Positions 1-50,172 of a stretch of DNA of 50,172 nt are shown piece by piece. The stretch covers positions 1-50,172 of the forward strand of contig CALQIY020000003.1 of the NCBI GenBank assembly GCA_943330755.2, in the 5' to 3' direction. Position 1 is the stretch's first letter; each line of letters opens with the position of its first letter. Under the pieces are notes generated by a model, which worked only from the letters and a program-made list of their open reading frames with translations, made no database searches and was not told the origin of the DNA. The position numbers and the translations under genes are program-made. The DNA is from Opitutus sp. GAS368 (GTDB taxonomy: Bacteria; Verrucomicrobiota; Verrucomicrobiia; Opitutales; UBA953).

Positions 1-83
1 CCCCAACCGCCAAGGAAGAAGGCAAGAAGGATGTAGGCTACACGGCTTTTGGGAGCGGTATTCGCTGGGATGTTATCGGTCAT
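1..83 (-). CDS. TM2-domain membrane protein, N-terminal fragment
   Basis: Reading leftwards from an ATG at 83-81 gives an open frame of 27 complete codons to the window edge. It begins MTDNIPANTAPKSRVAYI and continues with a hydrophobic stretch ending LGGWG. The pattern (K/R)xRVAYxLLAxxLG is the start of the first helix of a TM2 domain and closely resembles residues of the neighbour at 108-533 (KDRVIYVLLAVLLGFG). The gene lies 24 bases downstream of that neighbour's stop codon on the same strand, so the two look like a tandem duplicated pair in one transcript. The bases before the ATG (acacacc) contain no Shine-Dalgarno. The rest of the gene, including the second helix, is outside the window. 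TM2 proteins are small two-helix membrane proteins of mostly unknown function. Confidence 0.75.
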   Translation of the reverse strand, partial: MTDNIPANTAPKSRVAYILLAFFLGGW

Positions 84-107
84 GGTGTGTTTGGGTTGGA
101 GAATGGT

Positions 108-533
108 TTACTTGAAGTTCACGCCGTTGGCGTCCTTCGTGACGGTGCACGCTTCAACGATGCCCCAGATCCACATAGGGAACCAGCCAAGGCCGCAAGT
201 GAGGAGGGAGACGAGCAGCTGGATGATCGCGCGATTATTGTAACCCGCGAAGAAGTTGTGGATGCCGAAACCGAGGAGGACCGCCAGCAGCACGTAGATC
301 ACACGGTCCTTGGCGTCAGGGTTGCCTTGCGCGGGCAGCGGGTAGGTCGGTACGGCGTTCGGCGGGGTCGGGAGGCCGGCGCCGAGCGACGACTGTTGGA
401 GGGGCACCCAGCTGGACATGCCCGTCGTCCAGACCAAGGTGTCGATGGAGATCTGCCCGCTGGTCAGCAAGCCGCGGATCGTCGCTTCGTCGATGGGGCC
501 CATTCGGTTGGAGCCTTGTTGGTAGTACCACAT
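108..533 (-). CDS. GYF_2/TM2 two-domain membrane protein
   Basis: A 141-residue protein. Residues 1-50 form a GYF_2-type domain (MWYYQQGSNRMGPIDEATI, then QISIDTLVWTTGMSSWVPL), which in other bacteria is a peptide-binding or scaffold module often attached to membrane proteins. A Pro-rich linker at about 55-72 leads to a TM2 domain at about 73-135: helix 1 YVLLAVLLGFGIHNFFAGY, then a second hydrophobic helix containing CGLGWFPMWIWGIVEA. The GIHNFFAGY turn is the TM2 hallmark. The frame stays open further upstream, but the ATG at 533 is chosen because the GYF_2 fold begins there. Function is unknown. It is followed by a second TM2 gene and preceded by the terminator of the suc operon, so it is probably transcribed separately. 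Confidence 0.85.
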   Translation of the reverse strand: MWYYQQGSNRMGPIDEATIRGLLTSGQISIDTLVWTTGMSSWVPLQQSSLGAGLPTPPNAVPTYPLPAQGNPDAKDRVIYVLLAVLLGFGIHNFFAGYNNRAIIQLLVSLLTCGLGWFPMWIWGIVEACTVTKDANGVNFK

Positions 534-561
534 GCGGGGGACAGTGCGGGGGCCGCTCGAT

Positions 562-597
562 AACACAAAATAAAAAAAGGCCCGTTGCCGGGCCTTT
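562..597 (-). terminator. Rho-independent terminator of pyrH-frr-sucCD
   Basis: A perfect 9-bp stem (576-584 with 589-597, AAAGGCCCG paired with CGGGCCTTT) and a 4-base loop. On the minus strand it is followed by an uninterrupted T run and further T-rich sequence down to about 562. It lies 25 bases after the sucD stop codon, which is the expected place for operon termination. Confidence 0.93.
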
Positions 598-621
598 GGG
601 GTGACGATTCCGTGACGTGCC

Positions 622-1527
622 TCAGCCCCGCCACACGCGGAGCAGGGCGTCAGCCATGTCCGAGGGGGTTTCGGCGACCGAGATGCCGCACTCGCGGAAG
701 ATCTTGATCTTGGCTTCGGCCGTGTCTTCGGCGCCACCGATGACGGCACCGGCGTGGCCCATGCGGCGACCAGCGGGAGCCGTGGCGCCGGCGATGAAGC
801 CAGCGACCGGCTTCTTGCAGTTCGCCTTGATCCAGCGGGCGGCTTCGACCTCGGCGTTGCCGCCGATTTCACCGATCATGATGATGGCTTCGGTTTCCGG
901 GTCATCGTTGAAGAGTTTGATGACGTCGAGGTGGGACGTGCCATTGACGGGGTCGCCGCCGATGCCGACGCAGGTCGACTGGCCGTGGCCCTTGCAGGTC
1001 AGTTGCCAGACGGCTTCGTAGGTCAAGGTGCCGGAGCGGGAGACGACGCCGACCTTGCCGCGCTTGTGGATGTAACCGGGGGCGATGCCGATGCGGCAAC
1101 CGCCGTGCGACTTGTCGCCGCGACCAGGGGTGACGAGGCCCGGGCAGTTCGGCCCGATGAGGCGGGTCCGCTTGCCCTGCATGGCGCGCTTGGCGCGGAC
1201 CATGTCGCGGACCGGGATGCCTTCGGTGATGGCCACCGCGAGGTCGAGGTCGGCCTCGACGCACTCGAGGATCGCATCGGCCGCGAAGGGCGGGGGGACG
1301 AAGATGGCGGACACCGTGGCGCCCGTCTGCTTGGCGGCGTCGGCCACCGTGTTGAAGATGGGAACCTTGACGCCGTTGTGTTCGAACGTCTGGCCGCCCT
1401 TGCCGGGGGTGACGCCGGCGACGACTTGGGTGCCGTAGTCGATGGAGAGACGGGCGTGGCGGGCACCGAAGTCGCCGGTGATGCCTTGGACCAGGATGCG
1501 GGTCTTTTCGTGGACGAGAATGGACAT
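622..1527 (-). CDS. sucD: Succinyl-CoA synthetase (ADP-forming) alpha subunit
   Basis: A 301-residue alpha subunit of succinate-CoA ligase, which with SucC interconverts succinyl-CoA and succinate with nucleotide triphosphate formation in the TCA cycle. The N-terminal CoA-binding Rossmann domain contains [11 protein letters not shown]. The active-site histidine that is transiently phosphorylated is His258 in [28 protein letters not shown] (about 158-173) and [10 protein letters not shown] are family signatures. Compared with the usual sequence at the segment joining the two domains, there is an extra RGDKSHGG-like stretch around residues 136-143. It lies 19 bases downstream of sucC and is the last gene before a strong terminator. 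No Shine-Dalgarno precedes the ATG (ctttcac). Confidence 0.97.
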
Positions 1528-1546
1528 GTGAAAGGAAGGGCTGGGG

Positions 1547-2758
1547 TTACTTGTTGTTGACGAGCTTCACGATCTTCTGGGCCGCGTCGGCCATCGTGTC
1601 GCCCGAGACGATCGTCAGGCCGCTGGCGGCCAAGGTGGCCTTGCCGGCTTCGACGTTGTTGCCTTCGAGGCGAACCACGAGGGGGAGCTTGAGGCCCGTT
1701 TCCTTGACGGCTTCCACGATGCCCGTCGCGATGACGTTGCAGTCCATGATGCCGCCGAAGATGTTGACCATGATGCCCTTCACATTGGGGTCGCCGAGGA
1801 TGATCTTAAAGGCCGCCGTGACTTGGTCCTTGGTCGCGCCGCCGCCGACGTCGAGGAAGTTCGCGGGGCTGCCGCCGAAGTGCTGGATGATGTCCATGGT
1901 GGACATCGCGAGGCCGGCGCCGTTGACGAGACAGGCGATGTTGCCGTCGAGGGCGATGTAGGAGAGGCCGAACTTCGAGGCTTCGATTTCCTTGGCGTCT
2001 TCCTCGTTGAGGTCGCGCAGGGCGACGACGTCGGGGTGACGGAAGAGCGCGTTGTCGTCGAAGGAGACCTTGGCGTCGAGCGCGAGGAGCTTGCCCTCGG
2101 CGGTCACGAGGAGGGGGTTGACCTCGACCATGGCGCAATCCTTTTCCCAGTAGAACTGGTAGAGCTTGGTGACGAGCGTCACGCACTGCTTGAAGAGCTC
2201 ACCGGTGAAGCCGAGGCTGAAGGCGATCTGGCGGGCCTGGAAGGCCTGCAGGCCAACGGCCGGGTCGACGTGCACCTTGAAGATCTTCTCCGGCGTCGCG
2301 TGGGCGACGTGTTCGATCTCCATGCCGCCTTCCGTCGAGGCGACGATGACCGGCTTCGAGGTCGCGCGGTCGAGGAGGATGGCGAGGTAGTACTCGTCGT
2401 CGCGGCCGTCGGGGCGCTTGCCGAGGTTCGCGGCTTCGGTGAAGTAGATGGTTTGGACCTTGCGGCCGGCCTCGCCCGTCTGGGCGGTCACGAGCGTGTT
2501 GCCGAGCATCGCCTGGGCGTTCTCGATGGCCTTTTCCTTGGTGGGCGAGAACTTCACGCCGCCCTTGAAGCCGTTGGTGAAGGTGCCCTTGCCGCGGCCG
2601 CCCGCGTGGATCTGGGACTTCACCATGATGCCGCCCGCGGTATTGAGCTGGGCGATGGCCGCGTCGAATTCGGCGACGGACGACACCGCGACGCCCTTCG
2701 GCACCGCGACGCCGAACTTCTCGAAGAGTTGCTTGGCCTGGTATTCGTGAATGTTCAT
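1547..2758 (-). CDS. sucC: Succinyl-CoA synthetase (ADP-forming) beta subunit
   Basis: A 403-residue ATP-grasp beta subunit, slightly longer than the E. coli enzyme. It starts with the conserved [12 protein letters not shown]. The nucleotide-binding segment [13 protein letters not shown] is at about 47-59, followed by the metal-binding VEVNPL. The C-terminal ligase-CoA domain carries [30 protein letters not shown] and VRLEGNN, all typical. It binds nucleotide and succinate and pairs with SucD, encoded 19 bases downstream. The upstream neighbour frr is 34 bases away on the same strand, so sucCD appear to be transcribed with pyrH-frr. Signatures cover the full length and there is no sign of disruption. 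Confidence 0.97.
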
Positions 2759-2792
2759 GAAAGGGGAAGGTCGGGCAGGGGCGCGTCAGGGC

Positions 2793-3356
2793 TTAGCCCT
2801 TCAGTTCGGCGTCCTTCTTCTTGAGGTGCGCTTCGATGTCGGCGATCGCCTTGTCGGTGTTCGTCTGGATGTCCTTTTCGGAGCGCTTCAATTCATCGTC
2901 GGTGACGAGCTTTTCCTTGTTGGCCTTCTTGAGGACTTCGAGGACGTCGCGGCGGGCGTTGCGGACGCGCACCTTGCCTTCTTCCGCGAGCTGGGTCGCC
3001 TTCTTGGCGAGCTCGAGGCGGCGTTCGCCGGAGAGGGTGGGGACGGGGCAACGGAGGAAGCTGCCCTGGGAGACGGGGTTGATGCCGATGTTGGCGGCCA
3101 GGATGGCCTTGCGGATGTCGTCGATGGCGGCCTTGTCGAACGGCTGGACGACGATGGACTGGGCGTCGGGCGTGGTGATCGCGGACATGTCCTTGAGGCG
3201 CTGGGTCATGCCATAGGCCTCGATGTGGACTTGGATGTTCTCAACCATCATGGGCGAGGCCTTGCCGGTGTGAAGCGTGCTGAATTCGTGTTGGGTCCAA
3301 TCGACGGCCTTCTTCATGTGGGCGGCGCCGTCGGCGATGATGCGTTTGATGTCCAT
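2793..3356 (-). CDS. frr: Ribosome recycling factor
   Basis: A 187-residue protein of normal RRF length. It acts after termination to split the 70S ribosome together with EF-G. Conserved RRF segments in order: LHTGKASPMMVENI (about 28-41), TTPDAQSIVVQPFDKAAI, NIGINPVSQGSFLRCPVP and GERRLELAKKATQLAEE. The C-terminal long helix contains VRNARRD. It sits between pyrH (35 bases upstream) and sucC (34 bases downstream), all minus strand. The pyrH-frr pair is conserved across bacteria; linkage to sucCD is less usual. No Shine-Dalgarno is present before the ATG (catcccc). Confidence 0.97.
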   Translation of the reverse strand: MDIKRIIADGAAHMKKAVDWTQHEFSTLHTGKASPMMVENIQVHIEAYGMTQRLKDMSAITTPDAQSIVVQPFDKAAIDDIRKAILAANIGINPVSQGSFLRCPVPTLSGERRLELAKKATQLAEEGKVRVRNARRDVLEVLKKANKEKLVTDDELKRSEKDIQTNTDKAIADIEAHLKKKDAELKG

Positions 3357-3391
3357 GGGGATGTTGTTTTAGTTGTGTGTAAGGGGGATGG

Positions 3392-4126
3392 TTAGGCGAC
3401 GAGCGTGCCGATGGGCTGGCCGAGCACCGCTTTGCGGACCGCGCCTTTCTCGGCCATCGAGAAGACGATGATGGGGAGTTTGTTGGCTTCGCAGAGCGAG
3501 AAGGCCTCGGCATCCATCACGCCCAGGCGCTTGGTGAGGGCCTCGGCGTGCGAGACCTTCTTGTAGCGCTTGGCGTCCTTGTGCTTCATCGGGTCCTTGT
3601 CGTACACGCCGTCGACCTTGGTGGCCTTGAGGATGGCGTCGGCGCCGATCTCGTTCGCGCGCAGGGCCGCGGCGTAGTCGGTCGTGCAGTAGGGGTTACC
3701 CGTGCCGGCGACGAAGATGACGATGCGACCGCGCGAGAGGTGACGGGTGGCGCGACGCTGGATGAACGGTTCGGCGATGCGGTCCATCGGGATGGCGGTC
3801 ATGACGCGGACTTCGAGGCCGGCCTTCTCGAGGCGGTCCATGAGGGCGAGGCCGTTGATGACCGTGGAGAGCATGCCCATGTTGTCGCCCGTGGTGCGGT
3901 CGGTGCCGTTGGCGCGGGCGCCCGCGAGGCCGCGGAAGATGTTGCCGCCACCGACCACCACCGCGACCTGGGCGCCCAGGGAACGGATGGATTTGAGCTC
4001 CTCGGCCAAGCGGTCGAGGACGTCGCTGTCGATGGATTGGCCGGTTTCGTCGTTCCGGAGGGCCTCACCGCTGATCTTCAGGACGATACGGCGATACTTC
4101 GGCTTTACGGAGGAAGTAGTAGGCAT
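3392..4126 (-). CDS. pyrH: Uridylate kinase (UMP kinase)
   Basis: A 244-residue hexameric bacterial UMP kinase of the amino-acid-kinase fold, converting UMP to UDP in pyrimidine synthesis. Visible motifs are LKISGEAL near the N-terminus (phosphate-binding lysine), VVVGGGNIFRG (glycine-rich loop), MGMLSTVING, and GTGNPYCTTDYAAALRA (UMP and allosteric region). KATKVDGVYDKDP is the usual acceptor-site segment. It is the first gene of the apparent pyrH-frr-sucC-sucD operon. In many bacteria pyrH follows rpsB-tsf; here rpsB-tsf lie 36 kb away on the other strand. The leader before the ATG has no Shine-Dalgarno. Confidence 0.97.
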   Translation of the reverse strand: MPTTSSVKPKYRRIVLKISGEALRNDETGQSIDSDVLDRLAEELKSIRSLGAQVAVVVGGGNIFRGLAGARANGTDRTTGDNMGMLSTVINGLALMDRLEKAGLEVRVMTAIPMDRIAEPFIQRRATRHLSRGRIVIFVAGTGNPYCTTDYAAALRANEIGADAILKATKVDGVYDKDPMKHKDAKRYKKVSHAEALTKRLGVMDAEAFSLCEANKLPIIVFSMAEKGAVRKAVLGQPIGTLVA

Positions 4127-4177
4127 ACAGGGGAGATGGACGAGGACCCCGCTTCCGTCAACCTCGCCTTGTCTCGC

Positions 4178-4206
4178 TTGACTCCCGTTCAGGAAAACGA
4201 CTTAAC
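4178..4206 (+). promoter_or_regulatory. Candidate sigma-70-type promoter of tRNA-Gln
   Basis: TTGACT at 4178-4183, a 17-base spacer, then CTTAAC at 4201-4206. The -35 matches consensus at five of six positions; the -10 is weak. The predicted transcript would start about 4213, just before the mature tRNA 5' end at 4218, which fits a short 5' leader. Assigned by position and -35 match only. Confidence 0.5.
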
Positions 4207-4217
4207 TCGCCCCCTGC

Positions 4218-4288
4218 AGTCCGATGGTGTAATGGTAGCACAGGAGATTTTGGTTCTCCTTGTCTAGGTTCGAATCCTAGTCGGACTA
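4218..4288 (+). tRNA. trnQ: tRNA-Gln, anticodon TTG
   Basis: A complete 71-base cloverleaf. The acceptor stem AGTCCGA (4218-4224) pairs fully with TCGGACT (4281-4287), with discriminator A. The D stem is GTGT/GCAC with loop AATGGTA. The anticodon stem GGAGA/TCTCC encloses loop TTTTGGT, giving anticodon TTG (reads CAA and probably CAG). The T stem CTAGG/CCTAG has loop TTCGAAT. The 3' CCA is not encoded. It stands alone on the plus strand between two minus-strand genes, pyrH and efp. Confidence 0.97.
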
Positions 4289-4330
4289 GCAGTTTTCGCC
4301 GCCCTTGTTGGGCGGGTACGCCGTGCCCGG

Positions 4331-4362
4331 AAAACGACGAACCCCGGGGTGGCCGGGGTTCG
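4331..4362 (-). terminator. Rho-independent terminator of efp
   Basis: A perfect 10-bp stem (CGAACCCCGG at 4338-4347 with CCGGGGTTCG at 4353-4362), 5-base loop, followed on the minus strand by a short TTTT at 4334-4331. It lies 22 bases past the efp stop codon. The U tract is short, so the strand assignment rests partly on position. It could also stop plus-strand transcripts from tRNA-Gln, although no T run follows on that side. Confidence 0.75.
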
Positions 4363-4383
4363 GTGGACGTTCTGGCGGGCGGC

Positions 4384-4947
4384 TTAGGCGCGACCGAGGT
4401 ATTCCTTGTTCTCGGTGCTGACCTTGATCTTCTCGCCCTGCTTGATGAAGAGCGGGACGTTGACCTGGAGGCCGTTTTCGCAGGTGACCGTCTTTTGGAC
4501 GTTGCCGGCGGTGTCGCCCTTGACGGCGGGCGGGGCTTCGAGGACTTCGACGGTGACGGAAGGGGGGAGGTCGACGGTGATGGGCTTGTCTTCAACGAAG
4601 AGGACCATGTAGGAGGTGCCCGAAACCAGGAACTCCTTGGAGTCGGCGAGCGAAGCGGCCGAGATGTAGAATTCCTCGTTGGTGTTGGTGTCGACGAAGA
4701 CGTAGCTGCCGTCGGCTTCGTAGGACATCTCGAGGGACTTGATGGAGTTGTCGAAGACGTCGAAGCTGACGCCGATGCCGCAACGCACGGGGATCTTGGC
4801 GCCGGTCTTGATGGAGCGGAGTTCCATCTGGACGTAGGAGGCGTTGTTCGGGGGGGTGCGGACGAGACACTCGAGAACGATGCAGAGCTCGCCGTTGTAG
4901 CTCATGATGTTCTTCTTCTTGATGCGATTGACGGGAAGGGAAGCCAT
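4384..4947 (-). CDS. efp: Elongation factor P (variant with PPNN loop)
   Basis: A 187-residue three-domain EF-P, the factor that binds next to the P-site tRNA and relieves ribosome stalling at polyproline. Domain I (1-65) contains the tip loop; domains II and III show LPPSVTVEVLEAP, VKGDTAGNVQK and VPLFIKQGEKIKVST, all standard. The loop that in E. coli reads PGKGQ, with the modified Lys34, here reads P32-P33-N34-N35-A36, so the usual Lys or Arg is replaced by Asn. YeiP/EfpL-type paralogues carry a different loop, and the overall length and domain III motifs are those of EF-P proper. No EF-P modification enzyme is encoded in the window. The ATG is followed by a strong downstream terminator, so the gene appears monocistronic. 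Confidence 0.93.
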   Translation of the reverse strand: MASLPVNRIKKKNIMSYNGELCIVLECLVRTPPNNASYVQMELRSIKTGAKIPVRCGIGVSFDVFDNSIKSLEMSYEADGSYVFVDTNTNEEFYISAASLADSKEFLVSGTSYMVLFVEDKPITVDLPPSVTVEVLEAPPAVKGDTAGNVQKTVTCENGLQVNVPLFIKQGEKIKVSTENKEYLGRA

Positions 4948-5034
4948 GGGAGTAAAGGCGAAGACAAGCCGTCCCGCTCGCCACGGTCAAGCCGGACTTG
5001 CCCGCGGGAGGGGGAGAACGGCCGAAATTAGGGA

Positions 5035-6627
5035 TTATTCGCCTCGGCCAACCTTTTCGGTCACGGCCGGGGTGCCGTCCGGACGGCGATAGTTAACTTT
5101 AAGGGCGTCCAGGCGCTTGAGATGGGCCTCCAGCCGGGGCTGGAACTCAGCCCACGAACGGTCCTTGTTTTCCGACCAAGCCACTTCGGCCAAGGCGCAG
5201 GCTCGGGGGAAGGCCATGTACTCCTGCTTGGCGGGGTTGTAGATGTATTCCCCCCAGAGCTGGGCTTGGCAACCGAGGACCAGCTTGCGCTGGGCTTCGG
5301 TGAACTTCGGCGGGATGGGTTCAAAACCATACACTTTCTCGACCGTAAGGTTGCCGCCGATGTTGTCGAAGGCGGGATTCTCGGGGTGCTTGCCCTGGCC
5401 GTAGTCGAAATAGGTGTGCGAGGTCGGGGCCATCACGATGTTGTTGCCGTGATCGGCGGCCAGCTGCGCCCACTTCCAGTCGCGCCAAACCATCATCGTC
5501 GCGGTCTTGGAGAGGCCGCCTTCCTGGATTTCGTCCCAGCCGACGAGTCGCTTGCCGCGCTTGTTCAACAGCTTCTCGACGCGGGAGATGAAGTAGGACT
5601 GGAGTTCATGGGCGTTCTTGAGCTTCTCCTTGGCCATGACTTCCTTGGCGAAGGGCGACTTGTTCCATTGGTCCTTGGGCGATTCGTCGCCGCCGATATG
5701 GAAGAAGGCGTTGGGGAAGATCGGGCAGAGTTCCGCGAAGACATCGTCGATGAACGCGAAGGTTTCCTCCTTCGGGGCGAAGGTGTAGTATTTCACGCCC
5801 CAGCTGGTCGCGACCTTCGGGCTGTAGCCCGGGATGTCGGTGTTGCCGAGGTGCGGGTACGCCGCGATCGCCGCGGCGGCGTGGCCGGGCATTTCGATTT
5901 CCGGGATGACGTTGATGTGGAGCTTGGTGGCGTAGGCGACGACCTCCTTGAGGTCTTCCTGCGTGTAGAAGCCGGCGTAAGGCTTGCCGTCGGGCTTGTT
6001 GCGGTTGCCCATGGTGGGTGAGGCGTCGCGCTTGGAGCCGACCTCGGTGAGCTTGGGGTACTTCTTGATTTCGACGCGCCAGCCTTGGTCTTCGGTGAGG
6101 TGCCAGTGCAGCGTGTTCAACTTATGCAAGGCCATCAGGTCGAGCATGCGGAGGATCTGGGCCTTGCCCATGATGTGGCGACCGTCGTCGATCATCAGTC
6201 CGCGCCAGGCGAAACGCGGCTTATCCATGACGTCCCCCGGCGGAACGTACGTGCCGCCGTCATTGCCGGTGTAGGCATGCTGTTGGAGGGAGACGATGCC
6301 GTAGAAGGCGCCGGCATCGGTGCGGGCGTGGATGCGGACCGGCTGCCCCGGGTGCGCTTCGATGACGTAGCCTTCCTCGCCGACTTCAAAGCCGCGGACG
6401 GGGCCCGTGGCTTTGACGAGTTGGACCGTGGTGGTGCCGCCGGTGCCGAGCTGGGCGCGAAGGCGTTCGGCCGTGGCGGCGAAAGCAGGGTCGGCCTCGA
6501 CCTTGGCCCCGCGGATGTTCGTCGCGGGCGCATCCATGATCTGGTTCACCTGGACCGGCTTCGGCAGAATCGGCCCACCAAGGCAGGCGGCCGCGAGGAG
6601 GAGGGAGGCGAGGACGGGGAGTCGCAT
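5035..6627 (-). CDS. Secreted beta-N-acetylhexosaminidase, GH20
   Basis: A 530-residue glycoside hydrolase family 20 enzyme that releases terminal N-acetylhexosamine by substrate-assisted catalysis. The N-terminus has a signal peptide (MRLPVLASLLLAAACLGG), with a possible but non-ideal lipobox ending at Cys15. Residues about 25-135 are a GH20b-type domain; the (beta/alpha)8 barrel begins at about 139 with RFAWRGLMIDDGRHI. The barrel contains LNTLHWHLTEDQGWRVEI and EIEMPGHA. The catalytic Asp-Glu pair is D314-E315 in HIGGDESPKDQW. Substrate could be chitin oligomers, host glycans or peptidoglycan fragments; sequence alone does not decide. A 6-bp hairpin (6628-6633 with 6642-6647) lies directly upstream of the ATG. 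The gene appears separate from its neighbours. Confidence 0.93.
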   Translation of the reverse strand: MRLPVLASLLLAAACLGGPILPKPVQVNQIMDAPATNIRGAKVEADPAFAATAERLRAQLGTGGTTTVQLVKATGPVRGFEVGEEGYVIEAHPGQPVRIHARTDAGAFYGIVSLQQHAYTGNDGGTYVPPGDVMDKPRFAWRGLMIDDGRHIMGKAQILRMLDLMALHKLNTLHWHLTEDQGWRVEIKKYPKLTEVGSKRDASPTMGNRNKPDGKPYAGFYTQEDLKEVVAYATKLHINVIPEIEMPGHAAAAIAAYPHLGNTDIPGYSPKVATSWGVKYYTFAPKEETFAFIDDVFAELCPIFPNAFFHIGGDESPKDQWNKSPFAKEVMAKEKLKNAHELQSYFISRVEKLLNKRGKRLVGWDEIQEGGLSKTATMMVWRDWKWAQLAADHGNNIVMAPTSHTYFDYGQGKHPENPAFDNIGGNLTVEKVYGFEPIPPKFTEAQRKLVLGCQAQLWGEYIYNPAKQEYMAFPRACALAEVAWSENKDRSWAEFQPRLEAHLKRLDALKVNYRRPDGTPAVTEKVGRGE

Positions 6628-6707
6628 GGGGATGCATGGTTATCCCCGTCCGGAGGCCCCTTGTCGAGCGACCTAATCGCCCAGTTTCACTCTATACCTT
6701 GGGAGCT

Positions 6708-7394
6708 TTACTCCAAGGTGAAGAGCGTCCCGCCGATGCTGTTGATGGTCAGCGTCGGGGTCGTGCCGTTGGCGGCCGCCTGCGCGGTGGCGGCATCGGC
6801 GCCTTCGATGGTTGAACCCGCGCTGGCGGCGACGGTGCGGGCCACCAAAAGGTCACGGAAGGCTCCATAGAAGCGCTGCAGCTCGGCCTTGGACTTGACC
6901 GTCATCTCCACGGTCTTGGCGTGGGTGGTCGTCGGGTAGTTCTTCACCACCAGTCCGGCCGTGGTCGACTGGGTCAGGTTATTGACCTGCGTTTCGATCG
7001 CGCCAAGCGGGCCGGGGATGGGCAATTTGCTGGCGGCCGCGGGGTCGAGCCCGCGGTTCTGGGAATTGGCCGTGCTGGCGCGATTCGCCCGATCGGCGAC
7101 GTCCGCCGAGCCGGGGGTGCGGGTGTAATAGATGCGCAGTTGCTGGTTGGAGTTCTGCATGTCCACCACGACTTCGCTCACGATGAAGGCGCCGGTTGTA
7201 TATTCTTGGAACGAAACCGAGACCACGTGATCGGCGCGTCCGTAGAAACTCATGTCCGTCCCGCGGACCTCGATGCCGAAGAAGCCTTGGTTGGGGAAGG
7301 CTTTCTTCCTCATGGTCATGGCATCCACCGTCGGGGCAAGGCAAAGGGCGGCGGCCAGGGTCAGGGCAGAGCAGGGGAGTCTCATGGCGTTCAT
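6708..7394 (-). CDS. Secreted protein of unknown function
   Basis: A 228-residue protein I do not recognise. It starts with a signal peptide (MNAMRLPCSALTLAAALCLA, cleavage probably after VDA near residue 25); an alternative ATG at 7385 would trim three residues. The mature part begins with a beta-rich segment (FFGIEVRGTDMSFYGR, VVSVSFQEYTTGAFIVSEVV), has a low-complexity Ala/Asn/Ser middle, then KTVEMTVKSKAELQRFYGAF, an amphipathic helix and a hydrophobic Thr-rich end. It is divergent from the ABC transporter gene at 7433, only 38 bases away, so the two promoters must overlap or lie within coding sequence. No catalytic motif is visible. Confidence 0.8.
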   Translation of the reverse strand: MNAMRLPCSALTLAAALCLAPTVDAMTMRKKAFPNQGFFGIEVRGTDMSFYGRADHVVSVSFQEYTTGAFIVSEVVVDMQNSNQQLRIYYTRTPGSADVADRANRASTANSQNRGLDPAAASKLPIPGPLGAIETQVNNLTQSTTAGLVVKNYPTTTHAKTVEMTVKSKAELQRFYGAFRDLLVARTVAASAGSTIEGADAATAQAAANGTTPTLTINSIGGTLFTLE

Positions 7395-7432
7395 TCTTTA
7401 CCCCACCGAATGCGCTGGCAAGATTTCATCCA

Positions 7433-9133
7433 ATGCTGAGCTGCCAAAACCTCACCGTCCAAGCGGGTACGGATGGTCCCGTCATCCTGGACGGGGCCAA
7501 TGCACGGTTCCTGCCCCGTGGCCTCAACGCCGTGATCGGGCCCTCGGGCTGCGGTAAGACGACCTTGATGAAGGCCATCTTGGGCATCTTGCCCTCGACC
7601 GGTGAAGCCAGCCTCGCGGGCCAGCCCATCAGCTGCACGGAGGACTTGGTCGGGAAGGTGGGCTTCGCCCCGCAGTTCACCGCTGCCCAAGCCCAACTGA
7701 CCGTGAAGGAGTCGCTCGACTACGCCTTGCGGCTAGCCGTGCCGGATGCGGCGGAGCGTCACCGTCGACTGGAGTCCGTCCTCGGGGTCACCGGTCTTTC
7801 CCCGCACCGCGAGAAGCGCGTCTCTTCCCTTTCGGGCGGGCAATTGCGCCGGCTGTCGTTGGGCATCGAACTGACGCTCGACCCGCCTTGCATGGTCTGC
7901 GATGAAGTGACCTCGGGCCTCGATCCGCAGTCGGAAGACCAGATTCTGGCGCTCCTCCGGCAGCTCGTGGTCTCCGGCGGCAAGAGCTTCGTCTGCATTA
8001 TCCATAACCTTGGCAAACTGAACCAGTTCGACTGGGTCACGGTCGTCTATCAAGGCGACGTCGTCTTCCAAGGCTCGCCGGAGACGCTGCTGACCTACTT
8101 CGGCATCCCTGATGGGCTGCGGCTGTACGAGGTGCTGAACGCCCAGGATTTGGCTTACTGGCGTGACCGCTGGGCCATTCACCAGGCCGAACATGCCGGT
8201 GAGTTCGAGGCCGCCGCCGCCGCGGTGGCCAGCGATGTCGCCCCCGTGGATAGCCTGCCGGAACCCGAAGTCCCCGGCGGCGTCTCGCAGTTCTTCACCT
8301 TGCTGGCCCGTCGGTTCCGGCTGTTCTTCCGCGACACCGGCTACCTCGGCCTGACCTTGGCGATCACCTTCGGGTTTCCGCTGTTGGTCATCATCTTCAA
8401 CCTCAGCGGCGAATGGAACATCCTGAAGGAGCCGCTCGACAGCAACGTGGCTTCCATCAAGGAAGTGCAGACGGCGTTGCGCGTCCAGATCTCCAACGCG
8501 CAGGTCGCTTCCATGGCGGCCGGACTCGTGATGTTCCAGGTCATCCTGCTCACGCTCATGGGCGCGAACAACGGGGGGCGCGAGATCTCCGCCGAGCGCA
8601 TCCTCTACGAGAAGGAACGCATGACGGGCCTGCGCCCGTGGTCCTACGCCTTCGCCAAGATCTTCTTCGTCGCCTGCATCGCGATCTTCCAAGGCGCGTG
8701 GATGTGTTTCTTCGTGAAGATGGTATGTCAGTTCCCGGGGCCGTGGGCGCCGCAACTGGCCGTCTTGGCCGCCAGCTGCGTCTCCATGTCGGTGGTTTGC
8801 CTGGGCTTCTCGGCCTTGCTGACCTCCCCGGAGAAATCCTCGCTCCTGTCCATCTACCTGGTCGGCTTCCAGCTGCCCTTGTCCGGGGTCGTCCTGGCCC
8901 TGCCGCCGGCCCTGACCTGGGTCTGTCGCCCCTTCATCAATTCCTACTGGGGCTGGTCGGGGTACATGAAGTCCATGACCGATTCGGGCATCTGGACGGC
9001 CTATGAACGCAGCCTGCCGGACCTCACCTCCTCGGTCGCCTCCAATGAAATCGCCTTGTTTGTGCTCCTGATCCAGGGGCTGGTCGGCGTATGCATGGTG
9101 GTCGTGGGTTGCCAGCAAAAGCGCTGGAACTAA
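7433..9133 (+). CDS. ABCG-like ABC transporter, fused ATPase and permease
   Basis: A 566-residue half-transporter with the ATPase domain first and membrane domain second, the order of the ABCG/ABC-2 class. Walker A is GPSGCGKT (36-43), signature LSGGQLRRLSLG (133-144), Walker B CMVCDE with D157-E158, and the H-loop His191 in CIIHNLG. The C-terminal part starts near residue 280 with an amphipathic connecting helix (FTLLARRFRLFFRDTGYL), followed by about six membrane helices. The motif NGGREISAERILYEKERMTG resembles the ABC2_membrane helix-turn segment of eukaryotic ABCG proteins. Two such subunits would be needed for transport; the substrate is unknown. The ATG at 7433 is chosen over upstream TTG codons because the ATPase fold begins there. 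Two co-directional genes of unknown function follow. Confidence 0.9.
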   Translation: MLSCQNLTVQAGTDGPVILDGANARFLPRGLNAVIGPSGCGKTTLMKAILGILPSTGEASLAGQPISCTEDLVGKVGFAPQFTAAQAQLTVKESLDYALRLAVPDAAERHRRLESVLGVTGLSPHREKRVSSLSGGQLRRLSLGIELTLDPPCMVCDEVTSGLDPQSEDQILALLRQLVVSGGKSFVCIIHNLGKLNQFDWVTVVYQGDVVFQGSPETLLTYFGIPDGLRLYEVLNAQDLAYWRDRWAIHQAEHAGEFEAAAAAVASDVAPVDSLPEPEVPGGVSQFFTLLARRFRLFFRDTGYLGLTLAITFGFPLLVIIFNLSGEWNILKEPLDSNVASIKEVQTALRVQISNAQVASMAAGLVMFQVILLTLMGANNGGREISAERILYEKERMTGLRPWSYAFAKIFFVACIAIFQGAWMCFFVKMVCQFPGPWAPQLAVLAASCVSMSVVCLGFSALLTSPEKSSLLSIYLVGFQLPLSGVVLALPPALTWVCRPFINSYWGWSGYMKSMTDSGIWTAYERSLPDLTSSVASNEIALFVLLIQGLVGVCMVVVGCQQKRWN

Positions 9134-9185
9134 TCCGCCACCCTCTCTATGATTCTCAATAGCCCTGCTCCCCGGGGCCTTCCCC

Positions 9186-9575
9186 ATGTCCAAAGTTAAC
9201 CCTCTTTTCTTCGCCCTCGGCATCCCCGTGTTGGTGATCGTGGTCCTCATGGCCATCGTCATCCCGCGTTTCGCCGGCGGCGGAAAGTTCACCGACCTCT
9301 CGCCGTTCTCCGTCGATGATTACCGCAAGGATTGGGCGACGCTCCAAGGGAACGCCTATCGCTTCGACTGCCAGATCGAGAAACAGCTCGCCTACGAAGA
9401 AGGCAAAGGCCGCGTCCTCGCCGTCAAGCCGACCGACGTCGCCCGCGGCGCGGGCCGGGTCCCGATCTTCGTCCCCCTTGCCGCTGGCGAGACCTTCGAG
9501 GTCGGCCAGCGCTTCAAGTGCAAGGTCCGCGTCGTCCGCGACCTGCTTGTCGTCGAAGACCTCGAACGCTTTTGA
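9186..9575 (+). CDS. Small single-pass membrane protein
   Basis: A 129-residue protein with one N-terminal membrane helix at about 8-28 (FFALGIPVLVIVVLMAIVIP) and a periplasmic or cytoplasmic tail of about 95 residues. The tail is beta-rich with alternating polar and hydrophobic residues (RVLAVKPTDVARG, VPIFVPLAAGETFEVGQRF, KCKVRVVRDLLVVEDL). The pattern resembles a small OB-like or barrel domain, but I cannot name the family. It lies 52 bases after the ABC transporter gene and 8 bases before the next gene, so it is very likely part of the same transcript. There is no Shine-Dalgarno before the ATG (ttcccc). Confidence 0.8.
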   Translation: MSKVNPLFFALGIPVLVIVVLMAIVIPRFAGGGKFTDLSPFSVDDYRKDWATLQGNAYRFDCQIEKQLAYEEGKGRVLAVKPTDVARGAGRVPIFVPLAAGETFEVGQRFKCKVRVVRDLLVVEDLERF

Positions 9576-9583
9576 ACCCCGCC

Positions 9584-11515
9584 ATGTCTAAACTGCTTTG
9601 TTCCTTCCTCGGTTGCTTCGCTTTCGCGTCGCTGGCCATCGCACAGGCACCGCAGCCGGGCGCGACGGTCTCCGGTGGGGGCGGTGGCGATTACCGCAGC
9701 TCCTCGGGCGAGGCCATGGGCGACCGGCTCTTCGACGTGAACAGCGATTCGGTGGACATGGAGAACGGTTCCATGCAGTGGAAGGGGAAGACCTTCAACC
9801 TCGGCAATTCGCGCGTGATGCGCATGCGTTTCGAGCGTTACCTCGCCTCGCCGGCCGCCGGCGGCGATATGACCAAGTACATCGCCACGTTGACGCAGAT
9901 CGAGAAGATCCTGGGGCCCAACGCGGTCAACCCGAACAACTATTACGCCAGCCAGCAGGCCGCGTTCGACCTGCTCTTCATCGCCGCGGAGCATGAGGTC
10001 GACGGCAACAATTGCCTGACCATCGCCACGCAGGTGAAGAAGATCTGGTCGATGCGCGCGGAGTTCCGCGACCTGAACATCAACAAGAACCAGTTGGAAG
10101 CCCTGCGCAAGACGCAGGAGGGCGTGGTCATCAACCGGGCCGAACGCATGGAAGAGGCGAATGATTCCAAGGCCAATTCGCCGACGACCGCCAACGGCGG
10201 CAAGACGGGCCTGACCAAGACTTCCCAAGGTCAAACCGAGTTGGGCTATCGCGTGAAGGACGAACAGCGGACCCAGGCGGAGATTCTCGCCAAGAATGCG
10301 GAGATGATGGCGCTGGGCTTGAAGGCCCAGGTGGAGTTCCAGTCCCAGATGGTGGGTTTCCTGCTCGCCCGCCGCTACCGCCACTGCCTCATCTCCAGCG
10401 CTTTCTACCGCGTCCTCTTCAAGGGCGGTAACCAGAACATCAAGGTGGGCGCCAAGGAAGTGAAGGAGTTCTTCCCCGTCTCGGATTTCGTCCCGACCTT
10501 GGAATCCGTCGATACCTTGGCCCGCGAGGCCATGAACGACGTCACGACGGGCATGCGCACCGTTGACGACCTCTACAAGCAGGGTGAACTCTACGGGGCC
10601 TTCGAACGCCTTCAGGAGACCTACTTCCTCGGTGAGTTCGAGCCGGCCGTGATGATGTACGATCAGGTGAAGAAGCGCGAGATGCTCGACCTCTGGCGCG
10701 ACCTCCGCGAACTGCAACGCCTCGGCGACGAGCGCGACCTCGCCAACGTCGAAGGTTACGTGAACAAGGTCCGCGGTCGCGCCCGCGACTTCCCGGGCGC
10801 CGCCATCCTTTCCCGCGTCAACAACGCGATCAACGCATCGAACATGGCGGTCCTTTCCGCCAAGCAAGCCGCCCTCAGCGGCGACACGGCCAAGGCCGAG
10901 GCGGCCCTCGAACGGGCCACCAAGATCTGGCCCCAGAACCCGTCCGTGAAGGAATTCGCCAACCAGGTCGTGAGCCGCCAAGACAAGCTTTCGCAGATGG
11001 TGCCCGAGTTCGACCGCATGATCGCCGAAGCCCGCTGGCGCGAGGTCTTCAACAAGAAGCTCGAGTTCGCCTTGGCCCTCGCCCAGGACAAGCCCCGCTC
11101 CGACAAGCTCCGCGAGGTCATCAACCGCGTCGGCGAACTCGACGCCAACATCCAGAAGGCCTCCGTGCTGGCTTCGCAGAACAACCCTTACCTGGCCTGG
11201 GACGTCATCGTGGAGATTTCCAAGAAGGAGAGCGACGACCTGGTCCTCGCCAAGACGCGTTCGGACATCGCCCCGTTGGTCGCCGACTATGCTCGCCTCA
11301 TCGGCCAAGCCGAGAAGCTCGAGCGCGAAGGGGGCGAAGCGGCCGCTTTGACCGCCTGGATGGCCGCGCAGGACCTTAACCCCGCCTCGCCCTCGTGCGG
11401 TGCGGCGGTGAAGCGTTTGGCCGCAATGGTGGCCAAGTCGGCCGTCGCCAAGGCTGCCACGACCACGCCGATCCCCGCCGCGGGCGACGAGGTGCCGGTG
11501 CCGACCGGCAAGTAA
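9584..11515 (+). CDS. Large secreted helical (TPR-like) protein, unknown
   Basis: A 643-residue exported protein I do not recognise. A signal peptide (MSKLLCSFLGCFAFASLAIA, cleavage near AQA) is followed by a Gly/Ser-rich segment. The remainder is almost entirely helical: a central part (about 75-290) with many Gln/Glu/Lys, and a C-terminal part (about 380-600) with degenerate tetratricopeptide-like helices, for example AALSGDTAKAEAALERATKI, followed by WPQNPS as at a repeat boundary. It ends in an Ala/Thr/Pro-rich tail. It starts 8 bases after the small membrane protein gene. Its stop codon is only 4 bases from the end of the convergent gene at 11520. Confidence 0.82.
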   Translation: MSKLLCSFLGCFAFASLAIAQAPQPGATVSGGGGGDYRSSSGEAMGDRLFDVNSDSVDMENGSMQWKGKTFNLGNSRVMRMRFERYLASPAAGGDMTKYIATLTQIEKILGPNAVNPNNYYASQQAAFDLLFIAAEHEVDGNNCLTIATQVKKIWSMRAEFRDLNINKNQLEALRKTQEGVVINRAERMEEANDSKANSPTTANGGKTGLTKTSQGQTELGYRVKDEQRTQAEILAKNAEMMALGLKAQVEFQSQMVGFLLARRYRHCLISSAFYRVLFKGGNQNIKVGAKEVKEFFPVSDFVPTLESVDTLAREAMNDVTTGMRTVDDLYKQGELYGAFERLQETYFLGEFEPAVMMYDQVKKREMLDLWRDLRELQRLGDERDLANVEGYVNKVRGRARDFPGAAILSRVNNAINASNMAVLSAKQAALSGDTAKAEAALERATKIWPQNPSVKEFANQVVSRQDKLSQMVPEFDRMIAEARWREVFNKKLEFALALAQDKPRSDKLREVINRVGELDANIQKASVLASQNNPYLAWDVIVEISKKESDDLVLAKTRSDIAPLVADYARLIGQAEKLEREGGEAAALTAWMAAQDLNPASPSCGAAVKRLAAMVAKSAVAKAATTTPIPAAGDEVPVPTGK

Positions 11516-11519
11516 GCCG

Positions 11520-12314
11520 CTACCAGGTGCTGACGGGGTTGTCCTCGAGCGGGTCCACGACGGTGACCCGGAGGTCGCTCTTGTGCTGGCGGACCGCGTT
11601 CATGACCTCGTCCACGAGGATGGTGCGGTTGCACTCCTTGCTCAGGTGGCCGAGGAAGAGTTCCGAGGTCTGCCATTCGCGCAAGCCGAGCAGCAGGTCG
11701 CGGGCGGCATGGTTGGAGAGGTGACCATGGTTGCCGCGGATCCGTTGTTTGAGGTGCAGCGGGCGCTTGGAGAGGTCGAGCATCTCGTCGTCGTAGTTCG
11801 CTTCCAGCACGAGGATGTCCGCCAGCGCGCAATGATGCCGCACCACGTCGGTCGCATGCCCGAGATCCGTCAGCCAAGTCACGCGGCGCGCGTGGTGGCC
11901 ATCCTCGGCGGGGCAGTCGACGGCATAGCCGACCGGGTCGGCGGCGTCGTGGGGGATCGGAATCGAGGTGATCTGAAGCCCCCGGAATTCGAACGTAGTG
12001 CCTGTCTCGAAGAGTTGCCAATCGGGCTTCAGCTTCAGGGCGCCTTGGATGCGGCGGGCCGTCTCGCGGTTCGCGAAGACCTTTAACGCGGGGTTTTGGC
12101 GGAGCAGGGCGGCGAGCCCGATGCAGTGGTCCGAGTGCTCGTGGGTGATGAGGACGGCGTCCACCGCCGCGCAGGCGAGCCCCAGCTTGGCGAGGGAGGC
12201 CTCCAGCCGCGGCCCCTGGAATCCGGCGTCCAGCATGATGCGCGTGCCACCCGACTCCAGGATGGAGCAGTTGCCGGAACTGCTCGTACCGAGGATGTGG
12301 AAGGCGAAGGCCAT
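11520..12314 (-). CDS. Metallo-beta-lactamase-fold hydrolase, YycJ/WalJ-like
   Basis: A 264-residue MBL-fold protein. The metal-binding motif is THEHSDH at residues 57-63. The N-terminus FHILGTSSSGNCSILESGG and DAGFQGPRLEASL match the YycJ/WalJ group, some of whose members have nuclease activity. Later histidines are in LTDLGHAT and in the segment IRGNHGHLSNHAA. An upstream in-frame extension exists but is not MBL-like, so the ATG at 12314 is chosen. It is divergent from glgC (109 bases between starts) and convergent with the gene ending at 11515. Substrate (nucleic acid or small molecule) cannot be told from sequence. Confidence 0.87.
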   Translation of the reverse strand: MAFAFHILGTSSSGNCSILESGGTRIMLDAGFQGPRLEASLAKLGLACAAVDAVLITHEHSDHCIGLAALLRQNPALKVFANRETARRIQGALKLKPDWQLFETGTTFEFRGLQITSIPIPHDAADPVGYAVDCPAEDGHHARRVTWLTDLGHATDVVRHHCALADILVLEANYDDEMLDLSKRPLHLKQRIRGNHGHLSNHAARDLLLGLREWQTSELFLGHLSKECNRTILVDEVMNAVRQHKSDLRVTVVDPLEDNPVSTW

Positions 12315-12423
12315 GCGGGAGTCGTAGCAAACCTGCCATCGGTCCGTCTTCAAGCCGCCATTCGGGCTTTTCGCTTGAGGAGGTTTCCGGGCGGGGCGAG
12401 ACTGTGGATATCTCCTCCTGCCC

Positions 12424-13719
12424 ATGCACACCCTTCCTCGAGTCATCTGCATCATCATGGGAGGCGGCCGCGGTTCCCGCCTGTACCCGCTGACCAAGGA
12501 TCGCTGCAAGCCGGCCGTCCCGCTCGCGGGCAACTACCGGTTGGTCGACATCCCGATCAGCAACTGCCTCAACTCCGGCTTCAACCAGATCTTCGTCCTG
12601 ACGCAGTTCAACACGGCCTCCCTGCACAAGCACATCCAACAGACGTATAAGTTCGATGGCTTTGGCCGTGGTTTCGTCGACATCCTCGCCGCCGAACAGA
12701 CGGGCGACAAGGAGTCGTGGTATCAGGGCACGGCCGACGCGGTCCGCCAGAACCTGCACCACTACAACCTGAAGGACGAGGATCTCGTGCTCATCCTCTC
12801 GGGCGACCAGCTCTACCGCCTCGATTTCGCCGACCTCGCCCGCCAACACATCGAATCGGCGGCCGACGTGACCATCGCCGCGAAGGCCATGCCTTCCGAC
12901 CAGGTTTCCGCCCTAGGGGTCATGCGCGTGAACCCCGACCTGCGCGTCGTTGAGTTCGTCGAGAAACCCAAGGACCCGGAGGTCATCAAGTCCTTGGTGC
13001 TCGGGGGCAACGCCCGTGCGCGCCTCGCGGACAAATCGGACCGTCCCTACTGCCTCGCTTCCATGGGCATCTACCTGTTCTCCGGCCGCGTGATGCGGGA
13101 GGCCTTGGCGGATCCGGCGCAGACCGACTTCGGCAAGGAAGTGATTCCCGGCCTGCTGAAGTCGAAGCGCATGCTGGGCTATGTCTTCGATGGCTATTGG
13201 GAGGACATCGGCACGGTGGGCTCCTTCTGGGAGTGCAACCTGACGCTGACCGACCCCGTCCCGCCGTTCGATTTCTTCGACGGTGCCAACCCGGTCTATA
13301 CGCACGCCCGCTACCTGCCGACGGCCAAACTCAACGGCTGCAAGGCCCACCGCGTGCTGATGGCCGACGGCGCCATCGTCGATGACTCGGAGATCCACCG
13401 TTGCGTGATCGGCGTTCGCTCGGTCATCCGCGGCGGCTCCCGCCTCGAGAACGTCGTCATGATGGGCGCGGATGCCTTTGAGCGCCCCCACGACCTCGCC
13501 AAGAACCATGGCCTCGGTCGGCCCGACATCGGCGTCGGCCCGAACTGCATCATCCGCAACGCCATCATCGACAAAAACGCGCGCATCGGCGCGGGTTGCC
13601 GACTCTCGCCGACAGGCCTGCCCGAAAAGTGGGAAAGCGAATCTTTGTTCGTCCGTGATGGTGTCATCGTCGTCAAGAAGGGTGCAGTCGTTCCCCCTGG
13701 CACGGTGGTCGGCGAATGA
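12424..13719 (+). CDS. glgC: Glucose-1-phosphate adenylyltransferase (ADP-glucose pyrophosphorylase)
   Basis: A 431-residue enzyme of the same length as E. coli GlgC. It makes ADP-glucose for glycogen synthesis. The nucleotide-binding signature is MGGGRGSRLYPLTKDRCKP (12-30), followed by AGNYRLVDIPISNCLNSG. The glucose-1-phosphate region shows EFVEKPKDP, ASMGIYLFSG, DFGKEVIPGLL and YWEDIGTVGSFWECN. The C-terminal part is a left-handed beta-helix (SEIHRCVIGVRSVIRGGS, GPNCIIRNAIIDKNARIGAG). No glycogen synthase or branching enzyme is in the window. The stop codon overlaps the start of the next gene by 4 bases (ATGA at 13716-13719), indicating translational coupling. Confidence 0.97.
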   Translation: MHTLPRVICIIMGGGRGSRLYPLTKDRCKPAVPLAGNYRLVDIPISNCLNSGFNQIFVLTQFNTASLHKHIQQTYKFDGFGRGFVDILAAEQTGDKESWYQGTADAVRQNLHHYNLKDEDLVLILSGDQLYRLDFADLARQHIESAADVTIAAKAMPSDQVSALGVMRVNPDLRVVEFVEKPKDPEVIKSLVLGGNARARLADKSDRPYCLASMGIYLFSGRVMREALADPAQTDFGKEVIPGLLKSKRMLGYVFDGYWEDIGTVGSFWECNLTLTDPVPPFDFFDGANPVYTHARYLPTAKLNGCKAHRVLMADGAIVDDSEIHRCVIGVRSVIRGGSRLENVVMMGADAFERPHDLAKNHGLGRPDIGVGPNCIIRNAIIDKNARIGAGCRLSPTGLPEKWESESLFVRDGVIVVKKGAVVPPGTVVGE

Positions 13720-15077
13720 AAAACTACGGCCGAACCTACTGGTTCACCTGGGGCTTCCTGATCCTGGCGGCTGCCTTCACGGGGGTCGCGTCGATCAAGG
13801 GCGCCTTCTTCGGCGGGTTGGTGGCGGCGGTGGCTTCGACCTTGGCGACCCGTCCCTACGAGCGTCTCGGGGCCCGTTTTGCGCCCTTGCTCGGCGCACT
13901 GCTGGGCGTGCTTTGGGCCATTGCCAAACTCTCTTACGTCCAGTGGTCGGGCGATGCGGAAGATTACGCCTTCGCCCGCTGGAACATCGGGACGGACATC
14001 GCCATCCATGCCGCCGGCTTCGCCGGTGGGGCCTTATTGGCGGCTTTGGCGGCGGTACAGCCCTTGGGTCGGTCCGTGCTGGCGGGGGGGCTCCTCGCCG
14101 CTGCCATGACGGCCGTGCCCTATGGCTTCATTGGCTGGGTCGACTATCGCGTCGCTGGTCCGGTCGAGGTCGTGTTGTTCGCCTCTGCGGAGGATATCGC
14201 GGCCAACGCCGCCCCGCAGCGTCGTCCCGGCTCCGAGGCGCCGACGTTGTCGCCCGAAGAGCGCAAGGCGCTCCAGGAGTCGGCCCTAGTGGTCGATGGC
14301 CCCGGTGGGGTCGAAGCGCTCGATGACGCGGGCCGCCGTTATTGGCCGCTCTGGCGGAAGCGCTTCACCTATCCCGGCAACCGTGGCGGGCCGGTGCGTC
14401 GCGTGATCGTGCTGATGCCTCCCGATGAACTGTGGGCTTATAACCGTGGTCAGGGGAACGTGTTGGGGAGGGCTGGTCATTCCCGATGGGTTTTCAACCT
14501 CGGCTCCGACCCCCAAGGCATCACCGTCGCGTTGCTCAAGCCGAACATGGATGTCAGCGTTTCCGCTCGTGGGGTGACGGAATCCTTGGAGCTTTCCTTC
14601 GAGCAGAACCCACCGCCGAAACCCAAGCTGGGGCCCGATCCGCAGACTTTCACGACCATCGTCGCTTGTTTTCCCGGGCCCCCGAAGTCCAGTCTTCGAT
14701 TTTGGGATTACGGTTGGGTGTGGTCCAGCAAGAACGAGTGCGAGGTGGCCTTGACGCGCCATTCGCCGTTCGGCGATTTCTACGCCCCGGATGCGCCTAA
14801 GATGTTGCCGTTCGTCTTTGACTACGACCTCGAGCTTGAGGATGCCGCGTCCTTGAAGAAGACTCGGGGCGCGCCCCATCCGCCCAAGCGCGACAAGGAT
14901 GACCCAGTCAACCTCAGCCCGTTGACCGGTTTGGACCACAGCCCGCCGTCGACTCAGGACGTATGGATGCCGGATTTCGGTGCCACCCAAGGTAAGCCCA
15001 GGCCGACCCCGTCGCCATTGAAGGACGCCAAGTTGCCAGAGCCTTCCGCGGGCAATGCGCCGCCCGCCCAGAAATAA
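13716..15077 (+). CDS. Multi-pass membrane protein of unknown function, coupled to glgC
   Basis: A 453-residue protein I do not recognise. The N-terminal 150 residues hold four or five hydrophobic helices (near 9-26, 30-45, 54-72, 95-115, 120-140). The rest is a soluble domain with beta-rich segments (RRVIVLMPPDELWAY, RWVFNLGSDPQGITVALL, SARGVTESLELSF, KSSLRFWDYGWVWSS) and ends in a Pro/Asp/Lys-rich low-complexity tail. Its ATG overlaps the glgC TGA by 4 bases, so it should be co-translated with glgC. A link to glycogen is therefore possible but rests on position only. The stop codon is 3 bases from the end of the convergent ABC exporter gene. Confidence 0.82.
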   Translation: MKNYGRTYWFTWGFLILAAAFTGVASIKGAFFGGLVAAVASTLATRPYERLGARFAPLLGALLGVLWAIAKLSYVQWSGDAEDYAFARWNIGTDIAIHAAGFAGGALLAALAAVQPLGRSVLAGGLLAAAMTAVPYGFIGWVDYRVAGPVEVVLFASAEDIAANAAPQRRPGSEAPTLSPEERKALQESALVVDGPGGVEALDDAGRRYWPLWRKRFTYPGNRGGPVRRVIVLMPPDELWAYNRGQGNVLGRAGHSRWVFNLGSDPQGITVALLKPNMDVSVSARGVTESLELSFEQNPPPKPKLGPDPQTFTTIVACFPGPPKSSLRFWDYGWVWSSKNECEVALTRHSPFGDFYAPDAPKMLPFVFDYDLELEDAASLKKTRGAPHPPKRDKDDPVNLSPLTGLDHSPPSTQDVWMPDFGATQGKPRPTPSPLKDAKLPEPSAGNAPPAQK

Positions 15078-15080
15078 TCC

Positions 15081-16892
15081 TTAGTTCGTTGAACTCAGGA
15101 AGTCCCGGTGCAACGACGCGTAGGCGCCGTTGAGGCCGACGAGCTCATCGTGCGTACCACGTTCGATGATGCGGCCCTGATCCATGACGAGGACTTGGTC
15201 GGCCTTGCGGATCGTGCTGAGGCGGTGGGCGACCACGAAGCTGGTGCGGCCCTTCATCAGGCGCGCGAGGGCGAGCTGTAGGCGGGATTCCGTCAGGGTG
15301 TCGACGGCACTGGTGGCTTCGTCGAGCACGAGGATGCGCGGGTTGGCCAAGAGCGCCCGGGCGAAGGCCACCAACTGTTGCTGGCCCAGCGAAAGCCCGC
15401 GGCCTTTCTCGGAACACTGCGTGTGGATGCCTTGCGGGAGGGCCTCGATGAGGTCAAGGCAGTCGAGGTCGCGGAAGGCCTGGCGGACTTCCTCATCCGA
15501 GGCGTCGGGGCGGGCTGACTTGACGTTCTCGGCGATGGTGCCGGCGAAGAGGAAGTTTTGTTGGAACACGAAGCCGGTCTGGCGCCGTAAGGAAATCTGC
15601 TGGATGTCGGTCAGGTCGACGTCGTCGAGTCGGATGGCGCCGGTGTCCGGCAGTTGGAACTTGGCCAGCAGGCCGATGATGGTCGACTTGCCCGAGCCCG
15701 TGTGGCCAACGAGCGCGATGACCTGGCCGGGTTGCGCGGTGAAGGAAACCCCGTGCAGCACGCGCTGTCCGGGCAGGTAGGAGAAGGTCACATCCTGGAA
15801 TTCGACTTTGCCCTTGAGGGGCGGGCATTCCTTGGCCGTAGGGGCGTCGGACCAAGCCGGGGCGGTGTCGAGCAGGCGGAAGTAGCGTTCCGCGCCGGCC
15901 ATCGCCAACGTCGCTTCGGAAAGCTGCGTGCCAATGATGGTGATGGGGGAGAAGAAGAGGTCGGCCAGGAAGAAGAAGGTCAGGAGGTCGCCGAGGCCGG
16001 TGCCGCTGCCCGAGAGCGCCGCCCAGCCGCCGACGCCCACGAGGGCGGCCAGAAAGCCTTGGGAATTCAGTTCAAGCAAGGGTAGGTAAAGCGCGCTTAG
16101 GCTCGCCGTTTTGACCACGTTGCCGGCCAGCGTATGGACGAGGCGCGAGAAGATACCCGCGTTTGTGTCTTCGCGCGCGAAGCCTTGCGTCACGCGGATG
16201 CCTTGGACGGTTTCGGCGAGCGCCGAAGTGACGCGCGAGAAGCTTTCCTGTTGGATCCGCGAGGCCTGCAGGATCTTGCCGCGGAAGAAGCCGTGGATGA
16301 GCAGCAGGCCGGGGACGATGGCGAGGAGGACCAGGAAGAGCTGCGGGTTGACCCAAAGCATGAGGCCCGCGGCGCAGGTCATCTGGCCGATGGAGACCAC
16401 CGTGATGAAGAAGTTGTTCTGGATGCCGTTCCGCATGGCCTCGATATCCGAGATCATGCGGCTGATGAGGCTGCCGTGGCGGCGGCCGTGGAAGAACGAG
16501 AGCGGCTGCGTGAGCAGGTGCTTCATCAGTTTGTCGCGGAGATCGCGCAGCACGGCTTCACCGATCTGGTGGGCCAGGCGGATGCGCCAGTACAAGGCGA
16601 TATCGGCCACGATGACGGCGCCGAGGAAGAGCAGGAGCCATTCCACGGTCCCGACGCCGTCGCCGGCGGTGATCGGGCCTTTGATGATGTGGCCGACGAT
16701 CCACGCGAGCATCGGCAGGGCCATGGCGCGGAAGGCGCAGAGCCAGAGCAGGGCGTTGCGTTGAGTGCGGTGCGCGGCGGTAAAGGCGAGCAGGCGGGCG
16801 ATGGTCGCCCAGCGCAGGGGGAGCCGATCGGGTTCCTCTTCGTCGGGGCGCGTGCGGCGCACGGCGATTTCAAGGCGGGAGGGCTGGCTCAT
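15081..16892 (-). CDS. ABC exporter subunit with canonical ATPase residues and degenerate signature
   Basis: A 603-residue half-exporter with an N-terminal membrane domain (about six helices between 48 and 330) and a C-terminal ATPase. Walker A is GHTGSGKS (396-403), Q-loop FVFQQNF, Walker B LVLDE with D524-E525, and His556 in VVAHRLS. The signature, normally LSGGQ, reads L500-S-L-G-Q504, followed by QQLVAFARALL; this is the form seen in the TM288-type subunit of heterodimeric exporters. Its start overlaps the stop of the upstream exporter gene by 4 bases (16889-16892), so the two are made together. Substrate is unknown; related heterodimers export drugs or lipids. Confidence 0.92.
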   Translation of the reverse strand: MSQPSRLEIAVRRTRPDEEEPDRLPLRWATIARLLAFTAAHRTQRNALLWLCAFRAMALPMLAWIVGHIIKGPITAGDGVGTVEWLLLFLGAVIVADIALYWRIRLAHQIGEAVLRDLRDKLMKHLLTQPLSFFHGRRHGSLISRMISDIEAMRNGIQNNFFITVVSIGQMTCAAGLMLWVNPQLFLVLLAIVPGLLLIHGFFRGKILQASRIQQESFSRVTSALAETVQGIRVTQGFAREDTNAGIFSRLVHTLAGNVVKTASLSALYLPLLELNSQGFLAALVGVGGWAALSGSGTGLGDLLTFFFLADLFFSPITIIGTQLSEATLAMAGAERYFRLLDTAPAWSDAPTAKECPPLKGKVEFQDVTFSYLPGQRVLHGVSFTAQPGQVIALVGHTGSGKSTIIGLLAKFQLPDTGAIRLDDVDLTDIQQISLRRQTGFVFQQNFLFAGTIAENVKSARPDASDEEVRQAFRDLDCLDLIEALPQGIHTQCSEKGRGLSLGQQQLVAFARALLANPRILVLDEATSAVDTLTESRLQLALARLMKGRTSFVVAHRLSTIRKADQVLVMDQGRIIERGTHDELVGLNGAYASLHRDFLSSTN

Positions 16893-18718
16893 GCTTGGGC
16901 TCCTTCCGATTGGATGAGGATGGCGCGACGGTAGTGGCCGTCTTCGGCCATGAGCTGCTCATGGGTGCCTTGCTGGATGAGCCGGCCGCGGTCGAGCACG
17001 AGGATGAGGTCGGCGCGGCGGAGGGTGCTGAGCCGGTGCGCCACGATGAACGTCGTGCGGCCTTCCATGGCGGCCTCCATGGCCTCCATGATTTCCTTCT
17101 CGGTCTCGGCATCGATGGCCGAGGTGGGGTCGTCCAGCAGCAGCACGGTCGGCTCCAGCAGGAGCGCGCGGGCGATGGCGAGGCGTTGGCGTTGACCGCC
17201 GGAGAGGTTGACGCCGCCTTCACCGAGGAACGTCTCGTAGCCTTCGGGGAAGGCCACGATGAAATCGTGGGCGCCGGCGATTTTGGCGGCGCGCTCGATG
17301 CGTTCCTGGCTCGCGTCGGGATGGCCGAAGGCGATGTTCGCCGCGATGGTGTTCGAGAAGAGGAAGTTCTCTTGGAAAACCATGCCGACCTGGCGGCGGA
17401 GTTCCGGCAGGGGCAAGGTGCGGACGTCGTGGCCGTCGAGCAGCACGCGGCCGTCGCGGGGGTCGTAGAAACGCGGGATCAGCGAGAGGAGGGCGGATTT
17501 CCCGGAGCCGGTGGCCCCGGCGATGGCGATCCGGCGGCCGGGCTCGGCGACGAAGTTCACGTCCTTCAGCACCGTGGCGTTCTCGTTGTATTCGAAGGAG
17601 ACGTTGTCGAAGGTCACGCGGCCGAGGAATCGGCCGGGCGACCGCGCATCGGGCTGCGAGGCCACGCCCGGGTCGGTGTCGAGGATCTCGAAGATGCGCT
17701 TGGCGCCCGCGAGCGAAACCTGGGCGTTGTCGACCACGGCGGCCACGGTGGTCACCTGGGTCGCGAACTGCTGGAGCAGGCCCGCGAAGGTCACGAGCCC
17801 CGTGCCCAAGGAGATTTGGCCCTGCATGACCAGCCAGCCGCCGTAGCCGAGCAGGATGATCATCGAGAGCCGATTGAGCCCGTCGATGACCGGCCAGAAG
17901 AGCGCGATCTCACCGAAAACCTTGCGCTTCTGCACGCGGATGTCCTCGCTCCAGCCCGCGAAGCGCCCCATCACCCGGCCCTCCAAGGAGAATCCTTTGA
18001 CGACCTGGATGCCTTGGACGTTCTCGGAGAAGCCCAAGACCATGCGGTCCATGAGGTCGCGATTCTCCTCGTAGGCGGGGCGGACTTTCTTGGAGAAGCG
18101 GATCGCGAACCAGATCTGGATCGGCAGCACCGACAGGCACGCGAGCGTGAGGCGCCAATCCGTGCGGAACATGTAGACCGAGCAGACGGCGAGGGTGACG
18201 GTGATGATGGCCAACTGCAGCAGCACGCCTTCGATGAAGATGCGGACCGAGTGGGCGTCCGAGGTGACGCGGTTGATGATGGAGCCGCTCGCGTTGGAGT
18301 CGAAGAACCGGAAGCTCAGCTGCTGGAGTTTCGCGAAGACCTGCGCACGCAGGTTGACCACGATGCGCCCGTGCATGAAGCGGACCGAGACCAGGCCGAA
18401 GACGAAGGAGAGGGCGGCGCGCAGCAGGGCCACGACGACGATGCCGCCCGACAGCCACCACAGGGTCGCCACATTGTCGCTCTCCTTGGGGATGAAGAAC
18501 GGCAAGGTCGGGGCCGGGACGGTGGCGTCGGCGCAGTGCCGGATGAAGTCCACCGCGATGCCGGTGAGCACGAAGACCGCCACCGTGAAGACGACCAGGA
18601 TCAGCTGCAGTCCCAGCAGCTGGAGGCAGTCCGTGCGGTGCGACCAAGCGATGCCCAGCAGGCGCCGCAACGTCGGAGCCGTCGCGTTCGTCTGCGTGGG
18701 TTGGGGGGCGGTGGACAT
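16889..18718 (-). CDS. ABC exporter subunit with intact signature and Glu-to-Asp Walker B
   Basis: A 609-residue half-exporter, membrane domain first (six helices between about 30 and 330), ATPase second. Walker A is GATGSGKS (401-408), signature LSGGQ at 505-509, and H-loop His561 in IVAHRLS. Walker B ends LLLDD: the catalytic glutamate position is Asp530. This is the TM287-type pattern of heterodimeric exporters, in which one ATP site is degenerate. Its partner is the overlapping gene at 15081-16892. It lies 36 bases downstream of ilvE on the same strand. The N-terminus lacks a signal peptide, as expected for this family. Confidence 0.92.
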   Translation of the reverse strand: MSTAPQPTQTNATAPTLRRLLGIAWSHRTDCLQLLGLQLILVVFTVAVFVLTGIAVDFIRHCADATVPAPTLPFFIPKESDNVATLWWLSGGIVVVALLRAALSFVFGLVSVRFMHGRIVVNLRAQVFAKLQQLSFRFFDSNASGSIINRVTSDAHSVRIFIEGVLLQLAIITVTLAVCSVYMFRTDWRLTLACLSVLPIQIWFAIRFSKKVRPAYEENRDLMDRMVLGFSENVQGIQVVKGFSLEGRVMGRFAGWSEDIRVQKRKVFGEIALFWPVIDGLNRLSMIILLGYGGWLVMQGQISLGTGLVTFAGLLQQFATQVTTVAAVVDNAQVSLAGAKRIFEILDTDPGVASQPDARSPGRFLGRVTFDNVSFEYNENATVLKDVNFVAEPGRRIAIAGATGSGKSALLSLIPRFYDPRDGRVLLDGHDVRTLPLPELRRQVGMVFQENFLFSNTIAANIAFGHPDASQERIERAAKIAGAHDFIVAFPEGYETFLGEGGVNLSGGQRQRLAIARALLLEPTVLLLDDPTSAIDAETEKEIMEAMEAAMEGRTTFIVAHRLSTLRRADLILVLDRGRLIQQGTHEQLMAEDGHYRRAILIQSEGAQA

Positions 18719-18754
18719 GCGGCAGTTTCCGGGTTTGGCCCCGGAAGGACGGCC

Positions 18755-19624
18755 TTAGCGAATCATCGCGCCTTCGCGGGAAGCCTTCTTGCGGAACTCG
18801 GCGAGGATCTTGGCCGTCAACGGGCCGGGCTTGCCGGAACCGATGGTGCGGGCGTCGACTTCGATGACCGGGATGACTTCGGCGGCGGTGCCGGTGAGGA
18901 AGCACTCGTCGGCGTTCCAGACGTCGTAACGGGTGATGTTGGTCTCGACGGTCGGGATGCCGAGGGCGGCGGCGACTTCCAAGGCCACCTGGCGGGTGAT
19001 GCCGACGAGCGCGCCCGTGTGGGAAGCGGGGGTGATGAGGCGACCCTTATGGATGAGGAACACGTTGTCGCCGGTGCACTCGGAGACGTAGCCCTGTTCG
19101 TTGAGCATCAGGCACTCGTGGAAGCCATGCTGCTGGGCTTCGATCTTGGCCATGATGTTGTTCAGGTAGTTCAGGGACTTGATCATCGGCGGGAGCGCGG
19201 CCGGGCTGATGCGGCGCGTCGGCGAGGTGATGATCTTCATGCCCGTGGTGTAGAGTTCCTCGGGGTAGAGCTTGATGGTGTCGGCGATGCAGATGATCGA
19301 CGGGGTGGGGCAGTTCTTCGGCGAAAGACCGAGGTCGCCGAAGCCGCGCGACACGACGAGGCGGATGTAGCCGTCGGTCAAGTTGTTGCGACGGCAGGAT
19401 TCGCAGACGATGTCGGCGATTTGCTGACGCGTCCACGGCATCGTCAGGCAGATGGCCTTGGCGGACATCTCCAGGCGCTCGAGGTGCTCATCCAAGCGGA
19501 AGACGCAGCCTTGGTAGAGGCGGATGCCCTCGAAGATGCCGTCGCCGTAGAGAAAACCATGGTCAAAGACCGAGATTTTGGCGTCGGCCTTAGGATAAAA
19601 CTTTCCGTCGATATAGACTTCCAT
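18755..19624 (-). CDS. ilvE: Branched-chain-amino-acid aminotransferase (class IV PLP enzyme)
   Basis: A 289-residue fold-type IV aminotransferase. It begins MEVYIDGKFYPKADAKISVF followed by DHGFLYGDGIFEGIR, typical of IlvE. The PLP lysine is Lys149 in PPMIKSLNYLNNI. NEQGYVSECTGDNVFLIHKG and ITRQVALEVA, and FLTGTAAEVIPV near the C-terminus, are family signatures. It would transaminate leucine, isoleucine and valine; D-amino-acid aminotransferases and aminodeoxychorismate lyases share the fold, but the length and EGIR motif favour IlvE. It is flanked on the same strand by a PaaK-like adenylating enzyme upstream (87 bases) and ABC exporters downstream (36 bases). Confidence 0.88.
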   Translation of the reverse strand: MEVYIDGKFYPKADAKISVFDHGFLYGDGIFEGIRLYQGCVFRLDEHLERLEMSAKAICLTMPWTRQQIADIVCESCRRNNLTDGYIRLVVSRGFGDLGLSPKNCPTPSIICIADTIKLYPEELYTTGMKIITSPTRRISPAALPPMIKSLNYLNNIMAKIEAQQHGFHECLMLNEQGYVSECTGDNVFLIHKGRLITPASHTGALVGITRQVALEVAAALGIPTVETNITRYDVWNADECFLTGTAAEVIPVIEVDARTIGSGKPGPLTAKILAEFRKKASREGAMIR

Positions 19625-19711
19625 CGATGTAAAAAGCCACCTTGGGCGTTCTTCGGGCGGTTTTCCAGCCAGAAGCGAAAAAACGCCGACTTTGCCGTTT
19701 TCTCGGGCAGT

Positions 19712-20944
19712 TCAGCCTAGTCGGACAGTCAGGCGGAACTTCCCGGAGTCTTCGGGGGCGATCATGACGCCCGTGCGCACCGTGACCTCGCCACCGAGGA
19801 GGGCAGGCAGCCGTGCACCGAGGAGAGCGGTGCTGGCGGTCAGTGCGTCGCCGGCCGCCACCGGCATGAGGAAGACTTCGAGCGGACCGTCGGACTGCTG
19901 TCTGACTTGGTAATGGGCGATGTCCCCCAAGTCCGTGAACAGCGCGTCGACTTGGCGGGTCGTTGCCACCGAGCCATCGGCGCGCCGCAAGGCGTCGCGG
20001 ACGCGTCCATGGACGATGTAGCCGGCACCGGCCTGTTCCGCATGGTCGCCGATGGCGTAACGCAAGAGCGGCAGGTAGGGGTTGGTGTGGGTGGTGACGA
20101 GGAACTGCCCGACGCCGCGGGTGTCGCGGTCGACGAGCTCCAGCGTGGCGGTCTGCGTGCTGGGCACCGCGACCGAACCGTCCGCTTCGATGAGCAGGTG
20201 TCCGGTTTCGCTGGAGCCGTAGAGGTTGATGACGGGTACGCCGAAGACGCGTTCCAGGATGCGGCGATGGACGACGCTGGTGTATTCGTAGCTCGTCAGG
20301 ATGAAGCGGAGCGAGGGGAAGCGCAGGCCGTGCCGCTCGCAGTAGAGCGCGAACCACATCCCGTGCACGGGGTCGACATCAAGGAAAGTCGGGGCCCAGG
20401 TGGCGGTCTCTTCGGCCATCTTGGCGAGTTTTGCCTCGGGTAGGCTGAAGGGGATGCGCTCCTGGTTGACGTAGAGCGTCGAGCCCAGGGTGCGTTGCTC
20501 AACGTTGAGCCAGCGGGCGAAGCAGCTGACCCCGCTGCAGCCCGGCGTCGTGAACACGGCCCGCTTCGCGCTCGGGTCGGCGGCGAGCAACGAGCGGATG
20601 AAGGGGTTCTGCTGGAGGGCGCGGGCTTCCTGCTCGGCCCACCACGTCCGCCCGAAGATGACGCGGACGCTCGCGCCCGAGGTCCCGGAGGTGCTTTCCT
20701 CTTCGATGAGGCCGGCTGCGGTCAGTGCCGCCAGCGAGAAGCGGCGGGGGAGAAAGCCCTCGGGTGAGTGCTCGCGCAGTGCTTGCTTACTGATGCGCGG
20801 GAGTTCGCCCAGGTTGATCGCCGGATCCCCCAGAGCCCGGGCCCAGTCGGCCTGCTCGTAAAACGGCACATCCTGGGTCTGCGCGAGCGTGGCCGACCAA
20901 GTGGTCGGGCTGGTCGCAGGCAAGGGCAGGGTCGAGCTAGGCAT
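19712..20944 (-). CDS. PaaK-like adenylate-forming enzyme
   Basis: A 410-residue member of the AMP-binding superfamily, PaaK/CapK-like branch. It would activate a carboxylic acid as the acyl-adenylate, perhaps then forming a thioester. Visible core motifs: the phosphate loop STSGTSG (84-90) followed by ASVRVIFGRTWW; NLYGSSETGHLL (the Y-G-x-S-E motif); LLRYAIGDHAE (the ribose-binding Asp); and near the end EDSGKFRLTV, where the Gly-Lys corresponds to the catalytic lysine region. A TTG codon 18 bases upstream could extend it by six residues; the ATG at 20944 is preferred. The substrate is not predictable. It lies between an FAH-family gene and ilvE. Confidence 0.85.
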   Translation of the reverse strand: MPSSTLPLPATSPTTWSATLAQTQDVPFYEQADWARALGDPAINLGELPRISKQALREHSPEGFLPRRFSLAALTAAGLIEEESTSGTSGASVRVIFGRTWWAEQEARALQQNPFIRSLLAADPSAKRAVFTTPGCSGVSCFARWLNVEQRTLGSTLYVNQERIPFSLPEAKLAKMAEETATWAPTFLDVDPVHGMWFALYCERHGLRFPSLRFILTSYEYTSVVHRRILERVFGVPVINLYGSSETGHLLIEADGSVAVPSTQTATLELVDRDTRGVGQFLVTTHTNPYLPLLRYAIGDHAEQAGAGYIVHGRVRDALRRADGSVATTRQVDALFTDLGDIAHYQVRQQSDGPLEVFLMPVAAGDALTASTALLGARLPALLGGEVTVRTGVMIAPEDSGKFRLTVRLG

Positions 20945-21007
20945 GAGCGTGGCAGGCTTCAACTTGGAGGCAATCTCCCCAAAGGCAAAGCACGTCGGCC
21001 TTTTCGC

Positions 21008-21814
21008 TTAGGCTTCTTCGCGGACCTCGTTGCGGAGGATGCCGATGCCCGTGATCTCGACTTCCATCACATCGCCGGGCTGCAGCCAGCGGGGCGGCTT
21101 TTGGGCCATGCCGACACCGGCGGGCGTGCCGGTGAGGATGACGGAGCCGGCGGGCAACGTGGAGCTCGCCGCCAGGAAAGCGATGAGGTCGGCGACGGAG
21201 AACTGCATCGTCGCCGTCGACGCGGACTGCATGGTCGCGCCGTTGAGTCGGAAGGAGACCTGCAGCTGCTGTGGATCGGGGATTTCGTCGGGCGTGACCA
21301 AGCAAGGGCCGAGCGGGCAGAAGGTGTCGAAGGACTTGCCGCGGCACCATTGACCGCCGCCCCATTCTTTTTGCCAATCGCGCGCGGAGACGTCGTTGGC
21401 GCAAGTGTAGGCGAGGACGTAGTCGAGCGCCTGGGCGGGCGTGACGTTGTGGCAGTCGCGGCCGATCACCACGGCAAGTTCCGCTTCGTAATCGACGGCA
21501 TCGCTCCGCAGGAAGCGCGGCATCCGTACGGACCCCGAACCCGTGGCGCTGGCTGGGTTCTTCATAAAGATCGTGGGATGGGCCTGTTGCTTGCTGCCGA
21601 ATTCCTTGGCATGGTCGGCATAGTTGACGCCGGCGCAGAAGATGGCTCGTGGGCTGAAGGGCGCGCCGAGGGCAGGGTGACGATCGTCGACGATGCGTTC
21701 GGTCAGCGTGAAGCGCCCCGCCTGGATGATTGCTTCACGCCAAACCCCGGCAGCGTCTTGTGCGGCCAGCACGCTTTCGCGGGTGGTTGGTTCGGTGAAG
21801 GCGTAGACGCGCAT
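21008..21814 (-). CDS. Fumarylacetoacetate hydrolase family protein
   Basis: A 268-residue FAH-domain protein. The family splits or isomerises carbon-carbon bonds in 2-oxo acids using a divalent metal. Metal ligands are E110 and E112 in [12 protein letters not shown] and D141 in [50 protein letters not shown] and [16 protein letters not shown] are typical of the 2-hydroxyhepta-2,4-diene-1,7-dioate isomerase/FAH group. A TTG codon 36 bases upstream would add 12 residues; the ATG is preferred as the fold begins with RVYAF. Divergent from the Tat oxidoreductase gene. Substrate unknown. Confidence 0.9.
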
Positions 21815-21859
21815 GGCACGCAAGGTGGTCAGCGGATGGCCTGCAGGCAAGTCCCCCTT

Positions 21860-21876
21860 CCTTACGAACGGTAAGG
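21860..21876. promoter_or_regulatory. Inverted repeat, candidate operator
   Basis: CCTTAC (21860-21865), 5 bases, GTAAGG (21871-21876): a perfect 6-bp palindrome in the 139-base divergent region between the FAH-family gene and the Tat oxidoreductase gene. An AT-rich stretch (tatacctcattttatt) lies just to its right and could hold a promoter. The position suits a shared operator; no regulator is identified. Confidence 0.4.
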
Positions 21877-21953
21877 CTCATATACCTCATTTTATTGGGT
21901 CATGGGGAACTATAGGGGTTGAAGGCGGTCTTGAACGACTCTACCCCTCGACC

Positions 21954-23243
21954 ATGCGATTACCCCGTCGTTCCTTCCTCCAGAAGACTGCTATCGCGGC
22001 TGCTGGCTTCACCATCATCCCGCGTCACGTTTTGGGCCGCGGTTTCGTGCCCCCCAGCGAGACGCTCAATCACGTCATCGTCGGTTGCGGCGGCATCTCT
22101 GGTTCCGGCGCCCACTTCGGCGACCACATGAAGGGCGCGCACCGCATCCTCGCGGTCTGCGACGTGGATGATAACCATGCCAAGAACCGCGTGAACCAGG
22201 TGCAGGCCGCCGGGGGCGGCACGCCGAAGAGCACGCGCGATTTCCGTGAGATCATCGGCCTCGCCGATGCCGATGTCGTCCACGTCTGCACGCCGCCGCA
22301 TTGGCATGGGGTCATCGCCGCGGCGGCCGCGCGCCTGGGGAAGTCCGTCTGGTGCGAGAAGCCCATGACCCGCACGATCGGTGAAGGCCTCGCCCTCCGG
22401 AAGGTCGTGCAGGAGACCGGCGTGCCCTTCCGCATCAACACTTGGTTCCGACTCAATACCACGAACTATTATGGCGTCGGTCCGGCTCGCGAAATCCGTC
22501 GCGTCGTCGCCAGCGGCGTCCTCGGTGGCCCATTGACCGTCCGTCTCGCCTGCGTCGGTGGCATCGCTTGGAAGGTGAACCTCTGGACGGGTCGGCCCAA
22601 CCTCACACCGCAGGCGGTGCCCGCCAACTTGGACTGGGACATGTATTGCGGGCCTTCGCCGCTGATCCCCTATCACCCGCACCGCTGTCACGGCTCCTTC
22701 CGTGGTTATTGGAATTTCGACCAAGGTGGCCTGGGCGATATGGGTCAGCACTTCCTGGATCCGGTGCAGTATTTCATCGGGAAGGACAACGAGTTCCCGG
22801 TTTCCGTCGAGTCCGACGCCCCGCCGCAGGACCCCGTGGCGTGCGGCGTCTGGAAGACCGTCACGCTGACCTACGCCGACGGCACGCGCATCATCCTCGA
22901 ATCGGAATTGGCCGAGAAGGGCGAGAAGCCCTTCCTCGAAGGCCCGAACGGCAAATTGTTCGCGAACATGCGCTCCGACCGTCCGGAGCTCATCCGCAAG
23001 GCCATGGAATACCCGTTGCCGGAGCGTCAGGAAGACGATTTCGACCTTTCCTCGCGCGAGCGCCGACCCTTTGGTTACGGCGTCAACGAGGCGTTCCACA
23101 GCTCCACCTTGGTGAACCTCGCCGCCTTATCCGTGCGGCTCGGCCGAAAGCTCAAGTTCAAGCCCGATGGCTCCGGCTTCGTCGGTGATGCCCAGGCCGA
23201 CCGCCTACACTCGCCCATCCTCCGTGGGCCTTGGACGATCTAA
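21954..23243 (+). CDS. Tat-exported Gfo/Idh/MocA family oxidoreductase
   Basis: A 429-residue NAD(P)-dependent oxidoreductase. The N-terminus MRLPRRSFLQKTAIAAAGF is a twin-arginine signal (R5-R6), so the protein is probably folded with cofactor before export. The Rossmann nucleotide motif is VIVGCGGISGSGAH (about 41-54). HVCTPPHWHGVIAAAA and WCEKPMTR (EKP at 135-137) are the Gfo/Idh/MocA signatures; the C-terminal sheet domain contains LGDMGQHFLDPVQYF. The family oxidises or epimerises sugars and related polyols. Such Tat-type members are common in Verrucomicrobiota and Planctomycetota. The ATG at 21954 is chosen because the signal peptide starts there. Confidence 0.93.
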   Translation: MRLPRRSFLQKTAIAAAGFTIIPRHVLGRGFVPPSETLNHVIVGCGGISGSGAHFGDHMKGAHRILAVCDVDDNHAKNRVNQVQAAGGGTPKSTRDFREIIGLADADVVHVCTPPHWHGVIAAAAARLGKSVWCEKPMTRTIGEGLALRKVVQETGVPFRINTWFRLNTTNYYGVGPAREIRRVVASGVLGGPLTVRLACVGGIAWKVNLWTGRPNLTPQAVPANLDWDMYCGPSPLIPYHPHRCHGSFRGYWNFDQGGLGDMGQHFLDPVQYFIGKDNEFPVSVESDAPPQDPVACGVWKTVTLTYADGTRIILESELAEKGEKPFLEGPNGKLFANMRSDRPELIRKAMEYPLPERQEDDFDLSSRERRPFGYGVNEAFHSSTLVNLAALSVRLGRKLKFKPDGSGFVGDAQADRLHSPILRGPWTI

Positions 23244-23271
23244 GCCACGCCACTTTAGCCCCGCCCCGTCC

Positions 23272-24174
23272 ATGAAACCTTCCTCCCTTTTCCTGCTTCT
23301 CGCCGCCGCTTCGGTGAGTTTCGTCGCGCACGCCGAAGATAAAGCCGCCGCCAAGGCCCCCGCCAAAGCCGCGGTCTCGGCTAAAGCCAAAGAAGCTGAC
23401 GCCAATGAGCCCCGCGTGAAGGCCATGCAGGCAGTCATCAACACGTCACGTCAGTTCGCCAACCCTTCGCCCGAGGCGGCGGCTTGGTTCGGCAAGCTCC
23501 GGGCGCAGCGCGCCGCGAGCAAGGACGCCGAAGAACAGGCCGCGCTCGATACGGCGCTCCAGTTCGACCCGGCCGTTGCGCCGTTTTCTCCGCTCGGTCA
23601 GGAGCCCTTGAAGAACTATCCGGCGCCAGAGGTGGCTTCGGCCCTCGGCAAACTCGCGGCTACGGAGCGGGCCCTTGACCTCGGGCAGAAGGCGACCGCC
23701 CTCGGCGTCGCGGAGTTGAGCGAACTGACCAGGTCTCCGGAAGCAGAGACCGCCGCGCGGGCGGCCCGTCTGCTCCGCCGTATCGATGCGGCGGCGGCGG
23801 CTCCCTTGCTCTGGAAGCGCCTCGCCACGTTGACCCAGCGCGCGGAGATCAAGCAGACCGAAGATGAAATCTTGCGCCTGCCCGTCGCCCAGGTCGGTCA
23901 GGGCTTTCCTGCCTTCACCGAAATCGAAAAAGCCCCGTTGGCCGTGAAGGGTGCCTGGTTGCGCATCGTGTCGGTGCGCCCGACCTTGAAGGCCGACAAG
24001 GCAACCGTGCTGGCCCTCCTGAAGGGGCCGGCCAATGAAGTGACCGAGGCCGCCTGGGATGCGGTCCCGACCTTGTTCACCGTGGCCGACAAGGCCTCGC
24101 TCGAGGAAGCCTCCAAGGGGCTCTCCGAGCGCTTGGCACCGCGCGCCAAGGCAGCCCTCGCCCTGCTCAAGTAA
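23272..24174 (+). CDS. Secreted Ala-rich helical protein, unknown
   Basis: A 300-residue protein I do not recognise. It has a signal peptide (MKPSSLFLLLAAASVSFVAHA, cleavage after AHA near residue 21), then an Ala/Lys-rich low-complexity segment, then an all-helical domain rich in Ala, Leu and Glu. Helical pairs such as PEVASALGKLAATERALDLG and SPEAETAARAARLLRRIDAA could be HEAT- or TPR-like repeats. It lies 28 bases after the Tat oxidoreductase gene and 66 bases before aroK, same strand. No catalytic residues are evident. Confidence 0.82.
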   Translation: MKPSSLFLLLAAASVSFVAHAEDKAAAKAPAKAAVSAKAKEADANEPRVKAMQAVINTSRQFANPSPEAAAWFGKLRAQRAASKDAEEQAALDTALQFDPAVAPFSPLGQEPLKNYPAPEVASALGKLAATERALDLGQKATALGVAELSELTRSPEAETAARAARLLRRIDAAAAAPLLWKRLATLTQRAEIKQTEDEILRLPVAQVGQGFPAFTEIEKAPLAVKGAWLRIVSVRPTLKADKATVLALLKGPANEVTEAAWDAVPTLFTVADKASLEEASKGLSERLAPRAKAALALLK

Positions 24175-24240
24175 TTTCGTTGGTTTCGGCGGCTAGGATT
24201 GTCGCTTGCCGAAAGGCAGGGGACGCCCTTGCCTTGCGGC

Positions 24241-24813
24241 ATGCCGTCCGGTGCCCAGTCCAACCCTCAGCCCAACCTGATCCTCGCTGGATTCATGGGC
24301 ACGGGGAAGTCGGCCTTGGGTCGACAGTTGGCCAAGCGCTGGCGCCGTAGCTTCGTCGATACCGATGACCTCGTCGAGAAGCTCGCGGGCGCCTCCATCG
24401 CGGATATTTTCGCGCAGCAAGGGGAAGAGCATTTCCGGGCCTTGGAGCGCAAGGTCGTGGAGGAACTCCTCCCGGAGACGGACGCCATCATCGCCTGCGG
24501 TGGTGGGCTTGTCGTTCAGCCCGGCATGATCGAACTCGTCCGGGCCAAAGGCATCGTCGTCACCTTGTTCGCCTCCGTGGACACCATTCTGCGGCGGACG
24601 GCGGGTAATTCCCGGCGACCGCTCCTCAAGGGCGAAGACCCCGAGGCGAAGATCCGCGAACTGATGAAGAAGCGCGAGCAGGCGTACATGAAGGCGGGGA
24701 TCGCCGTCTACACCGATGGCCGTTCGCTCCAGCAGCTCTGTGTGATTGTCGAGCGCGTCTACGAGCGGGAAGCGCGGGCGGTGCTCAAGGCACGCTCGAA
24801 AAAAGCGGACTGA
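24241..24813 (+). CDS. aroK: Shikimate kinase
   Basis: A 190-residue P-loop kinase phosphorylating shikimate at the 3-hydroxyl in the pathway to chorismate. Walker A is GFMGTGKS (17-24). The shikimate-binding DTDDLVE begins at Asp40, and CGGGLVV carries the glycine motif. ERKVVEELL and RRTAGNSRRPLL (lid region, arginines contacting ATP) are typical. An in-frame TTG 42 bases upstream was rejected because the ATG gives the normal N-terminus. Its last 29 bases overlap the convergent aat gene. Together with the DAHP synthase and trpD elsewhere in the window it covers steps of aromatic synthesis. Confidence 0.94.
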   Translation: MPSGAQSNPQPNLILAGFMGTGKSALGRQLAKRWRRSFVDTDDLVEKLAGASIADIFAQQGEEHFRALERKVVEELLPETDAIIACGGGLVVQPGMIELVRAKGIVVTLFASVDTILRRTAGNSRRPLLKGEDPEAKIRELMKKREQAYMKAGIAVYTDGRSLQQLCVIVERVYEREARAVLKARSKKAD

Positions 24814-25468
24814 CCCACGCGTCGGCGGCCGGCGTCTGATCGCGTTCCTGGGCGAGCACCTGGAGGAAGTCGGACCGGCGCACCCCGCCGGCTCCTAGGG
24901 AAGCCAGGTGGGGCGTCGGCATCTGGCAATCGATGAGGACGTAGCCGGCGGCCTTGAGTCGTTCGACCAGCGCAACGAAGCCCACCTTGGAGGCGTCGCT
25001 GCGGGTATGGAACATGGACTCGCCGTGGAAGATGCGGCCGATGCTGACGCCGTAGAGGCCGCCGACGAGTTCGCCTTGCCAGGTGACTTCGACGCTGTGG
25101 GCGTAGCCTTTCCGGTGCAGTTCCACGTAGGCGGTGATCATGTCCTCGGTGATCCAGGTGCCGAACTGGCCGGGGCGGGGGACCGCCGCGCACCGGCGCA
25201 TGATGCCTTCGAAATCCCGGTCCAAGGTGACCTGCCAACCCTTCTTCCGCATCGTCTTGCGGAGGCTGTCGGTTACCCGCAATTCATCTGGCAACAGCAC
25301 GAACCGTGGATTCGGACAGAACCACTGGACCGGCTCGTCTTCGGAGTACCAAGGAAAAACCCCGTGTCGGTAAGCCGACAGCAGGGTGGGAAAGTCCAAT
25401 TGACCGCCGACATGCAGCGGGGCGCGGGCCGGAGCTTTCGCGGGGTCGCCATAGGGCCACTCGTACAT
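24785..25468 (-). CDS. aat: Leucyl/phenylalanyl-tRNA-protein transferase
   Basis: A 227-residue enzyme that adds Leu or Phe from tRNA to N-terminal Arg or Lys of proteins, marking them for ClpS-ClpAP degradation. Conserved parts: GVFPWYSEDEPVQWFCPNPR near the N-terminus, TWITEDMITAYVELHRKG, HSVEVTWQGELVGGLYGVSI, and GRIFHGESMFHTRSDASKVG. The end contains IDCQMPTPHLASLGA. A TTG start three codons upstream is possible; ATG preferred. It overlaps the end of aroK by 29 bases in convergent orientation. Confidence 0.95.
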   Translation of the reverse strand: MYEWPYGDPAKAPARAPLHVGGQLDFPTLLSAYRHGVFPWYSEDEPVQWFCPNPRFVLLPDELRVTDSLRKTMRKKGWQVTLDRDFEGIMRRCAAVPRPGQFGTWITEDMITAYVELHRKGYAHSVEVTWQGELVGGLYGVSIGRIFHGESMFHTRSDASKVGFVALVERLKAAGYVLIDCQMPTPHLASLGAGGVRRSDFLQVLAQERDQTPAADAWVSPLFSSVP

Positions 25469-25506
25469 CGTCTTCAATCAACGATGCCGAGCGGACTATC
25501 GCAAGG

Positions 25507-25842
25507 TTAGTCCTTGGTGATGTTGTAGACCGACGGGATCGACACGCCGAGTTCGGCGGCGATTTCACGCACCGGGGAACCCTTCTTGCGCATGGCCTTG
25601 GCCTTGGCGCGCATCGCATCGCTGATCTGGGCGCGAGCCCGGTTCGGGCGCGAGAGGAGCTTCAGGAGGCGCCGGGCCAATTCATTCTTGGACAAAGCGG
25701 CGACTTCCTTTTCGAGGGCCGAGTGCCGGTCCGAGTTTTCCATATCCCAGGACTGGACGGCGAGGTCGCGAGCACGGGAGAGGGTCGCACGGACAAAGGC
25801 GTCTTTGGTCGTGAAATTGCTGGGGGTTAGGTCGATTTTCAT
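25507..25842 (-). CDS. Small helix-turn-helix DNA-binding protein
   Basis: A 111-residue basic protein. The C-terminus (about 88-108, KGSPVREIAAELGVSIPSVYN) is a clear helix-turn-helix of the resolvase/Hin or HTH_7 type, where it usually contacts DNA. The N-terminal 80 residues are charged and helical with no recognisable catalytic domain, so it is not a recombinase. It may be a regulator or a remnant DNA-binding module. It is followed by aat 38 bases downstream. The upstream region to nadA is the most AT-rich part of the window and carries a perfect TATAAT on this strand at 25920-25915. Confidence 0.82.
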   Translation of the reverse strand: MKIDLTPSNFTTKDAFVRATLSRARDLAVQSWDMENSDRHSALEKEVAALSKNELARRLLKLLSRPNRARAQISDAMRAKAKAMRKKGSPVREIAAELGVSIPSVYNITKD

Positions 25843-25914
25843 TGGGAAAGTGAAATGAGTGGTTTTGAGGGCGCTGGGCACCCCTCGTACAACCCGCTTA
25901 CTTCCCCAAAGTTT

Positions 25915-25920
25915 ATTATA
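25915..25920 (-). promoter_or_regulatory. Candidate -10 element of the HTH gene
   Basis: TATAAT on the minus strand, 73 bases before the start codon of the small HTH gene, in the AT-rich gap 25843-26002. A TTGACT lies upstream but only 9 bases away, so a properly spaced -35 is not evident. The rest of the gap shows no further structure beyond the nadA terminator candidate. Confidence 0.4.
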
Positions 25921-25971
25921 ATTCAGGGAAGTCAAACCCCCCTTCCCGTTTTTGACTAATTATTTACCTTA

Positions 25972-26009
25972 TTAAAAACACCGATAAACCCCTTAAACAC
26001 TGCTATCGG
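25972..26009 (-). terminator. Candidate terminator of nadA
   Basis: On the minus strand CCGATA (26009-26004) can pair with TATCGG (25986-25981) and is followed by TGTTTTTAAT. The stem is only 6 bp with a 17-base loop and starts within the nadA stop region, so this is a weak call supported mainly by the T run and position. Confidence 0.4.
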
Positions 26010-26980
26010 CTCCACTCCAGCATGCGGCGGAGCGGGACCTCGGCCGCGACGCGAACGGCCTCCGGCAGCGTGATTTCCGGGGTGCCGTTTTTTAGGCAGT
26101 CCCGCACCTTCTGCAGGGTGTTCATCTTCATGAAACGGCATTCGTTGCAGGCGCAACGGTCCGTCGGGGCCGCGACAAAGGTCTTGGTCGGCACCTCGCG
26201 GCGGAGGCGATGGATCATGCCGGACTCGGTCGTGACGATGAGGGTGTCCGCCTTTTGTTGGCGGCTCCACTCGACCATGAGTTCGGTGGAGCAGACCATG
26301 TCCGCGAGGTCGCGGACGGCTTCGGTGCACTCCGGGTGGGCGACCACCGGGGCGCCCGGGTGGGCGGCTTTGGCGCGCAGCAACGCTCCGGGCGTGAACT
26401 GCACGTGGGCGTAGCAGTTGCCTGGCCAGAGCTGCATGGAACGGCCGGTCTTCTTGGCGACCCACTGGCCGAGATTCTGGTCGGGCACGAAAAGGATCGG
26501 GCGGTCGGCGGGGACCTTGTTGACGATCTTGGAAGCGTTGCCGCTGGTCACGATGACGTCGCAGAGGGCTTTCACCGCGGCGCTGCAATTGATGTACGCG
26601 ACGACGTAAAGGTCCGGTTGCGCCGCCTTGAGCGCGGCGAGTTTTTCCGCGGGGCAGGAGTCCGCCAGGGAGCAACCGGCTTCGAGGTCGGGCAGCAGCA
26701 CGCGCCGGCTCGGGTTCACGATCTTGGCCGTTTCGGCCATGAAGTGCACGCCGCAGAAGACGATGGTGGACTGCTTCGCCTCCGCGGCCTTGTAGGCGAG
26801 GCCGAGCGAATCGCCGACGTAATCGGCGACGCCTTGGATGTCCTCGCACTGGTAGTTGTGGGCGAGGATGATCGCATCCTTCTCTTTCTTGAGGGCGAGG
26901 ACTTCGCGTTGCAGGTCGCTCAGCGGGAGGCCGCCGGCGGGCAGGGGAGGGAAGACCGTGGCGGTCGGGTAAGGAATCAT
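26003..26980 (-). CDS. nadA: Quinolinate synthase A
   Basis: A 325-residue 4Fe-4S enzyme condensing iminoaspartate with dihydroxyacetone phosphate to quinolinate in NAD synthesis. Conserved features: AIILAHNYQCEDIQGVADYV, FCGVHFMAETAKI, LLPDLEAGCSLADSC, YINCSAAVKA, TSGNA, and VAHPECTEAVRDLADMV. CACNECRFMKMNTL near residues 276-289 supplies the last cluster cysteine region. Its start codon overlaps the stop of the Fur-family gene by 4 bases, so the regulator and the iron-sulfur enzyme are co-translated. nadB and nadC are not in the window. Confidence 0.96.
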   Translation of the reverse strand: MIPYPTATVFPPLPAGGLPLSDLQREVLALKKEKDAIILAHNYQCEDIQGVADYVGDSLGLAYKAAEAKQSTIVFCGVHFMAETAKIVNPSRRVLLPDLEAGCSLADSCPAEKLAALKAAQPDLYVVAYINCSAAVKALCDVIVTSGNASKIVNKVPADRPILFVPDQNLGQWVAKKTGRSMQLWPGNCYAHVQFTPGALLRAKAAHPGAPVVAHPECTEAVRDLADMVCSTELMVEWSRQQKADTLIVTTESGMIHRLRREVPTKTFVAAPTDRCACNECRFMKMNTLQKVRDCLKNGTPEITLPEAVRVAAEVPLRRMLEWSR

Positions 26981-27450
26981 GGACGAAGGGCTTTACGTTT
27001 TTGGCAACGTTCGCAAAGGGCGGTGACTTGGAGTTTCTGGGAAATCGGTTTCATGCCGTGCTTGGCGGCGACGGCTTTGCCGTACCATTCCATGAACGGT
27101 GCGTCGACCTCGACGATGGTATCGCAGCTTTCGCAGACGAGCTGGGCGCGGAAGGTGGAGGAGCCGATTTCGGCCAAGTAATACTTATGGTCGCGACCGA
27201 CATCGATTTCGCGGATGATGTGCCCGCCGATGAGCAAGGGGAGGGCCCGGTAGATGGTCGCCCGCGAGACGGTGCGATCGAGCGACCGGGATTTCTTGAG
27301 CAGGTCTTCGGCGGTGTAGTGCCCCGGGATGCTCCGGGCCGCCTCGAAGACGGCCATCCGCTGGCGGGTGGCCCGCAGGCCCTGTTCGGCGATGTAGGCC
27401 CGGAAGGCGTCCGATTGCTCGGGGGAATCTGGAGGGGTGGCCTTGGGCAT
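26977..27450 (-). CDS. Fur-family transcriptional regulator lacking the His cluster
   Basis: A 157-residue Fur-fold protein (from the ATG at 27450; a GTG at 27465 would add five residues). The N-terminal winged helix shows LRATRQRMAVFEAARSI, HYTAEDLLKKS and VSRATIYRALPLL. The C-terminal domain keeps both structural zinc CxxC pairs (C106/C109 in CESC and C146/C149 in CERC). The regulatory metal motif that normally reads HHDHLIC is FRAQLVC (100-106), so the His ligands are missing. Metal or peroxide sensing in the classical way is therefore doubtful. It is translationally coupled to nadA and divergent from the DAHP synthase gene. Confidence 0.9.
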   Translation of the reverse strand: MPKATPPDSPEQSDAFRAYIAEQGLRATRQRMAVFEAARSIPGHYTAEDLLKKSRSLDRTVSRATIYRALPLLIGGHIIREIDVGRDHKYYLAEIGSSTFRAQLVCESCDTIVEVDAPFMEWYGKAVAAKHGMKPISQKLQVTALCERCQKRKALRP

Positions 27451-27478
27451 GTCGAGTTGAGACACTTTTGATACAGCC

Positions 27479-27520
27479 TGGCCCGTCAGTCAATACGGGA
27501 CGAGACATTGACACGGGCCA
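27479..27520. promoter_or_regulatory. Inverted repeat in the fur/aroG divergent region
   Basis: TGGCCCGT (27479-27486) and ACGGGCCA (27513-27520) form a perfect 8-bp inverted repeat with a 26-base spacer. A TTGACA at 27508-27513 overlaps the right arm and could be the -35 of aroG, although the -10 region 17 bases on (TTCATT) is poor. Candidate operator for the adjacent Fur-like protein or another regulator. Confidence 0.4.
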
Positions 27521-27571
27521 GCGTCTGCCCTTCATTTGACGCCCTTTTCCCAACAGGAAAAGCCCTTCCCG

Positions 27572-28642
27572 ATGTACCACAATACGGACGACTTACGCAT
27601 TCGCAGCCGGCTCCCCCTGCTGCCTCCGGCGCTCTTGCTCTCGGAGCTGCGCCCTTCGGAGCGCGCCACCGAGGTCGTCACGGCCGCCCGTAAGGACGCC
27701 GCTGCCATCCTTGCGGGGAAAGATGACCGCCTGCTCGTGATCGTCGGGCCTTGCTCCGTCCATGACCCGAAGGCGGCCATGGAGTACGCCCACTTGCTCC
27801 TCCCGGAAGCCCGTAAGCATACCGAAGACCTCTTGGTCGTCATGCGGGTGTACTTTGAGAAGCCCCGGACGACGGTCGGTTGGAAGGGTCTGATCAACGA
27901 CCCGCAGATCGACGGTTCTTTCCGGATCAACGACGGCCTGCGTCTCGGGCGGCGCCTCTTGGCGGACATCGCCGACCTCGGCTTGCCGTCCGCGAGCGAG
28001 TTCCTCGATCCGATCACGCCCCAGTACCTCGCCGACTTGGTCGCCTATGGCGCCATCGGTGCGCGCACCACGGAAAGCCAGATCCACCGCGAACTCGCCT
28101 CGGGGCTCTCGATGCCCGTCGGCTTCAAGAACGGCACCGACGGTTCCATCCAAGTCGCGGTCGACGCCTGCCTCTCGGCGCGTTCCTCGCACTGGTTCCC
28201 TTCCGTGACCAAGGACGGCGTGGTCTCCATCTTCGAAACCTCGGGCAATCCCGACGCCCACGTCATCCTGCGCGGCGGTTCGCGCACGGGCCCGAATTAC
28301 GGCGCCGAGTTCGTCACCGACGCCGAAGCCCGCCTGCAGAAGGCCGGCATCAACACCCGCCTCATCGTCGATTGTTCCCACGGCAACAGCTCCAAGGACC
28401 ATCGTCGCCAGCCGCTCGTCGCCGCTGACCTCGCGGCGCAGGTCGCCCAGGGTTCCCGCATCCTCGGCGGCGTGATGATCGAAAGCCACCTCGTCGAAGG
28501 CCGGCAGGAATGGAAGGGCCGCGAAGGCTCCACCTACGGTTGCAGCATCACCGATGCCTGCATTTCGTTCGAGCAGACCCGTCCGGTGCTCGACCAACTC
28601 GCCGCCGCCGTCCGCGCCCGTCGCGCTTTGCCCAAGGCCTAA
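27572..28642 (+). CDS. aroG: 3-deoxy-7-phosphoheptulonate synthase, class I (AroF/G/H type)
   Basis: A 356-residue DAHP synthase condensing phosphoenolpyruvate and erythrose 4-phosphate, the first step of the shikimate pathway. It aligns end to end with the E. coli type (350 residues): YHNTDDLRI at the start, VGPCSVHDP with metal ligand Cys61, MRVYFEKPRTTVGWKGLIND, FLDPITPQYLADL, GARTTESQIHRELASGLS, and VMIESHLVEG. The E. coli relatives are feedback-inhibited by Phe, Tyr or Trp; which applies here cannot be read from sequence, so the symbol is by similarity. An upstream in-frame TTG was rejected in favour of the ATG. An Lrp/AsnC regulator and an aminotransferase follow closely. Confidence 0.95.
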   Translation: MYHNTDDLRIRSRLPLLPPALLLSELRPSERATEVVTAARKDAAAILAGKDDRLLVIVGPCSVHDPKAAMEYAHLLLPEARKHTEDLLVVMRVYFEKPRTTVGWKGLINDPQIDGSFRINDGLRLGRRLLADIADLGLPSASEFLDPITPQYLADLVAYGAIGARTTESQIHRELASGLSMPVGFKNGTDGSIQVAVDACLSARSSHWFPSVTKDGVVSIFETSGNPDAHVILRGGSRTGPNYGAEFVTDAEARLQKAGINTRLIVDCSHGNSSKDHRRQPLVAADLAAQVAQGSRILGGVMIESHLVEGRQEWKGREGSTYGCSITDACISFEQTRPVLDQLAAAVRARRALPKA

Positions 28643-28655
28643 TTACCGCACCACC

Positions 28656-29138
28656 ATGAACAACGTACTGAAGCTGCTCCTCGAGGGCGAGCCCCTCGAC
28701 ACCGCCCAAATCGGCAAGATCCTGAACTTGGGTGCCGAGGCCGTGGACCGCGAACTCGCCAGCTTGCGCGCCCAAGGTATTCTGCTCGGCATGCGCGCCG
28801 TGCTCAACCCGAGCTACGAAGCCGAACGCCGCGTGCGCGCCGTCATCGAGATCAAGATCCGCACCGAAGGTACGGGCGGTTTCGACGGCATCGCCGAACG
28901 CATCAGCCAATTCGAACAGGTCGAGAGCTGCTACCTGATGTCCGGCGGCTACGACCTCCTGGTCGTCGTGACGGCCGACAACCTCTACAAGGTGGCCGGC
29001 TTCGTGCATGAGCGCCTCGCCCGCATCGAAGGCGTGCAGGGCACCTCGACGCATTTCTTCCTCCGCGCCTACAAGAAGGACGGCTTCGTCATCACCGATG
29101 AAGGCACGCGCCGCGACCAGCCTTCCGTCAGCCCCTGA
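28656..29138 (+). CDS. Lrp/AsnC-family transcriptional regulator
   Basis: A 160-residue regulator. The N-terminal helix-turn-helix (LDTAQIGKILNLGAEAVDRE, LASLRAQGILLGMRAVLNP) precedes a RAM ligand-binding domain (VRAVIEIKIRTEG, VESCYLMSGGYDLLVVVTAD, VQGTSTHFFLR). Such proteins form octamers or hexadecamers and respond to amino acids. It lies 13 bases after the DAHP synthase gene and 11 bases before the aminotransferase gene, so the three are probably one transcript. An amino-acid-responsive control of that transcript is a reasonable guess from context. Confidence 0.93.
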   Translation: MNNVLKLLLEGEPLDTAQIGKILNLGAEAVDRELASLRAQGILLGMRAVLNPSYEAERRVRAVIEIKIRTEGTGGFDGIAERISQFEQVESCYLMSGGYDLLVVVTADNLYKVAGFVHERLARIEGVQGTSTHFFLRAYKKDGFVITDEGTRRDQPSVSP

Positions 29139-29149
29139 GCCCCGGACCC

Positions 29150-30328
29150 ATGGATGACTCCGCCCGCTTCGTTGCGCAGCACGTCGCTACGCTACCCAAA
29201 TCCGGTATCCGCGATTTCTTCGCCATCGTGTCGAAGATGAAGGACGCGGTCTCGCTCGGCATCGGCGAGCCCGACTTCGTCACCCCCTTCCATATCCGCG
29301 AGGCCGCCATGGCCGCGTTGGAGAAGGGCCGGACGTCCTACACCGATAACCGCGGCACGTTGGCCCTCCGCGAGGAAATCTCCCGCTACGTCGCCCGCAA
29401 TTACGGCCCCGAGTACAATCCGGAAGACGAAATCCTCGTCACGGTCGGCGTCTCCGAAGCCCTCGACGCGTTGCTCCGCGCCACGCTCAACCCCGGCGAC
29501 AAGGTGCTCTACCACGAGCCCTGCTACGTGTCGTATGCGCCGAGCGTGACGCTTTGCCATGCGACCCCCGTGCCGATCCGCACGGTCTCGGGCGATCAGT
29601 TCGCGCTCGACCCCGCGGCCCTCCGCGCCGCTTGGCAGCCGGGCTGCAAGGTGCTCGTCCTGAACTTCCCGACGAACCCGACCGGTGGCACCGCCAACCG
29701 CCAGAAGCTCGAGGAGATCGCCAAGTTCGCGATCGAGAAGGACCTGCTCGTGGCTTCGGACGAAATCTATTCCGAACTGACCTTCGAAGGCGACCACGTG
29801 TCCATCGCGTCCCTGCCGGGCATGCGCGAACGCACGGTCTTCCTGCATGGTTTCTCCAAGGCTTTTGCGATGACCGGCTTCCGCATCGGTTACGCCTGCG
29901 GTCCGGCCGGCGTCATCGACGGCATGCTGAAGATCCACCAGTACGGCATCATGTGCGCTTCCATCATCAGTCAGGAAGCCGCCGTCGAGGCCCTCAAGAA
30001 CGGCCGTGAGTCGATGCTCCACATGCGCGACAAGTACCGGGAACGCCGCGACTTCATCGTCCGCCGTTTCAACGAACTGGGCTTGCCTTGCCACCTGCCG
30101 CGCGGCGCCTTCTACGCCTTCCCCAACATCACCAGCACGGGGTTGGATTCCATGACCTTCGCTTCCCAGCTCTTGGCCGCCCAAAAGGTGGCGATGGTGC
30201 CGGGGACGGCCTTCGGCGCCGCCGGTGCGGGCTTCTGCCGCGCCTCTTTCTCGACCAGTTACGAGCGCATTCACGAGGCCGGCGAGCGGATTGCCCGCTT
30301 CTTGGACACTTTGCCGGCCCGGAAGTAA
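29150..30328 (+). CDS. Class I/II PLP aminotransferase (aromatic or aspartate type)
   Basis: A 392-residue fold-type I aminotransferase. The PLP lysine is Lys237 in HGFSKAFAMTGFRIGY; LNFPTNPTGG (171-180) and the DEIYSEL motif (Asp binding the pyridine nitrogen) are clear. GIGEPDFVTPFHIREA and YTDNRGTLALREEI near the N-terminus are typical of the class I group. The sequence resembles PatA/aromatic aminotransferases. Position after a DAHP synthase and an Lrp regulator suggests a role in phenylalanine/tyrosine synthesis, but aspartate or N-acetyl-diaminopimelate as substrate cannot be excluded. Confidence 0.9.
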   Translation: MDDSARFVAQHVATLPKSGIRDFFAIVSKMKDAVSLGIGEPDFVTPFHIREAAMAALEKGRTSYTDNRGTLALREEISRYVARNYGPEYNPEDEILVTVGVSEALDALLRATLNPGDKVLYHEPCYVSYAPSVTLCHATPVPIRTVSGDQFALDPAALRAAWQPGCKVLVLNFPTNPTGGTANRQKLEEIAKFAIEKDLLVASDEIYSELTFEGDHVSIASLPGMRERTVFLHGFSKAFAMTGFRIGYACGPAGVIDGMLKIHQYGIMCASIISQEAAVEALKNGRESMLHMRDKYRERRDFIVRRFNELGLPCHLPRGAFYAFPNITSTGLDSMTFASQLLAAQKVAMVPGTAFGAAGAGFCRASFSTSYERIHEAGERIARFLDTLPARK

Positions 30329-30375
30329 GCATCCTTGCTTGCCTGCGGGGCGGGAGGTCGTGACTGTCCTCGTTC

Positions 30376-32046
30376 ATGGAACGGAACACAGCACTTTCCC
30401 GGGCAGTAGCCATCGTGGGCCGTCCCAACGTCGGCAAGAGCCGGCTTTTCAACCGCATCGTCGGTCGACGCATCTCGATCGTGCACGACCAGCCTGGGGT
30501 GACCCGCGATTTGATCACGGCCGATGTCTCGGAAGGGCGTTACACCTTGATGGATACCGGCGGTATCGGTCTCTATAAGGCCGAATTGACGCCGAAGGTC
30601 GTCGCCGCGGCCGTCGAAGAGCAGGTGGACTTCGCCCTCGCCGCCGCCAGCCTCGTGTTGCTGATCGTGGATGCCTCCGAAGGCTGCGCGCCGCTCGACA
30701 TGGAAGTCGCCGCGAAGCTTCGCCAGGCCGGCAAGAACGTCGTCGTGGTCGCGAACAAGGCCGACACCGAGGAGCGTGACCGCCAAGTGGGCGAGTTCTA
30801 TGCCTTGGGCTTCGGCGACCCTTTCCTCGTCTCGGCCGAACACGGTCGCGGCATGGCGGAACTCTGCGCCCTGATCCTCAAGAAGCTCGGGCCTGCTCCG
30901 GTCGAGCCCGTCACTTCCACGCCGCACCCGATCCGCCTCGCGCTCGCCGGTCGTCCGAACGTGGGCAAGAGTTCCTTGGGCAACCGTCTCCTCGGCGGCT
31001 CGCGCCTCATCGTCAGCGAAATCGCCGGCACCACGCGCGATCCCGTGCGCTCGCGCCTGGCCCGCGCCAAGTCCGACGGTTCCAAGACGGAATTCGTCCT
31101 CGTCGATACGGCGGGTCGCCGGACCGCGAACAAGCGCGACACCCTCGACTTCTTTTCCCAGATCCGCGCGAACGAGATCCTCGCCGATACCGACGTGGTC
31201 TTCCTCGTGCTGGATGCCCAGCAGGGCGTGACGCGCATCGATAAGCAGCTCGCCGGCGAGCTCGCCTTGATCGGTTGCGGTCTCGTCGTCGTGGTCAACA
31301 AGTGGGACTTGGCGAAGGAAGCTTTCCGGGCCGATGCCCTCAGCGGCTTCGAGGACGAAGAGGAATTCCGCGCGAAGTTCCGCGCGGCCATCCGTCGCGA
31401 GCTCTTCTTCCTGCCGGATCCGCCCATCTGCTTCGTCTCCGCGAAGACGGGCCTGCGGGCCGACGACTTGCTCGACGCCGCCGAAGGCGTGTACATCCGC
31501 GCCGGCGCCACCATCCCGACGGGCCGCATCAACCGCGTCATCCAGGACCTCATGGTCAAGCGTCCCCCGCGGATGGTCTCGGGCCGCCGCTTCAAGTGCT
31601 ACTACGTCACGCAGGTGTCGCGCCGTCCGATCCGCTTCCGCATGTTCTGCAATTCGGAAGAGCGCCTGGAAGAGGCTTATCAGCGTTTCTTGGTGAAGGG
31701 CATCCACGAAGGTTTCGAACTTTCGGGCGTGCCCGTCTTCATCGACGTGGTCGGTAAGCCCAAGCAGGAAGGCCGCAAGTATTTCGCCCCTCCGGGCACG
31801 CGTCACGAAGGCGGCGCCACCAGCATCGAAGGTTCGGCTGCGCCCGCGCACATCGCCAAGCCGGCGCCCGGCGCCAAGGCTCGTCCGGCCAAGTCGGCGG
31901 GGGCTGCGGCCAAGGGTAAGATCCGCGGCGGCAACTCCGGCAAGATCGGCAAGGGTGGCTCGAAGGCCTCGAATAAGAAAGCATTCACGCGCTGGGACAA
32001 GCCCCGTTCCCTCAAGGGACGCGCGGCCCGTCAGGCCCGCAAATAA
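30376..32046 (+). CDS. der: GTPase Der (EngA), with basic C-terminal tail
   Basis: A 556-residue protein with two GTPase domains in tandem, required for 50S ribosome assembly. G1 loops are GRPNVGKS at 15-22 and again at 192-199; DTGG (60-63) and DTAGRR are the G3 motifs; NKAD and NKWD the G4 motifs. A KH-like domain follows (about 375-465). E. coli Der has 490 residues; here an Ala/Gly/Lys-rich tail of about 80 residues (from about 475, ending KGRAARQARK) is added, probably contacting rRNA. It lies 47 bases after the aminotransferase and 3 bases before fmt. Confidence 0.96.
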   Translation: MERNTALSRAVAIVGRPNVGKSRLFNRIVGRRISIVHDQPGVTRDLITADVSEGRYTLMDTGGIGLYKAELTPKVVAAAVEEQVDFALAAASLVLLIVDASEGCAPLDMEVAAKLRQAGKNVVVVANKADTEERDRQVGEFYALGFGDPFLVSAEHGRGMAELCALILKKLGPAPVEPVTSTPHPIRLALAGRPNVGKSSLGNRLLGGSRLIVSEIAGTTRDPVRSRLARAKSDGSKTEFVLVDTAGRRTANKRDTLDFFSQIRANEILADTDVVFLVLDAQQGVTRIDKQLAGELALIGCGLVVVVNKWDLAKEAFRADALSGFEDEEEFRAKFRAAIRRELFFLPDPPICFVSAKTGLRADDLLDAAEGVYIRAGATIPTGRINRVIQDLMVKRPPRMVSGRRFKCYYVTQVSRRPIRFRMFCNSEERLEEAYQRFLVKGIHEGFELSGVPVFIDVVGKPKQEGRKYFAPPGTRHEGGATSIEGSAAPAHIAKPAPGAKARPAKSAGAAAKGKIRGGNSGKIGKGGSKASNKKAFTRWDKPRSLKGRAARQARK

Positions 32047-32049
32047 ACG

Positions 32050-33042
32050 ATGCGGCACCGCCTCGTCCTGCTGGGTTCGGATGAAATCGCGCTGGCGGCG
32101 TTTGTCGCCGCGCGAGCCCTCCCAGCGGTCGAGGTCGTCGCCGTCTATTCGCAGCCCGATCGTCCCTCGGGCCGTGGTCAGGAGGTCCGTCCGAATCCCG
32201 TGGCGGCCTGGGCCCGGCAGGAAGGTCTCACCCTGCTGCAGCCCGAGAAGCTCTCGGCGGAAGATGCCGTCCACTTGCGCGCGTTGGAGGTCACCCTCGG
32301 CGTGGTCATGGCCTACGGCCAGATCCTCAAGGATGATTTCCTGCAGGCCCCGCGGTTGGGCTTGGTGAATTTTCACGGCTCCCTGTTGCCGGCCTTGCGC
32401 GGTGCGACGCCCGTCGAGGGCGCTTTGGCCGCCGGCTTGGCGGAGACGGGGGTCTCGTTGCAACAGGTGGTGCGTAAACTGGATGCCGGCCCCTTGCATG
32501 CCTCGGCCACGTTGACGATTGCCCCCCATGAAGGCCGGGCGGCGCTGCGTGCCCGTCTGGGAGCCCTGGCGGGGGAGCTGGCGACTCGCGCCTTACCCGC
32601 CATCTTGGCGGGCACCTCCGTGCCGGTGCCGCAGGCTGAAGCGCACGTCAGTTACACCCGTCGACTCACCCGGCAGGATGCGGCGCTCGATTTCAGCGCG
32701 CCCGCCCGGCTGCTCGCGGGGCGCATCGCCGCGATGGAAGGGTGGCCCGGGAGCACGTTCGAATGCAACGGTGTCATCGTCAAGGTCGGTGCCGCCCACG
32801 CCGTCACCGCCGGCGGGGTGGCGCCCGCCGGGACCATCTTGTCGGCGGATAAGTCCGGCGTGCTGATCGCCTGTGGCGCGGAGGCGTGTTTGTTGACGCA
32901 TCTGCAACGACCCGGCGGCAAGATGTTGCCGGCCGGGGAGTTCTTGGCGGGCTTCCCGTTGGCGGTCGGCACGCGGCTGCCCTCCGTCGTGATGCCGCCC
33001 TTGATCGCTTCCGCGCCGTTTCCGCGTCCGCCCAAGCCATAA
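32050..33042 (+). CDS. fmt: Methionyl-tRNA formyltransferase
   Basis: A 330-residue enzyme that formylates initiator Met-tRNA from 10-formyl-tetrahydrofolate. The catalytic Asn, His and Asp are at N107 and H109 (LVNFHGSLLPALRG) and D145 (RKLDAGPL). QPDRPSGRGQEVRPNPV is the conserved N-terminal loop. The C-terminal OB-like tRNA-binding domain starts near 205. The usual HASLLP reads HGSLLP here, a conservative change. The gene starts 3 bases after der. fmt is often next to def; here it sits between der and lpt genes. Confidence 0.94.
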   Translation: MRHRLVLLGSDEIALAAFVAARALPAVEVVAVYSQPDRPSGRGQEVRPNPVAAWARQEGLTLLQPEKLSAEDAVHLRALEVTLGVVMAYGQILKDDFLQAPRLGLVNFHGSLLPALRGATPVEGALAAGLAETGVSLQQVVRKLDAGPLHASATLTIAPHEGRAALRARLGALAGELATRALPAILAGTSVPVPQAEAHVSYTRRLTRQDAALDFSAPARLLAGRIAAMEGWPGSTFECNGVIVKVGAAHAVTAGGVAPAGTILSADKSGVLIACGAEACLLTHLQRPGGKMLPAGEFLAGFPLAVGTRLPSVVMPPLIASAPFPRPPKP

Positions 33043-33080
33043 GCGCTTGATTTAAGGGCCGTGGTGGGGTGTCATTACGC

Positions 33081-35159
33081 ATGCGCGCCACCTGGTTGAC
33101 TTTGCTCCTGTCGGCGGGGCTTTGCGCTCAGCAAAAGGAGGTCACTTTTCAGGAAGTGACCAACGCGGTCGTGGCGGGTTACGCGGAGGACGCCAAGGCC
33201 GAGAAGGCTTGGGAAATGCGTTCCGCCTCCATGAAGCCGACGGCCGAAGCCGGTACCTGGGACCTCGATAAACTGGAAGGAAAGTCGTTCAAGGACGGCA
33301 AGGTCGTGCTCTCTTTTTCGAGCCCTTATGGGACGCTGATTCCCGCTAAGCGCGTGGCGCGTGGCCCGGCGACTTTCAGCGCCCGCTCACCTTCCTTCGA
33401 CCTCAAGGGCATGGGGTGGAGTTGGCTCTCCGATCCGCAGGGCGATCGGTTCACGATCGAGTCCGACGTCGTCGCCGAACTCGACCTCGCCAAGCCCGTC
33501 ACGAAGCGTCTGCGGATTCGGGCCGAGCGCCTCGAGGTCTCCCCCCGTGCCGACGGGACGCTCTTGGTCTTCGTGGGTAAGGTGGTGCTGGAGCGTCTCG
33601 GCGAGAAGCTCACCTGCCAGCGCATTGAATGCCTGCTCGATGATGGCCCGAAGGGCGACAAGACCTGCCGTTCGCTCCAAGCCAGCGGTGAGGTCGTGCG
33701 GACGCTCAATGGCCAGACGTTGCGAGGCAACCTGGCGTTCTTCGATCAGGCCAACGAGCGCCTCACGGTGACGGGCGCGGTGCGTCTGTCGGAGCCGGGC
33801 TTGCAGGCCGAAGGCCAGCAGCTTGAGCATGACGCCAAGACCAATGTGACGCGCTTGCTGGCCGCCGAAGGGCAGCGGGTGCATCTCAAGTCCACTCGGC
33901 TTGGGCGCGAAGCCTCCGAGGCCTATGGGACGACCGCTTTGATCACGCGCGACCTCCAGGCGGAGTCGCGGGTGCTGCAGCTCGATGGGGCGGCCGAGTT
34001 CACGTCGGAGCAGGGCAAGGTCTCCGCGCAGCGTTTGATCGCGACGGATTCACGGCTTGAGGGCGACGTCCTCATCGGCGAGGGGGAAGTGCAAGGCGCC
34101 GCCGACGGCAACTTGTTCAAGGCCGGCAAGGCACGCTGGGACCGCACCCGCCGAGAGTTGCGCTTGGAGGGGCATCCCCGCCTGCTCGAGCCCCGCGGCT
34201 TCGAGGTCGCCGGCGCCACCATCCTTTCCGACACTCAAAAGCAGCAGCTGACGGTGACTTCCTCGCCCGCCGAGCGCGCATCAGTCAAGCTTCCCGCCGC
34301 CGACGTCGATGGTCCGATCGGCTTGGCGCAGGCCGACCGTATTTTCCTGAGCAATGAAGCCGGGGCCGTGGAAGTCGACCTGGTCGGGAACGTGCTTTAT
34401 GCCGCGGGCGATGTGCATACCGAGTCGCAGCGCATGGTGGCCTATGCCTCGGCCCCGCTGGTCAAAGGCAAGCCCAGCGTGCTGATTCTGCAGAAAGTCT
34501 TCCTCACCGGGGCGGTCCGCTACGGCCAGCCCGGCTTGCGCTGCGCCGCCGAGCGCATCGATTACGTTCCGGCCGTGCAGATCGAGGAAATCCTCAAGAA
34601 GGACAATCTCACGGGCCGGCCGCGTTTGCTGACCCTCAGCGGCGGGTCCGTCGAAACCCGTCCGCGCCTCGGGGTGGACTTCAGCAATGGGAAGTCCGCC
34701 GAGTTCATCGCGGATGCCCAGGAGATCCTGGCCACGCCACAGATGACCAAGTTCTTCCTGCGTGGGGCCGTCGGGATGCGCACGGAGGGTACGGATGCGA
34801 CGTGCGATCTGTTGGAAGGGCTGGCGGAGCCTGACGCCAAGGGCAAGCAAGCCGCTCGCCTCATCGTCGGTCGCGGCAACGTCAATGTCCTGGCCGGCGG
34901 CACGACGGCCTATGGCCGCACCTTGGAGGTCCGCCCCGAGGTCGGTGAAGCCAAGCTCTTTGGCGACGCCCGGATTCGCGATCCCCAGGGCAGGGAAGGG
35001 ATTCCGGCCAAGGAGATCACGTACGACATGAAGAAGCGTATCTGGCGCATGGACCAAGCCCCGGACCCGAACCTGCCCGGTCAGGTCGTCCGCCCGAAGA
35101 TTTTCCTCGGCTCCGACTTCACCCTCCCGCAGGTCAAAAGCCTCGACAAAGGACGCTGA
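33081..35159 (+). CDS. Large LptA/OstA-like LPS export protein
   Basis: A 692-residue exported protein. After a signal peptide (MRATWLTLLLSAGLCAQQ) most of the protein is beta-rich and repeats the OstA/LptA pattern, in which short strands alternate with phrases such as LQAEGQQLEHDAKTNVTRLL, LRLEGHPRLLEPRGFEVAGA, RTEGTDATCDLLEGL and IPAKEITYDMKKRIWRM. I see roughly four such blocks between about 100 and 660. LptA is normally about 185 residues and LptC about 190. The gene is 18 bases upstream of lptB, where lptC/lptA sit in Proteobacteria. It probably bridges or replaces LptA/LptC in carrying LPS across the periplasm. The ATG at 33081 is preferred over a GTG four codons earlier. Confidence 0.8.
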   Translation: MRATWLTLLLSAGLCAQQKEVTFQEVTNAVVAGYAEDAKAEKAWEMRSASMKPTAEAGTWDLDKLEGKSFKDGKVVLSFSSPYGTLIPAKRVARGPATFSARSPSFDLKGMGWSWLSDPQGDRFTIESDVVAELDLAKPVTKRLRIRAERLEVSPRADGTLLVFVGKVVLERLGEKLTCQRIECLLDDGPKGDKTCRSLQASGEVVRTLNGQTLRGNLAFFDQANERLTVTGAVRLSEPGLQAEGQQLEHDAKTNVTRLLAAEGQRVHLKSTRLGREASEAYGTTALITRDLQAESRVLQLDGAAEFTSEQGKVSAQRLIATDSRLEGDVLIGEGEVQGAADGNLFKAGKARWDRTRRELRLEGHPRLLEPRGFEVAGATILSDTQKQQLTVTSSPAERASVKLPAADVDGPIGLAQADRIFLSNEAGAVEVDLVGNVLYAAGDVHTESQRMVAYASAPLVKGKPSVLILQKVFLTGAVRYGQPGLRCAAERIDYVPAVQIEEILKKDNLTGRPRLLTLSGGSVETRPRLGVDFSNGKSAEFIADAQEILATPQMTKFFLRGAVGMRTEGTDATCDLLEGLAEPDAKGKQAARLIVGRGNVNVLAGGTTAYGRTLEVRPEVGEAKLFGDARIRDPQGREGIPAKEITYDMKKRIWRMDQAPDPNLPGQVVRPKIFLGSDFTLPQVKSLDKGR

Positions 35160-35177
35160 GGGCTTCCTCATTTGACC

Positions 35178-35918
<741 letters not shown>

Positions 35919-35924
35919 TCCGCC

Positions 35925-36899
35925 ATGTCCGACCTCGCTCCTGAAACCCGCCCTGAATCCGTTTCGGTGCGGGAGTTCTTCGACTCCTTCCGCGACATGC
36001 TGCAGATGGAGCTCCTCGCCGGTGCGGACGGTCTCGACAACGTCATCTCCGAGAAGTCCATCAACCGTCCCGCCTTGGCGGTCACGGGCTACTTCAAGGA
36101 ATTCGCCAATCGTCGGCTCCAGCTTTTCGGTGCCGGTGAAATGGCCTACCTCGCCGACCAGCCGGACAGCGTGCGCGAGAAGCTCCTCGACGACGTCTTC
36201 TCGAAGAAGGTCCCGGCGGTCGTGGTGTCGCGCGGCCTCCAGGTCGACGCTTTGCTTAAACGCTTGGCCGACAAGCACCATGTGCCGATCATCCGCACGC
36301 AGCTGAAGTCGAAGGACTTCTCCGCCGAAGCGACGGTGCTCCTCGAGGAGAAGTTCGCCCCGCGCACCAACCTGCACGCGACCTTGGTCGACATCCGCGG
36401 CGTCGGGGTCCTGCTGCGCGGCGCTTCCGGCGTCGGCAAGAGCGAGTGCGCCTTGGCCTTGATCGAACGCGGCCATTCGTTGGTCGCGGACGATTTCGTC
36501 ATCGTGACGCTCATCGGCGACCGCGAACTCCAGGGGACTTCGAAGGAACTCAACCGTGGTTACATGGAGTGCCGCGGCATCGGCATCATCAATATCGCCT
36601 CGATCTTCGGCGTCCGTTCCGTCCGCCGCGAAAAGCGCGTGGACCTCGTCGTCACCTTCGTGCTCTGGCAGCCGGGGATGGATGAGGAGCGCTCGGGTTT
36701 GGAGGTCGAGACCTTCGAGATCCTCGGCCGCAAGGTTCCGCATATGACGATTCCGGTCCGTCCCGGGCGCGATATGGCCCGCTTGGTCGAAGTGGCCGCG
36801 ATGGTGCAGGCTTTGCGCGGGATGGGGCACGACTCCGCCAAGGAGTTCAGCGATCGCCTCATCCAGCACATGAGCCGGGGCGACCAGAACAAGGCCTGA
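35925..36899 (+). CDS. hprK: HPr kinase/phosphorylase
   Basis: A 324-residue bifunctional enzyme that phosphorylates or dephosphorylates Ser46 of HPr or a related protein. The N-terminal domain (1-135) precedes the catalytic core: H151 in [14 protein letters not shown], Walker A GASGVGKS (166-173), LVADDFV, and the signature [14 protein letters not shown] (216-229). [15 protein letters not shown] is the C-terminal conserved stretch. HPr itself is not in the window. In organisms without a sugar PTS, HprK is thought to have other roles. The gene is 6 bases after lptB and its stop is 3 bases from the convergent gene at 36903. Confidence 0.95.
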
Positions 36900-36902
36900 G
36901 GC

Positions 36903-37550
36903 TCAGTTCTTCGAGCCGTCCCAGCGACAGTCGGCCATCACGCGGAGACAGATCTCGCGGAGGTCGAAGAGCGTGGCCTCCAGTTCGCTGGAGGCTTCGG
37001 CGGAACTCAGGCGGGCTTCGTCGGGAATCTGCGCGAGCAGGCCGATGGAATAGTTGATGGCCGAGAGGCCGCGCTTCATGTGGACCAAGGCGAGGGACAT
37101 GTCGCCCGTGTCGGTGGCGTTGATGGCCATGATCATCTGGTGCTCGACGTCCCAGAAGGAGTGCATCAGGTCGGCCGCGGTGAGCGCGTTGATGGCCAGG
37201 CCGGAATCTTGGCAGAGTTTCCGGAAGCAGACCGTCAATTGGATGCCGAGCGCCCGGGCCACGATGTAGACCGGGTGCTGATGGATGCAGTAGGGGAGGT
37301 CGGGGCCGTCATTGTCATCGTCCGCCGGGTCGTCCGGCGGGTCGCCCGGACCCCAGTCCGCGTTTTCCCAGCCCATGCGCCGGGCGGAGATATCGAGCCG
37401 GTCGGGGAGGGGCTTGACCTCGTTGTAGTAGGACAAGAACCGACCGACCTCGTGGTCATTGCGCAACAGGTAGCCCGCCCAGTCGGCTTCGCCCCAGGAG
37501 GCATTGCCGGAACCGTCGAAGTCGCCCTGGGGCTGGTCGCCGTCGTGCAT
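36903..37550 (-). CDS. Conserved-looking protein of unknown function
   Basis: A 215-residue protein I do not recognise. The N-terminal third is polar, with a very acidic segment (GDPPDDPADDDNDGPDLPY, about 69-87). The remainder is helical with several Cys and His residues (LPYCIHQHPVYIVARAL, VCFRKLCQDSG, FWDVEHQMIMAINATDTG) and ends with CLRVMADCRW. It has no signal peptide or membrane segment. It is convergent with hprK (3-base gap) and divergent from trpD (92 bases between starts). Confidence 0.78.
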   Translation of the reverse strand: MHDGDQPQGDFDGSGNASWGEADWAGYLLRNDHEVGRFLSYYNEVKPLPDRLDISARRMGWENADWGPGDPPDDPADDDNDGPDLPYCIHQHPVYIVARALGIQLTVCFRKLCQDSGLAINALTAADLMHSFWDVEHQMIMAINATDTGDMSLALVHMKRGLSAINYSIGLLAQIPDEARLSSAEASSELEATLFDLREICLRVMADCRWDGSKN

Positions 37551-37585
37551 GGGTTCATCATGGGTAGGAAACTTGGGGATGCAAA

Positions 37586-37625
37586 CCCCTTGTCGGATAA
37601 ATTCCCCTTGTCCCGCCCCCTTGTC
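37586..37625. repeat. Three direct copies of CCCCTTGTC upstream of trpD
   Basis: The 9-mer CCCCTTGTC occurs at 37586-37594, 37604-37612 and 37617-37625 (starts 18 and 13 bases apart) in the 92-base region between the divergent starts of the unknown gene and trpD. It could be a cluster of binding sites or a short slippage array. One more copy occurs at 6657-6665, 30 bases before the hexosaminidase start. Confidence 0.6.
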
Positions 37626-37642
37626 CCGTGGCTAATCGTGGC

Positions 37643-38680
37643 ATGGACCTGCCTGACCTCACCCAAGCCCTGATGGCCGGACGTTCCTTGACGCCCGCCG
37701 AGGCGGCGACGGCGGCGGCCGCGATGGTCGAAGCGGGTATCTCCGATGCCGCCAAGGAGGCCTTCCTCTTGGCCCTGGCCAAGCGGGGTGAGACGGCGAC
37801 GGAAGTCACGGCGTTTGCCCAAACCTACCGGGGCTTGGCTCGTCGCATTGACTTCGGGGACGTGCCGGCCCGGGCCATCGACATCGTCGGCACCGGCGGC
37901 GACCGTTCGGGCAGCTTCAATATTTCCTCGGCGAGTTCGCTCATCGTGGCGGCGGCGGGCGTGCCCGTCATCAAGCACGGCAATCGTTCGATCACGTCGA
38001 AGTCGGGCAGCGCGGATTTCCTGGCCGCCTTGGGCGTCGTCTTGGAAGCCGATGCCGACCAGCTCCGCAAGGCGCTGCATGACGCGAACTTCTGCTACCT
38101 TTACGCGCCGGCTTTTCATCCCGCCTTCAAGGCCATCTTGGGCGTCCGGAAGAAGATCGCCGAAAGCGGCACGAAGACGATTTTCAACGTCCTCGGCCCG
38201 CTCATCAATCCGGCGCAGCCCGCCCACATGTTGGTCGGCGTCTACGATGCCCGCTGGGTCGAACCCATCGCGGCCGCCTTGCACGAACTGGGCGTGAAGC
38301 GCGGCCTCGTCACGCACACCGCCGCTGGCGGGGGTATGGATGAAGTCACGACCGCTGGTCCCGTCCGCGTCCGCGGTTGCGGGGCATTGGCGCACATCGA
38401 TGCGACGTGGTTGCCGGGCGATTTCGGATTCAAGCAGTGCACCATCGACGACCTCCGTGGCGGCACGCCGGAAGAGAACCTCGTGATGTTCTCCGACCTC
38501 CTCGTCGGCGGGGTCTCCGATGGCTTGCTGGATACCTTGTGCCTCAGCGCCGGCACGGCCCTGTGGGTCGCCGACGTCGCGCGGGATCCGGCCGCCGGTG
38601 CCGCGCAGGCGCGGCAGATCATCCTCGGTGGCGCCTTGCGCGACGAGGCGATCAAACTGCGCGAAGCTTACCGGAGTTGA
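37643..38680 (+). CDS. trpD: Anthranilate phosphoribosyltransferase
   Basis: A 345-residue enzyme transferring phosphoribosyl from PRPP to anthranilate in tryptophan synthesis. The PRPP-binding GTGGD is at 83-87, followed by NISSASSLIVAAAGVPVIKH and GNRSITSKSGSADFLAALG, which are diagnostic. FHPAFKAILGVRKKI and NVLGPLINPAQP are also conserved. A GTG 15 bases upstream is possible; ATG preferred. Other trp genes are not adjacent, so trpD stands alone. The last 13 bases overlap the convergent waaA. Confidence 0.95.
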   Translation: MDLPDLTQALMAGRSLTPAEAATAAAAMVEAGISDAAKEAFLLALAKRGETATEVTAFAQTYRGLARRIDFGDVPARAIDIVGTGGDRSGSFNISSASSLIVAAAGVPVIKHGNRSITSKSGSADFLAALGVVLEADADQLRKALHDANFCYLYAPAFHPAFKAILGVRKKIAESGTKTIFNVLGPLINPAQPAHMLVGVYDARWVEPIAAALHELGVKRGLVTHTAAGGGMDEVTTAGPVRVRGCGALAHIDATWLPGDFGFKQCTIDDLRGGTPEENLVMFSDLLVGGVSDGLLDTLCLSAGTALWVADVARDPAAGAAQARQIILGGALRDEAIKLREAYRS

Positions 38681-39954
38681 GCCAAGATGGCCTGCGCGGT
38701 GCGGCGCGAAGCCCCGCGGTTGGACGCGTGCCATTCTTGACCGGCCTGGCCCATGCGCGCCCGGCCGGCCGGGTCGCGGGCTAAAGCGAGCAGGGCGGCG
38801 CGGACGCCGGCGGCATCGGTGGCCTTATGGGCGGCGCCGACCTGCTCCAGTCCTTGGCAGATCGCTTTGAAGTTGGTCATGTGCGGTCCGTAGACCACCG
38901 GAACCCCCGCTGCGGCGCATTCGACGGGCGTCTGGCCGCCGTCGTGCGGCGCGAGGCTCTTGCCCGTGAAGGCGAGGTCCGCGGCCCGCGTCAATTGACG
39001 GAGCTCACCGGTCGTGTCGGCGAAATGCACGACGGTCCCGGCCGGCGCGGTGGGGCCTTGCGTCGAACGTTGGTGGAAGGAGAGCCCGCTGTCGGCGAGC
39101 AGACGGATCACCGCTTCGCGGCGTTCCGCGTGTCGTGGGGCGAGCAACAGGCGGGCGTCGACGCCTGCGCCGCGCAACGCCTGCACGACGTCGAGCAACA
39201 AGGCCTCTTCGCCTTCCCAAGTGGATGAGCCCAGCAGCACCACGCTGCGTTCGAAACCATCGAAGCCCAATGCCTGGCGTAGCACCAACCGTTCTCCGGT
39301 CGAGAGCGGGCCTTCGGAGGCCACGTCAAACTTCAGGTTGCCGGTGACGTCGACCTGCGCGGGTTCGGCGCCGAGGGACATCAAGCGGCGCGCATCCTCC
39401 TCGCTGCCGGCGCCGATCCACGTGAAGCCCGCGAGCAAACCGCGGCTCGCCGCGTTGAACTTTTGATGGCGCGCGAAGGAGCGATCGGAAAGGCGGGCGT
39501 TGATCAGCAGCGTGGGGAGGCCGCGGGCGCGGGCTTGGCCCAGGTGTTCGGGCCAGAGTTCGCCTTCCGTCAGCACGATGGCGGTGGGTTGCAGGCGACG
39601 GTAGGCCAAGGCGCTGCAGGGCCAGAAGTCCACGGGGAAGATGCCGATGAACGCACAGGTATCGCCGTAGCGCTCGCGGGCCAAGCGATACCCCGTGCTG
39701 GTCGTCGTGGTCAGGACCAGCTCGACGTCGCCGGAGGCCCGCAGTTCCTTGAGCAAGGGCCCGATCGCCTCGATTTCACCCACCGAGACCGCCTGGATCC
39801 AGACGCGTTTGGGGTGGGCGGGGAGGGCGGGCAGGAAGCCCAGCCGCTGGCTAAATCCGGCTCCGTAGCCCCCGCGACGCACCATCCGCCACAGGTAATA
39901 GGGCGAAGCCAGCAGAAGGAGCGGGAGGAAGAGGATGCGGTAAACCCACAGCAT
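38668..39954 (-). CDS. waaA: 3-deoxy-D-manno-octulosonic acid transferase
   Basis: A 428-residue Kdo transferase adding Kdo to lipid IV-A in LPS synthesis. An N-terminal membrane anchor (about 3-20) is followed by IQAVSVGEIEAIGPLLKEL, where the Glu of VGE is the likely catalytic base, and TEGELWPEHLGQARARG. The C-terminal half has GSSTWEGEEALLLDVV, RHAERREAVI and GGQTPVECAAAGVPVVYGPH, typical of the GT-B Kdo transferases. The usual ESE/TETELWP reads TEGELWP. It confirms an LPS-bearing outer membrane. It overlaps the end of trpD by 13 bases. Confidence 0.93.
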   Translation of the reverse strand: MLWVYRILFLPLLLLASPYYLWRMVRRGGYGAGFSQRLGFLPALPAHPKRVWIQAVSVGEIEAIGPLLKELRASGDVELVLTTTTSTGYRLARERYGDTCAFIGIFPVDFWPCSALAYRRLQPTAIVLTEGELWPEHLGQARARGLPTLLINARLSDRSFARHQKFNAASRGLLAGFTWIGAGSEEDARRLMSLGAEPAQVDVTGNLKFDVASEGPLSTGERLVLRQALGFDGFERSVVLLGSSTWEGEEALLLDVVQALRGAGVDARLLLAPRHAERREAVIRLLADSGLSFHQRSTQGPTAPAGTVVHFADTTGELRQLTRAADLAFTGKSLAPHDGGQTPVECAAAGVPVVYGPHMTNFKAICQGLEQVGAAHKATDAAGVRAALLALARDPAGRARMGQAGQEWHASNRGASRRTAQAILAQLR

Positions 39955-39995
39955 GAACCAAGGAACGTGCCGCCCCCTGATGGATTGTCAGCCCA

Positions 39996-40037
39996 AAACA
40001 CCCCTTTTTCCCTTGCCAGAGGGGGGTGGGGGTGTTT
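39996..40037 (+). other. Imperfect hairpin upstream of rpsB
   Basis: AAACACCCC (39996-40004) pairs with GGGGTGTTT (40029-40037); the interior CCCTT/AGGGG can pair further with mismatches. No T run follows on either strand, so it is not a clear terminator. It lies between the waaA start and the rpsB promoter candidate. The rest of 39955-40165 holds only the promoter candidate and rpsB leader. Confidence 0.5.
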
Positions 40038-40077
40038 GAAACCCCTTTCCACCGTTGGGAGCGACCGCCGATTGCTT

Positions 40078-40107
40078 CCGACATCCAAACCAAAACTGCA
40101 GTTAAAT
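40078..40107 (+). promoter_or_regulatory. Candidate promoter of rpsB-tsf
   Basis: CCGACA (40078-40083, four matches to TTGACA) and TTAAAT (40102-40107, four matches to TATAAT), 18 bases apart, in the AT-richest part of the gap. It would give a leader of about 50 bases. Weak but the best candidate seen. Confidence 0.35.
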
Positions 40108-40165
40108 ACACCTGATCCAACGTCCTCTCCTTCGGCAAGAAGCAGGATACGGAGCTAAAAATACC

Positions 40166-41026
40166 ATGAACATCACCGTAAAAGACCTCCTCGACGCTGG
40201 CGTGCACTTCGGCCACCAGACCCGTCGCTGGAATCCCAAGTCCCGTCCGTACATCTTCGACCACCGCAACGGCGTGTCGATCATCGACCTCGAGAAGTCG
40301 CATGCGTGCCTCGCCGCCGCGGCCGCTTACCTCGAAGAAGTCTCCGCCAAGGGCAAGGAAGTGCTCTTCGTCGCGACCAAGCCGCAGGCCCAGGAAGTCG
40401 TCCGCGCCGCCGCCAAGGCGACCGGCATGCCCTTCGCCGTGAACCGCTGGCTCGGTGGCACGCTCACCAATTTCACGACCATCAAGAAGTCGCTCGAGTC
40501 CTACCGCACCTACCTGAAGATGGAGCAGGACGGTTCCCTCGCCAAGATGCACAAGAAGGAAGGCGCCGCCGTCCGTCGCGAGATGTCCCGTATGCAGCGC
40601 AACTTCGAAGGTCTCCTCGAATACCGCGAACTCCCGGCTGCGATGATCGTCATCGACACCAAGCATGAAGCCATCGCCGTCAATGAGGCCAACCGCCTCA
40701 AGATCCCGGTGATCGGCCTTTGCGACTCCAACTCCGACCCGTCGGTCCTCAAGTTCCCGATCCCGGGCAACGATGACGCCGCCAAGTCCATCCGCCTCGT
40801 GGTCGAAGTCCTCACCCAGGCTGTCCAGAACGGTCTGGCTCGCCGTAAGGTCGACGCCAACCCGCGCAAGACCGTGACCCCTCTCTCCCGTGGCGAGTCC
40901 ACCGAGAACGCCCAGCCCGAAGTCACCATCTCCGATGAGCTGATGAAGGCCAGCGAAGGCTCCGAAGGCGAAGAAGCCAAGGGTGCCGCCAAGACTGCTC
41001 GTCCGCGCAAGACGACCACCAAGTAA
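40166..41026 (+). CDS. rpsB: 30S ribosomal protein S2
   Basis: A 286-residue S2, longer than E. coli S2 (241) by a C-terminal tail of about 45 residues that ends in a basic segment (KTARPRKTTTK). Diagnostic segments: DLLDAGVHFGHQTRRWNPKS, VNRWLGGTLTNFTTI, and DTKHEAIAVNEANRLKIPVI. tsf follows 7 bases after the stop, the usual rpsB-tsf pair. A GGAG lies 11 bases before the ATG, one of very few Shine-Dalgarno-like sites in the window, though its spacing is long. Confidence 0.97.
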   Translation: MNITVKDLLDAGVHFGHQTRRWNPKSRPYIFDHRNGVSIIDLEKSHACLAAAAAYLEEVSAKGKEVLFVATKPQAQEVVRAAAKATGMPFAVNRWLGGTLTNFTTIKKSLESYRTYLKMEQDGSLAKMHKKEGAAVRREMSRMQRNFEGLLEYRELPAAMIVIDTKHEAIAVNEANRLKIPVIGLCDSNSDPSVLKFPIPGNDDAAKSIRLVVEVLTQAVQNGLARRKVDANPRKTVTPLSRGESTENAQPEVTISDELMKASEGSEGEEAKGAAKTARPRKTTTK

Positions 41027-41033
41027 TCTCGCC

Positions 41034-42074
41034 ATGTCCGCTATCACCGCTCAGACGGTCAACGATCTGCGCCAGCGCACTGGTGCCGGTCTCATGGATT
41101 GCAAGAAGGCCCTCACCGAGGCCAACGGCGACATGGAGAAGGCCGTCGAAATCCTCCGCATCAAGGGGATCGCGACGCGCAACAAGAAGGCTGACCGCAA
41201 GGCCAGCGAAGGCATGATCGCCGTCCAGGTCGATGCGTCCGGCACGTCCGCCACGCTCCTCGAACTGAACTGCGAGACCGACTTCGTCGCCAAGAACGAA
41301 GCCTTCGTCGCCCTCGCCAAGGACCTCGTCGGCCAAGCTTCCCGCAACGGCGTCGACAACCTGCTCGACCAGCCTTACCACGCGGACGCCTCCCGCAAGG
41401 TGAACGACTTCCTGAACGATCAGGTCACCAAGATCGGCGAGAACCTCAAGGTCTCCCGCGTCCTGAAGTTCGCCGCCTCCGGCAACGGTCGCGTCTCCGC
41501 TTACGTCCACACGGGCGCCAAGATCGCCGTCCTCATCGAGCTCTCGACGAAGTCCGCCGCGGGCGCTTCGCATGCCGACGTGGCCGACTTCGCCCGCCAG
41601 ATGGCGATGCAGGTCGTCGCCAACAACGGCCGCTTCGTCCGTCGCGAAGAAGTTTCCGCTGAAGTCGTCGCCAAGGAGCGCGAAATCGCCCTCGAGTTCA
41701 CCAAGTCGGAAGCCGACAAGGCGATCGAAGAGTGCAAGCGCGTGATCGAAGACTACAAGGGTCAGCTCGTCGAACAGCAGGCCGCCCAGAACGCCGAAGC
41801 CATCGCTGAGCTCGAAAAGCGCATCGTGGTCGCGGAAAAGCAGTTCGTCGCTTCCGAAGCCCGCAAGAAGGCGCAGCTCTCGAACATCGAGAAGATCATC
41901 TCGGGTCGCGTCGACAAGTACTTCGCCGACGTTTGCCTCCTCGAACAGTCGTTCTTCCGCGACCCGGACAAGAAGGTTTCCCAGCTCCTCGCCGAACTCT
42001 CCAAGAAGGTCGGCGAAGAGGTTTCGATCGTTCGCTTCACCCGCTTCCAGGTCGGTGAGACGGCCGCCGAATAA
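41034..42074 (+). CDS. tsf: Elongation factor Ts with a coiled-coil insertion
   Basis: A 346-residue nucleotide exchange factor for EF-Tu. The N-terminal UBA-like domain has TGAGLMDCKKALTEANGD; TDFVAKNEAF (82-91) is the EF-Tu-contacting motif. Between EREIA (about 215-219) and EKIISGRVDKYF (286-297) there are 66 residues, whereas other EF-Ts have about 15-20. The extra part (about 222-284) is highly charged and helical (SEADKAIEECKRVIEDYKGQ, ELEKRIVVAEKQFVASEARK), a probable helical hairpin in the region of the dimerisation domain. The C-terminus CLLEQSFFRDPDKKVSQLL is normal. A strong terminator follows. Confidence 0.96.
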   Translation: MSAITAQTVNDLRQRTGAGLMDCKKALTEANGDMEKAVEILRIKGIATRNKKADRKASEGMIAVQVDASGTSATLLELNCETDFVAKNEAFVALAKDLVGQASRNGVDNLLDQPYHADASRKVNDFLNDQVTKIGENLKVSRVLKFAASGNGRVSAYVHTGAKIAVLIELSTKSAAGASHADVADFARQMAMQVVANNGRFVRREEVSAEVVAKEREIALEFTKSEADKAIEECKRVIEDYKGQLVEQQAAQNAEAIAELEKRIVVAEKQFVASEARKKAQLSNIEKIISGRVDKYFADVCLLEQSFFRDPDKKVSQLLAELSKKVGEEVSIVRFTRFQVGETAAE

Positions 42075-42094
42075 GCGACCTTAGTGCGCTTTCC

Positions 42095-42132
42095 AGGGCC
42101 GGTTTCCGCAAGGAAGCCGGCCCTTTGCTTTA
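42095..42132 (+). terminator. Rho-independent terminator of rpsB-tsf
   Basis: A 13-bp stem (42095-42107 with 42112-42124, one G-T pair) closed by a GCAA tetraloop, followed by TTGCTTTA. It lies 20 bases after the tsf stop codon. Confidence 0.9.
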
Positions 42133-42162
42133 CATGGAGCGCGCAGGGTATAGCCTGGATGG

Positions 42163-42564
42163 GTGGCTTTTCGTCCTGATATCTTCCTTCGGTGCGCCCG
42201 TGGGCTGTGTCCCAATTGCAGCCAGCCGGTCCGGCCGCTGCAGGCGCAAGGCTTTTGGCGTCGTTTCTCGAACACCCCCGACGCTTGTGGGCATTGCGGC
42301 ATGGTGCTGCGCCGGAAGGAAGGCTTCTTCCTCGGGGCGATCGTCTGGAATTACGGGCTCACGGCGTTTGGCGTGCTCCCCGTCCTTTTGTTCTGCTTGA
42401 GTCGAGGTTGGGTCGACGGCCTCACCGCGGTGAAGATCGCCGCGGCCACCGCGCTCCTCGTGCCGCCCTTCATCCATGCGTTCGCCTGGCGGCTATGGCT
42501 CGGCACCTACTATGCCTGGCTGTCCGAGCAGTTGCCTTCGGCCGTGGGGCGTTCGGACGACTAA
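42163..42564 (+). CDS. DUF983-like zinc-ribbon membrane protein
   Basis: A 133-residue protein with two CxxC pairs (CARGLCPNC near 11-19 and ACGHCG near 41-46) forming a zinc ribbon, then two membrane helices (about 57-78 and 88-108). This arrangement matches the DUF983 family, whose function is not known; some members lie near cytochrome oxidase genes. The start is a GTG; the nearby ATG at 42134 is out of frame. A TATAGC lies 8 bases before the GTG, so the message could have almost no leader. The gene is convergent with ispA (8 bases between stops). Confidence 0.8.
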   Translation: MAFRPDIFLRCARGLCPNCSQPVRPLQAQGFWRRFSNTPDACGHCGMVLRRKEGFFLGAIVWNYGLTAFGVLPVLLFCLSRGWVDGLTAVKIAAATALLVPPFIHAFAWRLWLGTYYAWLSEQLPSAVGRSDD

Positions 42565-42572
42565 GGCGTCGA

Positions 42573-43460
42573 TTAGCGGTCGCGACTGGCCATCCGCGTG
42601 ATCAGCGCGCGGAGGAAGGTCGTGTCACCCCGACAAGCGGATAGATGGTCGACCGCCTCCGCCGTCAGTTGCCGGATGCGGGTTTGCGTGGCCGGGATGC
42701 CATGCAGGCCAGGGTAGGTGAACTTGCCGTTTTGCGCGTCGGCCCCGACGGGCTTGCCGAGTTGGGCGGCATTGGCGGAACCATCGAGGAGATCGTCGAC
42801 CAATTGGAAGGCGATGCCGGCGGCGCGACCGGCGAGGCGGCAATGTTCGACGTCGGCTTCGCTGGCTTCGCCGATGAGCGCGCCCATGGCCAGCGGCGCG
42901 CTGAGCATGGCGGCCGTCTTGCCGAGCAGGATGAATTCGAGCCGGTCGGCGTCGGCCCCGGCGGCGAGCCCACCCATGTCTTCGGTCTGTCCGCCGACCA
43001 AGAGGGTCGAGCCCGCGGCGTGCGCGAGCTCCGCGACGAGCCGCCGCGAAAGTTCGGGGCGGTCGGCATGGCCTTGGGCCAGCAAGGCGAAGGCCAAGGG
43101 CAGGAGGGCGTCGCCGGCGAGCAGGGCGGTGGCCTCATCGAAAGCCTTGTGGCAGGATGGCCGGCCCCGGCGGAGGTCGGAGTTATCCATGCACGGCAGG
43201 TCGTCATGGATGAGCGAGTAGGTATGGATGCATTCCAGCGCGGTCGCGGCATGGCGGGCGTCGGCGGCGGGCTGGAAGGCTTGGGCGGCCGCAAGGCAGA
43301 GCACGGGGCGCAAGCGTTTGCCGCCCGCTTCGAGCGAGTAGCGCATCGCCGCGTGCAGGCGGGCCGGGCGCGTGTCGGCGGCCGGGGTCAAGGTTCGCAA
43401 AGCCAGTTCCGCGGCCTGGATCAGGGAGTCGTGCTGCGACTGGAACCTGGCGGCATCCAT
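42573..43460 (-). CDS. ispA: Polyprenyl (farnesyl/geranylgeranyl) diphosphate synthase
   Basis: A 295-residue trans-prenyl diphosphate synthase. The first Asp-rich motif is DDLPCMD (86-92), followed by RRGRPSCHKAFDEATA; the second is FQLVDDLLDGS (about 219-229). GGKRLRPVL (47-55) and LLVGGQTEDM are also characteristic. Length and motif spacing match the IspA/GGPP group; chain length cannot be set from sequence. It is 3 bases downstream of yhbY on the same strand. Confidence 0.93.
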   Translation of the reverse strand: MDAARFQSQHDSLIQAAELALRTLTPAADTRPARLHAAMRYSLEAGGKRLRPVLCLAAAQAFQPAADARHAATALECIHTYSLIHDDLPCMDNSDLRRGRPSCHKAFDEATALLAGDALLPLAFALLAQGHADRPELSRRLVAELAHAAGSTLLVGGQTEDMGGLAAGADADRLEFILLGKTAAMLSAPLAMGALIGEASEADVEHCRLAGRAAGIAFQLVDDLLDGSANAAQLGKPVGADAQNGKFTYPGLHGIPATQTRIRQLTAEAVDHLSACRGDTTFLRALITRMASRDR

Positions 43461-43463
43461 GGC

Positions 43464-43775
43464 TTATTCGCCGTCGTCTTCGGCGGCCTCACCTAACTTG
43501 AAGAAAGTCGCGGTGCGGCCGACGCTGCCGATGACCTCGCTCCCCGTCAGGCGGGCGAGTTCCTGCATCTGGGTTTCCATGGCATCGCGCTCGGCGGTGA
43601 AGCGGACCTTCACGAGGTCGGCCTTGCTGAACGCCTGCAGGAGCAGTTTCGAGATGCCCTCGTTGATGCCCGCCTTGCCCACGAAGACTTTGGGGTCGAG
43701 CGTCTGCGCAAGGCTACGAAGCTTGCTGCGTTCCGCCCCGGTGAGGCCGGGTTTATCCGTTGAGCCGTTATCCAT
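43464..43775 (-). CDS. yhbY: YhbY-type CRM-domain RNA-binding protein
   Basis: A 103-residue CRM-domain protein. The order LTGAERSKLRSLAQTLDP, KVFVGKAGINEGISKLLLQA, DLVKVRF, and EVIGSVGRTATFF matches YhbY, which associates with pre-50S ribosomes. The GKAG turn replaces the usual GK-x-G loop, as is common. It is co-transcribed with ispA, 3 bases away. The acidic tail (EAAEDDGE) is short. Confidence 0.93.
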   Translation of the reverse strand: MDNGSTDKPGLTGAERSKLRSLAQTLDPKVFVGKAGINEGISKLLLQAFSKADLVKVRFTAERDAMETQMQELARLTGSEVIGSVGRTATFFKLGEAAEDDGE

Positions 43776-43869
43776 GGACCTATTCCGCTTTCAGAGGGGG
43801 AGGGAGTCAACGGGCTAATCAGGTGAGCCCTCGCTTGCCTGCTGGCCCGGGGGTTCGTAGGTTGCCGGG

Positions 43870-44256
43870 ATGAGCCCTGCAGCGGAGACCACCACCACGG
43901 TAAGGCCGGAGACGGCGGAGGAAACCTCGGTCCAGCCGCGGGAGCCCGTCGTCGTCCACGTCCGCGTCCCTGCGTACACCACGGAAATGGTGCGCGTCTG
44001 GCAGAGCACCTTCCTCCTCGATCGCGATTCCAACCACACCAGTCGGCTGCTGTCTTTTGAGAAGATTTCGCTCTACCCGCATTGGACGAAGCTCGACTAC
44101 ACCAAGCCCTACGTCTTCACGCTGGTGTTCGAGGGGCTGCCGAAGGCCGTCCGCTCCTTCGACCTCGCGGAAATCATCCCCGACCCGAATGGTTTCCGCA
44201 TCGAGGCCATCGCGCGCCGGCCAGGCGACGTCTACGAAGTCGACGTGGCCTTCTGA
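43870..44256 (+). CDS. Small protein of unknown function
   Basis: A 128-residue protein I do not recognise. It has a Thr/Glu-rich N-terminal 25 residues and then a beta-rich domain (VVVHVRVPAYTTEMVRVWQS, FEKISLYPHWTKLDY, PYVFTLVFEGLPK, FDLAEIIPDPNGFRIEAI). There is no signal peptide or membrane helix. It is divergent from yhbY (94 bases) and 57 bases before the LURP-one-like gene, same strand. Confidence 0.75.
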   Translation: MSPAAETTTTVRPETAEETSVQPREPVVVHVRVPAYTTEMVRVWQSTFLLDRDSNHTSRLLSFEKISLYPHWTKLDYTKPYVFTLVFEGLPKAVRSFDLAEIIPDPNGFRIEAIARRPGDVYEVDVAF

Positions 44257-44295
44257 GGCCGTTTCTCGCTGGACGAAACGGGCGGTTCTTCCGAG

Positions 44296-44303
44296 AAAGG
44301 AGG
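44296..44303 (+). promoter_or_regulatory. Strong Shine-Dalgarno, decides start at 44314
   Basis: AAAGGAGG at 44296-44303 is the only full anti-SD match I noticed. It touches an ATG at 44305 (1-base gap, too close) and is 10 bases from the in-frame ATG at 44314, which is therefore the likelier start. Confidence 0.65.
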
Positions 44304-44313
44304 CATGCAAGAA

Positions 44314-44913
44314 ATGCCGCCACCCCTTCCGTCGTTGCTGAGCCGTTCGACCTTCTTCATCCGCGAGCACGTCGGCTTCATGAAGTTGACGGATGCTTAC
44401 GATCTCCTGGATCCCGTCACGGGCGCTCAGCTCGGTCTGGCCAAGGAAGAGCCGAAGGCCGCGTGGGTCCGGCTCTTGATCAACAAGAAGCTCTTGCCGA
44501 CGACCGTCGTGGTCTATGAGGCGGACGGCAAGACGGTGGCCCTGAAGATCGAAAAGCCGTTCACCTTCTGGCGCACCCGCTTGAGCGTGTACGATGGTCA
44601 AGGGCGGTTTCTCGGTCTGCTCCGCACGAAGTTCATTTCCTTCAAGCGTGAGCTCATCGTGGAGGACGCCAACGAGCGGCCGGTCGGCAGCTTCAGCGGC
44701 AAATGGATGAGTTGGACCCGCGAGCTTGTCGATGGCTCCGGTCAGGTCATCGGTACCATGGACAAGAAGTGGGCAGGCCTGGCCAAGGAGTTCTTCACCT
44801 CGGCGGATAACTACCAGCTGACCCTCGCCCCGGGCTCCGCCAGCCAGCCGGGTCAGGTGGCCCTCCTTTTGGCTGCTTGCCTAGGCTACGACCTTATTTT
44901 CACCGAAAACTGA
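44314..44913 (+). CDS. LURP-one-related/scramblase-like protein
   Basis: A 199-residue protein (202 if the ATG at 44305 is used) resembling the LOR/tubby-like and phospholipid scramblase-related family: RSTFFIREHVGFMKLTDAYD, LLDPVTGAQLG, FWRTRLSVYDGQGRFLG, and GSFSGKWMSWTRELVDGSGQ, GTMDKKWAGLAKEFFTSADN show the repeated beta-strand units and D-x-x-G turns of that fold. It ends in a hydrophobic helix (QVALLLAACLGYDLIF), as in tubby-like folds. Function in bacteria is unknown. The good Shine-Dalgarno is exceptional here. Confidence 0.8.
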   Translation: MPPPLPSLLSRSTFFIREHVGFMKLTDAYDLLDPVTGAQLGLAKEEPKAAWVRLLINKKLLPTTVVVYEADGKTVALKIEKPFTFWRTRLSVYDGQGRFLGLLRTKFISFKRELIVEDANERPVGSFSGKWMSWTRELVDGSGQVIGTMDKKWAGLAKEFFTSADNYQLTLAPGSASQPGQVALLLAACLGYDLIFTEN

Positions 44914-44973
44914 CCCGGGGTGGGGGTGTGAATAAGTCCTGTCGGGGGCGGTTTCCTGCTTGCCTCAAGGGGG

Positions 44974-44985
44974 GTGACCTGTCAC
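44974..44985. promoter_or_regulatory. Palindrome GTGAC-CT-GTCAC
   Basis: A perfect 12-base palindrome 157 bases before the rpsO start, in the 228-base gap 44914-45141. It could be an operator or part of the rpsO leader. Confidence 0.35.
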
Positions 44986-45008
44986 GAATTCGGCTTCACT
45001 TCGTTAGG

Positions 45009-45055
45009 GAGGAGGGTGGACCCCTTCTCACGCTGGCCGAGGAACGAAAGTTCCT
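45009..45055 (+). promoter_or_regulatory. Structured leader upstream of rpsO
   Basis: Two successive hairpins. The first pairs 45009-45016 with 45022-45029 (8 bp, one G-T). The second is AGGAAC-GAAA-GTTCCT (45040-45055), a GNRA-capped stem. A third, GCCG-TT-CGGC, follows at 45077-45086. In several phyla S15 represses its own mRNA by binding such leaders; that applies here only by analogy. Confidence 0.45.
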
Positions 45056-45141
45056 TCCAGACGGAGGCACCGGCCGTTCGGCGGGTCCTCGGGAATTTCT
45101 CCCAAGTCGGCCAAACTCAACCCAAACACCCACACAAAGTC

Positions 45142-45402
45142 ATGTCGTTCGATAAGTCTGATATCATCAAGAAGCACCAGCAGGATGCCAAGGATACTGG
45201 TTCGCCTGAAGTCCAGGTCGCCATCCTCTCCGGCCGCATCAACCACCTCACGGACCACCTCCGTACTCACCGTAAGGATTTCCACTCGCGCCGCGGTCTC
45301 ATCATGCTGACCAACCGTCGCCGCAAGCTCCTTGCTTACCTGAAGTCGAGCGATCTGGACCGTTACAACGCCCTGATCAGCAAGCTCAGCCTGCGTAAGT
45401 AA
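45142..45402 (+). CDS. rpsO: 30S ribosomal protein S15
   Basis: An 86-residue S15, of normal length (88-89 in most). [59 protein letters not shown] and [17 protein letters not shown] are diagnostic. It binds 16S rRNA at a three-way junction early in 30S assembly. pnp follows, the widely conserved rpsO-pnp order. No Shine-Dalgarno precedes the ATG (caaagtc). Confidence 0.98.
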
Positions 45403-45433
45403 GCCCGCCGCTTCTGCGGTCGGTCTTGCTTGC

Positions 45434-45465
45434 ACGTCCCAGCCACCGCTGGGACGTCCGCTTTT
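45434..45465 (+). terminator. Hairpin between rpsO and pnp (terminator or attenuator)
   Basis: A perfect 10-bp stem ACGTCCCAGC (45434-45443) with GCTGGGACGT (45448-45457), loop CACC, then CCGCTTTT. The T tract is short and starts 3 bases past the stem, so read-through into pnp is likely. In E. coli the same intergenic region holds an attenuator and an RNase III site. Confidence 0.75.
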
Positions 45466-45529
45466 CACCCCCCAACCAAAACCGCCGGGCAATCCCGCCT
45501 GGCACAACGCGCAAAACGCAAAAAACACA

Positions 45530-47770
45530 ATGAAACAGAAACACTCGGTGACCATCGACGAACTCGGTATCACCATCAGCACCGGTTCCATCGCCCGATT
45601 GGCGAATGGTGCCGTCACCATCAGCAAGGGCGAAACGACGCTCTTCGTGTCGGCCACCGCCGCCGAAGACCTGCGTTCTCCCGACCAGGACTTCTTCCCC
45701 CTCACCGTCGACTACCGCGAGAAGTTCGCCGCCGCCGGCCGCTTCCCCGGTGGTTACTTCCGTCGCGAAGGTAAGCCGTCCGACAAGGAAATCCTCACCT
45801 CCCGTCTCTGCGACCGCCCCTTGCGCCCGCTCTTCCCTGAAGGCTTCCTCAATGAAGTCCAGGTGATCGGCCTCCTCCTCTCGGCGGACCAGATCAACGA
45901 CTCCGACGTGCTCATGGTGAACGGCGCCTCCGCCGCGCTCCTTTGCTCGGACATCCCTTGGAACGGCCCGATCGCCGGTATCCGCCTCGGCCGCGTCAAC
46001 GGCCAGTTCGTGGTCAACCCCACGCACGAAGAGCAGTACCAGTCCGACCTCGACCTCATCTACGTCGGCAACGAGAAGGACATGATGATGATCGAAGGTT
46101 CCGCGGACCAGCTCCCCGAAGCCGACTTCATCGCCGCCCTCGAATACTCCCAGAAGGCCATCCAGCCGATCATCGCCGCCCAGCGCAAGCTCGCCGCGAT
46201 GTACTCCAAGGCCAAGCGCCAGTTCCCGCTCGTCGTTTGCGAAGCCAAGGCGCTCGCCATCTGCGAACGCATCGCGAACGAAGGCGACCAGCTCAAGAAG
46301 GCGATCTTCCTCGCTTCCAAGAAGGAGCGCGGCGACGCCGTCAAGGCCGTCGTCGAGAAGGCCAAGGCTGCCTGCAAGGCCGAACTCGGCGACGTCTTCG
46401 ACGCCCGCCAGATCAAGATGGCCTTCGAAAAGCTCCAGGAAAAGGTCTACCGCAACGCCATCATCCAGAGCGGTGAGCGCGCCGACGGCCGCACCCCGAA
46501 GGATCTCCGTCCGATCTCCTGCGAAGTCGACGTGCTCCCGCGCGTCCATGGTTCCTCGCTCTTCCAGCGCGGCGAAACGCAGGGCCTCGTGCTCGCGACC
46601 CTCGGCACCTCCAAGGACGCCCAGGAAGTCGACGCCATCACCGGCGGCCCGAGCAAGCGCTCGTTCCTCCTGCACTACAACTTCCCTCCGTTCTCCGTGG
46701 GTGAAACGGGTCGCTTCGGCATGACCAGCCGCCGCGAAACCGGCCACGGCAACCTCGCCGAGCGCTCGTTGCTCTCCGTGCTGCCGTCCGAGCAGGACTT
46801 CCCGTACTCCATCCGTCTCGTCTCCGAGATCATGGAATCCAACGGCTCCACGTCGATGGCCTCCGTCTGCGGTGGTACCCTCGCGCTCCTCGACGCGGGC
46901 GTGCCGATCAAGGCCCCGGTCGCCGGCATCTCCTGCGGTCTCGTGACCGAAGACCAGAGCGGCCAGATCGTGAAGCACCGCGTGCTCACCGACATCATCG
47001 GCGCCGAAGACCACTACGGCGACATGGACTTCAAGATCTGCGGTACGCGCGAAGGCATCACCGCCTTCCAGCTCGACCTCAAGATCCACGGCCTGCCGAT
47101 CGGCATCGCCAAGGAAGCCATCGCCCAGAACAAAGTCTCCCGCGACGCCATCCTCGACATCATGGGTAAGGTGATGCCGTCGACCCGTCCGGAACTGAAG
47201 CCCTGCGCCCCGCGCACCCACCGCATCAAGATTCCGTCCGACAAGATCGGCGCGCTCATCGGTCCGGGCGGCAAGAACATCAAGCGCATCACCGAGTACA
47301 CGGGTTGCCAGATCGACATCGACCAGGACGACTCCGGTTGGGTCACGATCTTCGCGACGGACGGCGAGAAGCTGGCCCGCGCGGTCAACGAGGTGAACCT
47401 CATCTCGGCCCAGATCGAACTCGAAAAGACGTACAAGGGCATCGTGCGCTCGGTCAAGGAATTCGGCGCTTTCGTCGAATGCCTCCCGGGTCAGGAAGGC
47501 CTCGTGCACATCTCCGAGCTCGCTGACTTCCGCGTGAACCGCGTCGAAGACATCGTGAAGCTCGGCGACGAGATCATCGTGAAGTGCGTCGGCATCGACG
47601 ACAAGGGTCGCGTGCGCCTCTCGCGCCGCGCCGCCATCGCCGAGAAGGAAGGCCGCGAATACACCCCCGCCCCGAAGCCGATGGACCGCCCCCGTGGCGA
47701 CCGTCCGGAACGCGGCGAACGCCGTCCCTTCCGCGAACGCGGCGGTGACAGCGAAGGTGGCGAAGCCTAA
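45530..47770 (+). CDS. pnp: Polyribonucleotide nucleotidyltransferase (PNPase)
   Basis: A 746-residue phosphorolytic 3'-5' exoribonuclease, a trimer central to mRNA decay. Two RNase PH domains are seen: the first begins [20 protein letters not shown] and contains [20 protein letters not shown]; the second contains [40 protein letters not shown] and [20 protein letters not shown]. The KH domain ([20 protein letters not shown]) and S1 domain ([20 protein letters not shown]) follow. An Arg/Glu/Gly-rich tail (about 722-746) ends the protein and could bind a degradosome partner. A terminator follows. Confidence 0.98.
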
Positions 47771-47791
47771 GGCCTAAGCCCCGACTCCTCC

Positions 47792-47822
47792 GAAGCCCCG
47801 GTTCCTACCGGGGCTTCTTGTT
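47792..47822 (+). terminator. Rho-independent terminator of pnp
   Basis: A perfect 10-bp stem GAAGCCCCGG (47792-47801) with CCGGGGCTTC (47808-47817), loop TTCCTA, then TTGTT. The stop codon of the convergent hydrolase gene (47805-47807) lies in the loop, so the hairpin is partly coding on the other strand. Confidence 0.85.
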
Positions 47823-48713
47823 GGTGTCGTTCAAGACCTGCGCCCACCAGCGGCGGACTTCCTCGCCGGCTGGGGAGTCCCGCAGGAGCCAGCGGTCATT
47901 GTGCGGATCCTTCGCCATTGTGTTTGGGAAGGGGCCGCCCACGGCCGTCAGGTCGACGTCGCGGCAAGTCCAGGCAGAGGGAGGGAGTCGTGGCGTCAGG
48001 AACTCGCGGGTGCCCGTCCCGGCGATGCCTTGCGTGACCAGCAACGGCCGGCCTTGCAGGCGCTGGAGCCGGGCGGTGGTTTCCTCGCGATAGCGGGTTA
48101 AGGGCGTGCTCCACGCCTGTCCGGACCAAGTGCGGGTCCCGTCAAAGTGGTCGTGCGCCCAGAAGCCGCACCAGAGCCGCGCGATTTCGTCGTCGTGCAG
48201 CCCGAGGAAGGAGACGGCGATGGCGCCACGCGAGAAACCACAGAGCAGGACTTGGCGCGGGTCGCCGCCGTACTCCGTGCAGATGCGTGGCACGTGTTGC
48301 TTGGCGTACGCCACCGTCGCGGCGACGTCGCCCCACCAGGTGACCTCGTTATGCCGACGGTCGGTCGCCACGTAGGGCAGGACAACCCAGATGGCCTGAC
48401 CGCGGCTCAGCCCGTGGCCTAAGGCGGCGCCTTCGACCTCCCCGGTGGAGCCGGAGGCGGGATGCAGGTTGCCCGTGTATTCGACGATCACCGGCCAGCG
48501 CTTGCCTTGGGCTTGGGCTTGAGGGCTCCAGTCCGTCGGCAATGCGATGAGGTGGTGGACCTGGGTGCCGGCGTATTCCGGGGCCGTGACGGCCACACGT
48601 TTTCCCGCGGTGGGTTGTCCGGTCGTCAGCGGAGGCAACGGTAAGTCCGCGGCTGGAGCGAGCGCGGCGAAGACGAGGACGGCCAGGGGGGTGCTCCGCA
48701 TCTCTCGATCCAT
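47805..48713 (-). CDS. Secreted alpha/beta-hydrolase-like protein
   Basis: A 302-residue protein with a signal peptide (MRSTPLAVLVFAALAPAA, if the second ATG at 48701 is counted; the first adds four residues). The nucleophile elbow is GFSRG at about 159-163, with the Ser as probable nucleophile. PVIVEYTGNL and LLVTQGIAGTGTREFL fit a hydrolase core, and HNDRW near the C-terminus may supply the catalytic His. Substrate unknown; esterase/peptidase-like. The stop codon lies in the pnp terminator loop. Confidence 0.82.
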   Translation of the reverse strand: MDREMRSTPLAVLVFAALAPAADLPLPPLTTGQPTAGKRVAVTAPEYAGTQVHHLIALPTDWSPQAQAQGKRWPVIVEYTGNLHPASGSTGEVEGAALGHGLSRGQAIWVVLPYVATDRRHNEVTWWGDVAATVAYAKQHVPRICTEYGGDPRQVLLCGFSRGAIAVSFLGLHDDEIARLWCGFWAHDHFDGTRTWSGQAWSTPLTRYREETTARLQRLQGRPLLVTQGIAGTGTREFLTPRLPPSAWTCRDVDLTAVGGPFPNTMAKDPHNDRWLLRDSPAGEEVRRWWAQVLNDTNKKPR

Positions 48714-48740
48714 AGCCGGTCCGGGAAGGACCTCAAGCGC

Positions 48741-50172
48741 TCAACGGCGGCGCAGGCGTGCCGTCACGTGCAGCAGCGTCAAGATCGCGCTCGTGGGCAT
48801 CAGCACCGTGGCCAGCAAGGGCGACATATGGCCGGCTAAGGATAGTGCGATGACCAGCACGTTGTAGCTGACCGTGAAGACGAAGACTTCGGTGAGCACG
48901 CGCCGACGCAGGCGAGCCATGGCGAAGAGTTTGCTCAGGCCCCGCAGGTCGCGTCCGAGGAGGTAGAAATCCGCCTTTTGCTCGAGGAGGCTGAGGTCGA
49001 CGACGGGTGTGCCGCGGAGCGTGGCTTCCGTGAAGGCGAGCGCATCGTTGGCGCCGTCGCCGAGCATGAGCGTGTGTTTGCCGTCGTGCTCGCGAATCCA
49101 AGTGGCCTTCTGCTCGGGGGAGAGGTCGCCGAGTCCCGCGGAAGCCGGGAGGCCAACCGCCTGGAGCAACGTTGCGACCTTCGCGGGCCGATCGCCGGAG
49201 AGCACGAAGACTTCGAGTCCCTGAGCGCGGAGCGCGGCGATTTCCTCCGCCGCATGGGGGCGTGGTTCCTCTTCGAACGTGAAGAGGGCGCGCCGTTCGC
49301 CGTTGCGACAGAATTCCGTCTGCGAACCCGCCGCAGGCGTTGCCGGGCGCTGATGCCAGTCGAGCCGACCCAGCGTCCAGCGCGTGCCGTGCGCGTCCTG
49401 CAAAATCATGCCTTTGCCGGGGATGCTTTCCAGGCGGCCTTCGCAGGTGCGGACGGCGGCCATGCCGAGGGCTTCACGCAGCCCGCGACCAAACGGGTGG
49501 AGGTTCTGGTCGACCAAAGTCGCCAAGGCGGCCCTTTCCTGCGCTGAGAGCTCAGCCAAGGCCTCGGGATTGGTGAGGCGTGGGGTTTCCAGGCTGAGGG
49601 TGCCGGTCTTGTCGAAAACGACCCGCCGGACCGAGAGGGCGCGTTCCCAGATGCGTGGGTCACGGGCGTACACCCCGCTGCGGCGGAGGGCGCCGACGGT
49701 GAGTTCGGTGGCTAAGGGGAAGGCCAAGCCGATGGCGCAGGGGCAGGAGACGATGAGGACCGAAATCGCGGACTGCAGGGCCGCACCCCAATCGTGGGTC
49801 AGGGCGCCACGGAGACCAAAGCCCAGCAGCGCGATCACGATGACCGTCCCAAGGTAGAGGGTCAGGATGCGTTCCAACGTGCGCGGTCGAAAGGCCCCGT
49901 CTCCGGAGGTCTCGCTTAACTTGCGAACCATCGAGCCGGCCCAGTCCTCCGCGGCGCACACGCGGATCTCTTCTTGGCCCAGGTTGAGGCCCCCCGAGGG
50001 GATGAGCCGTCCTTGAGGATAGGGCACCGGTTCGGATTCGCCGTTGATCCAAACGAGGCTGAGTTCCGCGGCGGTGTTCAGTAGACGTCCACAGACCGGG
50101 GCGACCTGGCCGGCGGGAACGCCGTAGATTTCTCCTGCCTTGAGCTCGGCCACCGGCGCTTGGCGCATCGGC
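48741..50172 (-). CDS. Heavy-metal P1B-type ATPase, CopA/CcoI-like (N-terminus off window)
   Basis: The C-terminal 475 or so residues of a metal-translocating P-type ATPase; the gene runs off the right edge. Visible: NGESEPV (actuator GES), membrane CPC in VLIVSCPCAIGLAF, phosphorylated DKTGTL, HP in LHPFGRGL, and GDGANDA. The last two helices contain VSYNVLVIAL (Y-N) and MSPLLATVLMPTSAILTLLH. CPC plus Tyr-Asn indicates a Cu(I)-type P1B-1 pump; the usual MSxSS end motif is altered to MPTSA, as in CcoI/FixI-like pumps that supply copper to cbb3 oxidase. No oxidase genes are in the window, so the role is inferred. Confidence 0.9.
   Translation of the reverse strand, partial: PMRQAPVAELKAGEIYGVPAGQVAPVCGRLLNTAAELSLVWINGESEPVPYPQGRLIPSGGLNLGQEEIRVCAAEDWAGSMVRKLSETSGDGAFRPRTLERILTLYLGTVIVIALLGFGLRGALTHDWGAALQSAISVLIVSCPCAIGLAFPLATELTVGALRRSGVYARDPRIWERALSVRRVVFDKTGTLSLETPRLTNPEALAELSAQERAALATLVDQNLHPFGRGLREALGMAAVRTCEGRLESIPGKGMILQDAHGTRWTLGRLDWHQRPATPAAGSQTEFCRNGERRALFTFEEEPRPHAAEEIAALRAQGLEVFVLSGDRPAKVATLLQAVGLPASAGLGDLSPEQKATWIREHDGKHTLMLGDGANDALAFTEATLRGTPVVDLSLLEQKADFYLLGRDLRGLSKLFAMARLRRRVLTEVFVFTVSYNVLVIALSLAGHMSPLLATVLMPTSAILTLLHVTARLRRR

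Follow-up and report, generated by a model that had tools for sequence, protein, structure and literature searches.

In the textbook picture, elongation factor P (EF-P) needs a basic, usually modified residue at the tip of its loop. A subfamily of actinobacterial EF-Ps, with the loop PGKGP, has Lys at this tip. Two EF-P types act unmodified, one by means of a stiffer loop and the other by means of a longer one (PMC11611912), and the actinobacterial subfamily, whose loop is stiffened, is described as working unmodified in the account of Pinheiro 2020 given in PMC11611912. For the E. coli factor, Volkwein et al. 2019 (PMC6544042) give K34N as inactive and G33A and G33S as not tolerated; neither the E. 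coli nor the P. putida factor functions without Gly33. The same paper reports Asn-type EF-Ps, which make up 2.23% of 1166 EF-Ps and all carry P32; they are counted there, no function being given in the sections consulted, and Asn tips are mentioned again in PMC11611912. A functional study of an Asn-tipped EF-P was not found in the literature searched, which left most subscription journals outside its scope; within the same scope, no description was found of a class-wide Asn tip accompanied by EpmA loss, or of Pro33 loops.

The window analyzed here is a stretch of 50,172 nucleotides from Opitutus sp. GAS368 (phylum Verrucomicrobiota, order Opitutales; contig CALQIY020000003.1). The host is a freshwater bacterium. 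The EF-P encoded in the window shares Asn34 and P32, the two residues by which the Asn type is defined (PMC6544042), with the proteins counted by Volkwein et al., but differs from the common Asn loop, TPGNLRA, in having Pro33 instead of Gly33.

The efp gene and its product

The efp gene is located on the minus strand at positions 4384..4947, as an open reading frame of 187 aa, and is the sole EF-P match in its own genome (G000). The KOW-like, OB and C-terminal OB domains (PF08207, PF01132 and PF09285) all score above the Pfam cut-off. The product also exceeds the cut-off of the EF-P subfamily model NF001810 (167.1 bits, cut-off 161), but falls below that of the EF-P equivalog model TIGR00038 (163.9 bits, cut-off 185.8). 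Its AlphaFold model (mean pLDDT 86) shows the EF-P fold, the top TM-score, 0.84, being obtained with C. glutamicum EF-P (6S8Z). The actinobacterial EF-Ps, to which this best fold match belongs, are also alike in their proline-rich loop, and need no modification according to the cited account; they differ in phylum and in their Lys tip.

The G144-D145-T146 motif in loop I of domain III (4510..4518, minus strand), which in E. coli EF-P contacts and reads the E-site codon (PMC11611912), is retained in the alignments, and the C-terminal residues Y183 and R186 (4390..4401, minus strand) are invariant across 37 aligned EF-Ps. These residues are shared with the EpmA-modified E. coli EF-P, to which the window protein can be aligned without gaps through the loop; the differences are the missing Lys tip and Gly33, and no EpmA reached its cut-off in the class genomes searched. 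The sequence-only reading had described the protein, apart from its loop, as a normal EF-P. This description is too strong for a protein that misses the equivalog cut-off, though passing the NF001810 model, and is only about 32-46% identical to EF-Ps from other families of the same order.

A mis-called EfpL (YeiP) was ruled out by scores, loop length and the GDT motif. Among solved structures, the one closest in phmmer score (76 bits) is indeed an EfpL, PDB 8S8U, and the EfpL tip is unmodified; however, the loop of EfpL is longer and has Arg at its tip, whereas the window protein has a loop of seven residues with no extension, keeps GDT and scores far below the cut-offs of the EfpL models (104.5 bits against 216, and 88.7 bits against 264.05).

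The beta3-omega-beta4 loop spans residues 31-37 (T-P-P-N-N-A-S; 4837..4857, minus strand), between predicted strands 20-30 and 38-45, and in the predicted structure is equal in length to residues 31-37 of the E. coli factor. P32-P33-N34-N35 occupies positions 4843..4854 of the minus strand, the codons being CCC for P32 (4852-4854), CCG for P33 (4849-4851), AAC for N34 (4846-4848), AAC for N35 (4843-4845) and GCC for A36 (4840-4842). The codon table and the gap-free pairwise alignment with E. coli EF-P, in which N34 stands opposite K34 and P33 takes the place of Gly33, bear out the loop tip originally read from the sequence, P32-P33-N34-N35-A36 (4854-4840). Within window positions 4837-4848, N35-A36-S37 forms an N-X-S sequon; relatives with PPNL loops carry N34-L35-T36.

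Residues R30-T31-P32-P33-N34-N35-A36-S37-Y38 are invariant across the lineage, from which 48 distinct coding sequences were compared; silent codon changes are found among these at each of P32, P33, N34 and N35, and the median pairwise dN/dS of efp is 0.077. An invariant loop combined with silent changes shows that the gene is neither decayed nor misread in sequencing, and on the same grounds a chance or frameshift origin of PPNN was excluded. The relatives with the same loop show 83-99% protein identity; their records are labelled Opitutae, Opitutales, UBA953, UBA957 and the like, and several are named after lakes. A second efp with a canonical tip, on whose absence the sequence-only reading depended, was found neither in the own genome of the window (an 81% complete assembly) nor in the near-complete relatives G137, G018, G184 and G210, which have one efp each, and the coexistence of a canonical copy with the PPNN copy was discarded. 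In three other genomes (G131, G181 and G570, 93-99% complete) no match to the EF-P N-terminal domain was obtained, reflecting either assembly gaps or real loss.

Downstream of efp, also on the minus strand (622..4126), lie pyrH and frr, both recognized by Pfam, followed by two genes which, from our own reading of the open reading frames, we take to be sucC and sucD. The order efp-pyrH-frr-sucCD is kept in the genus and is the same in most PPNN loci. No candidate modification gene was found beside efp in the PPNN loci examined; a modification gene within the efp operon was considered and rejected, as there is none among pyrH, frr, sucC and sucD in these loci. A tRNA-Gln gene (TTG) is located on the plus strand, at 4218-4288, where it separates the minus-strand genes efp and pyrH.

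Loop types and modification enzymes in the class and phylum

In one genome from each of 57 additional families of the window's class, the loop reads TPGN(L/K)RA in 53 cases; in the other four families it is TPGKGNA (two families), TPPRMAS (one) or TPPKTRA (one). PGKG loops are found in genomes of other classes of the phylum, with few exceptions inside the window's class. In this phylum-wide survey of EF-P loops, a comparison of the kind that had been proposed as a check, Asn prevails at the tip throughout most of the window's class. The Asn tip, earlier singled out as the anomaly of this protein, is certainly present, but being the commonest tip in the class is not an oddity of one genome. Since it is so prevalent, what sets the window protein apart is Pro33: judging from the aligned loops, the rarer feature, passed over by the sequence-only reading, is the Pro in place of a near-universal Gly33, also seen in PPRM, PPNL and PPKT relatives.

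Within the order, TQGRQAG, with an Arg tip, is found in many families, TPGNLRA in one, and TPPNNAS in the window's family, where it occurs in three genera. TPPNLTS is found in two genera of a neighbouring family. Two further families, f18 and f22, have T/CPPRMAS loops. An Arg-to-Asn change within the order, starting from the TQGRQAG neighbours, was considered and abandoned, because TPGNLRA is the common type of the class. A search with a loose DNA pattern for RTPPN was uninformative: dispersed matches appeared in most of the class genomes, about as often as with a reversed-pattern control.

In order to follow the history of the loop, EF-P trees were computed with the loop columns left out. All PPN proteins form one clade (100/99) and all PPR proteins another (100/100). 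The PPN clade, reached through a long branch (0.45, then 0.63 changes per site), adjoins, at moderate support values of 90/79 and 86/70, EF-Ps of its own order that also have an Asn tip. Read most simply, these trees suggest that the PPN proteins took over Asn34 from the type found class-wide, and that the replacement of Gly33 by Pro followed later. PPN and PPR proteins are separated in the careful trees, but their union in a single clade is not rejected by the AU test (p 0.276, or 0.768 in a quicker tree), and Pro33 may have arisen once or twice.

EpmA (TIGR00462) was above cut-off in none of 41 genomes of the window's class, where the best matches to the model are mostly longer proteins (about 480-740 aa), as fits lysyl-tRNA synthetase; it was above cut-off in 10 of the 11 PGKG genomes from other classes of the phylum, usually directly downstream of efp. 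EarP (PF10093) was not detected in any of 38 relatives or of 249 genomes of the phylum. The same model matched 8 of 60 Pseudomonadota genomes at E < 1e-100, which makes its absence from the phylum meaningful. The window protein thus differs from the EpmA-dependent lysine type (Lys34 in PGKG, together with EpmA) and, having both Asn34 and P32, from the EarP-dependent arginine type, defined by an Arg tip, no P32 and the presence of EarP. YmfI, which produces the 5-aminopentanol form of a lysine-type EF-P, acts on Lys and is left without a substrate on Asn34. The earlier statement that the systems modifying Lys or Arg could not act on this tip therefore holds. As far as EpmA and EarP are concerned, with EpmB and YmfI left out of the comparison, the TQGR and in-class PGKG types likewise lack the enzymes that normally serve Lys and Arg tips.

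A proposed mode of action and its alternatives

The PPNN protein is probably, with a likelihood that we put at roughly 0.6 on the basis of the comparisons described, a genuine and functional EF-P of a lineage without a modified Lys or Arg tip, and most likely works without the known tip modifications. In the class ancestor, a Lys tip served by EpmA would have been replaced by the Asn-tipped loop TPGNLRA, and in the window's family, and in part of the neighbouring one, a loop of this type would have become TPPNN or TPPNL. The conserved KOW and OB domains of the factor, together with its GDT motif, would mediate binding to the ribosome between the P and E sites. Its short loop would owe its stiffness to two prolines, and would keep Asn34, Asn35 and its own backbone in place at the CCA end of tRNA-Pro in the P site. 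Offered amide side chains and backbone by such a rigid loop, the CCA end might not need a long modified side chain. As the PPNN loop has two prolines but no extra length, of the two described ways of acting unmodified stiffness fits best; we infer the relief of stalling, the unmodified action and loop stiffness as its reason. The effects of K34N, G33A and G33S in E. coli speak against this reading, in that the PPNN loop would be expected to fail in a lysine-type background and to need compensating changes.

In a lineage whose EF-P had stopped working, polyproline motifs would be expected to fade. PPP usage was estimated from a 400 kb sample of each genome, with simple ORF calling, and expectations were obtained by shuffling; the figures are rough because of the way ORFs were called. 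In G137, a 99% complete genome with a PPNN loop, the estimate, which covers 17% of one genome, was 0.31 PPP per 1000 residues (observed/expected 1.39), or 0.23 (1.07) when ORFs of at least 300 aa were used. The equally rough values were 0.25 (1.61) for a genome with PGKG and EpmA, 0.42 (1.81) for a PGNL genome, 0.12 (0.94) for a TQGR genome and 0.17 (0.98) for a PPRM genome. PPP is therefore not depleted in G137, and the IPPPNVTG motif of ValS is retained in G000 and in every relative examined. This makes it unlikely that the polyproline role was lost or narrowed, with EF-P retained for some other task and the rescue left to Uup-type ABCF proteins or relatives of YebC. Such a change would agree with the long branch leading to the PPN clade and with the inactivation of E. 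coli EF-P by K34N and by Gly33 changes (PMC6544042). It would also agree with the presence in G137 of a Uup-like ABCF protein (699 bits, below the curated Uup equivalog cut-off of 900, the general ABC-F cut-off being passed), a possible partial backup for EF-P, as in E. coli; but Uup is also found in E. coli, which still uses EF-P (PMC11611912), and the window protein has kept the motif for the E-site codon.

The loop might instead be activated by a novel modification of Asn34 or Asn35, such as N-glycosylation or hydroxylation, the enzyme for which would have its gene away from the efp locus. The three well-studied EF-P tip systems all modify the tip residue, N34 and N35 never vary among the 48 coding sequences, and the N-X-S sequon, replaced by N-X-T in PPNL relatives, is a weak hint in the same direction; nevertheless, we hold this to be improbable, since a single loop with a sequon says little, TPGNLRA, the loop found across the class, has none, and no modification-like gene flanks efp in PPNN loci. 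That an undiscovered enzyme activates the Asn of the whole class, PPNN included, which would amount to a fourth EF-P tip chemistry in most of the class, seems quite improbable. A further proposal is that R30, at the base of the loop, replaces the basic tip by reaching the tRNA backbone. Position 30 is Arg or Lys in every loop type seen in the class (HRTPGN, HRTQGR, VRTPPN, IRTPPN, LKTPPR and HKCPPR), the E. coli factor having V30 and K31 instead, but in the predicted model R30 belongs to a strand at the loop base, far from the tip, and we consider this role very doubtful; it is also compatible with a stiff, unmodified PPNN loop and hard to separate from it.

Most of the class is devoid of the Lys tip, EpmA and EarP, yet retains an Asn-tipped EF-P, under strong purifying selection in the lineage where this was measured, and one branch has dispensed even with Gly33, thought to be essential, although PPP is still present in its proteomes. 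A large bacterial group thus seems to run EF-P without known modification. The loops found in related genomes (PGKG, PGNL, PPNL, PPNN, PPRM and TQGR) constitute a natural set with which the requirements at the tip, and rescue without a modified side chain, can be probed.

Other unusual loops were observed along with these. Lys tips occur inside the class as TPGKGQP, TPGKGNA and TPPKTRA (G258, locus L143; G272, locus L161; and loci L397, L399 and L387); in G258 and G272 there is no EpmA above cut-off, and the Lys is possibly unmodified or otherwise modified. One locus of 8.8 kb (L083) contains two EF-P genes on opposite strands, with loops TQGRQAG and TPGRRLG. A second EF-P-like gene, with the loop GTAQT(R/K)xK and a domain III without GDT, was seen at L211 (G044), L401 (family f80) and L403 (family f97), in each case sharing the genome with a TPGNLR-tipped EF-P, and is possibly an EfpL-type paralog.
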